Origin: Prochlorococcus marinus str. MIT 0919
GTDB lineage: Bacteria; Cyanobacteriota; Cyanobacteriia; PCC-6307; Cyanobiaceae
DNA: 64,000 bases
Direction of reading: 5' to 3'
Assembly: GCF_027359375.1 (NCBI RefSeq)
Contig: NZ_CP114779.1
Coordinates: 806,001 to 870,000, forward strand
Made by a program: the position numbers and the translations under genes. The notes under the pieces were generated by a model. The model searched no databases, was not told the origin of the DNA, and worked only from the letters and a program-made list of their open reading frames with translations. Below are positions 1 to 64,000 of the stretch, one piece after another. Position 1 is the first letter of the stretch, and each line of letters opens with the position of its first letter.

Positions 1-540
1 TTTTATACCCGCCAATAGAAGAGTTTCATCCAAAGTCGCATCTGCCAAGAGGACATTCAAGCCTTTCTCTTCAGCGGCAATTTTTCGAACTGAGTCAACT
101 TCTACAATCAGAACTTGTACTCCTTCAAATTGAAGTTGTTGAGCAATTTCTTTACCGATCCGGCCAAACCCACAAATAATTACGTGATCTTGCATGCTAC
201 GTAGTAATCTTCGAAACCTTAGTTGGCTCATTCTACGAAAATATCCCGCTTCAAATAAGCGAATAAACCTTTGCAGAGTTAACTGCACTACTACTAAGCC
301 TCCTCCAATTATTAATATTGTCACCACCCTTCCAGCAGCACTAAGAGGTTCAACTTCTCCAAACCCAATAGTGCTAACGGTTATAAGCACCATCCACAGA
401 GAGTCGCCCCAATCCCAACCTTCCGTATACCGATAACCTAGTGCTCCAAAAACAAATAATGCTCCCAAGGAAATAGCTGAGCCTAGCCATGGTTTGACAA
501 GATCTTTAAGCAAAGTCCATTGAAAGCTTGACCGCCTCAT
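1..540 (-). CDS. Potassium channel with TrkA-N (RCK) domain, partial
   Basis: Read on the minus strand from ATG at 540; the 3' end lies beyond the left edge, so about 180 residues are visible. Two hydrophobic segments flank a pore loop with the selectivity-filter-like motif TIGFGE (residues 57-62). A Rossmann nucleotide-binding start follows, VIICGFGRIGKE (about 120-131), then acidic VEVDS, as in RCK/TrkA-N domains. Family knowledge: a two-helix potassium channel of the inner membrane gated by a cytosolic ligand-binding domain. The selectivity filter reads GFG, not the common GYG. Confidence 0.85.
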   Translation of the reverse strand, partial: MRRSSFQWTLLKDLVKPWLGSAISLGALFVFGALGYRYTEGWDWGDSLWMVLITVSTIGFGEVEPLSAAGRVVTILIIGGGLVVVQLTLQRFIRLFEAGYFRRMSQLRFRRLLRSMQDHVIICGFGRIGKEIAQQLQFEGVQVLIVEVDSVRKIAAEEKGLNVLLADATLDETLLLAGIK

Positions 541-705
541 AAGTATGAATATTAAATCAATTAAAGATCACTAATTTCATCATATTACTAATATATATTC
601 AAAAAATTTCCAGGGGTTTTAATCATGAAATACTTCAAGGATTCAAATCAATGAATAAATAGTCGAGATTTATTCTTATGTGGAAAAAATTACAATAAAG
701 TATTC

Positions 706-879
706 TTATATCCTACAGCCTAGCTGAATTAAACCTCTATCCAATAAACGCCCAAGTTTAATAGCTGTTGCCTCTTCTACTCTTGTAAAATCTTCCTGGT
801 GACTAGCCACCCAAATCAACTCTTCTTGCGTGATTACACCTGTAGACACAGACTCAAGAAAAAGCAATCCTAGATTCAT
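706..879 (-). CDS. Small conserved protein, paralogue of the gene at 18474
   Basis: 57 residues. ATG at 879 is preferred over an upstream TTG at 891 because the paralogue at 18474-18647 begins at the same place. Both proteins share GIITQ(E/D)EL, a central W-V-A segment, an E-E-x-x-A-x-KLGRLLDRG block and end in LGCRI. No signal peptide or membrane segment. Function not recognised; the paralogue sits inside the hli gene cluster, which hints at a stress or light link (inference). Confidence 0.75.
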   Translation of the reverse strand: MNLGLLFLESVSTGVITQEELIWVASHQEDFTRVEEATAIKLGRLLDRGLIQLGCRI

Positions 880-891
880 GATTCCAGTCAA

Positions 892-1391
892 GTAAATGAT
901 AATGGGTACAACCCATAATTAATGACCGAATAATCCCCATCACCCGGCCTTGAATGAAGGGTAATCATTGTGCCTAGATTTGTCAGCTTAGCCTACACAC
1001 TATTTATAGTGCTATATGTACAGCGCAAAAGAAAATCCGCTACCTATGGAGTCTATTAGTAGCACTTTCATAGAAAACTCTCAGGCTTAGGAAATAAGAC
1101 ATTTACCAGCATTCGAGAAGTGTAGCTCTCCTAAGAAAAATACATCATTTACACCATTCAAAGAAGCTAAGCGATCCTAAGGGAAAGTATTTCTTTCTCA
1201 GCAAACACCCTTAAATCTATTCGTAAATTAAAGTTTCACAAAATAATTCGAACCATTGTCTTAACTACTCATCTTGAAAGCTCAATAGGAATAATCTTTA
1301 GGAATGAGCTGGCTCTTGCAATAATTTAAAAGAAAATAAAAGTTTTACAAAACAAATTCCTTAATAGAACCTTAGACTGATTGAAACCATT
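892..1391. other. Non-coding stretch before tRNA-Gly
   Basis: About 500 bases without a convincing reading frame on either strand. It contains a short palindrome, CACTATTTATAGTG, near 997-1010. No terminator with a clear U-run was seen. It could hold a small RNA, but nothing in the sequence proves it. Confidence 0.3.
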
Positions 1392-1463
1392 GCGGGTGTA
1401 GTTCAGTGGTAGAACGTCAGCTTCCCAAGCTGAATGTCGCCAGTTCAAATCTGGTCATCCGCT
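1392..1463 (+). tRNA. tRNA-Gly (CCC anticodon)
   Basis: 72 bases fold as a cloverleaf. Acceptor stem GCGGGTG pairs with CATCCGC (one G-T pair), the D arm is GTTCAGTGGTAGAAC, the anticodon stem TCAGC/GCTGA encloses loop TTCCCAA, and the T arm contains GTTCAAATC. The anticodon CCC reads GGG glycine codons. The CCA end is not encoded. Confidence 0.93.
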
Positions 1464-1561
1464 TTTCAATCAAAAACTCTTACCATTTCGAATTTAAAAT
1501 TAAAACAAATTATCCCCTTTAAAAAAATAGTTTCATTCTTCTAACAGGCATTTTATAAATA

Positions 1562-1981
1562 TCAATCGTCTAAAAAAATAACTTCTCTCCGATTCTTTTT
1601 GATAGATCCTCTATGTTTCTTTAAATTTAGACGACGTACTTTCGAAGCAAAAGTTCTCTTGGTTTCACGCCTTCGATTGTTAAAAGAGTTTAATGCTTCT
1701 TCAAGCAATCTAGTTAGTCTCATTAACGCTAATTTCCTGTTTTGATATTGTGTACGCTTCTCCTGCGCAACAATACGAAGGCTATTACCAGTCAAAAATC
1801 CTTTTAATTTACTCTTTATCAAGTTCTTCTGAGACAAGTCAAAACAAGAAGAAGATTCAATGTCAAACAAAACTTCTACTTTAGTCTCAACTTTATTAAT
1901 ATTTTGGCCTCCTGGCCCAGAAGAGCGAGAAAATCTCCAACAAAGTTCATTGGAAGGGATAATCAATTTTGAGCTAACCAT
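1562..1981 (-). CDS. arfB: Alternative ribosome-rescue factor ArfB (peptidyl-tRNA hydrolase, class I RF-like)
   Basis: 139 residues. It has the release-factor catalytic core SSGPGGQNINKVETKVEV with GGQ at about 24-26, and a basic C-terminal tail (RGSIKKNRRE) of the kind that enters the empty mRNA channel. Length fits ArfB/YaeJ (about 140) and it lacks the codon-recognition domain of RF1/RF2. Role from family: hydrolysis of peptidyl-tRNA on ribosomes stalled on non-stop mRNA. Confidence 0.92.
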   Translation of the reverse strand: MVSSKLIIPSNELCWRFSRSSGPGGQNINKVETKVEVLFDIESSSCFDLSQKNLIKSKLKGFLTGNSLRIVAQEKRTQYQNRKLALMRLTRLLEEALNSFNNRRRETKRTFASKVRRLNLKKHRGSIKKNRREVIFLDD

Positions 1982-2293
1982 TTATTCCAAAACGTTTTCT
2001 GTAATTAATGTTTATTCCCATGGTTGTTTAATATTATCGCCTGTTCTACTTTCACGAATAAAACCACTGAACCATAACCAAATATAATAGAGGCCTGAAA
2101 GGGTCAAGAAAAGCAAGGCCCCTATCATCAACTTGTCTTGGTAGTCCAAAAGGATCTTAAATGAATTGCTAAAGATATTGGCATATAGGAATAGATAAAA
2201 GTATAAAAATCATTTTATAGAATAAAATCTTCACTCAGAGAAAACATACAATATAATTAGAAGGTTTAAGCTGACATTCCATTTTTTAGTACG

Positions 2294-2683
2294 ATGAACT
2301 ACAAAATGATTTTTATTTATGATGGGGAATGTCCATTCTGCAATCACTTTGCTGAATTATTAGAACTAAAAAGTGGTCTGAGCAACCTGGAAATGATTAA
2401 TGGTAGAGGTAATACAGCTCAAGTATCTTCTTTGTTAGGCAAAGATCATGATCTGGATAAAGGGGCAATATTAATTAAAAATAATGAAGTTTTACAAGGT
2501 CCTATGGCAATTACATGGATATGCTCTCAAATGAAAAATCCATCAGATTCATTACTGGAAATCCTTAGAGTTATATTTCTTTCGGACCAAAGGTCAAATT
2601 TCTTATTCCCATTACTTATTTGGTCAAGAAGGGTATCTCTTATATTTAAAGGAGTTAGCACTAGCCTAATTATCAAAAATTAA
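2294..2683 (+). CDS. DCC-family thiol-disulfide oxidoreductase (DUF393)
   Basis: 129 residues. The N-terminus contains the family signature IYDGECPFC with a CxxC pair at Cys13/Cys16, in a thioredoxin-like beta strand. An alternative start is Met5. DUF393/DCC proteins are predicted thiol-disulfide oxidoreductases of unknown substrate. The ATG sits 10 bases after an AT-rich leader; the gene stands alone between arfB and a minus-strand gene. Confidence 0.85.
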   Translation: MNYKMIFIYDGECPFCNHFAELLELKSGLSNLEMINGRGNTAQVSSLLGKDHDLDKGAILIKNNEVLQGPMAITWICSQMKNPSDSLLEILRVIFLSDQRSNFLFPLLIWSRRVSLIFKGVSTSLIIKN

Positions 2684-2743
2684 ATTAATGCCCAAATAGA
2701 ATATACTTTTATATTTAATGTCTGCAACTAAGGGAAGAGATTG

Positions 2744-3148
2744 TTAATCTTGACTTCTACAATTATGCTCAACAATCGTTCCATTAGGTAAGCGCTGTTG
2801 AAAAGTTGGAGTTTTTTCATGTAAGCCAGTCTTGTTATCCTTATAACTCCAAAGCCATTTCCTATCTGTAAAGCTTATCTCGCCAACCTGAAATGAAACC
2901 GGGAGCATAAGGTTGATTTTTTTCCATTTAAGTACAACAAATGCTCCTTCATCAATTTTTTCGAGATCGGTTTGAATAGCAAAATCACCATTCAAATTAT
3001 TTCTAATAGTAGCTTGAAGCAAACCACCATCACAATCAAATGTTGTTGGAGCCATTATTGATATGAATAAGGAGAGTAATATTCCTATTAAATACATGAC
3101 TAATTTGAGAACGTTCAGGTCAGTATAAAAATATATGCTCCAAAACAA
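2744..3148 (-). CDS. Hypothetical secreted or membrane-anchored protein
   Basis: 134 residues as read, with a hydrophobic stretch VMYLIGILLSLFISIMA (about 17-33). The real start may be internal, at Met18, which would place this segment as an N-terminal signal. The mature part (CDGGLLQATIRNN, LKWKKINLMLPVSF) is a mixed beta-type sequence with two cysteines. Family not recognised. Confidence 0.65.
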   Translation of the reverse strand: MFWSIYFYTDLNVLKLVMYLIGILLSLFISIMAPTTFDCDGGLLQATIRNNLNGDFAIQTDLEKIDEGAFVVLKWKKINLMLPVSFQVGEISFTDRKWLWSYKDNKTGLHEKTPTFQQRLPNGTIVEHNCRSQD

Positions 3149-3173
3149 ATGATTTGAAAATTTGCGACTCTAA

Positions 3174-3680
3174 TTAATGCTTGTTTGCTTGAAACAAATC
3201 AACTGCAGTAATAGTGTTTACTCTCCGCTGATCACTTTCTGGTCTTACCTCTTGTTTTGAAGAGATGCCAACTTTAGATTCCATTTCTATAGCTGTCTCC
3301 ACTAAAGGTTCTTCTGGGCTTGGTTTCGTTTTGTTCATATTTGAGTTGTCTACTTGCAATTGATTATCTGCTGAAACAAAGTTGAAACTTACGCTTAACA
3401 ATTCATTCATTGGCTTAAATTTACCTTGAGAGAGTGTTAAAGGCATAAAAGCAAAAAGACTGGCGAAAAAGATTACACTTATAAGTGTTAAAGCCGCCTT
3501 AATTATCGGTTGCCAAAAAAAAGATACCTTTACTAATTGATCAAATTTCTCTGAGGATTTATCTTTCGTTGCTCCCCATTGCAGATAGACATCATCTGTT
3601 AACCATCCTTTATTGGCAGAACGGTAAGGAGATTCTCCCCTTGCGAAATCTGCAATTTCTTGGATTCTGTCTCCTAACAC
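3174..3680 (-). CDS. Hypothetical single-pass membrane protein
   Basis: 168 residues: a polar N-terminus (1-55), a membrane segment around 59-82 (AALTLISVIFFASLFAFMPL) and a polar, acidic C-terminal tail. No family recognised. It lies 25 bases upstream of the 2744-3148 gene on the same strand, so the two may be co-transcribed. Confidence 0.65.
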   Translation of the reverse strand: MLGDRIQEIADFARGESPYRSANKGWLTDDVYLQWGATKDKSSEKFDQLVKVSFFWQPIIKAALTLISVIFFASLFAFMPLTLSQGKFKPMNELLSVSFNFVSADNQLQVDNSNMNKTKPSPEEPLVETAIEMESKVGISSKQEVRPESDQRRVNTITAVDLFQANKH

Positions 3681-3788
3681 TGATTTACCCTTTAAATTAG
3701 GATCCTATTCAAGCATTGAAAAGAACTTATTTTTTAAAGTTGAAACTACTAGCCTAAAAAAAGAAGATATATGAAATTTTTTTCAGGG

Positions 3789-4874
3789 TCACTTCACAAT
3801 AAAAGCCAATATGCCCATGAGAATTGCAGAGGCTGCAACACCAAGAGAAACAAGTCCAAGAATCTTGCCTGTATCAATATAAACAGACACTTTTAAGAAT
3901 TCATTGCGCTGTTCTCTTTTCTTTTCAGAGGCAGTTTTCAGATTTTTTTGTTGAATTCTACTAGCACCTGCTGCTGCCTTCTTCTCTGCTAAGGCCTTCT
4001 TCTCGGCTGCTGCCTTTTTCTCTGCTAAGGCCTTCTTCTCGGCTGCTGCCTTCTTCTCTGCTAAGGCCTTCTTCTCGGCTGCTGCCTTTTTCTCTGCTGC
4101 TGCCTTCTTCTCTGCTAAGGCCTTCTTCTCGGCTGCTGCCTTTTTCTCTGCTGCTGCCTTTTTCTCTGCTGCTGCCTTCTTCTCTGCTAAGGCCTTCTTC
4201 TCGGCTGCTGCCTTATTCTCGGCTGCTGCCTTTTTCTCTGCTGCTGCCTTTTTCTCTGCTGCTGCCTTTTTCTCTGCTGCTGCCTTTTTCTCTGCTGCTG
4301 CCTTTTTCTCTGCTAAGGCCTTCTTCTCGGCTGCTGCCTTTTTCTCTGCTGCTGCCTTTTTCTCTGCTGCTGCCTTTTTCTCTGCTGCTGCCTTTTTCTC
4401 TGCTAAGGCCTTTTTCTCTGCTAAGGCCTTATTCTCGGCTGCTGCCTTTTTCTCTGCTGCTGCCTTTTTCTCTGCTGCTGCCTTTTTCTCTGCTGCTGCC
4501 TTTTTCTCTGCTGCTGCCTTTTTCTCTGCTGCTGCCTTTTTCTCTGCTGCTGCCTTCTTCTCTGCTAAGGCCTTCTTCTCGGCTGCTGCCTTTTTCTCTG
4601 CTGCTGCCTTTTTCTCTGCTGCTGCCTTCTTCTCTGCTAAGGCCTTCTTCTCGGCTGCTGCCTTTTTCTCTGCTGCTGCCTTTTTCTCTGCTGCTGCCTT
4701 TTTCTCTGCTAAGGCCTTCTTCTCGGCTGCTGCCTTTTTCTCTGCTGCTGCCTTCTTCTCTGCTAAGGCCTTCTTCTCGGCTGCTGCCTTTTTCTCTGCT
4801 GCTGCCTTTTTCTCTGCTGCTGCCTTCTTCTCTGCTAAGGCCTTCTTCTCGGCTGCTGCCTTTTTCTCTGCCAC
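3789..4874 (-). CDS. Hexapeptide-repeat (AEKKA[A/L]) protein with C-terminal membrane anchor
   Basis: 361 residues from a GTG at 4874. Residues 2-302 are about 50 near-perfect copies of AEKKAA, AEKKAL or AENKAx. The last 59 residues contain a basic linker and a membrane segment (SLGVAASAILMGILAFIVK) at the very end, so the repeat would be a long charged helix held at the membrane. The six-residue period does not fit a heptad coiled coil and is closer to a single charged alpha helix (inference). The repeat begins directly at the start codon, so the N-terminus could have been eroded by repeat changes. Function unknown. Confidence 0.7.
   Translation of the reverse strand: MAEKKAAAEKKALAEKKAAAEKKAAAEKKAAAEKKALAEKKAAAEKKAAAEKKALAEKKAAAEKKAAAEKKAAAEKKALAEKKAAAEKKAAAEKKAAAEKKALAEKKAAAEKKAAAEKKAAAEKKAAAEKKAAAEKKAAAEKKAAAENKALAEKKALAEKKAAAEKKAAAEKKAAAEKKAAAEKKALAEKKAAAEKKAAAEKKAAAEKKAAAEKKAAAENKAAAEKKALAEKKAAAEKKAAAEKKAAAEKKALAEKKAAAEKKAAAEKKALAEKKAAAEKKALAEKKAAAEKKALAEKKAAAGASRIQQKNLKTASEKKREQRNEFLKVSVYIDTGKILGLVSLGVAASAILMGILAFIVK
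3970..4871 (-). repeat. 18-bp coding tandem repeat, about 50 copies
   Basis: The + strand shows repeated units of the type GCTGCTGCCTTTTTCTCT with a few third-position variants (CTTCTC, TTATTC, GCTAAG). Variants recur in blocks, which points to unequal exchange or slippage of multi-unit stretches rather than point mutation alone. Confidence 0.95.
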
Positions 4875-5053
4875 GTGATTATGTCCAAAAATATCAATTT
4901 ATTCAAGCACTCTTCTAACTTTTCAGACGCTTATACCTTTAAAGATCCATCAAATGAATTGATAAAAAACTCATTCAATGAAGAAAAATGAACACATCCT
5001 AGTTGCGCGAAAAGAAGAACCATTTAATCAAACCCGAATATACCGATTGAAAA

Positions 5054-5203
5054 TTACTGTTTTCTAGGCAGTTTTTTAACTAAAAGCCTCTCAACAAATT
5101 TATTCCAAGTCTCAGGGAACTTCCAACGGATAAACAAACCTATATAAACCAGATAGGCACAACCTTCTAAAGGGTGGCTAATTGAATGAAGGATTTGATT
5201 CAT
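5054..5203 (-). CDS. Small hypothetical protein
   Basis: 49 residues, ATG at 5203, starting MNQILHSISHPLEG and ending in a basic tail KKLPRKQ. The middle (CAYLVYIGLFIRW) is hydrophobic enough for a short membrane segment. It sits between the repeat protein and rubredoxin, same strand. Supported only by an intact reading frame and plausible composition. Confidence 0.5.
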   Translation of the reverse strand: MNQILHSISHPLEGCAYLVYIGLFIRWKFPETWNKFVERLLVKKLPRKQ

Positions 5204-5317
5204 TAATTATTTATAGAAAAAACCTTGATCATTTGCATTAATCCTTAACGCATAGACAAGCGGAATAGGCAAGAAGATTCAAAAGGATTCCATATATCTT
5301 GGATGCTTTTCTAATCC

Positions 5318-5500
5318 TTAACTAAGAAAAGGCTTAAACCTTCTTTTACCTGCCTTGCAAATTGGACACACCCATGATTCAGGCAAGTCTTCGAAAGCAG
5401 TCCCAGGAGGAATACCTTGAGAAGGGTCGCCTAGTTCAGGGTTATAAGCATATATGCAATCTTTGCATTGATATTTTTTTTTAATCAGTGATGATGCCAT
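5318..5500 (-). CDS. Rubredoxin-type iron protein
   Basis: 60 residues. It has the two rubredoxin knuckles CKDC (Cys12/Cys15) and CPIC (Cys45/Cys48), and the conserved stretch [16 protein letters not shown] between them. Four cysteines would bind one iron for one-electron transfer. Unlike the photosystem-linked RubA it has no C-terminal membrane helix, so it should be soluble; partner unknown. Confidence 0.88.
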
Positions 5501-5715
5501 AAACTTTCAAGTCTTCTAGTTCAAAACTGGCAAAAAAATTTGAATTTGACAAATAAACATTCAGCATGAACATCTGAGTTAAGAGCCATATGATTAAGCA
5601 CTGTGAAAAACTCCTCGAAAAATTCAGAAGATGCGAATCTTTGTGCCTTAGGCTAATATATAATTGTCTCAGCCTTAAATATAAGTTAGGCTGAAAGTAT
5701 CTCTAATTATTTATC

Positions 5716-6072
5716 ATGCTCACTGGTAAGGATTTATTAGCCAAAGTAAAAGACTTGGGTGATGTCTCAAAGTCTGATCTTGTTAAGGCATGTGGATATG
5801 TATCCACTAAAAAAGGAGGCGGAGAACGCCTTAACTTCACAGCCTTCTATGAAGCTCTGCTTGAAGCTAAAGGGGTAAATCTTGCTTCTGAAAGCGCTGG
5901 TGGTATCGGCAAAGGAGGCAGGAAACTTAGCTATGTCGCCACTGTTCAAGGAAACGGAAATCTACTGATTGGCAAGGCTTACACAGCTCTTTTAGACCTC
6001 AAGCCTGGAGACAACTTTGAAATTAAGATGGGCAGGAAAGGATTCCGTTTAGTACCAGAAGGCGAAAGTTAA
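5716..6072 (+). CDS. Cyanobacterial AbrB-type transcriptional regulator (cyAbrB)
   Basis: 118 residues. The sequence matches the cyAbrB pattern: an N-terminal helix region (LLAKVKDLGDVSKSDLVKACGY), then the C-terminal AbrB-like DNA-binding part with GRKLSYVATVQGNGNLLIG and LKPGDNFEIKMGRKG. In cyanobacteria cyAbrB proteins adjust carbon, nitrogen and redox genes. A strong hairpin terminator follows at 6106. Confidence 0.9.
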   Translation: MLTGKDLLAKVKDLGDVSKSDLVKACGYVSTKKGGGERLNFTAFYEALLEAKGVNLASESAGGIGKGGRKLSYVATVQGNGNLLIGKAYTALLDLKPGDNFEIKMGRKGFRLVPEGES

Positions 6073-6105
6073 ACTTTCAGACATTATCAACGTCTAATCA
6101 ATTTT

Positions 6106-6139
6106 TGCTGGCAAGCTTTTCAACTTGCCAGCATTTTTT
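6106..6139 (+). terminator. Rho-independent terminator of cyAbrB
   Basis: Perfect 10-bp stem TGCTGGCAAG / CTTGCCAGCA with an 8-base loop, followed by a run of T. Confidence 0.93.
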
Positions 6140-6322
6140 ATGGCTAAAAACTCGCTTCTAGCAAACTTTAAGGACTCTTTCCCATAATGAGATAGCTGAT
6201 AGATCTTTTTACTCACCAATTAGTCTGCTGCTATTTCAGAGTATCAAGTGAAAATTTGTTAATCGAAATTGCTTAAGAAGCTTACTTACTCCATCTATGC
6301 AAATTTATTGACATATCTTGCA

Positions 6323-7045
6323 TCACCCATTAACACGAAATCTTTTTCCATTTGGTTGTATAAATATCTTTTCTGTGATGCGACCATTCTTCACTATCAA
6401 AACTGTTTCTTGAGATGAACTCTTAACCTTTTTCAGCAAACGTTCTTCCTCCGCCAAACGTTTTTCCTCTGCTATAGGTTTTTCTTCTAATACAGGTTTT
6501 TCCTCTGCTATAGGTTTTTCTTCTAATACAGGTTTTTCCTCTGCTATAGGTTTTTCTTCTAATACAGGTTTTTCCTCTGCTATACATTTTTCCTCAAACA
6601 ATCTTTGTTCATCTGCTATACGTTTTACCTCTTTTTGAAAATCCAATTCAACTTTTCGAGTTTTTTCAGTTAAAAGGACTCCTTGATTCGGCTCTTGAGA
6701 TTGTGATTTACTCTTGCTAAAAATTCCAAAATACTTACTTAGCCAAGTTTTATTAGGTTTAGCTATATCCTTATTGTTAGAAGCAATTGCCTCAATATTT
6801 ATTTTATTAATAATGACTGTGGAGTCTATAGAAAGTTTTTCAGAGATTCTTCTTATCATTCCTTTGATAAAAACATCCTCAGTCAAGAGGTCGAATCGAG
6901 CATTTTCAAGTGCTATAATGTACTCTTTCGCAATACGTAAACTCTTTGATAAAGATGAAATGGAGATGGATTTATTTTTTCTTGCTTGACTCATTAAAAG
7001 TCCAACTTCCTTCATAGACTTAAGATTGGGTATATTTTGATTCAT
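6323..7045 (-). CDS. HTH (RodZ-like HTH_25) protein with EEKP repeats
   Basis: 240 residues. Residues 10-70 form a Cro/RodZ-type helix-turn-helix (LMSQARKNKSISISSLSKSL ... AKEYIIALENARFDLL). Residues 151-200 are hexad repeats alternating EEKPIA and EEKPVL. The last 30 residues (VLIVKNGRITEKIFIQPNGK) look beta-rich. No membrane segment is visible, unlike true RodZ. The repeats are 36 bp pairs at the DNA level and nearly identical, hence recent. DNA target unknown. Confidence 0.75.
   Translation of the reverse strand: MNQNIPNLKSMKEVGLLMSQARKNKSISISSLSKSLRIAKEYIIALENARFDLLTEDVFIKGMIRRISEKLSIDSTVIINKINIEAIASNNKDIAKPNKTWLSKYFGIFSKSKSQSQEPNQGVLLTEKTRKVELDFQKEVKRIADEQRLFEEKCIAEEKPVLEEKPIAEEKPVLEEKPIAEEKPVLEEKPIAEEKRLAEEERLLKKVKSSSQETVLIVKNGRITEKIFIQPNGKRFRVNG
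6475..6600 (-). repeat. 36-bp coding tandem repeat in the HTH gene
   Basis: Three near-identical 36-base units, each encoding two hexads (EEKPIA + EEKPVL), followed by degenerate hexads. It lies wholly inside the 6323-7045 gene. Confidence 0.9.
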
Positions 7046-7417
7046 AAAGAAAGGAAAAATTATTTAATGCATTAAAATGAATACAGCTTAGCTTAAGAAA
7101 GATAAAAACAATAAAATCCTTTATTATCTTAGCCTTAAAGCGAACCAGATGTCATGTTTCCTATATAGGTTTTTTTTATTAGCATTACATTTGTTATAAA
7201 CAATTGAAATCTTTGCAAATTAAATAATCTCTTTTTTTTCTCTTAATCATCTTATGAATCAAGAAAATCAGCCTTTTTAGGCTTGGATATACTCAGCCAG
7301 GAATATCTTATTTCGATAACAAGGCTTCTTTTAAAAGGCTTAAGACTTGTTTGGTTTATTTAGTATGGTTTTGGTTCTTCTAATCACGAAGCCATATGAA
7401 ATCTTTTAAGCTGAGAA
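7046..7417. other. Intergenic region with divergent promoters
   Basis: 370 AT-rich bases between the start of the minus-strand HTH gene and a small plus-strand gene. Long A and T runs are present. No open frame or clear hairpin was found; it probably carries the two divergent promoters. Confidence 0.3.
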
Positions 7418-7540
7418 ATGCCTGCTGAAACTGAGATAGTCCATAGTGTAAATATTATGGTAGCAATACTTCTAGGTGGGGTTTGCTATTATTTATATTA
7501 CATTTTCAAATTAGCTTCAGAAGAAGGTCAAGGCGAATAG
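7418..7540 (+). CDS. Small single-pass membrane protein
   Basis: 40 residues from ATG 7418: a short acidic N-terminus (MPAETEIVHS), one membrane helix (VNIMVAILLGGVCYYLYYIF) and an acidic tail ending EEGQGE. Size and layout resemble the one-helix proteins common in thylakoid complexes, but no family is recognised. Confidence 0.6.
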   Translation: MPAETEIVHSVNIMVAILLGGVCYYLYYIFKLASEEGQGE

Positions 7541-7657
7541 CTGAAAAAAAAGCGAAGTTATGTTTAAGGAGTAATATTAATCCTAAAGCTAATCAGGGAA
7601 AGCATTTTGGCGCCTGGATAAACTCTCTTAAGCAAACAACTATTCTTTATATCGGTA

Positions 7658-8008
7658 TTAATTTTCATCAAAAAGAGATTGTTCTTCAATTGAGAATCCC
7701 TCTCTATTTATATTTGACTTTTCTTTTGGGGGACCATCTTCTAATTGAAATTGGTCTATAATTATATTTTCTCTTTTTTCATTAGGCTCCTCAGAAGCTT
7801 TAGATTCTAATTTAAATTTCTCTTGCTCCCAAGCTTTCTTAGCCTCCTCGGTTTTCAACTGCCTTTCCAAAACTTTCTTTTTGTGCGTTTCCCAAGAAGT
7901 CATTGCTTTGTCTGACTTCGTGCTAGCAGCGATATTTGAATAGATATTTTTTACCTTTTTTTTGAAAAGATTAATTGTTTTAAGAAAATCAAAAGGAGAT
8001 AAAGCCAT
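7658..8008 (-). CDS. Hypothetical charged protein related to the gene at 13959
   Basis: 116 residues, no membrane segment. The middle motif KKVLERQLKTEEAKKAWEQE matches KVLTRKLKTQAAKQKWEE in the 13959-14894 protein, and both proteins have a preceding basic helix (LFKKKVKN versus LLAKKLRAF). The two seem to be one family with different tails. Function unknown. Confidence 0.65.
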   Translation of the reverse strand: MALSPFDFLKTINLFKKKVKNIYSNIAASTKSDKAMTSWETHKKKVLERQLKTEEAKKAWEQEKFKLESKASEEPNEKRENIIIDQFQLEDGPPKEKSNINREGFSIEEQSLFDEN

Positions 8009-8295
8009 AACGAAAGTACTCTAAAAACTTAGGTAAAAGAAAAAGTGAGTGTTCACCTCATCTTTTTGCCTAGGAATGCTTATATTCTGACTCTTTTAAA
8101 GTGTCTTGCTCCTTAATTCCAAAAGACTTATAGAATCTCTGTGTTTCAGATTTCTTAATTACAAATCTTTTTATCGCCTTAGGTTCCGCTAGTGACCTTC
8201 TGAAGTGGCAAGCAAAATTACTAACTTAAAGTTATTGCAAAACCTCACGCAAAAAAATGAAAACCTAATTACTATATATTCAATTAATTAAGCAC

Positions 8296-8610
8296 ATGCT
8301 TCGCAAACAAGAAAAAAACGCAGTTCTTAGACTCGCATTCCTTGTCTTTGGCTGGGGTTTAGGCCTAGACCGCTTTTATGAAGGCGATAAAAAAGGAGGT
8401 ATTCTCTCTATTGTTGGATGGTCATTAGTCCTTACTTCTTTTGGTTTTCTTAGTTGCTCAGGTCATGAATATGTAGATGGCGTGAAAAATTATTCTGATT
8501 ATTCTCCTAACCCTTTAATCATTATTCCAGCTCTTGCCGGGGTTTATGGGGTAATACTTATTCTGAAAAAAGCATTCAAACTTGCCAGGCAATTTGAGAA
8601 TGCCGAATAA
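8296..8610 (+). CDS. TM2-domain membrane protein
   Basis: 104 residues. The N-terminal half has the TM2 pattern: a first helix with FGWGLGLDRFYEGDKKGGIL, then a second hydrophobic segment. A third hydrophobic stretch (LIIIPALAGVYGVILIL) follows at about 75-92. TM2 proteins are small inner-membrane proteins with no settled function. Confidence 0.8.
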   Translation: MLRKQEKNAVLRLAFLVFGWGLGLDRFYEGDKKGGILSIVGWSLVLTSFGFLSCSGHEYVDGVKNYSDYSPNPLIIIPALAGVYGVILILKKAFKLARQFENAE

Positions 8611-8678
8611 TTTTCAGTTAATCACAACGATTTGATAGAAATTTTTAGTACTCAACTTAATATAAATAGGTCTAAATA

Positions 8679-8918
8679 TTGAAATTGACTTTTTCAAAGT
8701 TTTCTCGAACAATTCTATCTGTTCTAGGTCCCTTGTCTGTTGCATTAGTGAGCGGCTCCTTTTCTGACGCAACTGAAAAAGGGATCCCTTCGATTTTTAA
8801 TACAGAAGAAGAAGCTGTAAAAGCTGCGAAGGATTTCAATTGTATTGGTGCTCACAAAATGGGAGATGTGTGGATGCCGTGCAAAGATCATCACAGTCAT
8901 GAACATCATCATCACTAA
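8679..8918 (+). CDS. Secreted DUF3721 protein with His-rich tail
   Basis: 79 residues, TTG start at 8679. Signal peptide (about 1-32), then the DUF3721 core with FNTEEEAVKAAKDFNC, GAHKMGDVWMPC, and a histidine tail (HHSHEHHHH) that could bind metal. It is followed after 4 bases by a second DUF3721 gene, so the two are surely one operon. Confidence 0.85.
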   Translation: MKLTFSKFSRTILSVLGPLSVALVSGSFSDATEKGIPSIFNTEEEAVKAAKDFNCIGAHKMGDVWMPCKDHHSHEHHHH

Positions 8919-8922
8919 ATAA

Positions 8923-9366
8923 ATGAAAAAAGTGAATGATCCTAGCCAAGAGAACTTTGAAGTTTCGGGCCATTGTGGAAGTAAACCAAAAAAAATTGCG
9001 ATTGGGATAGCTCCACTTGGTTTTATATCAATTGGAGTAGTCCCAATGGGGATAGTAAGCATTGGGATTGTGCCAATGGGAGTCGTTTCCCTCGGGGTAG
9101 TAGCAATGGGAGTGGTTAACGCCTCAATAGTTGGTATGGGAATATTTTCTGCAGGTATAACAACCATGGGGCTCAAGGTGTGGAGTCCAGAGAACGCAAC
9201 TCTCCAAAGGCAAATAAGCAATAGTGGAAATTCATCCTTCAGAAACATCTACTCCTATCCAACAAGGTCTCAAGCAGAAGAAGAAGCTAAAAAGCTCGGT
9301 TGCTTAGGCGTACATAAGATGGGTCAATTGTGGATGCCTTGTGCGACTCATGGAGTTAATGAATAA
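8923..9366 (+). CDS. DUF3721 protein with hydrophobic Gly-rich hexad repeats
   Basis: 147 residues. Residues about 25-85 carry repeats of the kind GIVPMG / GVVSLG / GVVAMG, suggesting a beta-helix or a membrane-associated stack. The C-terminal 45 residues are a DUF3721 domain: YPTRSQAEEEAKKLGC and GVHKMGQLWMPC match the gene before it. No typical signal peptide. The repeat plus DUF3721 fusion is unusual; function unknown. Confidence 0.8.
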   Translation: MKKVNDPSQENFEVSGHCGSKPKKIAIGIAPLGFISIGVVPMGIVSIGIVPMGVVSLGVVAMGVVNASIVGMGIFSAGITTMGLKVWSPENATLQRQISNSGNSSFRNIYSYPTRSQAEEEAKKLGCLGVHKMGQLWMPCATHGVNE

Positions 9367-9562
9367 TTAATCAAAGATCCATCGCCTAAAAACACTAAGA
9401 GCCTATGCCTTCTAGTGCTTGGACTATTTATTACTTTAAAGCTTAGTAAATTCAAAATTATTAAAATTCCTATAGTGGCTGATAGGTTTATTTCTAAAGG
9501 CTTTTTAAAGGGTATTTCTATTATTATAATTGCATCAGCAAAGTGAGAATTAATTAGATTGT

Positions 9563-9608
9563 AATTAACTATAAATTTATTATTAGTTTAATAAATTTAT
9601 AGTTAATT
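9563..9608. repeat. Perfect 20-bp inverted repeat (hairpin)
   Basis: Arms 9563-9582 and 9589-9608 are exact reverse complements, with a 6-base loop TTAGTT. Stem is almost pure A/T. It lies between convergent genes and may end transcription from both sides. Confidence 0.85.
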
Positions 9609-9638
9609 CTACATCACTAAAGATAATCTCCAAGTCTT

Positions 9639-10304
9639 TTACCAAGGTAGAACTTCTCCATTAGAGTGCCAAAAAGTACCAGAATTTTGAAGTGTTAAAG
9701 AGTCAAGTCTTGCAATAAGACCATTCACAGATTTTTTTGTAGTGATTCCATTACGTGTAAACCCAGTCATGCGAGTGCTAACCAAGCCAGGGTGCAATAT
9801 TGCCACAGCAATCCCTCGTGATTTTAAGTCAATCGATAAAGACTTCCCTGCCATACAAAGAGCCACTTTAGACATTCTGTAGCCATAGGATCCTCCAGAA
9901 GTATTGTCATCAATAGAACCCATGCGGCTAGTCATGAGGGCGACTTTGGATCCTAACCCCATATTTTCAAGAAATGCTTGGGTAAAGCACAAAGGACTCA
10001 AAGCATTTACTTCAAACTGTCGAGTAACACTTTCCGGGTCAAGATTTGATAAAGAATTAAATTCAGCTATGCCCGCATTGTGAATCAATACATCTATATT
10101 CAATCCTTTTAGCTTGTTTCTAAGGCTTAAAACTGATGTCCCAGAAGTCACGTCGACCCCTGATTCAACTCTTACGCCCAAATCATCCAGCTCTTGAGAA
10201 GACGATCTGCATGTTGCGATGACATCATCTCCTCTATCTTTTAACTGTCGACAATATTCAAGACCTATGCCCCTGTTGGATCCTGTTATCAAGTAAATAG
10301 CCAA
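9639..10304 (-). CDS. Short-chain dehydrogenase/reductase (C-factor-like)
   Basis: 221 residues, a single Rossmann domain. Cofactor loop TGSNRGIG (7-14), NAG at 76-78 and catalytic Tyr142-x3-Lys146 (YRMSK) are all present, so it should be active with NAD(P)H. Length and pattern fit the short C-factor-like SDR group. Substrate cannot be told from sequence. It is convergent with the DUF3721 operon. Confidence 0.88.
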   Translation of the reverse strand: MAIYLITGSNRGIGLEYCRQLKDRGDDVIATCRSSSQELDDLGVRVESGVDVTSGTSVLSLRNKLKGLNIDVLIHNAGIAEFNSLSNLDPESVTRQFEVNALSPLCFTQAFLENMGLGSKVALMTSRMGSIDDNTSGGSYGYRMSKVALCMAGKSLSIDLKSRGIAVAILHPGLVSTRMTGFTRNGITTKKSVNGLIARLDSLTLQNSGTFWHSNGEVLPW

Positions 10305-10605
10305 AACAACTATGCAACTTAATTAATTGTAGTTCAGTAATTTTATATAGAGCTTCTACCTGCTGAAATACACTATTTTTATCAAATTTATGAAAAATCT
10401 ATTACCACAATTGATTTGGCTGAATAACCAGTCTCGTAAAACAGTGAATACTTCATATCATCAATTTTAAGATTAGTTATATTATTGATGGAAGAATAAT
10501 GGGTGGAGATCCTCTTATGAAGAGTTAAAGCTGTTTTCAAGAAATAATCTACATAAATTGTACCTCTGGTTAATGTAAAACTTACTAAAGCATCGTTGTT
10601 TAATT

Positions 10606-11244
10606 ATGTGTGGGAGATATGAACTAAAAACTACGTTCGATCAACTACCCTCCATTCTAAAAAAAGATGCCCCACAAGGGTTGAAAGACAAATACATCTC
10701 ACAGGGTTTAATCAAGCCTAGTGATCCAGTCATTGTGCTTAAGAACGAAGGGAAAATATCCACTGTTTTTATGTTATGGGGGTTTGTTGCTGAATGGGTA
10801 CAGGACCCCTTCGATCCTTCAAGAGCAAGGCCTTTCAATGCAAGGGCTGAAACTATTAGAGAAAAACAATTTTTCAAAAATAGTTGGAGACATAAAAGAT
10901 GCTTACTACCGGCAAGTGGATTCTTTGAAAGAGGCTATCGAATAAGAAGGAAAGATTGTAAACCTTTTTGGCTCGCAGGTATATGGAATAGATGGATGGG
11001 ACCTGAGGGAAGTGAGCTAGAAACCTGCTGTGTGATTACAACTCAGTCCAATCAACTAATGAAGCCCCTCCATAATCGAATGCCAGCCATTATTCCTCAT
11101 GGTCTAGAAGAAACTTGGATCGCTCCACAAAAAACCGAGCAAGAGCTCAAAACCCTTCAACCTCTATTAAACGAATGGAGTGCTGAAAATTGGGTGGCAG
11201 AATCAACAAAAGTATCTACAACTAACCAAATGAGTTTGTTTTAA
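10606..11244 (+). CDS. SRAP (HMCES/YedK) abasic-site DNA-protein crosslink protein
   Basis: 212 residues starting MCGRYE, so Cys2 becomes the N-terminal catalytic residue. The other family residues are present: NARAET (78-83), Glu108 in SGFFERG and His156 in LHNRMPAIIP. The family covalently caps abasic sites in single-stranded DNA. An ATG directly giving MCGR fixes the start. Confidence 0.93.
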   Translation: MCGRYELKTTFDQLPSILKKDAPQGLKDKYISQGLIKPSDPVIVLKNEGKISTVFMLWGFVAEWVQDPFDPSRARPFNARAETIREKQFFKNSWRHKRCLLPASGFFERGYRIRRKDCKPFWLAGIWNRWMGPEGSELETCCVITTQSNQLMKPLHNRMPAIIPHGLEETWIAPQKTEQELKTLQPLLNEWSAENWVAESTKVSTTNQMSLF

Positions 11245-11367
11245 AGGAACAAGCATAGAAATTCTTAAGGGCATTCTTTGGTTATTCAAAACAAAAGTGA
11301 CCATATTGCCTACACTATAAGTAGCACTTCAAGCTGAACATCTCATAAACTCATTTAATTTATCAAC

Positions 11368-11820
11368 ATGTCTCTAGATATTGGCGAAAAAATTCCGTAT
11401 TTTTCTTTAGCTGACCAAGAAGGCAAGCAAAGATCCAATAAAGATATCAAAGGTAAGCCATTGGTTCTATTTTTTTATCCAAAAGATGATACTCCAGGCT
11501 GCACCGCGGAAGCCTGTGGCTTTCGTGATAAATATGATCTGTTTCAAATCTTTGGAGCCGTTGTTTGGGGTGTGAGCAATGACAGTCAAGATAGTCACCG
11601 GAAGTTTGCTGATAAAAATAAACTTCCATTCCCGCTGCTATGTGACGAAGATAATTCCTTAAGAAAACAATTTGGCGTTCCTAAAGTCTTAGGATTGATT
11701 GACGGTAGAGTTACTTTTATAATGGATTCAGAAGGGATTATTCGCTATGTTTTCAATGACCTTCTAAATGGACCTCAACATGTTACGGAAGCCTTAAGGG
11801 TTTTAGAAAATATTCGATAA
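11368..11820 (+). CDS. bcp: Peroxiredoxin, Bcp/PrxQ type
   Basis: 150 residues. Peroxidatic Cys45 in PKDDTPGCTAEAC, with resolving Cys50 five residues later as in 2-Cys PrxQ enzymes; later GVSNDS and FGVPK motifs also fit. It reduces hydrogen peroxide and organic hydroperoxides using thioredoxin. Confidence 0.93.
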   Translation: MSLDIGEKIPYFSLADQEGKQRSNKDIKGKPLVLFFYPKDDTPGCTAEACGFRDKYDLFQIFGAVVWGVSNDSQDSHRKFADKNKLPFPLLCDEDNSLRKQFGVPKVLGLIDGRVTFIMDSEGIIRYVFNDLLNGPQHVTEALRVLENIR

Positions 11821-11935
11821 GTTTGGCTATTTAAATAGTTTTTGATTTTTAACTAGTTTCTCCCTTAGTAAAAGTTTCTTGATTTAAAAATTAGTCGTAT
11901 TAAAGTCTTAGACTCTTATAAATTGCTCTTAATTA

Positions 11936-12106
11936 ATGGAAAAAAGAAATTTAAAAAGAATTATCCAAGACTTGGAAACCTTATTAAATGAACTAAAAAG
12001 TGAAGTCTACTCAGATAAAGAGGCATACGTTCATCCATGGTATGAGCAGACTGGAAACTCACCACAACGTGTGCATTCACAAGATGATGATGGCTATGCT
12101 GATTAA
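11936..12106 (+). CDS. Small acidic hypothetical protein
   Basis: 56 residues from ATG 11936: a helical N-terminus (NLKRIIQDLETLLNELKSEV) and an acidic tail (SQDDDGYAD). The next feature on the opposite strand is a broken gene whose 3' end lies 19 bases away. Unknown family. Confidence 0.6.
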   Translation: MEKRNLKRIIQDLETLLNELKSEVYSDKEAYVHPWYEQTGNSPQRVHSQDDDGYAD

Positions 12107-12125
12107 GGGTGTATAGAAAATCTTT

Positions 12126-12668
12126 TTAAAGGATTGAAGGATCTAGAAGTGATGGACGATAATAAAGCAGAAAAGGCCTTACTTCACTCTTGACTGCAGT
12201 AATAACGTCTTCTCCGGCATGCCATACCCATTGCTGCTGAGGATACGACCTATTGACTTCAATGGTGGCACCAACAGGTGTGCCAAAACGATGCCTTAAG
12301 CCCGCCAATACTTCGGTCATGTTTTCAGAATTCAACTCGTAAGCAAGTTCCTGTAATCCATATCCATCTTCAATATGAACTCGGAGGGTATCAACAGGTA
12401 ATCCACTTATTTTCAAATCTCTTACTTCAAAAATATCTAGGCTTGGTTGATTTTTTTACAGGTGTCAAAGGAACGCCAAGAGTCTCTCAACACTTGAGCG
12501 ATCCATGCCCCACGCCAAGCCTTCTACGCATGCATTTACAGCGTTTGGTGCCAAGAAGTAGGTTACAAGTGAGACAGCGATGGCAGCATATCTAGCCAAC
12601 ATTGATATGCGAGGAGTTGAACTTGTTTGCATTCTTGTATTATAGATAAATTGATGAACAGAATGCAT
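12126..12668 (-). pseudogene. Frameshifted secreted protein
   Basis: Two open pieces lie in the same frame: 12465-12668 (signal peptide, then ACVEGLAWGMDRSSVERLL) and 12126-12416 or slightly upstream (FEVRDLKISGLPVDTL ... HRFGTPVGA, QQWVWHAGEDVITAVK). Between them that frame has a TGA and a TAA, while another frame reads LGVPLTPVKKSTKPRYF, which joins both parts sensibly. Thus two compensating single-base indels about 50 bases apart break the gene. From memory, picocyanobacteria have an intact secreted protein of this pattern. A sequencing error at the A7/T5 runs is possible. Confidence 0.7.
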
Positions 12669-12828
12669 ATTATATGCGTTAATTAACTCAATCTATTATG
12701 AAGTTAAGCTTCAACTTGGTAGCCAGATTAGCTACATTTATAACACCTCCAAATAAAATAAAAAGTTCTCTAGGTAAATAGTTGTTTAAACAAAAACAAA
12801 AAAGTTCTTCTAGAGCTAAAGTTATCAC

Positions 12829-12948
12829 ATGGATTTCTTGGGATCAGATAATTTAAATCATTGGCAACTTTGGTCACCCTTAATAGGATGGATAATTATA
12901 TATGTTGGATTGAGCATTCGAATCACTGAAACAAAAAAAGAAGACTAA
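12829..12948 (+). CDS. Small single-pass membrane protein
   Basis: 39 residues from ATG 12829: aromatic N-terminus (DNLNHWQLWSPLIG), one helix (WIIIYVGLSIRI) and a charged tail TETKKED. No family recognised. Confidence 0.55.
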   Translation: MDFLGSDNLNHWQLWSPLIGWIIIYVGLSIRITETKKED

Positions 12949-13043
12949 TTATTATTTCTCAACAAAAGCCTTTAAAAGCTAAAGCAAATAGTCCATTTTT
13001 TATATTAATTATTTTAATAATTTGGAGTATTAGAGTAACAGCC

Positions 13044-13475
13044 TTATTCCAGAACATCAATAATACCTTCTGTTATATAAGCTGACAATTGTCTTATATG
13101 TTTTCTAACTTCTCGCTCTGGAGTTTGCCACTTTGATGCCAGTTGTTCTATAACTTGATTATCTTTAACATGATTTATCATGGCATTAGCTAGAAAAACT
13201 GGAAGGTCACAATTATTTTTATTAGCAAGCTCATCCCAGTCTTCTTTAGTGTATTTCCCAATCAGCTTTAAATCCATAGAGCTTGTATAATTAAATAACT
13301 CTTGTATTGCTATATATAAATATAGTTGTCCCAGTTCATCTAAAAAACTGCTTGCATCATTACCTTCTTTGTATTGGATTAAGATTGAACTTAACTCTTC
13401 TTTCTTGCTTAAATCCCCTTCCTTTATTGCATTAAGGAGTACAAAAAAGCTACTGAATTCAAGTGGTTTTGTCAT
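13044..13475 (-). CDS. Hypothetical helical protein
   Basis: 143 residues, soluble, mostly helical by composition, with no signal peptide. The C-terminus (EREVRKHIRQLSAYITEGII) has amphipathic helices. The family was not recognised. Confidence 0.6.
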   Translation of the reverse strand: MTKPLEFSSFFVLLNAIKEGDLSKKEELSSILIQYKEGNDASSFLDELGQLYLYIAIQELFNYTSSMDLKLIGKYTKEDWDELANKNNCDLPVFLANAMINHVKDNQVIEQLASKWQTPEREVRKHIRQLSAYITEGIIDVLE

Positions 13476-13958
13476 ATGGAGATGGCTGAAAATAATAACT
13501 AATCTAGGCTAGATTTGAGGTAGTAGACCAAAGTGAATAGAAATCTTTCTTAAGCAGTAACTAAAACAAGCCTATAAAGAATAGCAAATAGAAGCCGGTT
13601 GCCTTTTTACTAGAGAGAGACCCAGTTTACTTCGCAAGATTGCCCCTGCTCACCTTATCAGCTTAGCTAATTTTAAAAGTTAGAGTAAGTTGCAAGAAAG
13701 CGACCAAGGAATTAACAATTTCTATTAACATTTAAGATGTTCAAGCAATCTTTTCATACTTATTCAAGCTTGTGCATGTTTAATATCAAAACACAGCTTA
13801 CTACTCTTTAATCTGAGTCAATATTCCCTTGCAGAAATCCTAGAGTAATCTCTGACAGTTCAGAGCCTTCAAGAAAACAGGTCACCTATCTCTTATTACA
13901 TTACATCCTTAATGCTGGCAATATTGAACCAATCAATTAACCTTACTTTAAAATAATT
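13476..13958. other. Intergenic region
   Basis: About 480 bases without a supported frame. GC is locally higher around 13600-13680. It could hold a small RNA or an old remnant; nothing specific was recognised. Confidence 0.25.
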
Positions 13959-14894
13959 ATGGTAATGAAAGAAAGTAGTTATCAAAAACCCAGCGCTCTT
14001 GTTCAAGCAACTTTACTAGCAAAAAAATTGAGAGCCTTTTTAAAGTTGAATAGACCATACGATAATTCCAAAGTCCCAGAGCAATCAACAGAGTCAATAG
14101 TTGACTCTGTTGATCTAGGAACAAATGATTGGGACCAAAAAGTACTTACACGCAAATTAAAAACTCAAGCAGCTAAACAAAAGTGGGAGGAAAAAGTAAG
14201 GAAGGAGCCCTCCAAGGAGGTTATCGATCAAAGAGAACCTAATGCAGATAAGCCTACCCTTGATTACACCGAACCTAATGCAGATAAGCCTACCCTTGAT
14301 TACACCGAACCTAATGCAGATAAGCCTACCCTTGATTACACCGAACCTAATGCAGATAAGCCTACCCTTGATTACACCGAATCTAATGCAGATAAGCCTA
14401 CTCTTGATTACACCGAACCTAATGCAGATGAGCCTACCCTTGATTACACCGAACCTAGTGAGAAAAATGCTACAAGTTCATCCTTAGGGATTTTGAAGAC
14501 ATCTGGAGAAAACATCTTTGGGAAAATCTACAAAATGCAATTGTTGTCCAAGTCGGGCAATGCAATGGGTGCATCTATAGAAACGTTGAAAGCTTCGGGG
14601 AGTCAAATCTTTGAAAAAATTCCAACCATGGCTAAATCAAGTAATCCCATGGGAACAACCTTAGAAGCATTAAGAGCTTCAGGCAGTAAGATTTTCAGCA
14701 AAATCCCTAACATGCCAAAATCAAGTAATGCAACTGGATCATCTATTAAAATCTTAAAAGCTTCTGGAAGTAACATCTTTAAAAAGTTATCAAGAATACC
14801 TACTTCAAATAACGCCATCGGTTCTCCCCTAGGCGAATTGAAAACTTCTATTAGTCAATCTGAGGAAAGCAACGTCAAAAAAAAACAATCCTAG
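13959..14894 (+). CDS. Tandem-repeat protein (EPNADKPTLDYT and SGxxIFxKI repeats)
   Basis: 311 residues, no membrane segment. Residues 1-90: basic helix and the motif KVLTRKLKTQAAKQKWEE shared with the 7658-8008 protein. Residues 93-164: six copies of EPNADKPTLDYT. Residues 170-290: four longer units of about 30 residues, each with (I/L)xxLKxSGxxIFxKI followed by a Ser/Asn-rich linker. ATG 13965 (third codon) is an alternative start. Two separate repeat types in one protein suggest a scaffold or binding role (inference). Confidence 0.7.
   Translation: MVMKESSYQKPSALVQATLLAKKLRAFLKLNRPYDNSKVPEQSTESIVDSVDLGTNDWDQKVLTRKLKTQAAKQKWEEKVRKEPSKEVIDQREPNADKPTLDYTEPNADKPTLDYTEPNADKPTLDYTEPNADKPTLDYTESNADKPTLDYTEPNADEPTLDYTEPSEKNATSSSLGILKTSGENIFGKIYKMQLLSKSGNAMGASIETLKASGSQIFEKIPTMAKSSNPMGTTLEALRASGSKIFSKIPNMPKSSNATGSSIKILKASGSNIFKKLSRIPTSNNAIGSPLGELKTSISQSEESNVKKKQS
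14235..14450 (+). repeat. 36-bp coding tandem repeat, six copies
   Basis: Six consecutive 36-base units, only a handful of substitutions (CCT to TCT, AAG to GAG), encoding EPNADKPTLDYT. Near identity points to recent expansion. Confidence 0.97.
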
Positions 14895-15025
14895 TCCAAA
14901 GAATCAGCTTGAAGTAATAGTTGAAAACTATACGGTCTAAACGCTATTGGCATCGATAGCTTTTTATCATCTACATATTTGAGATATTTTTACAAATCAC
15001 ATTTTTATCTCTATCTCTATAGAGT

Positions 15026-15445
15026 TTAGCTTTCAGGTTTTGCATTTTTCAGATCAGCTTTAGCTTGCTGGGTTGACCCATTTTCTTCCCATTTAAATTC
15101 ATACACAAAGTCTTTAGGATTAGCACCTTCAGGGAGTGCGATTGTATTCAATGTTCCAATAATGCAGTTCTTAGCTTCACTCCACTCATCTTTAGTAAAA
15201 GGACAAGCTCTTGAGGCAATAACAGGGTGGTCCCACCATTTGCCTAATCCAGTCAGCATATTCGAAACTAATGTCGACTGAAATAATTGGACTATATTTC
15301 CTTGCCTTGTTTCAATCCTCACATAACTATTAGCGGCCCCTGTCCAATAAGCATTACCACCTCCAGATAGGCGAATTTTATAAATTTCTGCACTAGCAGG
15401 AAGAGCAAAAACTGTAAAAGCTATCGCGAATAAAAATTTTTTCAT
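15026..15445 (-). CDS. Secreted hypothetical protein
   Basis: 139 residues with a clear signal peptide (MKKFLFAIAFTVFALPASA, cleavage after ASA). The mature protein has two cysteines (CPFTKDEW, KNCIIG) that may form a disulfide, and a lysine-rich end. Family not recognised; likely periplasmic. Confidence 0.7.
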   Translation of the reverse strand: MKKFLFAIAFTVFALPASAEIYKIRLSGGGNAYWTGAANSYVRIETRQGNIVQLFQSTLVSNMLTGLGKWWDHPVIASRACPFTKDEWSEAKNCIIGTLNTIALPEGANPKDFVYEFKWEENGSTQQAKADLKNAKPES

Positions 15446-15684
15446 GTATTGAAGGAGGAAACCGCTCTTAAACCATTTAATTATTTCAGACTTTGCTTAA
15501 AACCAAACAATGACTAAGAAGATTAATCATTAGTCACCTCTGCCTATATGCAATAGTCATGCAGTTTGGGTCTTGATAGTTTTTTGCACAATCCAAGTAA
15601 ATAATCCTTAAAAAGGTTTCCTATTAATTCAGTCCTAATAATTCAACAAAAGAAAAGTACACGAGTTAGATACTATTTAAGATT

Positions 15685-16572
15685 ATGGCTAGGATTAAAA
15701 ATCGCGTAAGCAGCAATTCGGACGGTCTATTTTTTGTAGACTCTAGCTGCATTGATTGTGGTAGTTGCTGGTATATAGACCCTGAGCATTTTGCCTCAAA
15801 CGGAAGCAGTTCCTATGTTCATGCTCAGCCAACTGGACAACAAGAAATTAAAAAGGCTCTTTTAGCTCTTATCGATTGTCCTGTGGCCGCAATTGGAGCA
15901 CCAAAATCTATAACTTCCAATTTATCTCCTGATCTTTTCCCGATCCTAGTTACAAAACATTCGGCAGGGGATGTTTATTACTGTGGCTGGAGTTCCAAGC
16001 GTAGCTTTGGTGCTAGCAGTTGGCTAATTATGAAATCAGATGGCAATGTACTTATCGATTCACCTCGTTGGAGTGCTCCACTGGCTAGACGAATAAAAAA
16101 GATGGGTGGTATTAAACAAATAGTTCTAACTCATCGAGATGATGTAGCAGACCATGCGCATTGGAATAAATATTTTCAATGTGAAAGATGGATTCATCAA
16201 AATGATGCAGATGCAGCACCTAAAGCTGAGAAAACAGTAAAAGGGCTCGCAAGCCTTTCTTTAGGGATCAATCTGAGGCTGGTTCCCACACCAGGTCATA
16301 CTCAAGGGTCAATGGTTGCAATACTTGGCGAGCAACAACAAATACTTTTTAGTGGAGATCACCTTTGGTGGAATCTAGAAAAACAAGCTGTTGTTGCATC
16401 AAAAGATTTTTGCTGGTGGAGTTGGGAAGAACAATTGAAATCAATCAAATTACTCCAAGATCTTGATATAAGTTGGTTGCTACCCGGCCATGGACATGCT
16501 CATCAATTCACCTCGGGGGAATGGAGAAATGCTATAAGGCAAACATTAAATTATGCCGTCAAACTGCCTTAA
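15685..16572 (+). CDS. Ferredoxin-like / metallo-beta-lactamase fold fusion
   Basis: 295 residues. The N-terminus has Cys22-x2-Cys25-x2-Cys28 and a later CPV (Cys65), a single 4Fe-4S type arrangement. From about 85 a metallo-beta-lactamase domain follows: THRDDVADH (149-157) for the usual THxHxDH metal site, HTQG and SGDHLW, and PGHGHAH near the end. The first metal motif is unusual because THRDD replaces THxHxD. Function unknown; the fusion suggests redox use of a hydrolase-like site. Confidence 0.85.
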   Translation: MARIKNRVSSNSDGLFFVDSSCIDCGSCWYIDPEHFASNGSSSYVHAQPTGQQEIKKALLALIDCPVAAIGAPKSITSNLSPDLFPILVTKHSAGDVYYCGWSSKRSFGASSWLIMKSDGNVLIDSPRWSAPLARRIKKMGGIKQIVLTHRDDVADHAHWNKYFQCERWIHQNDADAAPKAEKTVKGLASLSLGINLRLVPTPGHTQGSMVAILGEQQQILFSGDHLWWNLEKQAVVASKDFCWWSWEEQLKSIKLLQDLDISWLLPGHGHAHQFTSGEWRNAIRQTLNYAVKLP

Positions 16573-16585
16573 CAAAAATCAGTTT

Positions 16586-16756
16586 TTATGAATAGGTTCT
16601 CATTAAATCCCAAACCAAGAAAATTCCAAATACAAGCCCGATCCATAAAGGTAAGCGAGGGTATTTAACCAACAGGTTGCTTGATTTAGGTTTTGATTCT
16701 TTCTTTGGAATCCTTGGAGGCAAACCCTGTTCTTTTCTCCTCTTAGCTTCTCCCAT
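16586..16756 (-). CDS. DUF2839-like small membrane protein
   Basis: 56 residues. It begins MGEAKRRKEQGLPPR, the start typical of the cyanobacterial DUF2839 proteins, and ends with one membrane helix (LPLWIGLVFGIFLVW). It is convergent with the metallo-beta-lactamase gene, 13 bases away. Function unknown. Confidence 0.7.
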   Translation of the reverse strand: MGEAKRRKEQGLPPRIPKKESKPKSSNLLVKYPRLPLWIGLVFGIFLVWDLMRTYS

Positions 16757-16982
16757 AGATCTAAAAATTATTGGTTACTTAGAACTTAGATCTTAGCCAT
16801 TCATAATGGAGTATATCTTTACTAATCAATCCCATTTAAGATTATTGATAACTTTTGAATTGGAGTTATTCATATGAGAATAGTTAAGTGGTGATGGCTA
16901 TAATTCTTAGTTTAGAACTATTGCAAATAAAAACTAATTGATTCTAAAAGGATAGAAAGTGCAAAAGTAAGATTATCAATTT

Positions 16983-17090
16983 TCACCAATCAGGGTAATT
17001 ATAATCTTCTCCTATAGGTTCTTTATAGAAATTACCCCCTTTCATTGCTAGATAGTAATCAACTAATAGTTTGAGCCATAGACTTTTCAT
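16983..17090 (-). CDS. Very small conserved-looking protein
   Basis: 35 residues from ATG 17090: an amphipathic start (MKSLWLKLLVDYYLAMKG) and an aromatic acidic end (GEDYNYPDW). Intact frame; no family name recognised. Confidence 0.5.
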   Translation of the reverse strand: MKSLWLKLLVDYYLAMKGGNFYKEPIGEDYNYPDW

Positions 17091-17287
17091 GACTTATCAT
17101 GATTGAAAATTTCTTGTTTCATTTGTAGATTTCATTTAGCGTAAATAAGGAATAGCTTATTCCTCAATCTTCTCATAAACGCATTTAACCAAGCAAAAGT
17201 TGCCATCAAAAGCTCTTCATTTAGTTTGCTTTATAGTTATCAAGACTTTGAAGACTCATCCATGAATCTTTTTATCGCTCATTAGCT

Positions 17288-17473
17288 TTAATCATCCGAC
17301 TCTTTAACTTGCTCAGTTTTCTCTTGGTTAGACTGATCTTTTGAATAAGGGCATTCACCACCTTCGCCACCCCACCCCCAAGAAAGAGCTGGTCCAGCAC
17401 TTAGAGCAAGTGCAAAAAATATTAGGAGAATTTTGTTCACTATGGGTTTAGCTAGTAAGGATATATTAGACAA
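17288..17473 (-). CDS. Small secreted Gly/Trp protein
   Basis: 61 residues. A signal peptide (LLIFFALALSAGPALS) is followed by WGWGGEGGECPYSK and an acidic tail with EKTEQVKESDD. The single cysteine in CPY could be a lipid or metal site, but no lipobox is seen. Confidence 0.65.
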   Translation of the reverse strand: MSNISLLAKPIVNKILLIFFALALSAGPALSWGWGGEGGECPYSKDQSNQEKTEQVKESDD

Positions 17474-17630
17474 TATTTTACTGGGTGATCAAAAGCTTTA
17501 GTACATACAGCATAGATGAAACGTACTTTCTAAAAGAAGAAACGGGGCAAAGAAGAAAGCAACGATCAGAAAACGAAGATGCTGTGTACCATAATGCTAC
17601 TAGGGCAGAAAGCGCGATTTCATTTTAAAA

Positions 17631-17798
17631 TCACCTGTTTTGAAAAGCGTTTAGCCATCTAGTTTTATAAGGTACATCGTAATCCTCTTTGTTCATAGGT
17701 ATCCAACTCCAATTAATGCAGATAGTAAGTTGATAACCAATCACATATAAGGCAATGATCGCATTAAAGAAATTGATATGAGTCAAGGGAGCATTCAT
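17631..17798 (-). CDS. Small membrane protein
   Basis: 55 residues from ATG 17798, one membrane helix (AIIALYVIGYQLTICI) after MNAPLTHINFFN and a charged tail with NKEDYDVPYKTRW. Located just before the hli cluster on the other strand. Confidence 0.55.
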   Translation of the reverse strand: MNAPLTHINFFNAIIALYVIGYQLTICINWSWIPMNKEDYDVPYKTRWLNAFQNR

Positions 17799-17972
17799 TG
17801 TCAATGACCAATTGTTCCATGATGATAACTAATTTATAAAACAACAGCGTTGGAGAGCCCACGTCTAAAACCGCACAAAAAAAACATTTCGATAGGGGGC
17901 TAACCGAACATCCACGCTTCACACTCCTTAACAATTTTGGTTATATTTCGTTACATCCATTCTTTCTTTCAC

Positions 17973-18092
17973 GTGGATCAATCCAACACCTCAGTCCTAG
18001 ACATTGCTTTAGGCAGGCCAGCAATGATTGGGTTCATGCTTCTTTTAAGCACATACCTTTTAACTGGTCAAATCATTCCTGGAGCCTTCTAA
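17973..18092 (+). CDS. hli: High-light-inducible protein (Hli)
   Basis: 39 residues from GTG 17973. Contains GRPAMIGFMLLL and ends TGQIIPGAF, the hallmark of picocyanobacterial Hli proteins, with one pigment-binding helix. The usual Glu-x-x-Asn of ExxNGRxAM is replaced (DIALGRPAM), so chlorophyll ligation may be altered. Its stop overlaps the next start (TAATG), so translation is coupled. Confidence 0.85.
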   Translation: MDQSNTSVLDIALGRPAMIGFMLLLSTYLLTGQIIPGAF

Positions 18093-18235
18093 TGAACAAA
18101 TCCAATCCTTCGGGCAGACTCGAAAATAGCAAAGTCATAGCCGAAAAGATTAATGGAAGAGCTGCACTAATTGGCGTAATTGCTCTTTTAGGAGCCTATA
18201 CGTCTACAGGGCAAATCATTCCTGGTTTTCTTTAA
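18092..18235 (+). CDS. hli: High-light-inducible protein (Hli)
   Basis: 47 residues. It has EKINGRAALIG, a version of the ExxNGRxAM chlorophyll-binding motif, and ends TGQIIPGFL. Hli proteins protect photosystems and bind free chlorophyll in thylakoids. Coupled by TAATG overlap to the hli gene before it. Confidence 0.92.
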   Translation: MNKSNPSGRLENSKVIAEKINGRAALIGVIALLGAYTSTGQIIPGFL

Positions 18236-18271
18236 GTAAGTTCTTATTCAATTACAACTATTTTTTTTATC

Positions 18272-18379
18272 ATGACTCCTGAAGCCGAAAAATTTAATGG
18301 CTGGGCAGCAATGCTTGGCTTCGTTGCCGCTTTTGGCGCTTATGCAACTACTGGGCAAATCATTCCTGGAATCTTTTAA
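18272..18379 (+). CDS. hli: High-light-inducible protein (Hli)
   Basis: 35 residues: EKFNGWAAMLGF (chlorophyll-binding motif with Trp in place of Arg), one helix, and the ending TGQIIPGIF. Third of the run, 36 bases after the preceding hli. Confidence 0.9.
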   Translation: MTPEAEKFNGWAAMLGFVAAFGAYATTGQIIPGIF

Positions 18380-18473
18380 ATACATGGAATGCAATCCTTT
18401 CAAGCCTTTACAACAACTTGTAAGTACTGCCTATAGAAAAATCTCTTCATATTTATTTTTGGAGAGATTTTAA

Positions 18474-18647
18474 ATGGGGTTAGGTCAATTATTTCTAACA
18501 TCTATTTCATCTGGAATTATTACTCAAGATGAATTGGGATGGGTAGCTAGAAACCAATTAACTTTTTCCAGGTGCGAAGAATCTATGGCTTTAAAGCTTG
18601 GCCGCCTACTCGATAGGGGTCAGATTCACCTTGGATGCAGAATTTGA
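18474..18647 (+). CDS. Small conserved protein, paralogue of the gene at 706
   Basis: 57 residues from ATG 18474. Shares GIITQDEL, a KLGRLLDRG block and final LGCRI with the 706-879 protein, at the same length. Located between the third and fourth hli genes, so co-expression with them is plausible. Function unknown. Confidence 0.8.
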   Translation: MGLGQLFLTSISSGIITQDELGWVARNQLTFSRCEESMALKLGRLLDRGQIHLGCRI

Positions 18648-18745
18648 ATCGCTTGAACAAATGCTAATCAGCACCATTTCTTATTAGACAGTTTGATCAC
18701 TAAAAGGCGAACCGTACTTTAAAACTTTAAAACCTCAATTTAAAA

Positions 18746-18949
18746 ATGACATCTTCTTCTTACATCACGACTGAATCAGGCAATCGTCAAAATGCATTTC
18801 CTGTTGAAGCTCAACCAGAACTGGTAGCAAACTATTCAGGTTATATAGAGGAAGCTGAAAAGGCTAATGGCCGATGGGCAATGATTGGATTCATAGCACT
18901 ATTGGGTTCATACATCTCAACAGGTCAAGTAATCCCAGGTATTTTTTAA
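18746..18949 (+). CDS. hli: High-light-inducible protein (Hli)
   Basis: 67 residues, the longest of the cluster. N-terminal polar extension, then EKANGRWAMIGF (full ExxNGRxAM motif) and the ending TGQVIPGIF. Thylakoid protection role as for the family. Confidence 0.93.
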   Translation: MTSSSYITTESGNRQNAFPVEAQPELVANYSGYIEEAEKANGRWAMIGFIALLGSYISTGQVIPGIF

Positions 18950-19069
18950 TTCGCAGACACTACTTATCATTTACTCAAAAAAAATAATTAACCATTTTGA
19001 ACTAGCTCATTCCAGTTTTCTCCTAATTCGAGATCATCGAATGTCTCTAAAAAAAATAGAAAAATAGTA

Positions 19070-19171
19070 ATGAAAAATATACAGCTACTTCTCACAACCT
19101 TCTTTACAGGCGGGGTAGTAATTAGTTTAGGGATAACAATCCTTGAAAGGTTTTATTGGAGCTCCTCATGA
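19070..19171 (+). CDS. Tiny membrane protein
   Basis: 33 residues from ATG 19070: MKNIQLLLTTFFTGGVVISL and a short end ERFYWSSS; one helix. Intact but very short; no family recognised. Confidence 0.45.
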   Translation: MKNIQLLLTTFFTGGVVISLGITILERFYWSSS

Positions 19172-19206
19172 AATCCGCAATAAAGCCAGCATTTGTCTAC
19201 TTTTAA

Positions 19207-19401
19207 TTATTTGGTCGCTTGCTTCCAAATAATTAAAAGTAGTAATGACATTAAAATCAAAGGGAACATAGTTTTTAATACTCCTACAAAAATCAATACT
19301 CCCAACCCCAACAAGGAGTAGATCATCCAAAGTGGGGTAAAGCGGACTGCATTAGAACCTGCTGAACTTGCAGGAGGAATAACTTCAGGGTCAATTGCCA
19401 T
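19207..19401 (-). CDS. Small membrane protein, two hydrophobic segments
   Basis: 64 residues. N-terminus MAIDPEVIPPASSAG is polar; then hydrophobic stretches around 26-44 and 47-60 with little between them, so one long or two short helices. Function unknown. Convergent with the preceding tiny gene. Confidence 0.65.
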   Translation of the reverse strand: MAIDPEVIPPASSAGSNAVRFTPLWMIYSLLGLGVLIFVGVLKTMFPLILMSLLLLIIWKQATK

Positions 19402-19602
19402 GACAAGTAAGCATTTAGAGTCAAAATAACTTGCTTTTGTTTCTAAGCAAAGTAAATACCTGCCTAATACTAATAGGACAGTTTGTTAATCTAATGGTTT
19501 CAACCTTGATGAGCACGATGCTGCTTTAGCACCATTATGCAAACAATAGTTTTCTAATATTAGTATTTATAGATGAAAGAAGTCATCTTGTTGGGCTTAG
19601 CT

Positions 19603-19782
19603 TTATTGAGATGAACCACGAAACTTCCCAGTCAAGCTGGCTATATTCTCCTGATGCACCTTGACCTCATTGTCAAACTGTTTTCTATAAGATTCAACTA
19701 AATCATAGCTAGTAGGTATTGTGACGGAGTCAACAAAATCCTGAACATAGTCAGAGGTAAAAAGTCTCCAGAATTGATTCAT
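19603..19782 (-). CDS. Small soluble hypothetical protein
   Basis: 59 residues from ATG 19782, with MNQFWRLFTSDYVQDFVDSV at the start and a basic end (ASLTGKFRGSSQ). No cysteines. No family recognised. Confidence 0.6.
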   Translation of the reverse strand: MNQFWRLFTSDYVQDFVDSVTIPTSYDLVESYRKQFDNEVKVHQENIASLTGKFRGSSQ

Positions 19783-19984
19783 GTTTTATTAAAAGGTATT
19801 TTCACTTCTAAAGTTCACACTCAAAATCTTATTAATCAATATCTATGCCGTGTAATTGTCTTACCTAGTAATAATTTATAGCTATATACAAAAGAGAAGA
19901 TGCTAATAGAAATAGTCAAGCACTTTTAGCCTAAAGGAATCTAACAGTTTTTATCATTCTATCCAACAAGGGAATGCTAGTCTC

Positions 19985-20224
19985 CTATCTGCCTCCATTG
20001 CAAAAATGAACTGCTTGGGAAGAACTCTTACCATTTTCTCTAACTTCTTCTACGCATGTAGTAAACACCTTGGACTCTTGCTTGACAGCACAGAAACCAA
20101 TTGCAATTGCAGCCAGAGATAATGCAGAGATAATGCTAGTGCCTAATTGGATGACACCGTAGGCAAGCATTGCACCTTTCTTATTTCCGCAATTTTTCTT
20201 TTGGCTTGAGTCTTGTTCAGTCAT
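19985..20224 (-). CDS. Small membrane protein with cysteine pair
   Basis: 79 residues. One membrane segment (VIQLGTSIISALSLAAIAIG) and a C-terminal segment with cysteines in FTTCVEEV and HFCNGG, which could form a disulfide outside. Family not recognised. Confidence 0.6.
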   Translation of the reverse strand: MTEQDSSQKKNCGNKKGAMLAYGVIQLGTSIISALSLAAIAIGFCAVKQESKVFTTCVEEVRENGKSSSQAVHFCNGGR

Positions 20225-20399
20225 TGAAATAAACAGTTAACATGAATATTATATGAAATTTTTTTGCAACATTGCGAGCCAACAAAGAAAGCTGCATGGC
20301 TAATTAAAATTGAAATCTCTTCAAAGCGATAACTTGGCACTTAATATTTTTCAATTATTCTCCAATATCCATTTGACCAATTAAAAGGATAAACCGTGC

Positions 20400-20765
20400 C
20401 TAAGACAATTTCTTCAATAAGTAACTAACCCTTCTCTGATTAACCCCTAAATCACTAGCACCAAATCTGGAAGCAGATTTTATTTGAATAATTCCTTGAC
20501 TTAGTTTCAATATCTCAAGGTCATCTGGGAATCTAAAGATTAAACTTCTACAAATAGTTTTCAAATAATTCTTAGTATCGGTGACAACTGTTGTTCTAGG
20601 AATATTTTTTGCAATTTCTTTTAGCTGATTGAAAGTTTTGTCAGCATCTTTAAATTCTTTCTGAACAAAGATGCAATTTCCTTGACTAACACAAGCAGTA
20701 AGGCCAGATCGAGATGATGTCATTCCAAAAGTCTCAAAGTAGTAGATGTGCCACAAACACATCAT
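20400..20765 (-). CDS. DUF1499 family protein
   Basis: 121 residues. The C-terminal block IIQIKSASRFGASDLGVNQRRV is the DUF1499 signature, preceded by FRFPDDLEI. The likely start is Met15 (MTSSRSGLTACVSQGNC), as the first 14 residues look unlike the family. Function unknown; common in plants and cyanobacteria. Confidence 0.75.
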   Translation of the reverse strand: MMCLWHIYYFETFGMTSSRSGLTACVSQGNCIFVQKEFKDADKTFNQLKEIAKNIPRTTVVTDTKNYLKTICRSLIFRFPDDLEILKLSQGIIQIKSASRFGASDLGVNQRRVSYLLKKLS

Positions 20766-20865
20766 GCCAACTTCTGTCTAAATTAGCTAAAAGGAATTGA
20801 ACCAGCGGAACTATCCTTTTCAAGAAACCCCCTAGATTCTTAAATCGTGGCATAAGGAGTAGTTA

Positions 20866-21810
20866 TTATTTTCTACTCAAAAGCTTCTTCCCTTGTGTGA
20901 TATCAACAAAACTTTCAATCAATTTTTCACTTACCGACCAAAGTTGAGCTCTTGCATCACTATTTAAAGCAAGAGGAGCTATCCGACAAATTTTAGGGTG
21001 ACCTCTAAAGTTAAATCTAGGTCCATATTGCTCACCATTTTTTGCATTATGGTTAGTTGCGGCAAGCAACTGAGGGAGAGATCCCATACGTGAGCTTTGA
21101 AAAATCGGATTGATTAATTTGTAGGCTATAGCCTCTTGCCAAGATCCATTAGATTTAATCGATGTTGACTGTAAATTAGTCCGAGCCAAACCAGGATGAG
21201 CAGCTAACGATGCAAGGTCTAAGCATGCAGCCTTTATCCTTTCACTTAATTCCAGAGCAAACATAACATTTGCAAGTTTGCTTTGAGAGTATGCCTTCCA
21301 TCGATCATACTTTTTCTCGCCTTGAAGGTCTTCCCAATTAATTTTGCCCATATATTGGGCTCCAGAAGAAACAGTTACAACTCGTCCACCTGGTTTTTTT
21401 GCAAGCAATGGCAATAAATTTAAAGTTAATGCCATATGACTTATATGATTTACTGCAAATTGAAGTTCCAAGCGTTGTTTGCTGAATGTTTGCGGAGGTG
21501 CCATGACTCCGGCATTATTAATTAACAGATCTAATTTCGTATATTTTAAAGCAATTTTTTCTAAAGCTCTATTTACGTTTTCTAAATCAGAAAGATCTAT
21601 CTGCAGAACTTCTACCGTTTGAGAACCTGTTCCATCAACAAGTTTCTCTCTTGCTTGTTCAGCCTTTTCTATATTTCTACAGCCAAGAATCACAGTTGCA
21701 CCCTTGCTCAATAAAGCGTATGCAGTATCTAGCCCTAGACCACTATTTGCGCCTGTGATAAAAGCTATACGACCTTCCTGGCAAGGGATTGAATTAAAAG
21801 ACCAAGTCAT
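20866..21810 (-). CDS. Short-chain dehydrogenase (retinol-dehydrogenase/POR-like)
   Basis: 314 residues. Cofactor loop TGANSGLG (19-26), NNAG (98-101), Ser148-149 and catalytic Tyr174-x3-Lys178 (YSQSK). Layout matches the large SDR group that includes light-dependent protochlorophyllide reductase, but nothing shows that activity, and the window holds no chlorophyll genes next to it. NADPH use is likely from the family. Confidence 0.88.
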   Translation of the reverse strand: MTWSFNSIPCQEGRIAFITGANSGLGLDTAYALLSKGATVILGCRNIEKAEQAREKLVDGTGSQTVEVLQIDLSDLENVNRALEKIALKYTKLDLLINNAGVMAPPQTFSKQRLELQFAVNHISHMALTLNLLPLLAKKPGGRVVTVSSGAQYMGKINWEDLQGEKKYDRWKAYSQSKLANVMFALELSERIKAACLDLASLAAHPGLARTNLQSTSIKSNGSWQEAIAYKLINPIFQSSRMGSLPQLLAATNHNAKNGEQYGPRFNFRGHPKICRIAPLALNSDARAQLWSVSEKLIESFVDITQGKKLLSRK

Positions 21811-22017
21811 TTAGTTTGCATTGAAAATATCAATGTTAAAATTATCAGTTATATTAAATATTAAGGCCATGATCATAAACATGAATAATCCAGGCAATAC
21901 CATTAGTGAGCCTAACAGCTTCTTAAAAAGTATTAAATATTAAAATAGAAAAATCTTTTGATTAGTTTAATGCCATAACAATGCACAAATTAATACTTCA
22001 AAAAAATTAAACTCCAA

Positions 22018-22320
22018 ATGAATTACCAAATGTTACTGGAATGCCATGCTCATGGAACAACAATAACAAAGCAGGAGGCCAAGCTGCTAGAGCTAGAACT
22101 TGACTCTCAAATCGCAAGCATAAAGATTTCAAGAAGTCAGGGTTGTGTTAAAACTGCTCCAGACCATATTTGCCAAGCCGCCTCTGTTTGCAAAGGAAGT
22201 TTATGGATCACTTGTTTTGCAGCTGTGCTTGATCAAGTAAGTCCAGTACCTATAGGGGGTAAAGCAAGAGGTGCAAAAGTTTTTGATGAACTGGTAAGTA
22301 ATGGTTATAAAATCTCTTAA
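22018..22320 (+). CDS. Hypothetical protein with four cysteines
   Basis: 100 residues. Cysteines occur in LECHAH, QGCVK, DHICQAASVCKG and WITCF, which could bind a metal or form disulfides, but no signal peptide is present. The next gene's ATG at 22322 follows the stop directly, so translation is likely coupled. Confidence 0.6.
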   Translation: MNYQMLLECHAHGTTITKQEAKLLELELDSQIASIKISRSQGCVKTAPDHICQAASVCKGSLWITCFAAVLDQVSPVPIGGKARGAKVFDELVSNGYKIS

Positions 22321-22321
22321 A

Positions 22322-22615
22322 ATGGCTCAAAACTTCAATTCAAATTATGAGTGGCGGAAATGGCTTCTTAAGATATTTGATAATACAAGGTATTATAAAG
22401 AAAGAGAAATGAAAAGAGTATTTCAATGGAGACGATATTTAGGATGGAAAGATTTAACAGATCAAGAGAAATTAGTAACCAAGAGAGTTCTAATAATTCC
22501 ATTAATAGCTTTTCCGATTCTATCGATGATTAGAGCTTATACACCTCTAATCATTACCGGGTTAACCATTTTGTTCCTATATAGATTCTTCGAGAAAGGA
22601 AAGCTATTTAAATGA
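22322..22615 (+). CDS. Small membrane protein
   Basis: 97 residues starting at ATG 22322 (an upstream in-frame GTG at 22301 overlaps the preceding gene). Polar N-terminus with a WRRYLGWKDLTDQEKLVTKR stretch, then two hydrophobic segments (VLIIPLIAFPILSMI, LIITGLTILFLYRF). A similar W-x-x-LTDxxK block occurs in the 22720-23010 protein. Confidence 0.65.
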   Translation: MAQNFNSNYEWRKWLLKIFDNTRYYKEREMKRVFQWRRYLGWKDLTDQEKLVTKRVLIIPLIAFPILSMIRAYTPLIITGLTILFLYRFFEKGKLFK

Positions 22616-22719
22616 GAGTTTAATTCAGATATATTTAAAATGAACTAATTAGAAAGGCATCATTGTTATAAATAAATAGACCTATTCTTTACAAAATCAC
22701 AAACAGTGAAAAGAATTAT

Positions 22720-23010
22720 TTAAAGGCCAATCAATGAAGATATAAAAGCTGGAATTGGAATCTTTGAAGTAACCGTTGCCAATAAAGCCATATCAAATTG
22801 ATGAACTGCTGGGATGGTTCTATCAAGAACAAAAATAGCAAGATAGGGGACATTCATTGCTAGCTGCCATCGCCATTTATAAGTAATGATTCCCCATGCC
22901 TTTTTGGCATACGTCTTCTGACGATCAGTAAGTCTTTCCCAGTTATTAAAAGCAAACTGTTTAATACGTTCCTGAGCTCCAACCTCAGACAAACCGCTTT
23001 GTGATTGCAT
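22720..23010 (-). CDS. Small membrane protein related to its neighbour
   Basis: 96 residues from ATG 23010 (a TTG at 23031 is an alternative). Contains WERLTDRQKTYAKKAWG, like the W-K-D-LTDQEK block of the gene at 22322, then a hydrophobic C-terminal half. The ATG overlaps an upstream stop (TAATG). Unknown function. Confidence 0.65.
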   Translation of the reverse strand: MQSQSGLSEVGAQERIKQFAFNNWERLTDRQKTYAKKAWGIITYKWRWQLAMNVPYLAIFVLDRTIPAVHQFDMALLATVTSKIPIPAFISSLIGL

Positions 23011-23195
23011 TATGAAATTCTCAGAGGCCAATAGTTATAGCTCATAAGGCTTTGAACTACTGACCATCGAAGTACAGTTTCAAGATTGTTGTATCTCAGC
23101 ATGCTGCAAATAATGATGAGATTTAAAAAAATTGCAAACATGAAGCACATCCACAAATCATTGCAGCTCGATATTGCAAGGAGTTCATTTGGCAC
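23010..23195 (-). CDS. Possible small membrane protein
   Basis: Up to 61 residues from GTG 23195; an internal ATG gives 46. It has one hydrophobic stretch (CFMFAIFLNLIIICSML). Its TAA overlaps the ATG of the next gene, which favours a real coupled gene, but composition is not strongly coding. Confidence 0.35.
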   Translation of the reverse strand: MPNELLAISSCNDLWMCFMFAIFLNLIIICSMLRYNNLETVLRWSVVQSLMSYNYWPLRIS

Positions 23196-23285
23196 AAATC
23201 AAATACAGTAGTTTCTAACCACTTGTGAACTTTGAGCAATAAGCTGATGCTTAAGTGAATCCAAAAAATTTACTCAAACTTTCTT

Positions 23286-23405
23286 ATGTCAAGCGAAAAA
23301 GACCAGTCTTCTCAAAATAAAGAAGAGAGCAATGAGAAACCTAGGGATTCTCTACTGAGCTATGAATGCGAAGAAGATGATGATGGCAATGACTGGGAAA
23401 CTTAA
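23286..23405 (+). CDS. Small acidic protein
   Basis: 39 residues, very polar, with the ending SLLSYECEEDDDGNDWET. A broken relative lies at 45171-45243 (SLLNYECEDDDGSD). Function unknown. Confidence 0.6.
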   Translation: MSSEKDQSSQNKEESNEKPRDSLLSYECEEDDDGNDWET

Positions 23406-23454
23406 TGGATAAATCTCAGTGCTGCGAGCCAAGAGGAACCTTGATGGATAAGAA

Positions 23455-23817
23455 CTAGCTATTCCTAAAGTCAAATTGCTTTAGAATATCTAAATCAATA
23501 ATAGAGAGGGTACTTTCTTCTGTTGCTCGAAGATTAACTAAAGGAGCCATACCATCTTGATATGCCTCTTTCCATCTTGGAGCGCAAAGGCACCAATGAT
23601 CTCCGGCCTTTAGACCAGGGAAGCCAATCTGAGGAGTTGAAAGATCATTCCCTTGGGCCTTGCTATAAGAAAGAAATTGTTCTGTCATTACTGCACAAAG
23701 AGTATGCATACCCATATCAGTTGCATCAGTTCTACATGAACCATCTCGATACCAACCAGTCATGGGACTACAACTACAAGCTTCAAGTGCAGTACCGAGA
23801 ACATTTTTTGTTTCCAT
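23455..23817 (-). CDS. DUF2237 family protein
   Basis: 120 residues that follow the whole family pattern: NVLGTALEACSCSP, TGWYRDGSC, GNDLSTP, FPGLKAGDHWCLCAPRW and a central HTLCAVMTEQFL. Invariant cysteines, Trp and Gly are present, so it should be intact. The biochemical role of DUF2237 is unknown. Confidence 0.9.
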   Translation of the reverse strand: METKNVLGTALEACSCSPMTGWYRDGSCRTDATDMGMHTLCAVMTEQFLSYSKAQGNDLSTPQIGFPGLKAGDHWCLCAPRWKEAYQDGMAPLVNLRATEESTLSIIDLDILKQFDFRNS

Positions 23818-23886
23818 GTTTTGATGTTACTCCTTACTGATTAGTTTGATCTGAAAGATTTTGGGATCTGAGAGCCTTGGTTGATA

Positions 23887-23905
23887 AGAGCAAAACTTTT
23901 GCTCT
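23887..23905. repeat. Short palindromic hairpin
   Basis: AGAGCAAAA and TTTTGCTCT flank one base. It lies between divergent genes in the 304-base gap 23818-24121; it might be an operator or the end of a small RNA. Nothing else stands out in this gap except a 16-codon frame at 24074 that ends on the next gene's ATG. Confidence 0.5.
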
Positions 23906-24121
23906 CTCCCTTTTGCAAACGAACAACTGCTAATTGATGTGGTTGTCATAATGTATGCAGATAACTCTCACTTCTATTAATTATGAGCGCCTTCGTGTCC
24001 AGTGATCAATTAAGGCATTCATTCTAAATGAATTTATGGGAACAGAATTCTAGCCAACATTCCCCGTAAAACGAATGGAACCTAACCTAAGTTGGAAAAG
24101 ATTTATTGACCAAGTAAAGCA

Positions 24122-24514
24122 ATGAAGATAATCAGCTGGGATGAATTCAATTCCTGTGTAAAGAGTATTACCTCTTCATCTAAAGGGGAAAATTTTTCTG
24201 GTGTTTATGGTATTCCTAGAGGAGGGCTCTGTTTATCAGTTGCCTTAAGTCATTCTTTAGGTATCCCCCTGCTAACACAAATAAAAAAAGGTTGTCTTGT
24301 TGTTGATGATGTCTATGAAACTGGAAGAAGCCTGAGTCAAGTACTTAATACTCCTGAAGTCACTGCTTTTGTTTGGTTTAGCAAAGTGAAACCTAAATGG
24401 TGGCATGCTGTTGAACTTGCAAAACCTGATGAATGGCTTATTTTTCCATGGGAGAATAAGGATAATGCAGCAAAAGATATGAAAGATTATCAATTGTCGA
24501 GGATTAAAAATTAA
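24122..24514 (+). CDS. Phosphoribosyltransferase-like protein
   Basis: 130 residues. It contains the PRPP-binding loop CLVVDDVYETGRS (58-70) and a preceding GVYGIPRGGL stretch, both typical of type I phosphoribosyltransferases, though it is short. A 16-residue leader frame (24074-24124) overlaps its start by ATGA. Its stop overlaps the deoxyribosyltransferase start. Role in base salvage is likely. Confidence 0.82.
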   Translation: MKIISWDEFNSCVKSITSSSKGENFSGVYGIPRGGLCLSVALSHSLGIPLLTQIKKGCLVVDDVYETGRSLSQVLNTPEVTAFVWFSKVKPKWWHAVELAKPDEWLIFPWENKDNAAKDMKDYQLSRIKN

Positions 24515-24978
24515 TGGCAAAAAAAACTATTTATCTTGCTTCTCCTTACGGTTTCTCTACGCAATGGAGTAAAAAGCTTCTACCAGAATTCGTTTCTGTC
24601 TTAGAGGCAATGGGTGCTGAAGTTTGGGAACCTTTCGAACGTAACGCCCAACAAGATTTTTCACATCCAGGTTGGGCATACAAAGTAGCGGTGGCTGATC
24701 TTCAAGACTTAAAGGACTCAGATGGTATCTTTGCAATTGTGAACGGCACTCCTCCTGATGAAGGAGTAATGGTTGAGCTAGGGGCAGCGATAGCGTTAGG
24801 TAAACCAACTTTTTTATTTCGTGATGACTTTAGAAGATGTACTGATTCAGAAGACTACCCTCTTAACCTGATGCTTTTTGCTGGCTTGCCAGCCGATAAC
24901 TGGCAAGATTATTTCTACACTTCAGTTGAAGAAGTTAATTCTCCAGAGAAAGCCTTATTTGAATGGTTACTGAACTAA
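24514..24978 (+). CDS. Nucleoside 2-deoxyribosyltransferase family protein
   Basis: 154 residues. Starts with IYLASPYGFS, has DLKDSDGIFAIVNGTPPDEG and VMVELGAAIALGKPTFLFRDD, the family's substrate and catalytic segments (Asp and Glu of DGxxxDEGVMVELG). It exchanges bases on deoxyribosides or hydrolyses nucleotides. Coupled (TAATG) to the phosphoribosyltransferase before it, which supports purine/pyrimidine salvage. Confidence 0.88.
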   Translation: MAKKTIYLASPYGFSTQWSKKLLPEFVSVLEAMGAEVWEPFERNAQQDFSHPGWAYKVAVADLQDLKDSDGIFAIVNGTPPDEGVMVELGAAIALGKPTFLFRDDFRRCTDSEDYPLNLMLFAGLPADNWQDYFYTSVEEVNSPEKALFEWLLN

Positions 24979-25023
24979 ATCAGTTCTTATTTTTAAAAAT
25001 AGATGTTACAAAGGTAACCAGTT

Positions 25024-25137
25024 GTGACAAAAGATAGCCAAGTAAATGCTGTTATTGAGAGTACAAAAAATACCACTTGGTCAAGAGCTTTCATTTGGTT
25101 CATAAATTTTACTAGGCTTGAAAAAGACCCCTTCTAA
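25024..25137 (+). CDS. Possible tiny protein
   Basis: 37 residues from GTG 25024, ending FTRLEKDPF, with a short hydrophobic stretch (AFIWFINF). It overlaps the 3' end of the minus-strand PsbF-like gene by 26 bases. Weak support. Confidence 0.3.
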
Positions 25138-25414
25138 TAAACTGCATAGCAAATATTGCTCCTAAAAAGAAAACTGTAGGTATGCCTAATGCATTAACAG
25201 CTAATGTTCTTACTGTGAAAACTGGATAACCACCATTAGGTCTATTATCAGGCACTACACCACTATCTTCCCAGTCTTGAATATTTTCAATTGTTGGAAA
25301 GCCTGGGATAGTGTTATTGTCCCATTTCAAAACACCCCACACAGAGAGCCATAGTATTGTTGAAATGATTGATATTAGTATCGGTGAAACTACTAACAAA
25401 ATTTTCAAAATCAT
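25112..25414 (-). CDS. Cytochrome b559 beta (PsbF)-like membrane protein without the heme histidine
   Basis: 100 residues. Residues 1-28 form a membrane helix; 29-63 are polar; residues 64-96 ([17 protein letters not shown] then [16 protein letters not shown]) align with PsbF almost residue for residue. In PsbF the segment reads LAVHT, where His ligates the heme; here it is LAVNA, so the Asn cannot ligate heme in the usual way. PsbF is about 40 residues, so this is a longer relative with an extra N-terminal helix. It may sit in thylakoids with photosystem II or its assembly factors (inference). Confidence 0.8.
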
Positions 25415-25528
25415 TTTGGTTATATTGATAGGTAATATATATTTATCACTAATTTATTTTCTTCAGAAACTAAATGATCTTTCTAGTGTTCGATTTTCTA
25501 CTTTTTAATGTTAGTAAATTAAATCTAT

Positions 25529-26131
25529 TTAGCCAAAAGGACTAGTGCCTTTTAAGGGGCCAACAAAGAGTATTTCCATTGCAGTACCTGTCAGCGCAAG
25601 CGGTAATACCCATATAGATAAGAAAAGTGGGCCGAAGAACCTAATTGAATTAGATCCTTTGAAAACTTTCTGTGTTGCTGTAAAGATTGTTTCAGCTTTA
25701 GTAAGCTTATTATGCGTGTCTTGGTATGGCTTAACGGGATTTGAAGATGTTAGGAAAAATCTTGTTTTATTGATTGCAATAATTGGTAGAGTCCAGACTG
25801 CCATAAAACGAGGTCCCAACCAATTACGAGGGTGAGGAAAAGCTGTTTGCTCTAGAGGCCTATTAATAGGAAAAGCAGATTCTATTGAGTTAGCAACATC
25901 TTCGAAATAAATAGAGGGCTTGCTTAAACTCTTTTTATTTGTAGTAGCTTGATACTCTTCGACGATTAACTGTTGATCCTTAAGAGGATTTTTTTTATAG
26001 ACTTGTAAATCTTCATCACCAGGCAAAGAGCTTGTATTAAATGCTACTTCTGCGGTTGATATATTTTCTTTCCCAGAATCATTGTTTTGGATAATACTTT
26101 CATTAATTTCGAGGTCTTCCTTGTTTGCCAT
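25529..26131 (-). CDS. Hypothetical protein with two related membrane segments
   Basis: 200 residues. The first 85 are polar and acidic. Two similar hydrophobic units follow: NWLGPRFMAVWTLPIIAI and RFFGPLFLSIWVLPLALTG, separated by about 60 residues, suggesting internal duplication. It lies 114 bases upstream of the PsbF-like gene on the same strand, so a common transcript is likely. Not recognised. Confidence 0.65.
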   Translation of the reverse strand: MANKEDLEINESIIQNNDSGKENISTAEVAFNTSSLPGDEDLQVYKKNPLKDQQLIVEEYQATTNKKSLSKPSIYFEDVANSIESAFPINRPLEQTAFPHPRNWLGPRFMAVWTLPIIAINKTRFFLTSSNPVKPYQDTHNKLTKAETIFTATQKVFKGSNSIRFFGPLFLSIWVLPLALTGTAMEILFVGPLKGTSPFG

Positions 26132-26289
26132 ATCCTTAATTAGTTTTACATTGAACCCTATGATATTTAAGCTGAAGGGATATATAAAATAATCCCTTTA
26201 AGTGTATCAATCTGATCAAAGCTAGGTAACTTTTTAACAGAAGCTTCATAACAATTGTCTTAATATAAATATTAATTCTAAGTGGGAAG

Positions 26290-26445
26290 ATGCTATTAAA
26301 TGTTCTTGGGCTAATGAGATCTGAGCTAGGAGTAAATAATTCCACAATCAATTTTATTCTTATTTTCGCCACTTTAATGGTCGTAATATTACCATTATTA
26401 TTTGTACTTAGATCTAAAAAAGACAGGAGGGAGATTACTCTTTAA
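26290..26445 (+). CDS. Small single-pass membrane protein
   Basis: 51 residues from ATG 26290, with one helix (STINFILIFATLMVVILPLLF) and a basic tail (LRSKKDRREITL). It runs opposite to a larger antisense frame, but its composition is more protein-like. Confidence 0.5.
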   Translation: MLLNVLGLMRSELGVNNSTINFILIFATLMVVILPLLFVLRSKKDRREITL

Positions 26446-26482
26446 ATTTAAATTTCCATACCTCTAACAATAATCTAAAGAT

Positions 26483-27187
26483 TCAATTACTGGTTTTTCT
26501 GGGTAAGAATACCAGTGAAGCCATGCAGATCACAGAGATAAGAGGTCCTGGAGATAAATTAAAGCCAATACTAAATACAAAACCTAAGATTGATATAACA
26601 AGTCCAAACATTGAAGATCTCGCCATGGCTACCCGCAAAGAGGGAGCTTGGTGCAACCCCCATAAAGTTGGCATGGAAAGCAAAGCAATTACAAGGATTA
26701 CACCCATTGCAGCCATTGAACTGACTATGACAAGAGCAGTTGTGATCCCAAGAGCTATGTTTAAAAAAGGAACTCTTATACCACTTGCGGCAGCACCTTC
26801 TGGATCTAATCCAATATGAACAAGTTTGGAGTAACCGTACAACATCAAACAAATAAATGATGCGAAGGCGATAATGTTTCTTACTAAATCTCCGACATTA
26901 GCTGTTAATAAATCCCCGAAAAGAATCGATTCAAGGTCAATTCTTATTCCAAGTATGGGGATCAGAAGAACCCCTAGTCCTAGCGATCCAGCAAGTATTG
27001 TGTTCATTACTGCTTCATAACTTTCATTTTTTTTATTTGTCAAACTTTCTGCTATAAGCGCTCCTGACAACCCACTGAGAATTCCCCCAATAGACGGGTC
27101 AACTCCAAGTGCTACTGCCAAAGCCAAGTCTGGCAATGAGAGAAATTCTTGATCTTTATGAGCTGGAAATATCAGAGTTGGATACAT
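26483..27187 (-). pseudogene. 5'-truncated ZnuB-like ABC permease
   Basis: 234 residues. From LPDLALAVALGVDPSIGGI onward it is highly similar to the znuB product at 43942 across the rest of the length, including GLGVLLIPILGIRIDLESI and NLSPGPLISVI. The first two membrane segments are replaced by MYPTLIFPAHKDQEF, an unrelated polar sequence. No ABC ATPase or binding protein is next to it. The body is open and well conserved, so loss of the front may be recent; a functional hybrid is possible but unlikely. Confidence 0.75.
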
Positions 27188-27358
27188 CCAGAATTGAGCA
27201 CCTTAAAAATAAATCAAACGCACCAAGATGCGACCCGATGACAGAATAAAAGAAGTTTTTTTCAGGATTAATTCTAAAAATCACTAAGAACAGTAATCCA
27301 GAAAAAAGCGAAGCCCTTTTAAGTGCTCTGCTGAGTTAACACTTTTCAAAACAGAAGT

Positions 27359-27390
27359 AAAAAAAAAACCAAGCTTTATAGATAGCTTGG
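27359..27390 (-). terminator. Terminator of folE
   Basis: On the minus strand CCAAGC ... GCTTGG forms a 6-bp stem followed by a run of about ten T. It lies 60 bases after the folE stop. Confidence 0.8.
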
Positions 27391-27450
27391 GGTATGAGTG
27401 TGAACCTTATGCTTCAAAGAAAACTGATCACAAATTCTTGAAGTGTAAGC

Positions 27451-28197
27451 CTAATAAGTCTTAGCAACATTTGATTGCTGCCTAACAAGCTCAAAGAACT
27501 CTTGCTTCAAACTTGAATCATGACGAAAATCACCTCTAACAACTGAATTAATCATGCTTGTATCTGGCTCTTTAACACCTCGCCATTTCATACAGTAATG
27601 CTGAGCCTTTACAATAATGCCCAAGCCTTTAGGTTCACATAAACGTTCAATTTCATCTGCGAGTATCATCACAGCTTCTTCTTGAATATGAGGTCGAGAA
27701 AAAACCCAATCAGCTACTCTTGCAAACTTTGAAAGACCTATCACTTTCTCACCTGGTTTAATTCCAATCCAACAATCACCTAAAATTGGCACTAAATGAT
27801 GAGAGCACGCAGATCGAACAGTAATTGGTCCAACAGTATATATTTCATCTAAGTTCTTATCATTTGGGAAACTAGTAACTTTTGGCTGTTGATAAAATCT
27901 GCCTTTAAAAACTTCATTGATATACATTCTTGATACTCTTTCTGCTGTTTCTTGCGTATTATGGTCATTATCAATATCAATCAATAAAGTTTTCAGTAAA
28001 TCTCTCACTCGAGTAGCGACCTCTTTCTCAAGAGTTTCTAACTCACCGGGTAAAATATAATCAGAAATATTATCATTTGCATGAAATCTGGCTCCATTAG
28101 CCTTTATACGTTCGCGAATTATTTCTGATACTAACTTGCATGAGATCTTTTCTTGTAGATCATCTTTAATATTCTCATTAGGTGCTGTAGAAGTCAT
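27451..28197 (-). CDS. folE: GTP cyclohydrolase I
   Basis: 248 residues. Family motifs: GRFYQQPKVTSF, SACSHHLVPILGDCWIGI (zinc Cys and His), VIGLSKFARVADWVFSRPHIQE and KAQHYCMKWRGV (second zinc Cys). Converts GTP to dihydroneopterin triphosphate, the first step of folate synthesis. The N-terminal 40 residues are longer than in some bacteria. A terminator follows. Confidence 0.95.
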   Translation of the reverse strand: MTSTAPNENIKDDLQEKISCKLVSEIIRERIKANGARFHANDNISDYILPGELETLEKEVATRVRDLLKTLLIDIDNDHNTQETAERVSRMYINEVFKGRFYQQPKVTSFPNDKNLDEIYTVGPITVRSACSHHLVPILGDCWIGIKPGEKVIGLSKFARVADWVFSRPHIQEEAVMILADEIERLCEPKGLGIIVKAQHYCMKWRGVKEPDTSMINSVVRGDFRHDSSLKQEFFELVRQQSNVAKTY

Positions 28198-28362
28198 AAA
28201 TTCTGTGTTAAATAAACAAAAACCAGATAACCTTTAATTTAAGAGCTTTGACCCTATCATACTGGATTAGCATTCCATATAGGGAAAACACTCACTTGAT
28301 AGGTCTAACAAAGATTTGAATGATCAAGGTAAAAAATTTAACTTATCTAGGTCTCAAGAGCA

Positions 28363-28584
28363 ATGTGGTCATTCAAAAGCTTTTGCAGCATCTTTCATGA
28401 TTTGATCTTGTTCAGGGAACTGCCTTATGGTTGGTTTGATGAAAGAGCGCAGAGAGACCTATCATTTCATTGGAGCATGAGATTCTTAAATAATCGCTTT
28501 AAGAGAAGCGATTTTATTAAACCCTTGCTATCGGAAGAGCCTAGGAACTTTTTAATCAAAAGTGAAATGTCGCTATGCGGATAG
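28363..28584 (+). CDS. Possible hypothetical protein
   Basis: 73 residues with LFRELPYGWFDERAQRDLSF; rich in Phe, Arg and Trp. No family recognised and no clear ribosome-binding site. Weak. Confidence 0.35.
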   Translation: MWSFKSFCSIFHDLILFRELPYGWFDERAQRDLSFHWSMRFLNNRFKRSDFIKPLLSEEPRNFLIKSEMSLCG

Positions 28585-28663
28585 ATTAGAGGGAGTAGGC
28601 CGTTTATCCCTCCACTGCATTCCAATTCTGTGAGGTTCTCGCAAGTTCAAATTTCTTAGCGTT

Positions 28664-28792
28664 TCATTTTCGATTCCTTAACTCTTCAACGATGGAGTCC
28701 CATTTTTTACCAGCTTTTCTATGCTCTGCTTCTTTCCCTCTCGCAACAAGAGTCAAAATAAGGCTCTTAATCCTCTTTAGAAGATGGTTCAT
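28664..28792 (-). CDS. Small basic protein
   Basis: 42 residues from ATG 28792: MNHLLKRIKSLILTLVARGK then a charged helical end KKWDSIVEELRNRK. Composition and intact frame support it; unknown family. Confidence 0.6.
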   Translation of the reverse strand: MNHLLKRIKSLILTLVARGKEAEHRKAGKKWDSIVEELRNRK

Positions 28793-29233
28793 CAGAAGTG
28801 AGTATTAGTTGTTTCTTTTGGCATCTTAAGAGTATGTTCATCTTGTGTTTTTCTTTACTCATTTTAGTTACTTGCATTCAGATTTGCCTGTCCTCAAAAC
28901 AGCTCAAGTCATCCCACTTATTCTTCGACAGCTTTCCATTTAAACTTTGCTATCGATGGAAATAATAAATTGCATAGAGTAATTCCAAATGAAGGGCTAT
29001 TCATGAACAACAATAAATATGAATATCCATTAGAATCAGTAAGGTCAAATGCGCTTGTCCACTAAATCAAAAAGTATCCTCCTTTAAAGCAAGTTTTTTT
29101 TAAAGGAATTGCAGATTCTCAATCGGGCTTAGTTACATCAAGAAAGTTTCGGTAACTCTATCGCTTCAAAGGAAGCCAAACGCTGCTAAATCTATAATGT
29201 AGTTTATACTAATAAAGATACGTTACCTAAAAA
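28793..29233. other. Sparse region with a decayed reading frame
   Basis: Between about 28870 and 29062 on the + strand a frame without a proper start runs from TAG to TAA and reads protein-like (STAFHLNFAIDGNNKLHRV, then NKYEYPLESVRSNALVH). It may be the tail of a lost gene. The remainder shows nothing. Confidence 0.35.
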
Positions 29234-30184
29234 ATGGATCCTAATAAAAAAAAATTGGTCAAAAGATACAATAAATACTTAAGTGGAATTACCTGGTTAA
29301 ATAATAATTGCCTATGTGGCAATTCAACAGGAATTAACCTTTTTAAAAAAGATAGGTATGGTATTAAAAATCCAGTTTGTCTTTGCTTGGAATGTGGAAT
29401 TATAAGGGCAAACCCTATACCGCCATCTGCTGAAATGGATAATTTTTATAGCAGTGATTTATATCGACAAATATATGATGATGAAGATCTAGAGAACTAT
29501 TTTGATAGAAAAGTCGAGTTAGCCCTTTCTAAACCATCTATCATTTTTGATGCATTGAACCCATTAGTTAAATTTAAAGATAAGAAGTCTATATTAGAAA
29601 TAGGCTGTGCTGGAGGATGGAATCTTTTACAATTCAAGAATAATGGTTATACTGACATAGTTGGGTTTGAGCCAGGGAAATATTACAGGGAAATGGGTGC
29701 AAAAAAACTAGGTCTAGACATCCGTTATGGTTTTCTAGAGGAAGCACTAAAGGAAGGGAAAAAATATGATATAATTATTCTTAATCATGTGATTGAGCAT
29801 ATTCTAAACCCATTAGAAGTTTTAAATAAGATTTCTAGACTCCTAGAAGAGAAAGGAATACTTTACCTTGGGGTTCCAAACATACAAAGGTATGATATTG
29901 GCCAAATACAAAATGCTCACTATTGGTATTTTTCTCCATTGAACTTTGCTAAATTAATTACTACAGCACAATATAAAATAATAGATTTTGGAGATGATTC
30001 GATTCATATGTACTTTGTAGTTGAAAAAAATAATTTACTAGAAAATAGTATTAAAGAATGGATTAAACCAGATTTTATTTTAAAGCAAGAAAGGAACCAA
30101 CTAATTTTCAAAGCTATGATTCAACCAATCAAAAAATACCTAATTGCTCTTAAAAAATTACTTTCTATAGAATTCAAAATCTAA
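29234..30184 (+). CDS. Class I SAM methyltransferase with N-terminal zinc-ribbon-like motif
   Basis: 316 residues. Residues 27-55 hold CLCG ... CLCLECG, a likely zinc ribbon, followed by a segment seen also in the 51314-52309 protein (NPIPPSAEMDNFY versus NPRPSKESMDIYY). SAM motif I is ILEIGCAGGW (about 121-130), then DIIILNHVIEHI and LEEKGILYLGVPN. The pattern fits C- or O-methyltransferases of sugar and surface modification pathways. Very AT-rich and isolated, so probably acquired (inference). Confidence 0.85.
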   Translation: MDPNKKKLVKRYNKYLSGITWLNNNCLCGNSTGINLFKKDRYGIKNPVCLCLECGIIRANPIPPSAEMDNFYSSDLYRQIYDDEDLENYFDRKVELALSKPSIIFDALNPLVKFKDKKSILEIGCAGGWNLLQFKNNGYTDIVGFEPGKYYREMGAKKLGLDIRYGFLEEALKEGKKYDIIILNHVIEHILNPLEVLNKISRLLEEKGILYLGVPNIQRYDIGQIQNAHYWYFSPLNFAKLITTAQYKIIDFGDDSIHMYFVVEKNNLLENSIKEWIKPDFILKQERNQLIFKAMIQPIKKYLIALKKLLSIEFKI

Positions 30185-30372
30185 AAGGTTAGATCTAGAT
30201 TTATCTGAACTAGCTAGTTTGTTTTAAATCATTTTTAGATTTTCAGGTATAGCTAGTACCTGCTTTTAACCTTATAATTTTCACATTATTACAAATCAAA
30301 AAAACAGGCTAAGCTGCTTACGCTTTTCGCAAGTCAGCTGTATATCGCAAACTGAGCCGCAAAGAATTCTAC

Positions 30373-30537
30373 TTACACTTCATAGACCTTACAAGTAGAT
30401 TTACTAGGATGAAGTTCGCATTCCTTTTCCCAGGAAAAATCTTGCTTTACTTCAGTCAAGTTACGAGAGGGATTGTTAATATAATCGATATCTCTAAGTG
30501 GATCTTTAACGATAGTGAATGGAGTCCTTAGCTTCAT
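30373..30537 (-). CDS. Small protein with CP12-like cysteine motif
   Basis: 54 residues from ATG 30537. It ends ECELHPSKSTCKVYEV, which resembles the C-terminal CP12 motif (Cys, about 8 residues, Cys-x-Val-Tyr). In CP12 this cysteine pair forms a redox-sensitive loop that binds GAPDH. The rest of CP12, including its N-terminal pair, is absent. Function is inference only. Confidence 0.55.
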   Translation of the reverse strand: MKLRTPFTIVKDPLRDIDYINNPSRNLTEVKQDFSWEKECELHPSKSTCKVYEV

Positions 30538-30746
30538 AATTACCCCTATTCGATTACTTGAATTTTAGCATATCTTTTCATATTAAAATTACAGTTATTA
30601 CTAAAGTATTTAAACTTAGTGATTCTTACTAACCAAAGTTTTACTAACCGAAATGGGTGATATGTACCAAATACATTCCTTTGGTTTACATCATTAGTTA
30701 TTTCTAAAACCAAGAACAAAGTAATCTTTCTACTGCAAGAAATATC

Positions 30747-31091
30747 ATGCATAAAACCTTTTTTAAAGATGTCTTTCCCGACTCATTCTTTTGTCCAATG
30801 ATAACTATTTATGTTGTCTTTGATAGTCAAATAGAGGAGCTCAAGCGTAAACAGCATCAAGACGAGTTCGCCAATCTTGACATTTCCCGCAACAGACTTA
30901 AGGAGAGCTATCAGTCACGTATCAAAGTCATCGATGAACGTGAGCATGAGCTTCAAGAAAAGCTAAAGGGGCCCGCACCAGCAGCAGAAAAAACCAACTT
31001 GCTTGTGAAAAATCTGAAAAAGGCTTGCCTAATGCTTAGCCTTTTCCAATGGCCAAGCGATAAGGGTCATCAACGAACTACGAGGGGGTAA
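30747..31091 (+). CDS. Possible coiled-coil protein or remnant
   Basis: 114 residues. Residues 30-75 (IEELKRKQHQDEFANLDISR ... DEREHELQEKLKG) are a strong helix pattern; both ends look unlike coding sequence. It could be a piece of an eroded gene. No relatives recognised. Confidence 0.35.
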   Translation: MHKTFFKDVFPDSFFCPMITIYVVFDSQIEELKRKQHQDEFANLDISRNRLKESYQSRIKVIDEREHELQEKLKGPAPAAEKTNLLVKNLKKACLMLSLFQWPSDKGHQRTTRG

Positions 31092-31153
31092 GCAAGATGC
31101 TTTTTATTGGAATTTCTATAGAGAGTCTTGAGAGAAGAAATCCATTCAAAGCC

Positions 31154-31333
31154 TTAAAACGACATTAACTGAGCATTATGCAAACGCCTAGCTTTCCTTT
31201 TCCTTGCAGCACTGTTGGCATTTAATATCGACTGATCGTGGTACTTACTTCCATTAGCAGTCGAAATCAACTGTGCTCTATGCAAACGTTGAGCTCTTTT
31301 CAGGTGAGAGCGGATTAAGGGAAGAGAGTTCAT
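31154..31333 (-). CDS. Possible small basic protein with internal repeat
   Basis: 59 residues from ATG 31333 within a longer frame. Two similar pieces are seen: RAQRLHRAQLIS and KARRLHNAQLMS. High Arg/Ser/Ala. No further evidence. Confidence 0.4.
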   Translation of the reverse strand: MNSLPLIRSHLKRAQRLHRAQLISTANGSKYHDQSILNANSAARKRKARRLHNAQLMSF

Positions 31334-31597
31334 TACATTGCTCCAAAATGGCAACCCCGTTCCCTGTTGCCAATACATGCATCCCAACAGAGGGGGGAGG
31401 GACGAACGTTCTAAAAGTGTAGCAACAGATACCAAAAATAAGCCTTAGGGGGAAATGCTTAATTCAAAATGCCTTAAGTATTCATTTGTTGTTTTGATCC
31501 CGGTAAGCAGCTTTAAGAACCACCTATCAAGACTCGCTGCTGATTAGATAAAAGCTTGCTGAGATAGCAATACTTTCTCAATGGACCTGGCCACAGA

Positions 31598-31990
31598 TTA
31601 TAAATTCCAAGTAGAAAGATCAGTAGTGCCGGATGACCTTTGCATCCAAGCAATTTTCCATGTTTGATCTATTTTCTTGAAAATCATTGAATAACTTGAT
31701 AAATCATTATTTTGCTGACCTTTAAAACTAAATGCTTCTTTCAAAGTAAAAGCTGCAAAGCCCCAGTCTGAATTCACTTCTAATCGGTGAATCTTTACTA
31801 ATTCAGAAAGCTCAACAAGCAAATCTGCGTTGCTATACATTCCAACAAGAGCTTCTGCAGTAATAGGGTTCCCACTTGGCCTAATAGCCAAGAAGTCATC
31901 TGTAACATTAGAGATCAAAAAAGACTTATTTTCGGCTCGATTTGCAAAACCTTTTATAAGAGCTTCTATGTGCTGAGAACCTGAAGGCAA
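31598..31990 (-). CDS. SnoaL-like / NTF2-fold protein
   Basis: 130 residues. The helical start (IEALIKGFANRAENKSFLISNVTDDFLAIR) and the beta-rich end (YSMIFKKIDQTWKIAWMQRS) follow the NTF2/SnoaL pattern with TWKIAWM as the last strand. Such folds bind small molecules; the ligand is unknown. Confidence 0.6.
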   Translation of the reverse strand: MPSGSQHIEALIKGFANRAENKSFLISNVTDDFLAIRPSGNPITAEALVGMYSNADLLVELSELVKIHRLEVNSDWGFAAFTLKEAFSFKGQQNNDLSSYSMIFKKIDQTWKIAWMQRSSGTTDLSTWNL

Positions 31991-32086
31991 TGTTTTAAGC
32001 GTTGTCTTTAAAGAATCTCATACCGCGAGAAATCAGTCTGTATATTTTGACAAAGAGGATCACGTAATGACATTTTAGGCATGAAG

Positions 32087-32115
32087 AAGGGGGACGTATT
32101 TCGATGTCCCCCTTT
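32087..32115. terminator. Hairpin terminator between genes
   Basis: AAGGGGGAC (32087-32095) pairs with GTCCCCCTT (32106-32114) around a 10-base loop, followed by T. Probably ends the minus-strand DUF3764 transcript. Confidence 0.75.
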
Positions 32116-32237
32116 GAGTCCAGCTCTTATTTTCACTCAGCAAGCTTGGACTCCTTTTTCAGTAATAGCGAAAACAACCACAACACGCCAAGAGTAAAAA
32201 CACCTCTTTTGAAATTGCCTCCAATAGTGATAAGCAA

Positions 32238-32519
32238 CTAATCAACAATCCAAGTTGACTGCTCAAGGCTGGTCATCTCAACATCATGAGTAGAGATCCA
32301 TTCACCATTAGCTGCAAGAAACTTATCTAACCCCCCTTCATGATGCTGATGAATGACAATTACCTTCTGAGGGTCTTCCTTGTTCACTCCTCTATATAGA
32401 GGCTTAATCCCGTACTCAGCATGTCTTCGATTAGCTTCATCACTATCAAAAATGGCTGACCACTCCCTAAAAGTTCCATTAAGTTTGAAAGTAACAACAG
32501 TCGTTTCCAGTGTCATCAA
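32238..32519 (-). CDS. DUF3764 family protein
   Basis: 93 residues. Follows the picocyanobacterial DUF3764 pattern: TVVTFKLNGTFREWSAIFDS, HAEYGIKPLYRGVNKEDPQK and VIVIHQ, with ANGEWISTHDV near the end. A dimeric alpha-beta barrel type fold is likely from length. Function unknown. Confidence 0.8.
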   Translation of the reverse strand: MMTLETTVVTFKLNGTFREWSAIFDSDEANRRHAEYGIKPLYRGVNKEDPQKVIVIHQHHEGGLDKFLAANGEWISTHDVEMTSLEQSTWIVD

Positions 32520-32613
32520 AAAATAGCAATTACATTAGGATTGCACTTTTCAAATCAAATTTCTTCATCAGCGGCATTTCTTCAGGCTCCACTGACAAAA
32601 GCAAACAATAGAT

Positions 32614-32985
32614 ATGGCAATTAAAGAGAGCAATGAAGAAAGGAGAGCACGCTTCAAGGCAATGTCTAGCGATGAGAGAAAAGCTTTGATTAGGGAAAAA
32701 ATGAAAGCCGAGAAATTACAAGAAGGAAGTGGGATACCAGGGAAAGATTTGACTTCTTATGACCAAGATGAGATCTGGGAACTAATCCAAGTGACTAGTT
32801 TCTTACCTGAGATGCTAACCAAGCCGACAACAACGAAGCCAAAGGCTCCGAATAGAAGAAAATTAGTAATTACTTGGATACTGGTTGCAATAGCTGTAAC
32901 TGGTGGGATGGTCTTGTATTACAAGCAATATCCATCACCAGAAGTAAGAAAAGAACTCTCAGTAGGTGGAATGTTTGATGATTAA
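32614..32985 (+). CDS. Single-pass membrane protein with charged N-terminus
   Basis: 123 residues. A helical, charged part (EERRARFKAMSSDERKALIR) comes before one membrane segment (LVITWILVAIAVTGGMVLYY, about 84-104) and a short acidic tail. No family recognised. Confidence 0.65.
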   Translation: MAIKESNEERRARFKAMSSDERKALIREKMKAEKLQEGSGIPGKDLTSYDQDEIWELIQVTSFLPEMLTKPTTTKPKAPNRRKLVITWILVAIAVTGGMVLYYKQYPSPEVRKELSVGGMFDD

Positions 32986-33280
32986 ATAGCGAAAACTCAC
33001 GATCTAGTCTTCAAACTGTTTGTGAAAACATTTATTGACTGAATATATAAGCTATATATCTCCACTAACTTCCTTGAATTCATAAAGATCTTCTTTTTGT
33101 TTCCGACAAATCTCATCTTTTATTTGAGGTGAATTCTCTCTATCCAAACAATGGTTTACAAGAGGTCAATCTTTTGTGTTCAAAGGAAAGGCTATGTCCA
33201 GTTCACAGCATGCCAAATAAAAAACATCCCTAACTCAAAATGGCTAAATCTAGTTCAGTCTTTCGAACTTTTTACCGAAC

Positions 33281-34630
33281 TCACACATCATGACTAGCCG
33301 TAGGGATTGGATAAGTTGCTGAAATATTTGCTCCAACTGCATTGAGTTTTTCTGCCAAGTCTTCATAGCCTCTATCAAGGTGTGCCAAGCCCTGCACAAT
33401 ACTTGTTCCATTTGCAGCAAGGCTTGCTAACACCATTGCAGCGCAAGATCTTAAATCACCTCCTGTAATTGAAGTTGCTGTTAAATTGTTATCCCCTATA
33501 ACAAAGGCAGTATTTCCGTCCAACAAAATCTTTGCTCCCATTCTCTGCAATTCGCCTACATGCTGCATTCTGTTTTCAAAGACAGTTTCTTCAATTTTTG
33601 AAGTCCCCTTCGCCGTAGTCATCACTGCCATAAAAGGGGCTTGGAGATCCGTCGGAAATCCTGGATAAGGACTTGTTGTTATATCAACTGCTTTAAGATT
33701 TTTCCTTGGGATGATGCTAAGAGTTTTACCCGAGAATTCGATTAAACAGCCACATTCTTGCAACTTTAAAATCACTGTCTCTAAGTGTTGCGGAATAACA
33801 GGAGAGATCGTCAAGGGAGAACGTGTAATTGCTGCTGCCATGAGAAATGTTCCAGCCTCTATACGGTCTGGCATTACTGAATGACTGCATCCACTGAGTC
33901 GCTCAACACCTTCAATAGTTATCCGCGAAGTTCCTGCACCTTTAATGATGGCACCCATCGCGTTCAGCATCCGTGCTAAATCTTGAATTTCAGGTTCGTG
34001 TGCTGCGTTCTCAAGAATTGTCATTCCCGAAGCAAGAGTAGCTGCCATCAATAGGGTTTCGGTAGCTCCAACACTCTTACATCGGAATTTAATGCGTGCA
34101 CCTATTAATCTCTTTTGAGGTGTCATCACCTTTGCAACAACATAATCATTCTCAATTTCAACTCGTGCTCCTAAAGACCTCAAACCTTGAATATGCTCAT
34201 CAATAGGTCTTGCCCCTATTTGACAACCACCAGGTAATGGGATTTGGACTTCCCCAAGCCTCGTAAGAAGAGGCCCTATGCAAAAAAAACTAGCTCTAAG
34301 GGAATGAAAAATATCGCGAGGTAAGCTCTTTGAGATAAGATTCATGCCACTGGTTCTTATCTCTAATTTACTTTGGTTACGTCTCATCATTATGCCAATC
34401 GAAACGAACAGCTGAGACATAGCATCAACATCAGCTAGACGAGGTACATTAGACAGGCATACACATCTATCTGTTAGCAAAGCTGCAGCCATGAGAACCA
34501 AGGCAGAGTTCTTAGCTCCACTAACTCTAATATGACCAGATAATTTTTGTCTGCCTAGAATTTGCCAATATCTAGGTAAATGATTATCGTTAAAAGTCAC
34601 TGTATTAGCGATATTAAAAATGAGGGGCAA
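33281..34630 (-). CDS. murA: UDP-N-acetylglucosamine 1-carboxyvinyltransferase
   Basis: 449 residues, full length. Motifs: [15 protein letters not shown] at the start, the active-site loop [10 protein letters not shown] with catalytic Cys136, and [15 protein letters not shown]. Transfers enolpyruvate from PEP to UDP-GlcNAc, the first committed step of peptidoglycan synthesis. The 20 residues before the family start are extra and the true start may be later. Confidence 0.96.
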
Positions 34631-34696
34631 GCTGTAAGGTTGAACAGTTCCTTGCCCAGATATTCAGGTTCAATAGATAATTTTTATATATCACAC

Positions 34697-35029
34697 CTAT
34701 GATGTAGTGATTAATTGATTTGACGTGTCTTTAGGTGGCAAAAGCTTGCGCAATTGACCAGTAATATTTTCACAACGGGTACCTCTTTTTAAGTAAGGCT
34801 CATCACTTCTAACCTCAACAGAACATTCTCTTTTTCTCTTATCACTCCAGGAAATCAAAACGTTTACTTTTGATTTATAACCTAAACTGCCAACACTTTC
34901 TTGAGCGAATATCTGCGCATGCGTACTGAATTCTGTAGAAATACGTAAGCCAACTTCTTCAAGAACATTTTGCAAACTGCCCATCAAGCAATCGCTCGCC
35001 ACCTCACTGAAATACTGGAAATAAGCCAT
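34697..35029 (-). CDS. Conserved-looking hypothetical protein
   Basis: 110 residues. Pattern: helical start, then strands SKVNVLISWSDKRKRECSVEVRSDEPYLKRGT and a C-terminal helix (ENITGQLRKLLPP). The layout looks well ordered and coding; I could not name the family. Lies 66 bases upstream of murA on the same strand, so co-transcription with murA is likely. Confidence 0.65.
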   Translation of the reverse strand: MAYFQYFSEVASDCLMGSLQNVLEEVGLRISTEFSTHAQIFAQESVGSLGYKSKVNVLISWSDKRKRECSVEVRSDEPYLKRGTRCENITGQLRKLLPPKDTSNQLITTS

Positions 35030-35500
35030 TCTGCCTACAAGAGCTAGTAGATAACGTATTTTTAAATACCCATTCCTGGGTAGTCCCCATACCCAAACTC
35101 TACCACTTAAATATAAACTTATTGCGAAGTTTTAGTTTTCTCTTAAGGTTTTTTGGGAAAAACGTCTTATGAAGTGCATGGAATTATTATTTTGTTGGAC
35201 GTATTAATTGTCGAAGATGATCTTATCCTCTTGGATTTCTCAAGCCAAGAGCTTGGGTGAGCAAAAATAAAGATGTGGCTAAAGCCATCTTAAGTCTAGA
35301 GTTTCTTATTCTGAATAAAGATATTCCTATCAGAAGAGAGCTGTTGGTTATGAATAACAAAAACTTTATTCATAACTAGGAATAAACCCTCTTTTTGATA
35401 CTTACAAATAATGAGTCAAGTTAAACCAATCTCCCGTAAAATGAATTGATGTTTCCCACTCGTCATAAAAAGAAAGATCTCTTGGCCCGTTGCAATTCAT
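35030..35500. other. Intergenic region with a gene fragment
   Basis: Apart from the response-regulator fragment at 35187-35260 no supported frame was found. Downstream an AT-rich stretch leads to the small gene at 35501. Confidence 0.3.
35187..35260 (+). pseudogene. Response-regulator remnant
   Basis: The frame reads LLDVLIVEDDLILLDFSSQE and stops; it matches the start of the response regulator at 47060-47650 (LLDVLIVEDDLILLDFLTQE). Only about 22 codons remain. Third-position differences show the copy is not fresh. Confidence 0.75.
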
Positions 35501-35665
35501 TCATAAGTAATAACGACTAGCCATTTCTTCAAGCATCTTGCGGACGTGCTCGTCTCCAGCGTTGGTCTCTTCTTTTAACTTCTCACATGCTCCTTTAACT
35601 TGCATCCACACCACCTCCATCACTTCTCTCTCTTTTTCTGAAGGCTTCCATTTAGATGTTTCCAT
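35501..35665 (-). CDS. Small helical hypothetical protein
   Basis: 54 residues from ATG 35665. Charged and helical (KEREVMEVVWMQVKGACEKL), ending RKMLEEMASRYYL. Intact; family not recognised. Confidence 0.6.
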   Translation of the reverse strand: METSKWKPSEKEREVMEVVWMQVKGACEKLKEETNAGDEHVRKMLEEMASRYYL

Positions 35666-35754
35666 ATAAAAAATAATAGAAGCAATCAGTAGTAAATTAG
35701 ATCGCTAGGCTCATTAATTGTACATTCAAGGGAAAAAGTCATTTCGCTAAAAAA

Positions 35755-35800
35755 GTATGGCATCAAAAGATCCCTAACTACTGGTTAATAAAACCCAAGC
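35755..35800 (+). repeat. Degenerate EVE-start repeat copy
   Basis: ATGGCATCAAAAGATCCC then CTAACTACTGGTTAATAAAA matches the repeat core with small gaps. See the finding at 45327. Confidence 0.6.
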
Positions 35801-35903
35801 CTAAATTCAGATCCTTTTTTATGGTAGGGACCTAAGGGATTTCCCTTGAAAGCACTTGAACTTTATGGACCGTGGGTCCATCAGATCCAATGTCCAATGA
35901 TTG

Positions 35904-37196
35904 ATGACTATGCCTAAATTGCGCCCTCTACCAACTACGGGTGCCCTAACTGGGATTCTTGAGGCTCTGGAATTTTTTCGCGACCCTAACTTCGCTCGAA
36001 GACGATTTGATCAGCTTGGGAATGTCTTTGCGACATCAATGCTTCTACAGCCCATGGTGTTCATTCAGGGGGACAAAGCCATTGCTGATTTGTTATCTCA
36101 GCCAGAGGCAATTGAAGTTTGGTGGCCGAAGAGTGTTCAGCAACTTTTAGGTAGACATTCACTCGCAAACCGGAACGGAGCAGCTCATAAAGCAAGAAGA
36201 AGGATGGTAGCCCAATTATTCTCATCTTCAGCACTTGAACGCTATAGCCCAGGTATTATCAACTTAATTGATGAGCTCGGCGAAGAACTAAACACTGCAA
36301 CAGTCCCTCTCCCTTTAGCCAAGAAAATGCGACGTTTCGCTTTTTCCGTTATCGCTACAACTGTTCTTGGTCTGGAGGGTAATGATCGTGACAAGTTATT
36401 TTCTGATTTCGAGATATGGACCAAGGCTCTCTTCTCAATCCCCATAGATCTTCCAGGCAGTCCCTTTGCTAAAGCTCTCAAGGCAAGAAAACGTTTACTG
36501 GAACAACTTCAAGAAATACTTAGGAAGCCTATCAAAGGCAAAGGTGGCTTGGATTTACTAGCAGGAGGTCTTGATGAAACAGGCATTCCTTTCGCGGATG
36601 AAGATTTGGGGGAACAACTACTACTACTGTTATTTGCTGGATATGAAACCACAGCTTCTGCACTAAGTTGCCTAATGCGTGAATTACTTCTTAACCCCCA
36701 AATAGAAACATGGCTTCGTGAAGAGATAGATACTCTGGTCTGGCCTCCTACTCCTGAGCAGGCAGCTATAGTCTACGGTCCTGCAAATGCTCCAAGACTC
36801 GATGCCCTCGTAAAAGAAGTGATGCGCTTCACTCCACCAGTAGGTGGTTTTTTCCGCCGCACCAAGCAATCCTTAGTCTTAGATAACATTATTGTGCCTA
36901 GTAATCGTGTAGTGCAAGTAGCTTTAATTGCTTCTAACCGTCATGGGATTGATGACCTAGACGTCTTTCGACCACAACGTCACCTAGAGAATGAATGTTC
37001 TTTACACTTGATGCCTTTCGGCGGAGGCGAACGTGTATGCCTTGGAAAATCATTAGCTGAACTTGAGATTCGACTGATGGTGGTTGGGTTGTTTCGCAAA
37101 TTACAACTTGAGGTTGTCCAGGATCAAGACCTCAGCTTGAGGCAGATTCCCAGCCCATCTCCTCGTGATGGGTTATTAGTAAAGGTAAAAGTGTGA
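35904..37196 (+). CDS. Cytochrome P450
   Basis: 430 residues from ATG 35904 (35910 also possible). I-helix motif AGYETT (about 245-250), ExxR in KEVMR, and heme loop FGGGERVCLG with axial Cys about 379. Length and pattern fit the cyanobacterial CYP120-like group, which acts on retinoids, but the substrate is not shown here. No ferredoxin or reductase gene is next to it. Confidence 0.93.
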   Translation: MTMPKLRPLPTTGALTGILEALEFFRDPNFARRRFDQLGNVFATSMLLQPMVFIQGDKAIADLLSQPEAIEVWWPKSVQQLLGRHSLANRNGAAHKARRRMVAQLFSSSALERYSPGIINLIDELGEELNTATVPLPLAKKMRRFAFSVIATTVLGLEGNDRDKLFSDFEIWTKALFSIPIDLPGSPFAKALKARKRLLEQLQEILRKPIKGKGGLDLLAGGLDETGIPFADEDLGEQLLLLLFAGYETTASALSCLMRELLLNPQIETWLREEIDTLVWPPTPEQAAIVYGPANAPRLDALVKEVMRFTPPVGGFFRRTKQSLVLDNIIVPSNRVVQVALIASNRHGIDDLDVFRPQRHLENECSLHLMPFGGGERVCLGKSLAELEIRLMVVGLFRKLQLEVVQDQDLSLRQIPSPSPRDGLLVKVKV

Positions 37197-37263
37197 TCAA
37201 TAAGCATGCCCAATAAATGGTAAAAAGGATTGGGAAAAGTAAAAATGGATTAGAAAACATCAA

Positions 37264-37293
37264 CAAGTTCTGTTCACACTTTTGAGGTTCTAA
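37264..37293 (+). repeat. GTTC-type upstream repeat
   Basis: GTTCTGTTCACACTTTTGAG followed by GTTCTAA lies directly before the ATG of the 37294 gene. Its close match is at 54361-54390, with related copies at 53981 and 56453. Confidence 0.7.
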
Positions 37294-37434
37294 ATGACTA
37301 AAGAAAAGAGACCAAATCCTATGAAGGACTTTCTAGACAAGTTTTTTGATTTATGTAAGAACTATCAGCAGGAAATTCCACCACACAAAATGGCAGAGGT
37401 TTTAAGAGACTATGCAGAAAGGTTGGATGGGTAA
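37294..37434 (+). CDS. Small hypothetical protein
   Basis: 46 residues from ATG 37294: basic start (MTKEKRPNPMKDFLDKFFDL) and helical end (MAEVLRDYAERLDG). Preceded by the GTTC repeat. Confidence 0.6.
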   Translation: MTKEKRPNPMKDFLDKFFDLCKNYQQEIPPHKMAEVLRDYAERLDG

Positions 37435-37481
37435 TGACAGACCTGTACCACTTCTCCTGTCTTACTATTCAATAAAAAATA

Positions 37482-38150
37482 ATGCCTAATAAGCCTTCAA
37501 AATGGATTACCTCCCTGCGCGAAGAAATTCGACAGAAATGTGGCGAAGGGTGGATGGTGCGCGGCATAGGGAAAGGTCTTGTTCAAAAGGTTCAGCTGAC
37601 AGTTCGTTTGGAGAGTGGCAATCGAACCAGCATTGTTCTTGGCCCAAAGGCTAAGAGCGATCCAGATTTTGTTCCATGGGTAGGAACAAGTGCAGGATGG
37701 ATATTGAAAATCTCCACAGACATTTCGGCAATAATGAAATCTCAAGGGAAAGGTTTGGCTGAAGCATATGAACTAGTGAAACAAAAGAACAAATCTGGAT
37801 TAAGTGGTGCTCTCGACTGGGAACAACTAGCTAGAAAATTCAAATCACATAAAACAAGTAATGGGAAAAAAGGATCACGAGTGTGGAACCGAAACTACCG
37901 AACTCCTATTGCCCGCACATTGATTATCATCACTGACGACATTTCTGTATCAGGTGGCTACTCGGTTTTAAAAACCCTTGTTGAACGTCATGGAGGGGAG
38001 CCTGGCTCAGCAAGCCGGCGACTACGGATACAATACGCAGCGGAATTCCTACGCTTTGCCTTTAAGAATGGGGCTAATAGAAGTTGGCTACCACCAGATA
38101 ATCTGAATACATTCATTGGAGAGAAAACAACAATGGATCAACTAACTTAG
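37482..38150 (+). pseudogene. Integrase-like protein lacking a catalytic domain
   Basis: 222 residues. The N-terminal part (VRGIGKGLVQKVQLTVRLES, SIVLGP) resembles the arm-binding part, and SGALDWEQLARKFKSHK ... VWNRNYRTPIARTLIII ... PGSASRRLRIQYAAEFLRFA resembles the core-binding part of cyanobacterial tyrosine recombinases. The catalytic Arg-His-Arg-Tyr domain is missing; the frame stops after IGEKTTMDQLT. Either a truncated integrase or a short derivative with a DNA-binding role. Confidence 0.6.
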
Positions 38151-38234
38151 TGAGGATGCGCACAAGAGCGAGCCTTGACAAACAGCTTCTGTTAACTCTC
38201 CCATTTCCACCTAAACCTCTTGATATAAATTCAA

Positions 38235-38265
38235 TGATATTGGCTAATGAAGTGTGAGCTTAATG
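38235..38265 (+). repeat. Partial EVE-start repeat copy
   Basis: TATTGGCTAATGAAGTGTGA and GCTT match the copy at 47726-47870 in this core part. The rest of the repeat is absent. Confidence 0.6.
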
Positions 38266-38268
38266 TTT

Positions 38269-39357
38269 TCAGAACCCTTTAGGGGAAGATTTAGTACGCA
38301 TTTTAAAATTCCAAACGTTAATGCCTCCTTTTGAATTTACTGCTGCCAAAGCACAGTCATCAGGTCGCCAGGCAATTGCGGAGACAAGCTCTCCTGCGAA
38401 TGCTCCACCAAGTGGGTCACCATCACCATTACTCTTGAGAAACCAAACAAGAACTGAACCATCTCTAGCTCCTGAAGCAAGAAGCATTCCCTGATTTGAA
38501 AAAGCAAGACTAGAAATCGATTCAGCATGAAGAGATAATTGTCCAGGGACAGTGCCTTCAGGGCCCTTGCCTTCAAAGCTCCAAACTGTTATGACATCAC
38601 TTCCTCCAGTAGCAAGGAGTCTACCGGTTTGGTCAAAAGATAATTGACTTGGCTTGCCTGGATAACCAGTCATCTCTGAGTCTTCGTTCGTTGAGCGACG
38701 CCAGAAATGAACAGAATTATCTTGACTGCCACAGGCTACAACATCACCGTCAGGGCTAAGAGCCATAGAAACAAGTGAGCCTTTCCATTCAAACTTTTGA
38801 TTAACCTCATCACGAACTACATCAAAAAAAGTTACTTGGCCATAGCATGTTGTTGCTAATTCATTCGACTTTGACCAAGCGATCGAGCTAACAGTGCTTG
38901 GGTGTTCTCTTGATTGCCAATGCTCGTGGCCATCAATCCCATATACATGCACTCTGCGAGAAAAGACTACAGCCAAGAAACGTCCATCTGATGACCATCT
39001 CAGGTGTTCGATCCAACCGTCTCCAAGCTCTATTACGTTAGTTGGCTCACCTTCCTCGCTATTCCAAATAAGAACACGTCCATCCTGTCCTGAAGTTGCA
39101 AAAGCATCTCCATCTGGGTGTATAGACAATGCGAGTAGGCCTCCTTTATGGACCTCTTTTTTCTGCCAAAGGAGGGTTCCAGATTTACCCTCAAATAAAT
39201 AAAGTCCACCTGCAACATCACCTGCTAAGAGTGCTTTGCCACCTAAGATCCACCCACAAACCATGACATAGTCTTCAACTTCAGCACTCCAGCCCTCGTG
39301 AAGCATCCCCTGGGGGGGGAATCCTTCTACACCAGGCACTTGTCGAACTCCCGACAC
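38269..39357 (-). CDS. WD40-repeat protein of the zinc locus
   Basis: 362 residues built of WD40 blades, e.g. LLALSIHPDGDAFATSGQDG, LVSMALSPDGDVVACGSQDN and ISSLAFSNQGMLLASGARDG, each followed by a W-F/N type strand end. It should form one seven-blade propeller. Its start overlaps the GTPase gene by 31 bases, so translation is coupled and the two products may work together, for instance in zinc delivery (inference). Confidence 0.85.
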   Translation of the reverse strand: MSGVRQVPGVEGFPPQGMLHEGWSAEVEDYVMVCGWILGGKALLAGDVAGGLYLFEGKSGTLLWQKKEVHKGGLLALSIHPDGDAFATSGQDGRVLIWNSEEGEPTNVIELGDGWIEHLRWSSDGRFLAVVFSRRVHVYGIDGHEHWQSREHPSTVSSIAWSKSNELATTCYGQVTFFDVVRDEVNQKFEWKGSLVSMALSPDGDVVACGSQDNSVHFWRRSTNEDSEMTGYPGKPSQLSFDQTGRLLATGGSDVITVWSFEGKGPEGTVPGQLSLHAESISSLAFSNQGMLLASGARDGSVLVWFLKSNGDGDPLGGAFAGELVSAIAWRPDDCALAAVNSKGGINVWNFKMRTKSSPKGF

Positions 39358-40709
39358 ATTTCTTCTTCATCAAGATTTCGACCGATAAACACTAATTGAT
39401 TATGGCGAGGTTCATTCCCCCATTCTTTATCGGGCTGAGCAGTGAAGAGCATATGAACCCCTTGAAAAACCATTCGCCTGGATTCACCCGCATAACTTAT
39501 AAACCCTTTTGTCCTAAATATATCTACACCTTTTTCTGACAGGAGTCGACTCAACCAGTTATTGAGTTTTTCTGGATCGACATCACCTATTCGCTCAATA
39601 GCAATTGAGCCAACTTCATCATCATGTTCATGCTCTGCTACCCAAGTCCGCTCAGTTTCAGGTTGGACCAAAGCATCATTTTTGCCATCACTTTCAGTTT
39701 TAGCAATTAAAGTATCAATCCGGGATACTTTGATATCAAATTCCTCTGCTGTGTGCTGGGTGAACAGCCCAATATGAGTAGGGTTATCAAGTTCTAAAAA
39801 GAAAGATTTACGCCCATTAGACTGAAGCTGAAGACTGACATGTTTTTCAATTGGGACTGTGCTTCCCGGATGAAGAAGTTCTGCAGAGTTAGAATAAAGT
39901 CTTACGCAAGATTCAGCACCAGCATTAAGAGCTGCTTCGTCAATCCCCTGATCTTCCAGGACTACAAGTGACATAGTGGGATCAGGGCCTTCTTCGAGAC
40001 TAAGTTCATGACGACCTTTCTCAAGAGAAAAGACACCTGTCCACTCGAATGGATATTCTGGCTCAAGGAAAGTGGGGCGACGCTTTAACACCTGATCTAG
40101 ATCAAAAGCACTCAGGTTTAGAACAGTATCAATAGACACCTCCGCTTGCTTGCTACGCACAACACGCGCCATACGGTTCATATCTCGTAGTCGTGATTCA
40201 ATAATATCGAGAGATTCATCAGAGACTAAGTCCGTTTTATTTAAGACCAGGACATCTGCGAATGCAACCTGCTCAGAACTTTCATCACTGCGACCGAGTT
40301 GCTGATCAATATGAGCCGCATCAACGAGAGTAACAATGCCATCAAGAGAAAATTCATTACGGATTTCATCATCCATAAAAAATGTCTGAGCAACAGGGCC
40401 AGGATCAGCAAGTCCTGTTGTCTCAACCAACACATAGTCGAATTTATCTCGTCGCTTCATGAGGTTGCCCAATACGCGAATCAGATCTCCACGAACGGTG
40501 CAACAAATGCACCCATTGGACATTTCAAAGACTTCTTCATCAGCATTAATGACCAGACCCTGATCAATACCGACTTCACCATATTCATTTTCGATTACAG
40601 CGATTCGTTTACCGTGTTCTTCACTCAGAATCCGATTAAGGAGAGTGGTTTTCCCAGAGCCTAGGAAGCCCGTCAGGATGGTGACAGGTACTTTTTGTTC
40701 GACGGTCAT
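39327..40709 (-). CDS. COG0523 (CobW-family) GTPase with inserted domain, likely zinc chaperone
   Basis: 460 residues. Walker A GFLGSGKTT (14-22), the metal motif CICC in SNGCICC (65-71), and NKTD (157-160) are present. Residues about 221-328 (FEWTGVFSLEKGRHELSL ... HIGLFTQHTAEEF) interrupt the usual GTPase/CobW-C order; this piece also occurs in ZnuA of the same locus. The CobW C-terminal domain resumes near 355 with a His-rich AEHEHDD. Likely hands zinc to target proteins when zinc is scarce, as for ZNG1/YciC types. Confidence 0.9.
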   Translation of the reverse strand: MTVEQKVPVTILTGFLGSGKTTLLNRILSEEHGKRIAVIENEYGEVGIDQGLVINADEEVFEMSNGCICCTVRGDLIRVLGNLMKRRDKFDYVLVETTGLADPGPVAQTFFMDDEIRNEFSLDGIVTLVDAAHIDQQLGRSDESSEQVAFADVLVLNKTDLVSDESLDIIESRLRDMNRMARVVRSKQAEVSIDTVLNLSAFDLDQVLKRRPTFLEPEYPFEWTGVFSLEKGRHELSLEEGPDPTMSLVVLEDQGIDEAALNAGAESCVRLYSNSAELLHPGSTVPIEKHVSLQLQSNGRKSFFLELDNPTHIGLFTQHTAEEFDIKVSRIDTLIAKTESDGKNDALVQPETERTWVAEHEHDDEVGSIAIERIGDVDPEKLNNWLSRLLSEKGVDIFRTKGFISYAGESRRMVFQGVHMLFTAQPDKEWGNEPRHNQLVFIGRNLDEEEMCREFDKCLV

Positions 40710-41038
40710 TTTGCTTTGGTTAAGTCTTTAGTACAATTAGAATTGGTCAAGCTCATATCGATTAAGTAATTTTTATCGATGTCCAATAGTTCGATAGCCT
40801 TTTCCTTAAAATCATCAAGCTCAGAGTAGTTGTAGGGAACCTTTAAGCGTAAAGTTAATTTTCCACCTTCTCTTGCAAGAGAGTGATTAGAAAATCCAAG
40901 TTCTTGAATATTTTTCTCAAAATCATTTGTTAGAGTTAACTTTAAGATTTTTTGCTGGTTCCATGGTGATTGATCCATGAAACTTGCTTGACCTTCCCAG
41001 TATTTTTTGTAAGTTTCTAAACCTTTAGCTTTAGACAT
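40706..41038 (-). CDS. Hypothetical protein of the zinc locus
   Basis: 110 residues, soluble. Its stop overlaps the GTPase start by 4 bases, so the two are translationally coupled. Contains LREGGKLTLRL-like strands and acidic helices; one Cys near the end (NSNCTKD). I could not name a family. Confidence 0.75.
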   Translation of the reverse strand: MSKAKGLETYKKYWEGQASFMDQSPWNQQKILKLTLTNDFEKNIQELGFSNHSLAREGGKLTLRLKVPYNYSELDDFKEKAIELLDIDKNYLIDMSLTNSNCTKDLTKAK

Positions 41039-41087
41039 TTTAGTTAAAGTTGAATGTGAGCTTCAACAGAAGGTTAAGATGTTTACA

Positions 41088-42668
41088 TTAACGTTTAGTT
41101 AATGAATCCCACCTATTTTCTAGTTGATTACCTGCTTTCTTATTGCAGGAACCACCCAAAGAATCAACGATTGTACATGTGTTATGAACAGCGACAGAAA
41201 TAGTATTTCCTGTAGGCATTAAACCATCAACAAAAATCTGTTGTTTTGCTATAGGGGTAGAAATTTGTCTACTTAAGTTTTTCAATAGCTTTGCAGGAGG
41301 GTTTTGCTCAGCAAAGATCACTTGTACATTTGATTCTTTTAGCTCTGTGATTACTTTAGAAATGGTCTGAGGCCTAAGGCTAGATGAATGACCAAGAAAA
41401 TCTAATAAGCTAATAGTTTTCAAACCAAAAGCATCCCCGTAGTATTCCATAGCTTTATGCTTAGAAACTAGCGTCCTTTGATTAGAAGGGATTGTCGCTA
41501 CTTGTCTTTGAGTCCATTGATCTAAATCTTCTAAAAGAGAATTAACAGATTGAGTTCTTTCTTTTAAAACTTTTTTAGTTTCTCTATCAAAGAATGAAAT
41601 TTTCGTGTTGAGATTTTTAGAAATGACATTCCCCATCTTGATGATGTTATGAGGATCGTGCCAAATATGGGGATCTAGTCCACCATGATCATGGTGATGA
41701 TGATCACCGCCTTCATCTGGAACTTGAGCTATCGGTTCAATATCATCGCCTGAAACATCTTTAAAGAAATGTTCATCGGCTTCAAACTCAAAAGGCATAT
41801 GCTCAGTAAAGAATGCATATTTACCAGCTTTTTTAATTTCTACATTGAATGTTGTGCTGTCTTTTCTCTCATTAAATGTAAGAAGATAGGCTTTTTCCTG
41901 TGCAACAAGTTTGTCATTATTGCGTTTAACTTCTGAATTTTTGGACTCTAATAATTCTTCAGCAAGTTCTTCTGATGCTTCAATATCCCCAGATTTAAGA
42001 ATGACCATTTTCATTGCAGGATCAGCATAGTCTCCATCGACTTTTGCAAAAGACCATTTGTATGTTCCTCGTGAAAGTTCAAAGACACCAGCCCATTCAA
42101 AGGCTTCATCTCCATGATCATCATGTTTAGCAGATGAATGATCGTCGTGATCATCGTGATCGTCGTGATCGTCGTGGTCGTCATGTTTAGCAGATGAATG
42201 ATCGTCGTGGTCGTCCTGTTTAGCCGATGAGTGATCATCATGATCATCATGATCGTCGTGGTCATCATGATCGTCGTGGTCATCATGGTCGTCAATTTCT
42301 ATTGCACTTACACCGACAACAACCGTTATTGGATTACTCAGCCATTTTTTCATTGCGGGAGTCATCTCTTGCCCAAGAGTAAAGACTTGACTTGCATTAT
42401 TTAAAGTTTGGGCCTGCCTCGGAGAAATTTTCACATCATGTACATCTTGTTTTCTATCAATCAAACAAGTGACGGGGGATGAAGGTAACGCAATTGCTGA
42501 AACTAAATCACAAACCAATGGTTCAACAGCAACTATTGGCTTTGTTTCAGCTTGAACAACCTGATTGATTCCTGTGAAAAATACAGCCCCTGCTAAAAGA
42601 GAGTTCTTTAAAAATTTTGGGTTAATCGATGCTTTTACTTCACCAGACTTCCTCAAAAAACACAACAT
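41088..42668 (-). CDS. znuA: ZnuA zinc-binding protein with His-rich loop and inserted domain
   Basis: 526 residues from ATG 42668. The longer frame from 42713 is rejected because it would start inside the Zur palindrome. Signal peptide ends around NQVVQA. Zinc ligands: His in QDVHDVKISPRQ, His in DPHIWHDPHNI, His in VSKHKAMEYYG, and a later Asp. Residues about 126-186 are DDH repeats with SSAKH spacers, an unusually long metal-binding loop. Residues 190-305 (FEWAGVFELSRGTYKWSF ... KYAFFTEHMPFEF) are the domain shared with the GTPase. High-affinity zinc capture in the periplasm for ZnuBC. Confidence 0.93.
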   Translation of the reverse strand: MLCFLRKSGEVKASINPKFLKNSLLAGAVFFTGINQVVQAETKPIVAVEPLVCDLVSAIALPSSPVTCLIDRKQDVHDVKISPRQAQTLNNASQVFTLGQEMTPAMKKWLSNPITVVVGVSAIEIDDHDDHDDHDDHDDHDDHDDHSSAKQDDHDDHSSAKHDDHDDHDDHDDHDDHSSAKHDDHGDEAFEWAGVFELSRGTYKWSFAKVDGDYADPAMKMVILKSGDIEASEELAEELLESKNSEVKRNNDKLVAQEKAYLLTFNERKDSTTFNVEIKKAGKYAFFTEHMPFEFEADEHFFKDVSGDDIEPIAQVPDEGGDHHHHDHGGLDPHIWHDPHNIIKMGNVISKNLNTKISFFDRETKKVLKERTQSVNSLLEDLDQWTQRQVATIPSNQRTLVSKHKAMEYYGDAFGLKTISLLDFLGHSSSLRPQTISKVITELKESNVQVIFAEQNPPAKLLKNLSRQISTPIAKQQIFVDGLMPTGNTISVAVHNTCTIVDSLGGSCNKKAGNQLENRWDSLTKR

Positions 42669-42689
42669 GATCCAGGGATTTAATATGGT

Positions 42690-42714
42690 AATGAAAACGA
42701 TAATGGTTTTCATT
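42690..42714. promoter_or_regulatory. Predicted Zur operator between znuA and znuC
   Basis: A perfect 9-bp inverted repeat, AATGAAAAC ... GTTTTCATT, around GATAATG. It lies in the divergent znuA-znuC promoter region, with the Zur gene close by, and resembles Fur-family operators in size and AT richness. Zinc-dependent repression of both directions is inferred. Confidence 0.8.
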
Positions 42715-42764
42715 CCTTATGGCAAGTATATTAGTATTTTATGTATGAGGGAATCCTCTAGTTG

Positions 42765-43469
42765 ATGACCTGTTTAATTGCTAAAAATGTGACATATTCT
42801 TATTCAAGGGAAAGCAATCCTGTTTTAGAAGAGGTCTCAGTTTCTTTGCGACCAGGGACTTTGACGGCTCTTGTTGGTCCCAATGGTGCAGGAAAGTCCA
42901 CGTTATTAAATTTACTTCAAGGATATAACAAGCCTGATAAAGGAAAAATAACTATTGATGGTAATGAGTTAGTTAACAATCGAGCCCAAGTTGCCCTAAT
43001 GCCCCAAAGGGGAAAATTGAACTGGAATTTCCCCATTACTATTGAAGGATTGGTATCTTTAGGCCGTGTAAACCATTCAAAATTATCTTGTTGTGAGCTA
43101 GAGGCCGCACTTCAACGAGTTGGAATATCTCATTTAGCCAAAAGAAGGCTTGATTCATTATCTGGCGGTCAGCAACAAAGAGCATTGCTGGCCAAAACAT
43201 TGATGTCACCAGCCAAAATATTGCTTCTTGATGAGCCCTGTTCTGCATTAGATCCTCCTGCAAGAGAGGACTTTTTATTAATCATTCGTCAGCTGGCTGA
43301 TACGGGATTATCACTTTTTGTTAGCAGCCACGATTGGGGTTCATCTTTAAATGCTTATGACAAGGTTGTTGCTCTTGATAAAACCGTCTTAGCTAATGGC
43401 TCACCCCTGGAAGTACAGCAAAAACTTGATTCAATTAATTGCATGAGAGGAAACTACTGCTGTGGCTGA
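42765..43469 (+). CDS. znuC: ZnuC zinc ABC transporter ATPase
   Basis: 234 residues from ATG 42765 (a TTG three bases earlier is also open). Walker A GPNGAGKST, signature LSGGQQQRALLAKTL, Walker B ILLLDEPCSALD and the switch His in SSHDW. Divergent from znuA; fuels zinc import through ZnuB. The C-terminus is short and cysteine-rich (CMRGNYCCG). Confidence 0.95.
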   Translation: MTCLIAKNVTYSYSRESNPVLEEVSVSLRPGTLTALVGPNGAGKSTLLNLLQGYNKPDKGKITIDGNELVNNRAQVALMPQRGKLNWNFPITIEGLVSLGRVNHSKLSCCELEAALQRVGISHLAKRRLDSLSGGQQQRALLAKTLMSPAKILLLDEPCSALDPPAREDFLLIIRQLADTGLSLFVSSHDWGSSLNAYDKVVALDKTVLANGSPLEVQQKLDSINCMRGNYCCG

Positions 43470-43485
43470 TCTCCTTAAAATTTCA

Positions 43486-43887
43486 TCAAGCATTCATCGA
43501 TTTAGAGCAAATCTGGCAAAGTCCAAAATATTCAAGCGTATGAAACAAGAGCTCAAACTCGTTAGATGTTTTCTTGGGCAGATTCATTGTTTTAACTGGA
43601 CAACCTTCAAGACGTGTCGTCTCTCCACAACTAACACAAGTTAAATGATGAATGTCTCGTTCAACGGGAGCATAAAGGACTTCACCTGTTGGCAGATGTC
43701 TAGAGCGAACTAAGCCCTGTTTTACAAGTACTTGCAAATTCCTATAAACCGTTGTCAGCCCCATAGAGAAATCACCTTCATGCAAAGATCTATACAATTC
43801 TTGACCACTCAATTCATCCGCACATTTGTTGAGCTCATGAAGCAATTGCTTTTGACGTTTGGTAATTTCAGGCTTGCTCCTATTCAT
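43486..43887 (-). CDS. zur: Fur-family zinc regulator, Zur
   Basis: 133 residues from ATG 43887. The winged helix (ELYRSLHEGDFSMGLTTVYR) and metal sites (HHLTCVSCGETTRLEGCP, structural Cys pair; CQIC at the end) fit Fur/Zur. Placed between znuC and znuB and divergent from znuB. Together with the palindrome this marks a zinc-controlled locus, though a generic Fur identity cannot be ruled out. Confidence 0.88.
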   Translation of the reverse strand: MNRSKPEITKRQKQLLHELNKCADELSGQELYRSLHEGDFSMGLTTVYRNLQVLVKQGLVRSRHLPTGEVLYAPVERDIHHLTCVSCGETTRLEGCPVKTMNLPKKTSNEFELLFHTLEYFGLCQICSKSMNA

Positions 43888-43941
43888 CAGCAAGATCTTG
43901 ATGTCATTGATCTCTACTGACCATAACGAATCATTTGATTC

Positions 43942-44727
43942 ATGTCTTTAATCAATACAATTTGGTGGTTCACTCCTCTCTGTATAACAATCTTTACAGG
44001 ATTACTGTGCCCTGCAATGGGTACCGTATTAATTACCCACAAAAGACTTTTACAAGTTAATTTAATTTCTCATTGTGTATTACCAGGATTAGCTTTGGCG
44101 ATGGCTCTTGGTGTAGATCCTTCTATTGGTGGAGTTATCAGTGGTTTAGTGGGGGCTTTAGCTGCAGACAGTTTGGCCAATAATAAAAAGGAAAACTATG
44201 CAGCAGTGATGAATACAATTCTTGCTGGTTCAATTGGTCTTGGTGTTCTCCTTATCCCTCTACTTGGTATCAGAATTGATTTAGAAGCTGTGTTGTTTGG
44301 AGATTTGCTAACAGCAAATGCTGGAGACCTTCTAAGAACTTTCATTGCTTTTTCTACGTTTATTTTTCTAATAATTTTTAGTTACAACCAGATTGTTCAT
44401 ACTGGATTAGACCCTGAGGGTGCTGTTGCAAGTGGCATAAAAGTAAATTATTTAAATTTAGCCCTTGGTTTTACAACTGCGCTGGTCATAGTTAGCTCAA
44501 TGTCAGCAGTAGGAGTAATCCTTGTCATTGCTTTGCTTTCTACTCCAACTTTATTGGGATTACAAAAAGCCCCATCCTTATTGATAGCCATGGCTAGATC
44601 ATCAATATTTGGACTTGTAATATCAGTCCTAGGTTTTTTGTTTGCAATTATTTTTAATTTGTCACCTGGACCTCTTATCAGCGTCCTCTGTGTTGCTTCA
44701 TTGGTATTTCTACCAAGTAAAAAATAG
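43942..44727 (+). CDS. znuB: ZnuB zinc ABC transporter permease
   Basis: 261 residues with about seven to eight membrane segments. Family motifs: GVDPSIGGVISGL, LFGDLLTANAGDL and VGVILVIALLSTPTLLG. Partner of ZnuA and ZnuC. It is separated from znuC by the minus-strand zur gene, so it must have its own promoter in the 54-base zur-znuB gap. A truncated relative lies at 26483. Confidence 0.94.
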   Translation: MSLINTIWWFTPLCITIFTGLLCPAMGTVLITHKRLLQVNLISHCVLPGLALAMALGVDPSIGGVISGLVGALAADSLANNKKENYAAVMNTILAGSIGLGVLLIPLLGIRIDLEAVLFGDLLTANAGDLLRTFIAFSTFIFLIIFSYNQIVHTGLDPEGAVASGIKVNYLNLALGFTTALVIVSSMSAVGVILVIALLSTPTLLGLQKAPSLLIAMARSSIFGLVISVLGFLFAIIFNLSPGPLISVLCVASLVFLPSKK

Positions 44728-44784
44728 TATTAAACAATTATTCTCAACTAAATACAAAATTTCTTTTAACTGTCTAAAAAACAA

Positions 44785-45162
44785 ATGAAGCAAGAAATCA
44801 CTGTTAAACATGCCAAAAAAGCTCAACAAGATGCTGAATGGGCTTACAACAATGCAATGGAAAAGTTCTACTACTCAATGTTGGAAGTTATTTTCTTAAG
44901 AATCAAAAGTCATCTCAGTCCCCAGGGGTTAAAGAAAGTTTTAGAGATGGACGAGAAAAGAAACGACAATGAAAACTTGGGAGTTGAGTTTAGCCAGAAA
45001 ACTTGGGCAGTTTTAGCAGAATCTTGGGCAGGAGCAGAAGGTCTAGCTATGACAAAAATCGCTGATCTGTATGGACTAGAGGTGGCTGATTTGGATATAT
45101 CTAAAGTTGAGAGACTTAATAAAAAAACTGATACTCCAAGATGTGACCCAACTAATAGATAA
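44785..45162 (+). CDS. Helical hypothetical protein
   Basis: 125 residues, soluble. Strongly helical (AQQDAEWAYNNAMEKFYYSM ... AESWAGAEGLAMTKIADLYG). No membrane part. Family not recognised; it follows znuB by 57 bases, so read-through from the zinc locus is possible. Confidence 0.65.
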   Translation: MKQEITVKHAKKAQQDAEWAYNNAMEKFYYSMLEVIFLRIKSHLSPQGLKKVLEMDEKRNDNENLGVEFSQKTWAVLAESWAGAEGLAMTKIADLYGLEVADLDISKVERLNKKTDTPRCDPTNR

Positions 45163-45170
45163 GAGAAGAA

Positions 45171-45243
45171 AGAAGACTCTAAGGAGAACGCTGTAGAATC
45201 TCTATTGAACTATGAGTGCGAAGATGATGATGGCTCAGATTGA
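45171..45243 (+). pseudogene. Remnant of small acidic protein
   Basis: The frame EDSKENAVESLLNYECEDDDGSD matches the end of the 23286-23405 protein but has an in-frame stop directly before it and no start. Confidence 0.65.
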
Positions 45244-45326
45244 GAAACATACAGGTTAACGGTCATAGTCACCAAACAAATGAAATTAGACAAGAAAAAA
45301 TATTAAAGGTCTCAGTTAGTAATCAA

Positions 45327-45470
45327 AACTGGATTGAAATAGAATAAAGAAATGAGGGTGAGAATATTAATCCATCCACACACCATCCACACATTGCAAT
45401 ATCGCTGAGACCCCATGGCATCACAGGAACCTAACTGCTGGCTAATGAAAAGTGTACCTCTAGTAGTGGA
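45327..45470 (+). repeat. EVE-start repeat copy (full)
   Basis: About 145 bases, with GATTGAAATAGAATAAAGAA, CATCCACACACCATCCACAC and CATGGCATCACAGGAACCTA in order. It is closest to 47726-47870. The frame from ATG reads MASQEPNCWLMKSVPL and then ends. Confidence 0.85.
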
Positions 45471-45543
45471 TAGTTTATAACATCTCCGTTTTGAGGTATT
45501 CCTCTTAAGGTCAAATTAATTCGACCTCTATTATCAATTTCTT

Positions 45544-47058
45544 CTAATAGGGCTTAAGGAAAACATTTACTTTTGCCCCACCCAATTCTTTAGATGCAGA
45601 GAATTCAATGTCGCCGCCATTATCATCTATTACTCTCCTAACAATCATTAAACCAAGTCCCATTCCACCTGTTTTAGATTTAATTCTTTTCCTTCCATCA
45701 GGCATGAATAAAGGGTCAAACCCCGATCCAGTATCTTCTATCTCGCAAACAACATGACCCAACATCAATCCAACCTTTATTCGAATAACTCCATGCTCTC
45801 CTGCAGCTTTACTAGCATTAGAAAGTAAATTCCTTATAGCTGCCTGTAACTGGATTTGCCCAGAACTAACTTTAGGTAATTCTTTTTTGATTAAGACCGA
45901 AAGATCTTGATCAAGTCGATCAAAATCTGATCGAAGTTGAGCAGATGCCATTGCAATCGCATCTGCTAAATCAGCCGCATTAGTATCGCGGATTCCAGCC
46001 AAGGTTAGGTCTTGAATTGATCTAGTATTAACTACTACAGCATTTAATTCTGTAAGACTTTTTTCTGCCTCATTCATTATATCTTTATTAAAGGGAAAGT
46101 CTTTATTTTCAATATTTGAGTTTTTTTTATGCCATTTAACAATATTTTCAAGCCTTAATCTTAATCGAATTAATGGCTGTCCAATTTCATGGATCACTGC
46201 TCCTGCTGCATCTCCCGCTAATCGAGAGCGACTCAAAAGTTTTTCTTGCTCTAGATATTTGCCAGAGATTTGTAAAATCAATCCCAAAACACCAAGAGCA
46301 ACAACAATCCAAGCAAAGGTAAATAAAAGTCTTAAGGCTTGAATGGGCTCTAACATTTGAGATGTTATATCAATGCGCTCTAATAGGATTCTTTCTATGA
46401 ATGACCCCGTAAGCAGCAATGCAATCATTGCTAAAAGTGGTCTAAGCAAATAAGCTCGTCGCTCTAGCCATATGGGTCTTTTGAATGGCAATAGCAAAAA
46501 AAGCAAAGGTAATAACAGCAAGGAGCCAAGAGAGTCTCCAAGCCACCAGAAGAACGCGCCATTAAGGTAACTTCGATCAAGTAATTCGACATTAGTAATG
46601 TTCAAATTGCCTGCATTAGCAATTCGATAGAAGAAAAATGTTGCTGCTGCTGGCCAATTCCCTACAGGCCCAATAATTAAGAGAAAGGTTATTAGTCTAG
46701 AAATTCGCGTTAAAGGGTCATTTAAAAGATTCTTACGGATTAGCATCCATCGAACAAACCCTGCTTGAGCTGAAGCCGCAATAGCCACCGGGAGCATAAA
46801 TGGTTGAAAAGAAAAACCTGCATTGGGATCAAAAGCTGTTCCAAGAAAATTGCCAATTGCTAAACCAGGCAGAGCTATCCAACCATGAGATATCAATAAT
46901 GCATTAGCTAATCCAGATGCTGGCCATAAGGTTATAGCTGTCGATTGCCAAGCAAAAGCTTCTTTAGCCAATAATGCAAGTAAAAAATATGCTGATATTG
47001 CAACTAAATTAATAGAAATTAAATCAACAAATTTTTTCAATTTATAATTGATCAGCAT
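45544..47058 (-). CDS. MASE1 membrane sensor histidine kinase
   Basis: 504 residues from ATG 47058, one base after the response-regulator stop (an upstream start at 47088 would overlap). About 8 membrane segments with the MASE1-type SGLANALLISHG and FFWWLGDSLGSLLLLPLLF; then the phospho-acceptor His in VIHEIGQPL (near 290) and the ATP-binding boxes NLLSNAS, DTGSGFDP and GGMGLGL. Senses an unknown signal in the membrane and pairs with the regulator encoded just before it. Confidence 0.93.
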   Translation of the reverse strand: MLINYKLKKFVDLISINLVAISAYFLLALLAKEAFAWQSTAITLWPASGLANALLISHGWIALPGLAIGNFLGTAFDPNAGFSFQPFMLPVAIAASAQAGFVRWMLIRKNLLNDPLTRISRLITFLLIIGPVGNWPAAATFFFYRIANAGNLNITNVELLDRSYLNGAFFWWLGDSLGSLLLLPLLFLLLPFKRPIWLERRAYLLRPLLAMIALLLTGSFIERILLERIDITSQMLEPIQALRLLFTFAWIVVALGVLGLILQISGKYLEQEKLLSRSRLAGDAAGAVIHEIGQPLIRLRLRLENIVKWHKKNSNIENKDFPFNKDIMNEAEKSLTELNAVVVNTRSIQDLTLAGIRDTNAADLADAIAMASAQLRSDFDRLDQDLSVLIKKELPKVSSGQIQLQAAIRNLLSNASKAAGEHGVIRIKVGLMLGHVVCEIEDTGSGFDPLFMPDGRKRIKSKTGGMGLGLMIVRRVIDDNGGDIEFSASKELGGAKVNVFLKPY

Positions 47059-47059
47059 T

Positions 47060-47650
47060 TTATGAAACCTTAGGTAGGTTCCTTGCAAGAGTTACCAAGG
47101 CAGAACCTTTAATTCCTAATTTTCGTGTAATTTGCCGCCTATGTGTCTGAGCTGTAGCAAAACTAACATCTAACCTTTTGGAAATTTGCGCCGTATCCAG
47201 CCCTTCTCCAATCAAATGAAGGAACTCTAATTGTCTTGGTGTAAGGTTGCTTAAGTCAGGGAGAGTGCTATCAAATTCTCTACAAATCTCCCATACTGCT
47301 TCCCGCAAAGGAGCCAAGCCATCTGCCTTATTAAGTAATGCATAGACATTTTTTAATAGGTCTGCAGGCACAGCGAATTGATCAGCTTGAGCTGTAAGTA
47401 TTATTATTTTTGCGTTTAAATTATCTCTAGCAAACTCCTGGGCTAATTCAACACCTGATCCATCTGGAAGGCAAAGATCAAGCAAAAGCCAATCGGGTGT
47501 TTTCTGCGAAATTAAATATCGAGCTCTCTTAAGAGAAGATGCCTTCCTTACTTCTCTCTCAGAAACATTGATCTGATTAGAAACCTCTTGAGTTAAAAAA
47601 TCCAAAAGGATCAGATCATCTTCAACTATCAAGACATCAAGCAATGGCAA
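47060..47650 (-). CDS. LuxR/NarL-type response regulator
   Basis: 196 residues from TTG 47650. Receiver acidic pocket VEDD (9-12), phospho-acceptor Asp58 (LLLDLCLPDG), and C-terminal helix-turn-helix LTPRQLEFLHLIGEGLDTAQ with VSFATAQTHRRQ. Coupled to the MASE1 kinase. A 22-codon remnant of the same gene is at 35187. Confidence 0.93.
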   Translation of the reverse strand: MPLLDVLIVEDDLILLDFLTQEVSNQINVSEREVRKASSLKRARYLISQKTPDWLLLDLCLPDGSGVELAQEFARDNLNAKIIILTAQADQFAVPADLLKNVYALLNKADGLAPLREAVWEICREFDSTLPDLSNLTPRQLEFLHLIGEGLDTAQISKRLDVSFATAQTHRRQITRKLGIKGSALVTLARNLPKVS

Positions 47651-47725
47651 AACAACTGTCTAAATAAAAGAATAATTGAAAACATAAAAGCATTCAAGCT
47701 AATCCTTAACGTCGCAGAGAACAGA

Positions 47726-47870
47726 AACTTGATTGAAATAGCATAAAGAAATAGGGGTGAGAATGTTAAGCCATCCACACACCATCCACACATCACAATA
47801 TCGCTGAAATCCCATGGCATCACAGGAACCTAACTACTGGCTAATGAAGTGTGAGCTTCTCGTGGTGGAA
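47726..47870 (+). repeat. EVE-start repeat copy (full)
   Basis: About 145 bases matching 45327-45470 with about one difference in ten. The ATG frame reads MASQEPNYWLMKCELLVVE and stops. It lies in the region upstream of the response regulator, and the downstream AGGAATCAATAAATTC resembles the start of the second (GTTC) repeat. Confidence 0.88.
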
Positions 47871-47933
47871 AGGGATTAAAAGGAATCAATAAATTCATAC
47901 CAGCCGAACTCAGCTTTTAATCAAATAAATTTG

Positions 47934-48119
47934 TTAATTCTTTAGAGGTATTGACATCATTTTCCCAGTCACTTGATCTTCTTCTTCGAATGAGAAAAAG
48001 ATAACCACTATTCCTAAAATTGCTATGAAAAATGAATAAAAAATAAGTACAAATCCACTCTTTTCTTTTTGCTTTGGATTTCGAAAGAAAATATCAGAAC
48101 CAGGGGGGAAGGAGTGTGT
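47934..48119 (-). other. Membrane-helix frame without a start codon
   Basis: A frame from TAG to TAA reads PPGSDIFFRNPKQKEKSG, a hydrophobic helix (FVLIFYSFFIAILGIVVIFF) and a short acidic tail. No ATG, GTG or TTG precedes the coding-like part. Either a decayed gene or one using an unusual start. Confidence 0.35.
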
Positions 48120-48125
48120 CTATTT

Positions 48126-48335
48126 TTACAACCGAAAGTTTTCGAGAGAGCTTCCAGTAGCGATACGCTTGCTCCTATATAATTCATGCATACCTTCTAA
48201 CTGATTATGAATAGCAAGCAATTGAGAGCTAATATGATCAATATTTTCAATACCATTTAAGTCAAAAAGAATCCTTTCAATTCGATTCTTTGATTCAATT
48301 AAAATGTGGCATTCCCTAGTCCCTGATTCAATCAT
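48126..48335 (-). CDS. Small helical hypothetical protein
   Basis: 69 residues, soluble; helix-forming middle (HISSQLLAIHNQLEGMHELY) and a basic end. No family recognised. Confidence 0.6.
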   Translation of the reverse strand: MIESGTRECHILIESKNRIERILFDLNGIENIDHISSQLLAIHNQLEGMHELYRSKRIATGSSLENFRL

Positions 48336-48368
48336 AATTAGTTTTAATTGATCATTTTAGACAAGTAT

Positions 48369-48476
48369 TTACGAAGTTAAAAACTCTAAGAAAGAAGCAA
48401 ATACCAGGATAATGATACCAGCCATAGCTACTCTACCGTTGATGATTTCGGCTTTCTTAAGATTGGAGTAAGTCAT
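48369..48476 (-). CDS. hli: High-light-inducible protein (Hli)
   Basis: 35 residues from ATG 48476: AEIINGRVAMAGI is the full ExxNGRxAM chlorophyll-binding motif within one helix. It lacks the TGQIIPG ending of the 18-kb cluster and ends FASFLEFLTS, so it belongs to another Hli subgroup. Confidence 0.92.
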   Translation of the reverse strand: MTYSNLKKAEIINGRVAMAGIIILVFASFLEFLTS

Positions 48477-48748
48477 ACCTCGGAAATCAAAAGTATTTAT
48501 TGATTAAGAACATAACAATAAAAAAATAAACTCTCTGTATCTATTTATGCTTTTCTTTAAAAACATCAAGGAAAAGCAGAGTAATATGAATTTGGTATTC
48601 CTCAATACATAATTAAGATAAAAATGATCTTATTCACCCTAGATAAATTAGGATTTTAGAATATATACTGTCAAAAATATTTTTTGTTAAATTAGATACA
48701 TCTATAAATCAATAGAGCTTTATCTTAATTTCAACCAAAGCTAATACT

Positions 48749-48901
48749 ATGGGAACCAGGAATTTGAAAGAGCATTACGCAATAAGAAAAGCGATTATTA
48801 AAGAGTTTCAAAAATGTCAACCATCAGCAATTACTTGTCAAAGGAATTCTTATAAGCCTTATGCAAAAGTCAATCAATCAAACCTTAAGGAATCTCTTTA
48901 A
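48749..48901 (+). CDS. Small basic hypothetical protein
   Basis: 50 residues from ATG 48749; two cysteines (QKCQPSAITCQ). Four bases before the next small gene, so co-transcribed. Confidence 0.6.
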   Translation: MGTRNLKEHYAIRKAIIKEFQKCQPSAITCQRNSYKPYAKVNQSNLKESL

Positions 48902-48904
48902 ACA

Positions 48905-49072
48905 ATGAATGATAATCAAGACTTTCATGGAAAGAATCATGACCTTTACGAAGAGATCTTAGCTTCCGAATTCTTAGACCCATACGAAGGTCTTTTGAAA
49001 CACTCAAAGAAAACTAAAAACCCAATAGACATTAAGAAGAAAAATTCACCTCATCCCTTTGATGACTTGTAA
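48905..49072 (+). CDS. Small hypothetical protein
   Basis: 55 residues: acidic first half (DLYEEILASEFLDPYEG) and basic second half (KHSKKTKNP, DIKKKNS), ending HPFDDL. Follows the 48749 gene at once. Confidence 0.6.
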   Translation: MNDNQDFHGKNHDLYEEILASEFLDPYEGLLKHSKKTKNPIDIKKKNSPHPFDDL

Positions 49073-49133
49073 AAATAGACATGAAATGAAGCTTCTTCTT
49101 GTCAGTCAATCACAAAGCATTCCTTAGAAGCTT

Positions 49134-49230
49134 CTATCCACACACCATCCACACATCGCAATATCGCTGAGATCCCATGGCATCAAAGGAACCTAACTAC
49201 TGGCTAATGAAGAGTGTACCTCTAGCATTT
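49134..49230 (+). repeat. EVE-start repeat copy
   Basis: CTATCCACACACCATCCACA and CATCGCAATATCGCTGAGAT lead into CATGGCATCAAAGGAACCTA; ATG frame MASKEPNYWLMKSVPLAFEM then stop. Confidence 0.85.
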
Positions 49231-49316
49231 GAGATGAATTAGAAGAAATTAGAGAACTCCATTGGCAGAATATTCACACATTGTGTTCGTTCCTAAAAAG
49301 TCAGAGAAGGATTCAT

Positions 49317-49550
49317 TCAACATTTAGGAAGGTTTGATTTCTCTTCATCCCTTTTCACAGAAGGGTTCTGATAACAACATCGTTCAATAATGGGAGAGAT
49401 TCCTTCCTCTAATTCCTGTAGAAGCTCATTCTTAAACGCCTCTCTATTCTCAAGCGTTGGGGGTTCATACCCTGATTCCTGGACGTCCATTAATAAAGCT
49501 TTGATTGTTCTATGGAATAAAGGGTGGTGAAGAGAAGACATGTCAGACAA
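49317..49550 (-). CDS. Small hypothetical protein
   Basis: 77 residues (Met4 may be the start). EPPTLENREAFKNELLQELEE forms an acidic helix; two adjacent cysteines follow. Overlaps the end of the 49543 gene by 8 bases. Confidence 0.5.
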   Translation of the reverse strand: MSDMSSLHHPLFHRTIKALLMDVQESGYEPPTLENREAFKNELLQELEEGISPIIERCCYQNPSVKRDEEKSNLPKC

Positions 49551-49728
49551 CCCCTAACTTCATTGCAACTTTAACTCGTTTAACGATTGCATCATCAATA
49601 TCATTGTCTGTTTGCAGTGCTAACCATTCCAAAGCTGAAATAATCCATGCTTTCATTTGTTTCTTAAAAAACCTTTTCAGAGTTAAAAACAAAAGTGGCT
49701 TGAATATAAAAAAAAGGATTCCAGACAT
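49543..49728 (-). CDS. Small membrane-associated protein
   Basis: 61 residues: hydrophobic N-terminus (GILFFIFKPLLFLTLKRFF) and an amphipathic end (DIDDAIVKRVKVAMKLG). Overlap with the next gene suggests one transcript. Confidence 0.5.
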   Translation of the reverse strand: MSGILFFIFKPLLFLTLKRFFKKQMKAWIISALEWLALQTDNDIDDAIVKRVKVAMKLGVV

Positions 49729-49834
49729 TAAATATCGGTGGGTCGAATACCTACATCGATATTATCGACATTAAAGCATTTTTAAAACCTGAAGAATAGA
49801 CACTAGTAGTTCATGAGCTTTCTATAATCATCAC

Positions 49835-50158
49835 ATGACTTATGTGGTGTTATACATTGCCTCCATAGCTTGTATTTGGTGGGCCTATCGTGTCGGCTGG
49901 CAGCAGGCTCTTAAGAAAATGCTCACTATATTAATTCCATCAGCATTGATCATTATATTCAATGTTAAAGCTGGTCGATTACTTTTCAGAAGTCCCGTAG
50001 TTGGAATTATCAGTATTCTCCCAACTGCCATTTTTATATACCGAGGGTCTCTACCTTTGGTAGCTGTAATCAATAGCTGGATTGACCGCAAAGCAAATGA
50101 ATTTGTTGAATCACAAGATACAGTTGATGCAGAAGTTATCTCCAAAGAGGATGCTTGA
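49835..50158 (+). CDS. Membrane protein, two to three helices
   Basis: 107 residues. Hydrophobic segments about 3-20, 30-47 and 56-75, then a polar acidic tail. Not recognised. Confidence 0.65.
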   Translation: MTYVVLYIASIACIWWAYRVGWQQALKKMLTILIPSALIIIFNVKAGRLLFRSPVVGIISILPTAIFIYRGSLPLVAVINSWIDRKANEFVESQDTVDAEVISKEDA

Positions 50159-50189
50159 TGGAAGCAAATTACAAAGAGAGTGCTTCAAT

Positions 50190-50275
50190 AAACCCATCAA
50201 CACATCGCAAAATTGCTGAGGACCTAACTACTAGATAATGAAAAGTGTCCCATCAGTGATATCAAGAGATTTTAA
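50190..50275 (+). repeat. EVE-start repeat copy (degenerate)
   Basis: CATCAACACATCGCAAAATT and GACCTAACTACTAGATAATG, then AAAAGTGTCCCATCAGTGAT ATCAAGAGA. This copy extends furthest into what would be EVE coding sequence (KSxPxSxSDIKR) but with frameshifts. Confidence 0.65.
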
Positions 50276-50352
50276 GGACTAGAGTCGCTGGCAAGTGACT
50301 AGTAAAAAGTTTTCCTCCATCTAAGAGAGCATCAACAACTTGAGCAAGTTTT

Positions 50353-50556
50353 TCATGCGGAGTCGTCCCACTCATCTAAGTTTGCTTCGGTCCAAAAATG
50401 ATGAGCCCTTTGATCATCAACATCTGCCATTAAATCAACATCATCATTTTTATTTTCAACCCTGTCTGAAATAGATCTGAGCATGTCAGCAATTTGCGAT
50501 CGTAAACGTTTTATATACCAATCATTCAGCTTTAAATATAAAGTTTCTTTTTGCAC
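50353..50556 (-). CDS. Small acidic hypothetical protein
   Basis: 67 residues: helical start (LYLKLNDWYIKRLRSQIADM) and an acidic end (DVDDQRAHHFWTEANLDEWD). Follows the 50564 gene by 7 bases, same strand. Confidence 0.65.
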   Translation of the reverse strand: MQKETLYLKLNDWYIKRLRSQIADMLRSISDRVENKNDDVDLMADVDDQRAHHFWTEANLDEWDDSA

Positions 50557-50563
50557 AATTCAG

Positions 50564-50755
50564 TTACCCATTATCGTTTTGAATTGCCTCTCTAGGAATC
50601 GCCCAAATTTCATCATTAATATCTTCACCTAACCACTCCTTATATTCAAGGAATATGCAACGCCGGTCAAGAGGGTCTTTTAATGTTTCCATTCTTGAAA
50701 CAGCATTCTTTACAGCCATGTGCAAGATTTCTTTTAGACGTAAATCAGGATCCAT
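50564..50755 (-). CDS. Small hypothetical protein
   Basis: 63 residues: LKEILHMAVKNAVSRMETL then DRRCIFLEYKEWLGEDIN. Operon with the 50353 gene. No family recognised. Confidence 0.65.
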   Translation of the reverse strand: MDPDLRLKEILHMAVKNAVSRMETLKDPLDRRCIFLEYKEWLGEDINDEIWAIPREAIQNDNG

Positions 50756-51092
50756 TACTCAAGGAAGATATCTTCTCCTAAACCCATAGCTAAGAATTTC
50801 AATCTTGAAATTGTATAAAATACTCTTTATGTATAGATGCTGACTTAGTAATCGCAAGTTCGTAAAAATACTCACATGTCAAGGTGGCCAGCTAAAAGCT
50901 GCACTGACTCATGCTAAAGATAATTTTAATAGGTTGAACTTCTAAATATTATGACGCGGTGATTGGTTTGCTTTTAGTTGTACTTGCTTTCCAAAGAAGA
51001 TGCAAAAAAAGAGTTTGAGAGACTTGCCAAAGAAGAAACTGAAGTCCCAACCCTCATAGGAACCTTACTAAAAGGAAAGCGAAGGGTGCCTA

Positions 51093-51188
51093 ATGCCATG
51101 CTTTCTAGCCTTAATTATCCCTCTACTACTTTTTGGAGCCGATTATCTTCTAATCATCGAAAACAAAGGAGGGCAACAAGACTTTTGA
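51093..51188 (+). CDS. Tiny membrane protein, duplicate of the 52553 gene start
   Basis: 31 residues from ATG 51093: MPCFLALIIPLLLFGADYLLI and ENKGGQQDF. It matches the first 26 residues of the protein at 52553 (MPYFLALLIPLLLSGVIYLL). An overlapping frame from 50978 is also open, but this duplication decides the frame. Possibly a shortened copy. Confidence 0.45.
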   Translation: MPCFLALIIPLLLFGADYLLIIENKGGQQDF

Positions 51189-51313
51189 GTGGAATTGAAA
51201 TTTATTCAAGATTAATTACACATTCATTAATTCTCTATCTAATGAATAACAAAGCTTCAAAACAGAATCTCCTGTTATCATAGAAATGATTTTGAAAACC
51301 TTCTTGATTAGAT

Positions 51314-52309
51314 ATGCTCAATGATATAAGGCCACATCATCATAAGTTTGTTCAAGCATCGCTTCTTCTTCAAGATATTGTAGATTTACATAAAAGGTCA
51401 TTTGAAGATACTCCTAATTGCCCAGCTTGTGAAATCAACGAAAAGAAATTTAAGTTTTCTAAATATGATTTAAGATTTGAACAATGTACAAATTGTAAAA
51501 CTATCTATATGAATCCTCGACCTAGTAAGGAATCTATGGATATTTACTATAGAACTTCTCGAAATTATCAGTATTGGGTTGATAATATCTTTCCTCAATC
51601 AGCAAGAGCAAGAGTTGATAAGATTTGCAAGCCTTCTATAAAAAGAATTCAAAAAGTTCTTGATCCATATCTTAACTTTCAAGAAACAGAAGCTTTAGAG
51701 ATAGGACCAGGCTTTGGTCTTTTTGCAAAGCAATGTTGTGACGAAAATATTTTTAAATCATTTGAAGTTATAGAGCCTACTCCCCCATTGGCAAAACATT
51801 GCAAAGAATTAGGCTTATCTGTACATCAAATAGATATTGAATCTTTTATTTCGAATGCCAAAGCTTACAATTTTATTTGTGCATTTGAAGTTATAGAACA
51901 TATTTACAATCCTTTTGATTTTCTACAAAGATGCAATCAATTACTGAAGCCACAAGGAATATTATGCATTAGCTGTCCTAATGGTATTGGGTTTGATACA
52001 AAAATGCTTGGTTCTTTTTCACCTAGCGTAGACAATGAACATGTAAATTTGTTTTCTCCTGCAGGAATCGAAATAATATTAAAGAGATCAGGTTTTAAGG
52101 TTATTAATTTACAGACTCCAGGGAAGATGGACGTAGAGATTGTATTAGATCAAATTAATGAAAGCCCAGACACCTTTAAATGTGAGAAAGATTTGAGAAC
52201 TTTACTCGGATTACAGAATAATTCAATAAATCAATTGCAAGAAAAGATCTCATCAGAGAATAATTCAGGCCATATGTGGGTTTTCGCTCAGAAATATAAG
52301 ACTAGCTAA
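51314..52309 (+). CDS. Class I SAM methyltransferase with N-terminal zinc-ribbon motif
   Basis: 331 residues. Residues 38-62 contain CPAC and CTNC (zinc-ribbon type), then YMNPRPSKESMDIYYRTS. SAM motif ALEIGPGFGLFAKQC (about 137-151), FICAFEVIEHIYNPFDF and LLKPQGILCISCPNG follow. Same architecture as the 29234 protein but distant in sequence. Target unknown; it lies alone in repeat-rich accessory DNA. Confidence 0.87.
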   Translation: MLNDIRPHHHKFVQASLLLQDIVDLHKRSFEDTPNCPACEINEKKFKFSKYDLRFEQCTNCKTIYMNPRPSKESMDIYYRTSRNYQYWVDNIFPQSARARVDKICKPSIKRIQKVLDPYLNFQETEALEIGPGFGLFAKQCCDENIFKSFEVIEPTPPLAKHCKELGLSVHQIDIESFISNAKAYNFICAFEVIEHIYNPFDFLQRCNQLLKPQGILCISCPNGIGFDTKMLGSFSPSVDNEHVNLFSPAGIEIILKRSGFKVINLQTPGKMDVEIVLDQINESPDTFKCEKDLRTLLGLQNNSINQLQEKISSENNSGHMWVFAQKYKTS

Positions 52310-52552
52310 ATTAATCCTAATATCTCTTTAATATATTCTCTGTATTATCTTCAATCAATTTTATATAAAAAAAACAGTCAAGATTTATTCAGCAAAAGTT
52401 GTCGCCATTAATAATTATTCTGCTAGAGAAGATACAACTCTTCGTGGCAATCAACTCCAGTCATTAACAGACCATATGCCATCCCTGCAATGCAAAATAA
52501 CAACAGCAATAACAAAACAACTACTATATGTGATGGCAAGTAAAAGTGTCTA

Positions 52553-52792
52553 ATGCCGTATTTTCTAGCCTTACTTATCCCTCTACTACTTTCAGGAGTC
52601 ATCTACCTTCTAATCATCGGAAACAAAGGTCTTCATTTATGGATGGAAAGGCTTGCTAACAATAGCGGTACTATTTGGACTTATGGAGTAATCACAATCA
52701 CGTTTTTGTCTATCCTTAAATATCTAAGGAATAACGAAGAATCCAAACTGAAGTTTCATTCCAACTTCATTCCAACTACTCATTTTTACTGA
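52553..52792 (+). CDS. Small membrane protein
   Basis: 79 residues with two helices (FLALLIPLLLSGVIYLLII; TYGVITITFLSILKYL). Its first part is duplicated at 51093. The end of the gene abuts a repeat copy. Confidence 0.6.
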   Translation: MPYFLALLIPLLLSGVIYLLIIGNKGLHLWMERLANNSGTIWTYGVITITFLSILKYLRNNEESKLKFHSNFIPTTHFY

Positions 52793-52840
52793 GCTCCCAC
52801 GGCACAACAGTAGCCTAGTTACTGGCCAATGAAAGCATCA
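52788..52840 (+). repeat. EVE-start repeat copy (degenerate)
   Basis: CCCACGGCACAACAGTAGCC then TAGTTACTGGCCAATGAAAG corresponds to the core with a TAG in the frame. Confidence 0.6.
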
Positions 52841-52990
52841 ACTTTAGCCCTGGTCTATGTTCTCAGCGAACCAAAAAGATTTACGCAAAGTTTACTCAAG
52901 CTCTTATTAATTCAACTAAGAGGAATATGTACTGATCTGATGCTGACAATGAAGATCACCCTTAAGATGAAATTGGTTGAAGAAGTAATC

Positions 52991-53191
52991 ATGGGACATT
53001 TTTTCTTTATTGTCTTTCTTGCTGGGATCACCTTCCCAGCTTTGGCTCACGATCTTGAAGGGAAGTCTAAAAAGATTGATTTTTCTGAAATGAAGAAATC
53101 AAGACTTGAGAAATTAGACAAAATGAGAACTTGTATTTCCAAAGCAGAAGACTTTAAACAACTTCGCGCCTGTAAGCCAAAGAAAAAATGA
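52991..53191 (+). CDS. Small secreted basic protein
   Basis: 66 residues from ATG 52991, which follows a longer upstream frame derived from the repeat. Signal peptide GHFFFIVFLAGITFPALA, then a charged mature part with two cysteines (MRTCISKAEDF, LRACKPKKK). Its stop lies inside the next repeat copy. Confidence 0.6.
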   Translation: MGHFFFIVFLAGITFPALAHDLEGKSKKIDFSEMKKSRLEKLDKMRTCISKAEDFKQLRACKPKKK

Positions 53192-53310
53192 GGGTAAGAA
53201 TATTAATCCATTTACACATCGCAATATCGCTGTGAGCCCATGGCAGAACAGGGACCTAACTACTGGTTAATGAAAAGTTCCTTTTGAGCAATATCAAGCG
53301 ATCTCAGAGA
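53187..53310 (+). repeat. EVE-start repeat copy
   Basis: TGAGGGTAAGAATATTAATC then TTTACACATCGCAATATCGC and CATGGCAGAACAGGGACCTA; frame MAEQGPNYWLMKSSF then stop, followed by out-of-frame AATATCAAGCGATCTCAG. One of the two CCACAC units is lost. Confidence 0.82.
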
Positions 53311-53386
53311 ATCAGAAATTTCTATTCAAACTTTATTCAAACTTGCAAATCAATACGCTTCGACTAACCAAAGAAAAGTAGATAAC

Positions 53387-53836
53387 ATGTCACTAACTCA
53401 CCAAAAATCTATGCTCAAAAATATTTTCATCACTATAGCCTGTGCCTTAATGCTTTGTGTGCCAAATATTGCCCTCGCAGCTGAATCTCCTGTTGACGTT
53501 CAGGAAGTTTTTACAAGCACCAAAACAATTGAAGGTGATGCATTCACCTATCCAAAAGGCAACGCTGAGATGCGCCTTTATAGAGTTGAAGTTCAAGTAG
53601 GCGCAGAGATTCCTCTTCACTCCCACCCAGCTCCATTAACTGGCCACATCGAAACAGGACAATTAACACTGAAAAAGGAGAGAGGTAAGAGTCAAACTTT
53701 TCGTGAAGGCGACTCTTTTGTCTTAGGAGTGAACACACCTCCTCACACAATGGGTAACACCGGGAACAAATCAGCAGTGATGTGGGTAAGTGTTGCTTCT
53801 GCTGAAGGCGTACCCACTTTGATACCGGTCGAATAA
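53387..53836 (+). CDS. Secreted cupin-domain protein
   Basis: 149 residues. Signal peptide about 1-32 (ALMLCVPNIALAAE); Met9 is an alternative start. Cupin motif 1: IPLHSHPAPLTGHIETGQLT; motif 2: GDSFVLGVNTPPHTMGN. Likely metal-binding beta-barrel in the periplasm; reaction unknown. Confidence 0.85.
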   Translation: MSLTHQKSMLKNIFITIACALMLCVPNIALAAESPVDVQEVFTSTKTIEGDAFTYPKGNAEMRLYRVEVQVGAEIPLHSHPAPLTGHIETGQLTLKKERGKSQTFREGDSFVLGVNTPPHTMGNTGNKSAVMWVSVASAEGVPTLIPVE

Positions 53837-53980
53837 GACTTCATTGAACACTTGACAGGTGATCTAATCAAAAGGGACTTACTTGTATGAGTCCTTTTAT
53901 TTCTCCTGCTCCAACAAGTCTTCATTCAAGCCCTTGTTAGTTCCATATAGAAACGACTAGAACCCTAAGATCAAGGGGTT

Positions 53981-54024
53981 AGAAGGAATCCCTAAATCCT
54001 GTTCAAACTCTGTTCACACTTTTC
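53981..54024 (+). repeat. GTTC-type repeat
   Basis: AGAAGGAATCCCTAAATCCT then GTTCAAACTCTGTTCACACT. Same order and spacing as at 56453-56500; precedes the gene at 54039 by 14 bases. Confidence 0.75.
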
Positions 54025-54038
54025 AAGCAAGACAAGAA

Positions 54039-54242
54039 ATGCGTACAAAAATGTCCCCTAGAAGAGCTTTACTGACTGCGGCAACAATGTCCGTCGTACC
54101 AACTCTTCTCTTTGCTACTTGCTCTGAAAAGTTTTCAGCTTTCGGAGTCCTAATTGCCTCCGCACTCATTAATTGGCCAGTCATCCGATGGCTTGATGAT
54201 CGTCAGTGGTATAGAGAATGGATCAAAGAGGAATCTAAATAG
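54039..54242 (+). CDS. Small membrane protein
   Basis: 67 residues: basic start (MRTKMSPRRALLTAATM), two hydrophobic stretches (about 15-27, 33-47) and a charged end WYREWIKEESK. Not recognised. Confidence 0.6.
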   Translation: MRTKMSPRRALLTAATMSVVPTLLFATCSEKFSAFGVLIASALINWPVIRWLDDRQWYREWIKEESK

Positions 54243-54273
54243 TCAAATCATTCCAATCACCCCTCAAGAACTA

Positions 54274-54390
54274 CTGCCATGACTGAAATTAACTACTGGC
54301 TAATGAACAAGTGCATTTGAGTGAGGGAAAGCGATTACAAGGAATTTGCAAAATCCGTTCGCACTCTGTTTACGCTTTTGAGGCTCTAAA
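54274..54390 (+). repeat. EVE-start plus GTTC repeat copy
   Basis: CCATGACTGAAATTAACTAC then TGGCTAATGAACAAGTG is the EVE core (frame MTEINYWLMNKCI). At 54331 it continues with AGCGATTACAAGGAATTTGC and GTTCGCACTCTGTTTACGCT, showing the two repeats joined in one element. Confidence 0.75.
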
Positions 54391-54536
54391 TTAATGGATG
54401 CAAATCCTTGAAAGCAGAAGTCATAACATCTCCTTTTCATCTCTCTCTAAGGCTTAAAATCTTACAAAACTGAATCCACAAAATTTAAATCAATCAGTTC
54501 GACTTAGGATCATATTTATAAGTTGAAAGTTGGGTC

Positions 54537-56303
54537 ATGACTCAATTTCAAAAGCAGAAGAATAAAGGGTTTACTGGGGTTGAGGTGGCTGTTGTGATGG
54601 CGATAGTTTCTATCGCGACTGGAGTGAGTTACCCCGTCTACAGGAATGTACAAACTCGAGCAGTGAAAGAATCTGCTCAAAAGGCTTTCTTAAGCATGAA
54701 GTCTCAGTGTGAAGCAAGTTATGCCCTGGGTTATGTAGAAGGAGTCCCAAACGTCAAAGTCAAGAACTTCAGGATTCAAAGTACATCCAATACCTGTGAA
54801 ACAATTCAAGCGATCCCCAATGATCCCAAACGTTGGCCGACTTATACCTATGACTTACGTGCAGAGACATTGAAATGTGAGTTTGCAGGATACGCAACAA
54901 CTCCATTCCCTGAATGCAAAAAGATTGACCCAGAAGCTGAACGAGCTGCTGAAGAAGCTAAACGTGCTGCTGAAGAGAGGGCCGCTTTAGTGGCTCAGAT
55001 TCAAGCTGAAGAAGAAGCCAAAGCAAAGGCTGAGGCAAAAGCTAAAGCTGAAGCAGAAGCAGAAGCAAAAGCAAAAGCTAAAGCAAAAGCTAAAGCAGAA
55101 GCGGAAGCACTTGCTAAAGCAGAGGCAAAAGCTAAAGCAGAGGCAAAAGCTAAAGCAGAAGCGGAAGAAAAAGCCGAAGCCGAAGCACTTGCTAAAGCAG
55201 AGGCAAAAGCTAAAGCAGAAGCGGAAGAAAAAGCCGAAGCCGAAGCTGAAGCGAAAGCACTTGCACTCGCCGAAGCTGAAGCGAAAGCACTTGCACTCGC
55301 CGAAGCTGAAGCGAAAGCACTCGCCGAAGCTGAAGCGAAAGCACTTGCACTCGCCGAAGCTGAAGCGAAAGCACTCGCCGAAGCTGAAGCGAAAGCACTT
55401 GCACTCGCCGAAGCTGAAGCGAAAGCATTAGCTAATGAAAAAGCAGAAACTAAACCACTAGCTCAAACACTTCTTGAAGGAATAAAAATTCTCGGTCAAA
55501 CACTTGTTGAAGGAATTCAAACAATAGGCCAAACAATTAATGCAAGAGTTGAAACGCTAGGCCAAACACTTGTTGCAGGCATTGACGCACTAGGCAAAAC
55601 ACTTGTTGCAGGCATTGACGTACTACGACAAGAGCCTCTTGAAGAAATTAAACCCGAAGCAGTAGCAGAAGCAAAAGCTGAAGCGGTAGCTAAAGCAAAA
55701 GCAGAAGCTGAAGCTGAAGCGGTAGCTAAAGCAAAAGCTGAAGCGGTAGCTAAAGCAAAAGCAGAAGCTGAAGCGGTAGCTAAAGCAAAAGCAGAAGCTG
55801 AAGCGGTAGCTAAAGCAAAAGCAAAAGCTGAAGCGGTAGCTAAAGCAAAAGCAGAAGCTGAAGCGGTAGCTAAAGCAAAAGCAAAAGCTGAAGCGGTAGC
55901 TAAAGCAAAAACAAAAGCTGAAGCGGTAGCTAAAGCAGAAGCAGAAGCGTTAGCCAAAGCGAAAGCCGAAGCAGAACAATTGACTAAAATTAAAAAAGAA
56001 GCAATTGCCCAAGCTAAAGAAGAAGTTAAAAATTGCGTTGGTCTCGACAGATGGCCTACTAGCTCAAAGGAAATCTCCCCATGTGAATTAAAGCGCGCTG
56101 AAGTTTATGCGAAAAAAGTAGCAGCCGCTATGGGCGTCCCTCTTGATCAACAATTAAGAAATAGCTTATTATCCCCACTTGAAAGATACGCTATTGAAGA
56201 GAGAAATGCCGCAAAAGCTGATGATGTATGGGTTTTTGGCTTGGGTTGGGTATCCCCAAGTGAATTAGACAAAGCTAAAGCTGAAGAAGAAAGTGCCAGA
56301 TAA
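54537..56303 (+). CDS. Prepilin-like protein with very long Ala/Lys/Glu repeats
   Basis: 588 residues. N-terminus KGFTGVEVAVVMAIVSIATG is a type IV prepilin signal: Gly11-Phe12 cleavage site and Glu5 of the mature form. After a pilin-like head (to about 130, with three cysteines) come AKAEAEAKA-type repeats at about 135-305 and 375-480, separated by a segment with repeated (I/T)LGQTLVxGI units. The C-terminus (about 497-588) is a distinct folded-looking part with CVGLDRWP and SPCELKRAEVY. This would put a long helical rod on a pilus-like or pseudopilus tip (inference). Confidence 0.85.
   Translation: MTQFQKQKNKGFTGVEVAVVMAIVSIATGVSYPVYRNVQTRAVKESAQKAFLSMKSQCEASYALGYVEGVPNVKVKNFRIQSTSNTCETIQAIPNDPKRWPTYTYDLRAETLKCEFAGYATTPFPECKKIDPEAERAAEEAKRAAEERAALVAQIQAEEEAKAKAEAKAKAEAEAEAKAKAKAKAKAEAEALAKAEAKAKAEAKAKAEAEEKAEAEALAKAEAKAKAEAEEKAEAEAEAKALALAEAEAKALALAEAEAKALAEAEAKALALAEAEAKALAEAEAKALALAEAEAKALANEKAETKPLAQTLLEGIKILGQTLVEGIQTIGQTINARVETLGQTLVAGIDALGKTLVAGIDVLRQEPLEEIKPEAVAEAKAEAVAKAKAEAEAEAVAKAKAEAVAKAKAEAEAVAKAKAEAEAVAKAKAKAEAVAKAKAEAEAVAKAKAKAEAVAKAKTKAEAVAKAEAEALAKAKAEAEQLTKIKKEAIAQAKEEVKNCVGLDRWPTSSKEISPCELKRAEVYAKKVAAAMGVPLDQQLRNSLLSPLERYAIEERNAAKADDVWVFGLGWVSPSELDKAKAEEESAR
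55000..55432 (+). repeat. Coding tandem repeats (Ala/Lys/Glu), first block
   Basis: Units such as GCACTCGCCGAAGCTGAAGC and variants repeat at 24-30-base spacing; inside the prepilin-like gene. Confidence 0.92.
55660..55980 (+). repeat. Coding tandem repeats (Ala/Val/Lys/Glu), second block
   Basis: GAAGCGGTAGCTAAAGCAAA followed by AGCAGAAGCT, 30-36 base period, about ten copies with few changes. Codon use differs from the first block, so the two blocks expanded separately. Confidence 0.92.
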
Positions 56304-56339
56304 GGTGCAAAGAAAACTTGCTCTCAATTAGGAAAAGAA

Positions 56340-56400
56340 AGTCACTCCATTAAGGGGCGATGTGTGGATAGGGTTTGAATATTGTGTGGATAGAAAAAAT
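56340..56400 (-). repeat. Inverted part of the EVE-start repeat
   Basis: Read on the minus strand it has CTATCCACAC twice and ends near CACATCGC, as in the upstream part of the other copies. Confidence 0.5.
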
Positions 56401-56452
56401 ACAAAAAACTCAGATCTGTTTGCTTCACTAGCTTTCCTAATAAAAGAGTCTT

Positions 56453-56500
56453 ATAAGGAATCAATAAATCCTGTTCAAACTCTGTTCAAACTATTTTCGG
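56453..56500 (+). repeat. GTTC-type repeat
   Basis: AAGGAATCAATAAATCCT then GTTCAAACTCTGTTCAAACT. Directly before the rhomboid gene; best copy of this repeat in the window. Confidence 0.78.
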
Positions 56501-56506
56501 AACTTT

Positions 56507-57100
56507 ATGATTTTTAGCTATAGGGTTTCCAAAGATGATTGGCAGTATCTCTTACCTTTCTTAGCTTGCTCAATTTGTTTTGTAGCAACAGATCTCTTTG
56601 GAATTATCGAGAAGACAAAATTTGCCTATTGGTCTGGAGGTTTACTAGTTGAGCCATACAGAATCATTACGACGCACTTCATTCACGGAGATGCAAAACA
56701 TTTACTAGCAAATACTTTTGGGATTGTTGTTGCCAGATATTGTCTAAAAGGCTTAAGACTAAAAGGGAACTCCTTCTTCCTTTTAATTGTCGGCTTATTA
56801 ATACCTCTCCAAACACTAATCTTTTGGTTCCTTGATATTTTCTTTTTTAGAAACCCGATGTCTTTAGCTATTGGATTCAGTGGAATCTTATACGGAGTTA
56901 ACGCATTTATTCTCCTCGCCTCAATTTATGAGAAACAACGTTTTATCGGGTTGAAGATTGATCTCAAAAAAAATCAACAGATACGCCAAACAATGATCGT
57001 TCTAACAGGTATAGGCATTGCTTGGTCTCTTCTACCTGGCATCAGTCTGCTTGGACATTTAGCAGGCTTTATCGCAGGAGTCCTTTTGTTCCTGCTTTAG
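56507..57100 (+). CDS. Rhomboid-family intramembrane protease
   Basis: 197 residues with six hydrophobic segments. Rhomboid signatures: HFIHGDAKHLLAN (57-69), catalytic Ser125 in GFSGILYG, and catalytic His184 in LLGHLAGF. Cleaves membrane proteins within the bilayer; substrate unknown. The pilin-like gene before it is close, but any link is speculation. Confidence 0.92.
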   Translation: MIFSYRVSKDDWQYLLPFLACSICFVATDLFGIIEKTKFAYWSGGLLVEPYRIITTHFIHGDAKHLLANTFGIVVARYCLKGLRLKGNSFFLLIVGLLIPLQTLIFWFLDIFFFRNPMSLAIGFSGILYGVNAFILLASIYEKQRFIGLKIDLKKNQQIRQTMIVLTGIGIAWSLLPGISLLGHLAGFIAGVLLFLL

Positions 57101-57140
57101 GAGAAGCTGCATTTGAAGGAATGGATTATTTCTATATACG

Positions 57141-57527
57141 TTAGAGAATTTCAGGATGTGCGACAGATAGAACAAACCAGCTAGCACCACACAGTGCAAT
57201 CATTCGGGCCCAACTCCATGGGTTGGTGCTCCTACTAAATCCAATAAGAGGGAAGCCAAAAGTTCCGGCAAGCCCACCGCATAAAACGGCAAGGAGGATG
57301 AGCCCCCAATTCATAGAACTAGCAATAGCTTTATCTCTCCATTCTTGAACTTCTTCGTCACAACAAAATGTATACCCCGACTTTTTTAGGTTCTCTACTT
57401 GTAAGCCGTAAAACCAACCTCCAACAACTGGCCCTAAAGATTGAGCAACTATTTGCCAGACAAATGTCGCTAGAAGTAGTCCTAAAAAGAAATAACCGGA
57501 ATTCATTTTGGTGATCTTGAGTGACAA
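57141..57527 (-). CDS. Membrane protein, three helices
   Basis: 128 residues. Hydrophobic parts at about 11-27, 73-98 and 108-122. Two adjacent cysteines (YTFCCDEE) lie in the loop. Not recognised. Confidence 0.65.
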   Translation of the reverse strand: MSLKITKMNSGYFFLGLLLATFVWQIVAQSLGPVVGGWFYGLQVENLKKSGYTFCCDEEVQEWRDKAIASSMNWGLILLAVLCGGLAGTFGFPLIGFSRSTNPWSWARMIALCGASWFVLSVAHPEIL

Positions 57528-57623
57528 TTCCTACTTGTTCTTGGTTTGAAAATTGATTCCAAATCCTTATTTTTGTTCTGCATCCCAGTTCAACAAAAAT
57601 TTGAGAGGATTAGATAGTGAATG

Positions 57624-57685
57624 TGGAATCACCCTAAAGGGTCAGAACAAGGAGAGGGTGTCATGGGGAATGACCCCACAATCCA
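57624..57685 (+). repeat. Short repeat, second copy at 60956
   Basis: GGAATCACCCTAAAGGGTCA then GAACAAGGAGAGGGTGTC. The other copy differs in about one base of six. Both begin a coding-like string GITLKG. Confidence 0.65.
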
Positions 57686-58131
57686 CTCTCAAAACAATGG
57701 ACTTCAAGCCGCACCAGCTTTCAGCATCAAACCTTTCAAGCCTTTTCAATGCTGCCTACATCGATGCAGAGGCCCTAGAAGACTGCGATGTCTGCGTGGT
57801 CAAAGGGGAAATTACCCAGTTCATTTGCGTCGCAGAAGAACAAAACATGATTCATTTCCTCAATAAAACAAAAGCTCCAAAAGATCTCAAAGAAGAAGAA
57901 GTCAACAAATTAATCAATGCCATCAATGCTCAACTTACTCTTATAAAAGCATCTTTAAGGAAGGATGATCATGGCGATTTGATCATTGACTTTGAATATG
58001 ACTATTTCATTCCTAAGCAAGACACCATAAGTGCCAAAACTCTGATTCAATTAAGCCGAGTGTTTGAGAATTGGGTTCAAAGTTCTGGCTCAATTTATAA
58101 TCAATTTCATCCGGTACAGGCTCAGAAATAA
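57670..58131 (+). CDS. YbjN-like protein
   Basis: 153 residues from ATG 57670, with the fold pattern of YbjN: FICVAEEQNMIHFLNKTKAP, LINAINAQLTLIKASLRKDD and LIIDFEYDYFIPK, TLIQLSRVFENWVQ. A longer upstream frame (from 57553) overlaps a short repeat also found at 60956. Role unknown; such proteins often act as type III-chaperone-like factors. Confidence 0.65.
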   Translation: MTPQSTLKTMDFKPHQLSASNLSSLFNAAYIDAEALEDCDVCVVKGEITQFICVAEEQNMIHFLNKTKAPKDLKEEEVNKLINAINAQLTLIKASLRKDDHGDLIIDFEYDYFIPKQDTISAKTLIQLSRVFENWVQSSGSIYNQFHPVQAQK

Positions 58132-58196
58132 GACTTAGTCGGGGATCCTGATTCCAAATGGATGAAAGTTATACAAGACTCGAATGAGAAAAACAG

Positions 58197-58238
58197 GGCG
58201 CCTGATTGTGGCGATCCAACCCCCGACCTCCTCACACA
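58197..58238 (-). other. Possible tRNA 3'-end remnant
   Basis: On the minus strand GTGTGAGGAGGTCGGGGGTT then GGATCGCC resembles the variable loop and T arm of a tRNA (GGGGGTTCGAATC type), but the T stem does not pair and no 5' half is present. Such fragments are left at integration sites. Confidence 0.35.
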
Positions 58239-58263
58239 AAAGCCTCGCATCATGCGGGGCTTC
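58238..58263. terminator. Bidirectional terminator
   Basis: AGCCTCGCAT and ATGCGGGGCT form a 9-bp stem with one G-T pair, A/T tracts on both sides. Between convergent genes. Confidence 0.8.
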
Positions 58264-58371
58264 CCTTCAATCAGTACGCTATCTATCTACCGACTTCAAA
58301 CAATTCAACACTCATCTATCTCACTGGAATCAATCAGGACCTAGGGAGTACTAGACGTCTCGTAATTTTAG

Positions 58372-59598
58372 CTATTCACTCTTCTGGCAACTTCCCTTAC
58401 TTAAAATAGATGACCTTGCTTGCTCTAAAACTTTAGAGTCAGGGGCCTTTGGAGAGAACAATAATGTCAAAGCAATGGTTTTATCTTTTTTCAGTTGTTG
58501 ATTAATAGCTCTAATCCATTTTGATTTTTTATTGCCTAGAGAGTTCACCAAGTCATTAACTTGCTGAAAAGACTCTTGGGAGTTTCCTTCTAAAAGGATT
58601 GTTGCTTCTTCTCCAGGGGAACTCCCCCTTGGCCGAATGATTAAACTTAACTTTTCATTTGCTCTTATTGGTGTAACTTCAGAAGGCCATGAAATTGGTC
58701 CTATCAGTTTTTCCCCTGTATTTCTCAGTTTTCTCCAAAGAATTACACCATTCCTAGAAACTTTGATTTCATTTAATGGTTCTAAAGAGAAAATAAGGGG
58801 GCGATCAATTGAAATTGTTGCAACAAGATTTCCCTTAGTATTCAAGATGTTTGGTGATAGTAGACAAAATTTTCTTGTAAAGCTTGATTCGAAAGAAAGA
58901 AGGCTACGGTTGCTATAAGAAGTTACTTCAACAGGATCCCCTGAAAGCATGGCTATATTCCCAATTAATCTCGGCCTAAAAATCTCTGAACCAAAGATTA
59001 CCGAACCTGCAGCTACAACAGTAATTGAAATCCCTGATTGAAGTGTCTTTTTAATTGATTCAACTGACCATTGAGATTGAGTTTGTTCGTCGAGAGCAAC
59101 TCTTGGAATTGTTGATTTTTCAAGGATTCGTACAAATCTCAATAAGCGATCCACGCCTCCTTGAAACTCGTTGCTAGAAATAGTGATCTCATTTTTATTC
59201 CTTATCTGATTAGAAATAACTTCTTTAAATTCAGGTCCTGTCAACACACCTGAAAACCACACTAAATTATTTTCGTCATCTACATGACAGGCCAATAAAA
59301 GTTGAGGTGCTGCACCATGCTGATACCAATGATTTAAAGGAATCGTTATTTCATCTGCATTAATTCCAGCAGTAACAATTTGAACTGCGAAGCTATTAAA
59401 GCTAACAAGTCTGTTTGGATTTTCTAGATCTGACTCTGATCCTAGAGGTAAATCTAAATTGCGCTCTTTAACAATTTTTACAAGGCCAGCTATCGCAAAA
59501 CTTCTTTGGTCGACAATATCGTCATCGTCTAATAAAACTGACCCTTCTGGAATCGTAAAAGCTTCAATAGGTTCAGGAGGAAAAGTGTTTTCAGGCAT
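58372..59598 (-). CDS. DUF1822-like protein
   Basis: 408 residues. IPLNHWYQHGAAPQLLLACHVDDE and VWFSGVLTGPEF fit DUF1822, as does the early FAVQIVTAG and later polar region. Its start overlaps the stop of the 59591 gene by 8 bases. DUF1822 genes often sit next to sigma-like and CHAT genes in cyanobacteria (from memory). Function unknown. Confidence 0.65.
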   Translation of the reverse strand: MPENTFPPEPIEAFTIPEGSVLLDDDDIVDQRSFAIAGLVKIVKERNLDLPLGSESDLENPNRLVSFNSFAVQIVTAGINADEITIPLNHWYQHGAAPQLLLACHVDDENNLVWFSGVLTGPEFKEVISNQIRNKNEITISSNEFQGGVDRLLRFVRILEKSTIPRVALDEQTQSQWSVESIKKTLQSGISITVVAAGSVIFGSEIFRPRLIGNIAMLSGDPVEVTSYSNRSLLSFESSFTRKFCLLSPNILNTKGNLVATISIDRPLIFSLEPLNEIKVSRNGVILWRKLRNTGEKLIGPISWPSEVTPIRANEKLSLIIRPRGSSPGEEATILLEGNSQESFQQVNDLVNSLGNKKSKWIRAINQQLKKDKTIALTLLFSPKAPDSKVLEQARSSILSKGSCQKSE

Positions 59599-60907
59599 AT
59601 TTCAAAGCTGTTTGAATCATTTGCCTTAGAGGTGGTATATCACCCTCTTGTTCTGATGAGACCAAGTGATTCCTTAATTGTTCAATCATCCTATCGAGTC
59701 CCTCAGGATCTTTTTTAATCTGATGAAACTCAGGACGTCTAACAAGTGCAATGGCCGCTTCTTGTGCGATTGATTCAGACAAGAACTTTTCTTCCAAAAG
59801 TTTACTTACCCATCCCTGCTTGTGGTTACAGCGTGCAGCAATATCTCTTTGCCCTAAGCCTTGACCATAGAGCTCCCATGCAAGTTTTCGGCTAGGATCT
59901 TTCTCCCATTTAGAGCAATCTGCTTCTATTGCTTCTTTGGCTAGAGGTAGGCCAAATTGTTCTAGTGATTCTTCTATTTGCTTTAGGAGATCCTCGCTGG
60001 GTAAATAATCATTAGAAGGCTGAGCTTCATAAATTAGTTCTTCATTTAATTGAGTCCGATTGGTCCTTATATCTACACCGCCCAAATATCGACGAATAGC
60101 AGTCGCCATAGCAATTAACTGTTCTACATTATTTTGCGTAGGCTCCAGAGATGCGAGGAAATCTTTATCAGGTTCCCATCCAGATTGCCTACCAGTGACT
60201 TTTCGGTAGTTTGCTTTTGCCTGCTTGTAATTCATCAGATAAGACTGATGAAGTTTTTCTACATCATTAATTGAAAGGTTTGTGGAACCAGAACAATACA
60301 ATTGCCACGATTCTTTTATTCTCCTAGATGAACTGTCTGCGAGCAATGCCCAATCACTAATTAAAAGGCAACCTTTGTGTCGTAAATAAGATTTCAGCTC
60401 TGAATTACTATTAACTTTTCTTTTGGTCCATGAAGAGAGATTTGATAGGCCAGGCTTAAAGTGAAAAATTATATCTGCTCCATAAGGTTTAATTTGTTTA
60501 AAAGATAAAGAAGATATTGTTGACCAGTTAAATCGTTGTCTTTGATATTGAATACTTCCTTTCTCATCATTTTGAGGGACCCTTAGGAACAGATCACCAA
60601 CATCATCTAAAACACAAATAAGCATATCGTTTATCTCTAAGTCATAGAAGGCTCTCTTTTCCGAAAACATCAAGACTACTTTTTCAGCAATTGTATGACT
60701 GACTCTGCATCTAAGAGCAAGCAAAGGTTCTGTTTGTTCCACTTGGGACTGACTTAATTCTAAAAGAGCCTTATCTAATGAACAAGATTCTTCTTTTATT
60801 GGAAAATTATTTTTTGTTAGGAATTCTTTAACTGAATCTAGAAACTTCAATGAGAACCCTTCTTTTGAAGGATCCAGTAAGCATAAATTGTTGTATGGAC
60901 TGTCCAA
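59591..60907 (-). CDS. Sigma/HTH-like regulator next to DUF1822
   Basis: 438 residues. Near 345-375 LYGQGLGQRDIAARCNHKQG ... WVSKLLEEKF is a sigma-region-4-like helix-turn-helix; the large N-terminal part has no recognised domain (LALRCRVSHTIAEKVVLMFS, FLRVPQNDEKGS). Typical cyanobacterial counterparts are group-4-type sigma factors. Promoter targets cannot be told. Confidence 0.65.
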   Translation of the reverse strand: MDSPYNNLCLLDPSKEGFSLKFLDSVKEFLTKNNFPIKEESCSLDKALLELSQSQVEQTEPLLALRCRVSHTIAEKVVLMFSEKRAFYDLEINDMLICVLDDVGDLFLRVPQNDEKGSIQYQRQRFNWSTISSLSFKQIKPYGADIIFHFKPGLSNLSSWTKRKVNSNSELKSYLRHKGCLLISDWALLADSSSRRIKESWQLYCSGSTNLSINDVEKLHQSYLMNYKQAKANYRKVTGRQSGWEPDKDFLASLEPTQNNVEQLIAMATAIRRYLGGVDIRTNRTQLNEELIYEAQPSNDYLPSEDLLKQIEESLEQFGLPLAKEAIEADCSKWEKDPSRKLAWELYGQGLGQRDIAARCNHKQGWVSKLLEEKFLSESIAQEAAIALVRRPEFHQIKKDPEGLDRMIEQLRNHLVSSEQEGDIPPLRQMIQTALKYA

Positions 60908-60955
60908 GAAATATTACTAGTCTCAAGCTATGTTCTAGCTGAAAAAATCGATTTT

Positions 60956-61020
60956 GGAATCACCTTAAAAGGTTCAGAACAAGAAGAAGGCGTCTTAATG
61001 CAACCCTTCACTATCAATCC
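60956..61020 (+). repeat. Short repeat, first copy at 57624
   Basis: GGAATCACCTTAAAAGGTTC then AGAACAAGAAGAAGGCGTC. The frame GITLKGSEQEEGVLMQPFT runs to a stop at 61020, so it may be a tiny relict peptide. Confidence 0.6.
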
Positions 61021-61083
61021 AAGCTAATGATCACCTCATCTCTCGCGCTCAACTCATCTTCTCAAGCAAAGAAGAAAAGAGCC

Positions 61084-61314
61084 ATGCGAACAAAAGCGAT
61101 GCTCGCCACAGCTGTTATTTCACTAGCAGGCCTGACCTTCATTCCTCCTCAACCTGCAGCTGCTTCATGCTATGGGACTGGTTATAGTCGACGCTGTGAT
61201 GGGCGTGGAGGGCCAAATGCAACCTATTCCTCTCGAGGCGCCAATGGAAGGACTACTTATTACAGGAGTGGCAATCCATACAAAACATATACATACAAAA
61301 CCTATTACAGATAA
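61084..61314 (+). CDS. Small secreted Tyr/Gly/Arg-rich protein
   Basis: 76 residues from ATG 61084 (a start at 61027 would add a polar leader). Signal peptide LATAVISLAGLTFIPPQPAAA, then SCYGTGYSRRCDGRGG and a YYRSGNPYKTY-type tail. Two cysteines could link. Terminator follows. Confidence 0.7.
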   Translation: MRTKAMLATAVISLAGLTFIPPQPAAASCYGTGYSRRCDGRGGPNATYSSRGANGRTTYYRSGNPYKTYTYKTYYR

Positions 61315-61330
61315 ATCATTTCAATAATCA

Positions 61331-61374
61331 TGTTGAAGACAAAATCGGGATATTCCTGGGCTTTGTCTTCAACA
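61331..61374 (+). terminator. Hairpin terminator
   Basis: Exact 13-base inverted repeat TGTTGAAGACAAA / TTTGTCTTCAACA with an 18-base loop, directly after the secreted protein. Confidence 0.8.
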
Positions 61375-61478
61375 TAAACTCTTTTGCAGTTTTTCAAGAA
61401 TCCCTCTGAAGTATGTGAATTTAACTTAACTAGATACTATGATTTAGAAATCAGAAATAATTCCCCAAGCAAATAGCA

Positions 61479-61880
61479 ATGAAAAGGTATCTTGGATTAT
61501 TTTCTATGGTTATCACCATGGTTTTCTTTGGCGGGCAAGCACTAAAAGCAAAAAGTGATCTCACCCCATATCAATCAATAGTTTTGGCAAGTGCTATTAA
61601 TTATTGCAGCATGGAATATGGATTAATTACTGAGAAGCAAGCCTATAGATATATAGTCGCTTGGGTTCAAGATGATCATGATCTTGAACCATATCAAATT
61701 TATAATCTTATGCAGAAGAAAGGTTTTGGAAAAGATACTGATGATTTTATAGATAAGGTTGGTGGATGCCAAAAGATTGCAAGCACAGTAAAAGAAAGCT
61801 TGGCTAGGAAACCAACTGGTTTTAGTTCTCTAACAAGTGGCAAAAAAGACTATGAGTATTTTTATAAAGTGGGCTACTAG
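61479..61880 (+). CDS. Secreted helical protein
   Basis: 133 residues with a signal peptide (FSMVITMVFFGGQALKA). Mature part is helical, with one Cys in INYCSMEYG and one in VGGCQKI. Not recognised. Confidence 0.65.
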   Translation: MKRYLGLFSMVITMVFFGGQALKAKSDLTPYQSIVLASAINYCSMEYGLITEKQAYRYIVAWVQDDHDLEPYQIYNLMQKKGFGKDTDDFIDKVGGCQKIASTVKESLARKPTGFSSLTSGKKDYEYFYKVGY

Positions 61881-61898
61881 TTAAGCTTTGAAAATAAT

Positions 61899-62636
61899 TT
61901 ATAAACCCAAAGAACTTATTATTGTTTGTGGATAGGGAGTAATTTTTAAATTAACATTTTTAGAAGCTGATCTTGTATTCGAAAAATTTGAGGTGTCAAG
62001 CTTTCCTTCTGCTAGCAATTTAATTTGTTCAGCCTTGCACGAACCATCAATAACGCCCATTCCAGTCGTTAATGCATAAGCTCTTTGCTCCCCAGTCCCA
62101 TGAGTATCATCTCCAATTGAATATGCCACTTTTGCCATTGCAATTGTATCTTCTCTAGTAATACCAAGCTCCTCACTTCCTTCTTTAATAAACACACCTG
62201 CTAAACAATCAGCCTGTAATTCATGGTTAGGTACTGGCAGTCTAATGCCATAAGCATTTTGAACTGCATGAGCAAATTCATGAGCAACTACATATGCAAC
62301 AGCAGAAGGGCCAAACTCTTCTTCAAAACCTTTAAGTTGGGATGGAACTAAAAATATCGTATTTGTACTCCCGCAATAGGAGCTCCCTCCTACTTCTTCG
62401 CCACTGAGATACGAACCACATCCACCATAAACTATTCTATTTGCTGAAATTGAGATTACTTGAGGAGGGTTGCTTGTAATCCCCTCATTTGCTTCCCAAG
62501 CTTGTATAAGAAATGATGTGGTCTTTTCTATTTGCTCATATACCTTTGCGTTTTTTATTTTGTCAAAAGTGTTTGCAGAGATCTCCAGAGGGAAAGAACA
62601 TATTAAAAATATTGAGATCATTAATGGCTTAATCAT
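61899..62636 (-). CDS. Neutral zinc metallopeptidase (YpfJ-like)
   Basis: 245 residues. Signal peptide, then the zinc site HEFAH (119-123) and the third ligand region HELQADCLAG, with CGSTNTIFLVPSQL before it. Secreted or periplasmic protease. It lies 37 bases after the CHAT gene on the same strand, so one transcript is likely. Confidence 0.87.
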   Translation of the reverse strand: MIKPLMISIFLICSFPLEISANTFDKIKNAKVYEQIEKTTSFLIQAWEANEGITSNPPQVISISANRIVYGGCGSYLSGEEVGGSSYCGSTNTIFLVPSQLKGFEEEFGPSAVAYVVAHEFAHAVQNAYGIRLPVPNHELQADCLAGVFIKEGSEELGITREDTIAMAKVAYSIGDDTHGTGEQRAYALTTGMGVIDGSCKAEQIKLLAEGKLDTSNFSNTRSASKNVNLKITPYPQTIISSLGL

Positions 62637-62673
62637 AAAACAAATCTAGATTTCTCCAATAATAATATTTTTC

Positions 62674-64000
62674 CTACCATTTAATTGGTCTCCAGTCTCC
62701 ACTTAATTGAAACGCTGCCCAAACATAAGGATGCCTATAACCAGGAATGGAGTGATTTCTAAATTCTTTTTGAGTTGCCGCCAAAGCATCTGCTCGTCCC
62801 TCTCCTGCTTTGAGCTTTTGATAAAACTTTTTCATAAAGGATGCTGTTGCTCGATCATCTACTTTCCATAGAGACAACAAACTAGACCTTGCACCTGCTA
62901 CAGCAATGGCACGTTTGAGACCATAAACACCTTCTCCAGATTGGATATCACCTTGACCTGATTCACATCCTGAGATGACTACTAATTCAGTCCCTTGCCA
63001 ATCAAGCTTGGTAACTTCTAACGCTGTTAAATACCCATCGTCTTTAGGGTTGGCTTCTGGTTCATTGGCACCAGCTAAAACAACGCCACTTCTTAGTAAT
63101 GGATTTTCATTTTCCGGAATTCTTCTAACTTCACTAGCGCCCAATAAAACAGATGCGATTTCATTTTCTCCTTTTTCTTGATCAGCTCGGAAATAAGCAT
63201 GACTAGCAATATGTAAGATCTTGGGTGCTTGTTGTTGTTCTTGTACTGCTAAAGCTGTTGCTTTGTTCTTGGTTAATAGTTGAGCCTTGGTGAGCTTGGC
63301 AATTGTTTTGCCTTCTTTAGCAGTTCCAGGCAATGGAGACCAAATTAAAGAACCTAAATCACCAGAGCGTTGTTGAGATGGACCACTAGCAATCAGCTCA
63401 GACTCTTGTTTACGTGGAAAGTCTTTACTTAAATTGAATGCTGGATTAGCCACAACCAGTGGTTTTTGTTTTGTTGGTTTTGAGGCTTTCGCTAGATCTA
63501 GTAGTTCACGGCCAGTCGTGAGTAGACGTATATCAATAGCCTCGCCGAGGAGTTGATCATTTTTATGAGAACTCAGTGCAGCAAAAGGAATACGGTTGAG
63601 TTCTGCATCAGGTGAAAGAAATAACGTCTCTGCATCGCCCATCGCTTTGGTCAAAGGTTTGACAACTAAAGCACCAACTTCGTTCCATAACTCTTGTGCA
63701 TCTGCTAGACCTTGTTCTGATCCAACCAAAGCTTGTTGAATTTTTTGTTCTATTGGAGTAGCCAGGCCTAAATCAACACTTTCAATCTCTCCATTTGGTT
63801 TAAGAAGAAATGCCTGATAACGTGCCTCGCCCCAATTCTTAACCTCTATGGCGTCATCATGATTATCAAATTTAAAAGGTCTAAACTTTTGATATTCAAT
63901 TAACACTGAATTAGAAGGCATTACCTTTGCAACCTCTGATGTTTCTATGATTCGCGCTTTCATTTCTGGCAATAAGTTATAAAGCTTGAGTTCAATCCTC
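62674..64000 (-). CDS. CHAT-domain (caspase-like) protease, partial
   Basis: The frame stays open to the right edge, so the N-terminus is missing; about 442 residues are visible. CHAT domain with catalytic His in LHIASHAYF and Cys in VVISGCESGQGDIQSGEG, then GLKRAIAVAGARSSLLSLWKVDD and the family ending HPYVWAAFQLSGDW. Upstream TPR repeats are usual but lie outside the window. CHAT proteases act in signalling or defence (e.g. HetF, TPR-CHAT). Confidence 0.92.
   Translation of the reverse strand, partial: RIELKLYNLLPEMKARIIETSEVAKVMPSNSVLIEYQKFRPFKFDNHDDAIEVKNWGEARYQAFLLKPNGEIESVDLGLATPIEQKIQQALVGSEQGLADAQELWNEVGALVVKPLTKAMGDAETLFLSPDAELNRIPFAALSSHKNDQLLGEAIDIRLLTTGRELLDLAKASKPTKQKPLVVANPAFNLSKDFPRKQESELIASGPSQQRSGDLGSLIWSPLPGTAKEGKTIAKLTKAQLLTKNKATALAVQEQQQAPKILHIASHAYFRADQEKGENEIASVLLGASEVRRIPENENPLLRSGVVLAGANEPEANPKDDGYLTALEVTKLDWQGTELVVISGCESGQGDIQSGEGVYGLKRAIAVAGARSSLLSLWKVDDRATASFMKKFYQKLKAGEGRADALAATQKEFRNHSIPGYRHPYVWAAFQLSGDWRPIKW

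Follow-up and report, generated by a model that had tools for sequence, protein, structure and literature searches.

A conserved Prochlorococcus microprotein with a CP12-like C-terminal tail

The microprotein gene and its surroundings

The stretch of DNA analyzed here, referred to as the window, comprises 64,000 nucleotides (bases 806001-870000) of the single-contig, 1,716,770-base genome of Prochlorococcus marinus str. MIT 0919. Its minus strand carries a gene for a 54-amino-acid microprotein with the translation MKLRTPFTIVKDPLRDIDYINNPSRNLTEVKQDFSWEKECELHPSKSTCKVYEV, and the features of this gene are collected in Table 1. The C-terminal end of the protein reads C-x3-P-x4-C-x-V-Y-E-V-stop. 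A preliminary description had quoted the motif CELHPSKSTCKVYEV from this end, and the quotation is exact.

Table 1. Positions within the window of the microprotein gene and of the sequence elements associated with it.
Feature	Position	Strand	Basis
54-aa microprotein gene	30373..30537	minus	ATG to TAA, 54 codons + TAA; purifying selection; relatives
Putative CP12-like C-terminal tail, W36 to V54, WEKECELHPSKSTCKVYEV	30376..30432	minus	alignment and profile comparisons
Tail cysteines C40 and C49; penultimate acid E53	30418-30420 (C40); 30391-30393 (C49)	minus	
N-terminal module, residues 1-33 (MKLRTPFT..PLRDID..)	30439..30537	minus	conserved in family, no detected CP12 similarity
AGGGG, ribosome-binding-site-like	30543..30547	minus	precedes microprotein ATG
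TATGCTAAAAT, possible extended -10-like element	30562..30572	minus	by eye
Upstream element TACTTTAGTAATAACT	30593..30608	minus	71 nt before ATG

A scan of the 1,716,770 bases of the genome with a DNA pattern for C-x3-P-x4-C-x-[VLIM]-[YF]-x-x-TRR gave three matches, two of which have a true stop (the microprotein gene and the genome's true CP12) while the third ends in TGG; the backwards control of this pattern gave 0 matches in the genome. Among the 926 stop-to-stop frames of at least 30 amino acids in the window, the terminal motif is present only in that of the microprotein. Shuffling the protein's own last 30 residues 400,000 times never produced it, and 400,000 shuffles that drew on the C-terminal ends of the 926 frames together produced it once.

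The open reading frame is a real gene under purifying selection. In a set of 62 distinct 54-amino-acid coding sequences of the family, whose selection criteria included Cys at position 40, all 703 pairs with dS between 0.1 and 1.0 had a dN/dS ratio below 1, and the median was 0.21. A spurious or decaying frame might be suspected from its shortness, from its absence from Pfam and NCBIfam and from residues 21-27, where the window copy diverges from its relatives. Conservation is the strong argument against this explanation, since the low dN/dS is accompanied by conservation of the start codon, the ribosome-binding site and the upstream element, and we regard it as highly improbable.

Most relatives, among the matches listed, have GGAGG at the ribosome-binding-site position. 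The letters TATGCTAAAAT resemble an extended -10 element by eye, and several relatives appear to have similar letters in a similar place. The upstream element TACTTTAGTAATAACT differs by one mismatch from TACTTNNGTAANANCC, for which 24 occurrences were found in 61 same-family genomes (99 searched), against 17 for a backwards control that was counted without placing the occurrences. By coordinate comparison, 13 of the 24 lie upstream of a microprotein relative, starting 70-73 nt from its ATG, and the one exact TACTTNNGTAANANCC of the window's own genome lies before the paralog at 23387.

The genome has three glutamine-II riboswitches, one of which (RF01704; 37.8 bits, E 7e-7) is located at 31348-31411 on the same strand as the microprotein gene and 0.81 kb upstream of it. 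It is followed directly by a short open reading frame at 31154-31333 (minus strand), MNSLPLIRSHLKRAQRLHRAQL..KARRLHNAQLMSF, in which RLHxAQL occurs repeatedly; similar frames follow the riboswitch in loci L178, L181 and L188. The riboswitch was found in 7 of 20 loci scanned, 17 of which had been picked around family genes (L178, L181, L187, L188, L189, L090 and L096, with L189 and L090 being the same place); its distance to the family gene varies and the copy in L187 lies on the opposite strand. We do not claim control of the microprotein by this riboswitch, because another short frame stands directly behind it and the microprotein gene is preceded by a conserved element of its own. A divergent frame of 114 amino acids, perhaps a coiled coil as judged by eye, lies at 30747-31091 on the plus strand; tblastn matches to it were obtained in 44 of 95 loci examined, and it stands beside the microprotein gene in several.

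Relatives in hosts and phages

The preliminary description had treated the gene as a lone copy and had proposed a search for relatives. That search places the microprotein in a multi-copy family of hosts and phages, with matches of a 26-relative profile in 212 of 400 same-family genomes (E 0.1; 1 to 7 matches per genome) and further relatives in cyanophages. BLAST with the microprotein itself gave matches in 44 of 99 genomes at E 1, many of the weakest of which are due to chance. Of 162 loci found in a named collection, 80 were kept, 77 of them titled Prochlorococcus and 3 Synechococcaceae. The genome of the window encodes one true CP12 of 72 amino acids (C1:1417308-1417511) and two more tail proteins, of 55 amino acids at C1:23387-23554 and of 62 amino acids at C1:74853-75041.

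An alignment of 26 rows (A1), which combines the window protein with 23 matches from BLAST and 2 from phage contigs, has M1, L3, D16, W36, C40, P44, C49 and Y52 invariant in all 26. A1 omits 7 of the 33 loci with sequence there, namely the near copies L008, L009 and L018, L033, which is identical to another row, and L029, L030 and L031, which have other fronts; both cysteines are present in 33 of 33 when these are included. A profile of the N-terminal columns alone (A4) was used to avoid selection on the tail. At E 0.01 it matched 28 places in 60 genomes; in 26 of them, among these all 24 with E below 1e-15, the sequence continues into a tail that has the two cysteines. The test is independent only in part, because A4 derives from the N-terminal ends of tail proteins and its own source sequences make up several of the 28 matches. 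The other two are a match interrupted by a stop (G002:C1:568678) and a weak match to a different protein without the tail (G019:C1:59116). The preliminary description had named conservation of the cysteines among relatives as the point on which its reading could fall, and on this point it holds.

A wider set of proteins was collected with a DNA pattern of the tail (aromatic-W-x3-C-x3-P-x4-C-x2-aromatic) built from the family's own conserved columns, for which a backwards control gave one match. The pattern occurs in 128 of 300 family genomes, up to six times per genome, a count that includes chance-looking matches in G007, G101, G128, G163, G260, G132:C6 (with an in-frame stop) and G146:C5 (locus L199). 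In loci L191-L265, 66 distinct proteins end no more than two residues after the aromatic, 65 of them exactly two residues after it and one at the aromatic itself; one internal match is probably due to chance.

Pooling of the loci gave 191 distinct tail proteins of 36-82 amino acids, 2 of which are true CP12s. By their front ends they form 15 clusters, one consisting of those CP12s and seven of single sequences, a number that is rough because single linkage was applied to short sequences. In the largest cluster (152), the MKLxTPF type is grouped together with a longer one. This longer subtype, of about 70-80 amino acids, has a second cysteine pair, C-x10-C, ahead of the tail and was seen in L029 (1363-1575), L031, L110, L179, L188 and L195. 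Other fronts include MLKxLFxGMLxxSSxYYGDSIGLAPIAL, MKLFNQFNILPRYL, MNLKxxxFAIQDK and MALNDTFTIQ, to which larger genomes within the family add MVTICSGFFDLCIPL and MARFxLxxITDHLPRIG. The residue after the aromatic is D or E in 118 of the 191 proteins, Cys in 46, nothing in 23 and another residue in 4, so that a terminal acid is not universal. In hosts and phages alike, the same tail is found on about a dozen distinct short front ends. Assignment to what we take to be the class of prochlorosin-like peptides was considered and not adopted.

Phage copies were found in 13 IMG/VR loci by protein search, and a stricter form of the tail DNA pattern matched 48 IMG/VR stretches. In the phage relatives among the rows listed, the DNA before the ATG reads by eye as the end of an Hsp20 protein (V-P-E-H-H-A-R-K-D-W-L-stop and similar), and the copy in phage P-TIM68, AIR93482.1, lies behind a putative heat-shock gene. 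P-TIM68 has a canonical CP12 (59914-60129) alongside this relative, and the possibility that the phage microprotein replaces a phage CP12 was rejected for this phage, where both are present. In P-SSM2 (L266), an unannotated frame behind hsp20 at 2498-2599 has the N-terminal module and no tail in that frame.

Comparison of the tail with CP12

In the microprotein, C40 and C49 form a C-x8-C pair, with the spacing found in 16 aligned true CP12s. The tail of the genome's true CP12, ELFCDANPDEPECLVYDD, and that of the microprotein, SWEKECELHPSKSTCKVYEV, share this pair, the Pro, V-Y, the acid and the position of the chain end, while no similarity was detected in the N-terminal half. Alignment of A1 with the 16 true CP12s by hhalign placed residues 29-54 on the end of CP12 (P 4.4e-4). 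A profile of 24 diverse tail proteins (A3) gave P 5.8e-5; these proteins were chosen partly by the tail pattern, and the better scores of A3 are therefore biased. The N-terminal control A4 aligned with the true CP12s in one column only. The match to CP12 spans only the last 22-26 residues of the microprotein, which it covers end to end.

When A1, which was not selected on the tail, was compared with 177,635 PDB sequences (E up to 10), nine matches were obtained and the top three were CP12s (3zdf 0.14, 6gfo 0.14 and 3b1j 0.43). The others were a capsid protein (0.73), two glycosylases (1.9) and three GAPDH chains with a CP12-type end (1.4, 1.5 and 1.9). A3 gave five matches, with 3b1j (0.0035), 6gfo (0.018) and 3zdf (0.033) first, followed by an acetyl-CoA synthetase (0.48) and the CBS-CP12 protein 5nmu (0.58). 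The E-values of A1 are not significant alone, unrelated chains are among the matches of both profiles and the CP12s, as one family, are not mutually independent matches; these modest values are therefore support and not proof. Matches of the N-terminal profile to encapsulin and phage capsid proteins (E 0.22-0.76) were judged to be chance.

Searches with the single microprotein sequence gave no match in Pfam or NCBIfam even at E 10, and two weak matches in PHROGs (E 0.1 and 0.15). The CP12 family PF02672 was reached by 3 of 26 relatives, with a best E of 0.0026; one relative scored 18.9 bits against a cut-off of 22.7. The AlphaFold model is of low confidence (pLDDT 54.9) and Foldseek gave no match with it, so we make no structural argument. 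The microprotein lacks the AWD_VEE motif, to which the CP12 of this genome does not conform either. An N-terminal cysteine pair is likewise absent from both, the microprotein having only two cysteines.

A hairpin closed by a disulfide might have arisen independently of CP12, and would then dock elsewhere or merely stabilize the end of a small protein. The similarity of the single sequence to CP12 is indeed weak, and the family has a pattern of its own: Glu mostly precedes the first Cys where CP12 has an aromatic, Trp stands four before it, a position mostly taken by Leu or Phe in CP12, and HPT is found where CP12 mostly has NPD or NPE. The 23 of 191 tail proteins that stop at the aromatic would also fit such an origin. 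Against this stand the end-to-end alignment of the tail with CP12 in the profile comparison, the first rank of CP12 in the PDB search with A1, whose rows were chosen without regard to the tail, and the C-terminal position of the motif in 66 of 67 distinct matches, as insertion into GAPDH needs; we therefore consider an independent origin unlikely. The sequence statistics from profile alignments and PDB searches instead support the motif as CP12-like. The microprotein is a conserved protein with a CP12-type tail and not a CP12, because the CP12 core and the PRK-binding half are missing. Of the preliminary description, the observation stands, as does the CP12-like tail in its interpretation, and the lone copy does not.

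Possible docking to GAPDH and comparison with known systems

The genome encodes a single GAPDH-I, for which 3b1j chain A scored best among PDB sequences; the 3b1j entry includes a CP12 chain as well. This GAPDH-I keeps the stretch DRNP, the Arg of which we take to be the Arg contacted by the terminal acid of CP12 and GapB. The C-x8-C spacing of C40 and C49 equals that of the C-terminal pairs Cys64-Cys73 and Cys66-Cys75 described for plant and algal CP12 (PMC10253348). In the same source the tail of Arabidopsis CP12 consists of a short helix, a loop and the disulfide Cys64-Cys73, with the C-tail reaching into the active site. In oxidized CP12 and GapB tails the terminal acid is described as set at an Arg of the NADP site, with the penultimate Glu79 of Chlamydomonas CP12 contacting Arg82 of GAPDH and the last residue of GapB, Glu362, placed with Arg77 (PMC4436894). 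E53 of the microprotein is penultimate as is Glu79, an acid that is not universal in the set of 191. The same cysteine spacing, the penultimate Glu and a GAPDH-I closest to one solved with CP12 make docking to GAPDH in the oxidized state the most likely function.

Our best reading, to which we assign a probability of roughly 0.55, is thus a redox-responsive, GAPDH-docking microprotein with a CP12-type tail on a short non-CP12 front. In an oxidizing cell interior, as in darkness or stress, C40 and C49 would form a disulfide, upon which Y52, E53 and V54 would insert into the NADP site of photosynthetic GAPDH and make the enzyme less active, as CP12 and plant GapB tails do. Reduction by thioredoxin would then release the tail. 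Since the PRK-binding half is missing, the microprotein would act on GAPDH alone, bridge GAPDH to a partner of its N-terminal module or compete with true CP12. A second partner of this module is a natural guess because the N-terminal part of CP12 binds PRK (PMC10253348). The disulfide, the docking to GAPDH, the sign of its effect and any such partner are predictions from the protein sequence.

A sub-case of this reading, with docking in common and a different effect, is an adaptor that would compete with true CP12 for GAPDH, or modulate it there, and would not be inhibitory itself, for example by keeping GAPDH from the PRK complex or by recruiting it to another enzyme via the N-terminal module. 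It is favored by the lack of a counterpart of the PRK-binding part, by the same tail on roughly a dozen fronts and by the presence of both canonical CP12 and a microprotein in P-TIM68, which makes simple redundancy unlikely; all the same we hold a non-inhibitory role to be doubtful. A broader proposal is possible, and we put it forward tentatively: the detachable CP12-type tail may be a common redox-gated GAPDH plug of picocyanobacteria and their phages, mounted on a dozen or so microprotein fronts. GAPDH, and hence the balance of the Calvin cycle against the pentose phosphate pathway, would then be targeted by numerous small adaptors in addition to CP12, with the phages carrying a plug of their own next to hsp20.

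Prochlorococcus and marine Synechococcus are credited with at least 25% of marine primary production (PMC11257934), and Calvin-cycle switching by these cyanobacteria and their phages has so far been discussed around CP12 (PMC2663038, PMC5082946). If the microproteins dock to GAPDH, they would add a further layer of small redox regulators that are nameless in the family libraries searched. The family of tail proteins is larger than is visible from the window sequence alone. Our literature search, which covered titles and the starts of abstracts, returned no CP12-like tails on other Prochlorococcus microproteins; the survey of Stanley et al. 2013, with eight CP12 classes according to PMC3906501, could list a relative.

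Several known systems resemble the microprotein in part. PHROG 2603 and PHROG 627 match the tail of some relatives with their C-terminal positions (E 0.0058-0.1), and PHROG 627 also aligns with the entire true CP12 of the genome at 2.7e-25. Both are longer, with 75-76 positions, and are labeled as of unknown function in PHROGs; PHROG 2603 is matched by the microprotein itself only at E 0.1. In CBS-CP12 proteins a CBS domain stands ahead of a CP12-like part (PMC3906501), and these proteins (5nmu, E 0.58) are similar in joining a CP12 part to another module, whereas in the microproteins the tail alone is found on short fronts. CP12 itself (PF02672), as encoded by this genome and by phages, has in common with the microprotein its small size, the C-x8-C pair, a Pro four after the first Cys and an aromatic three after the second, followed in the microprotein by an acid and the chain end. 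The comparison with the strain's true CP12 that the preliminary description had suggested bears out this likeness. In contrast to CP12, the microprotein lacks the AWD_VEE core and a detected counterpart of the PRK-binding part, has a different, conserved N-terminal module and a Trp four before the first Cys, and falls below the Pfam cut-off. The C-terminal extension of GapB in plant GAPDH is also a CP12-type tail that stands apart from the remainder of CP12, with CKDNPADEECKLYE in chain 2pkr_O against CKLHPTKSTCKLYE in microprotein relatives. In GapB this tail is fused to GAPDH, whereas here the GAPDH of the genome has no tail at its end and the tail belongs to a stand-alone open reading frame.
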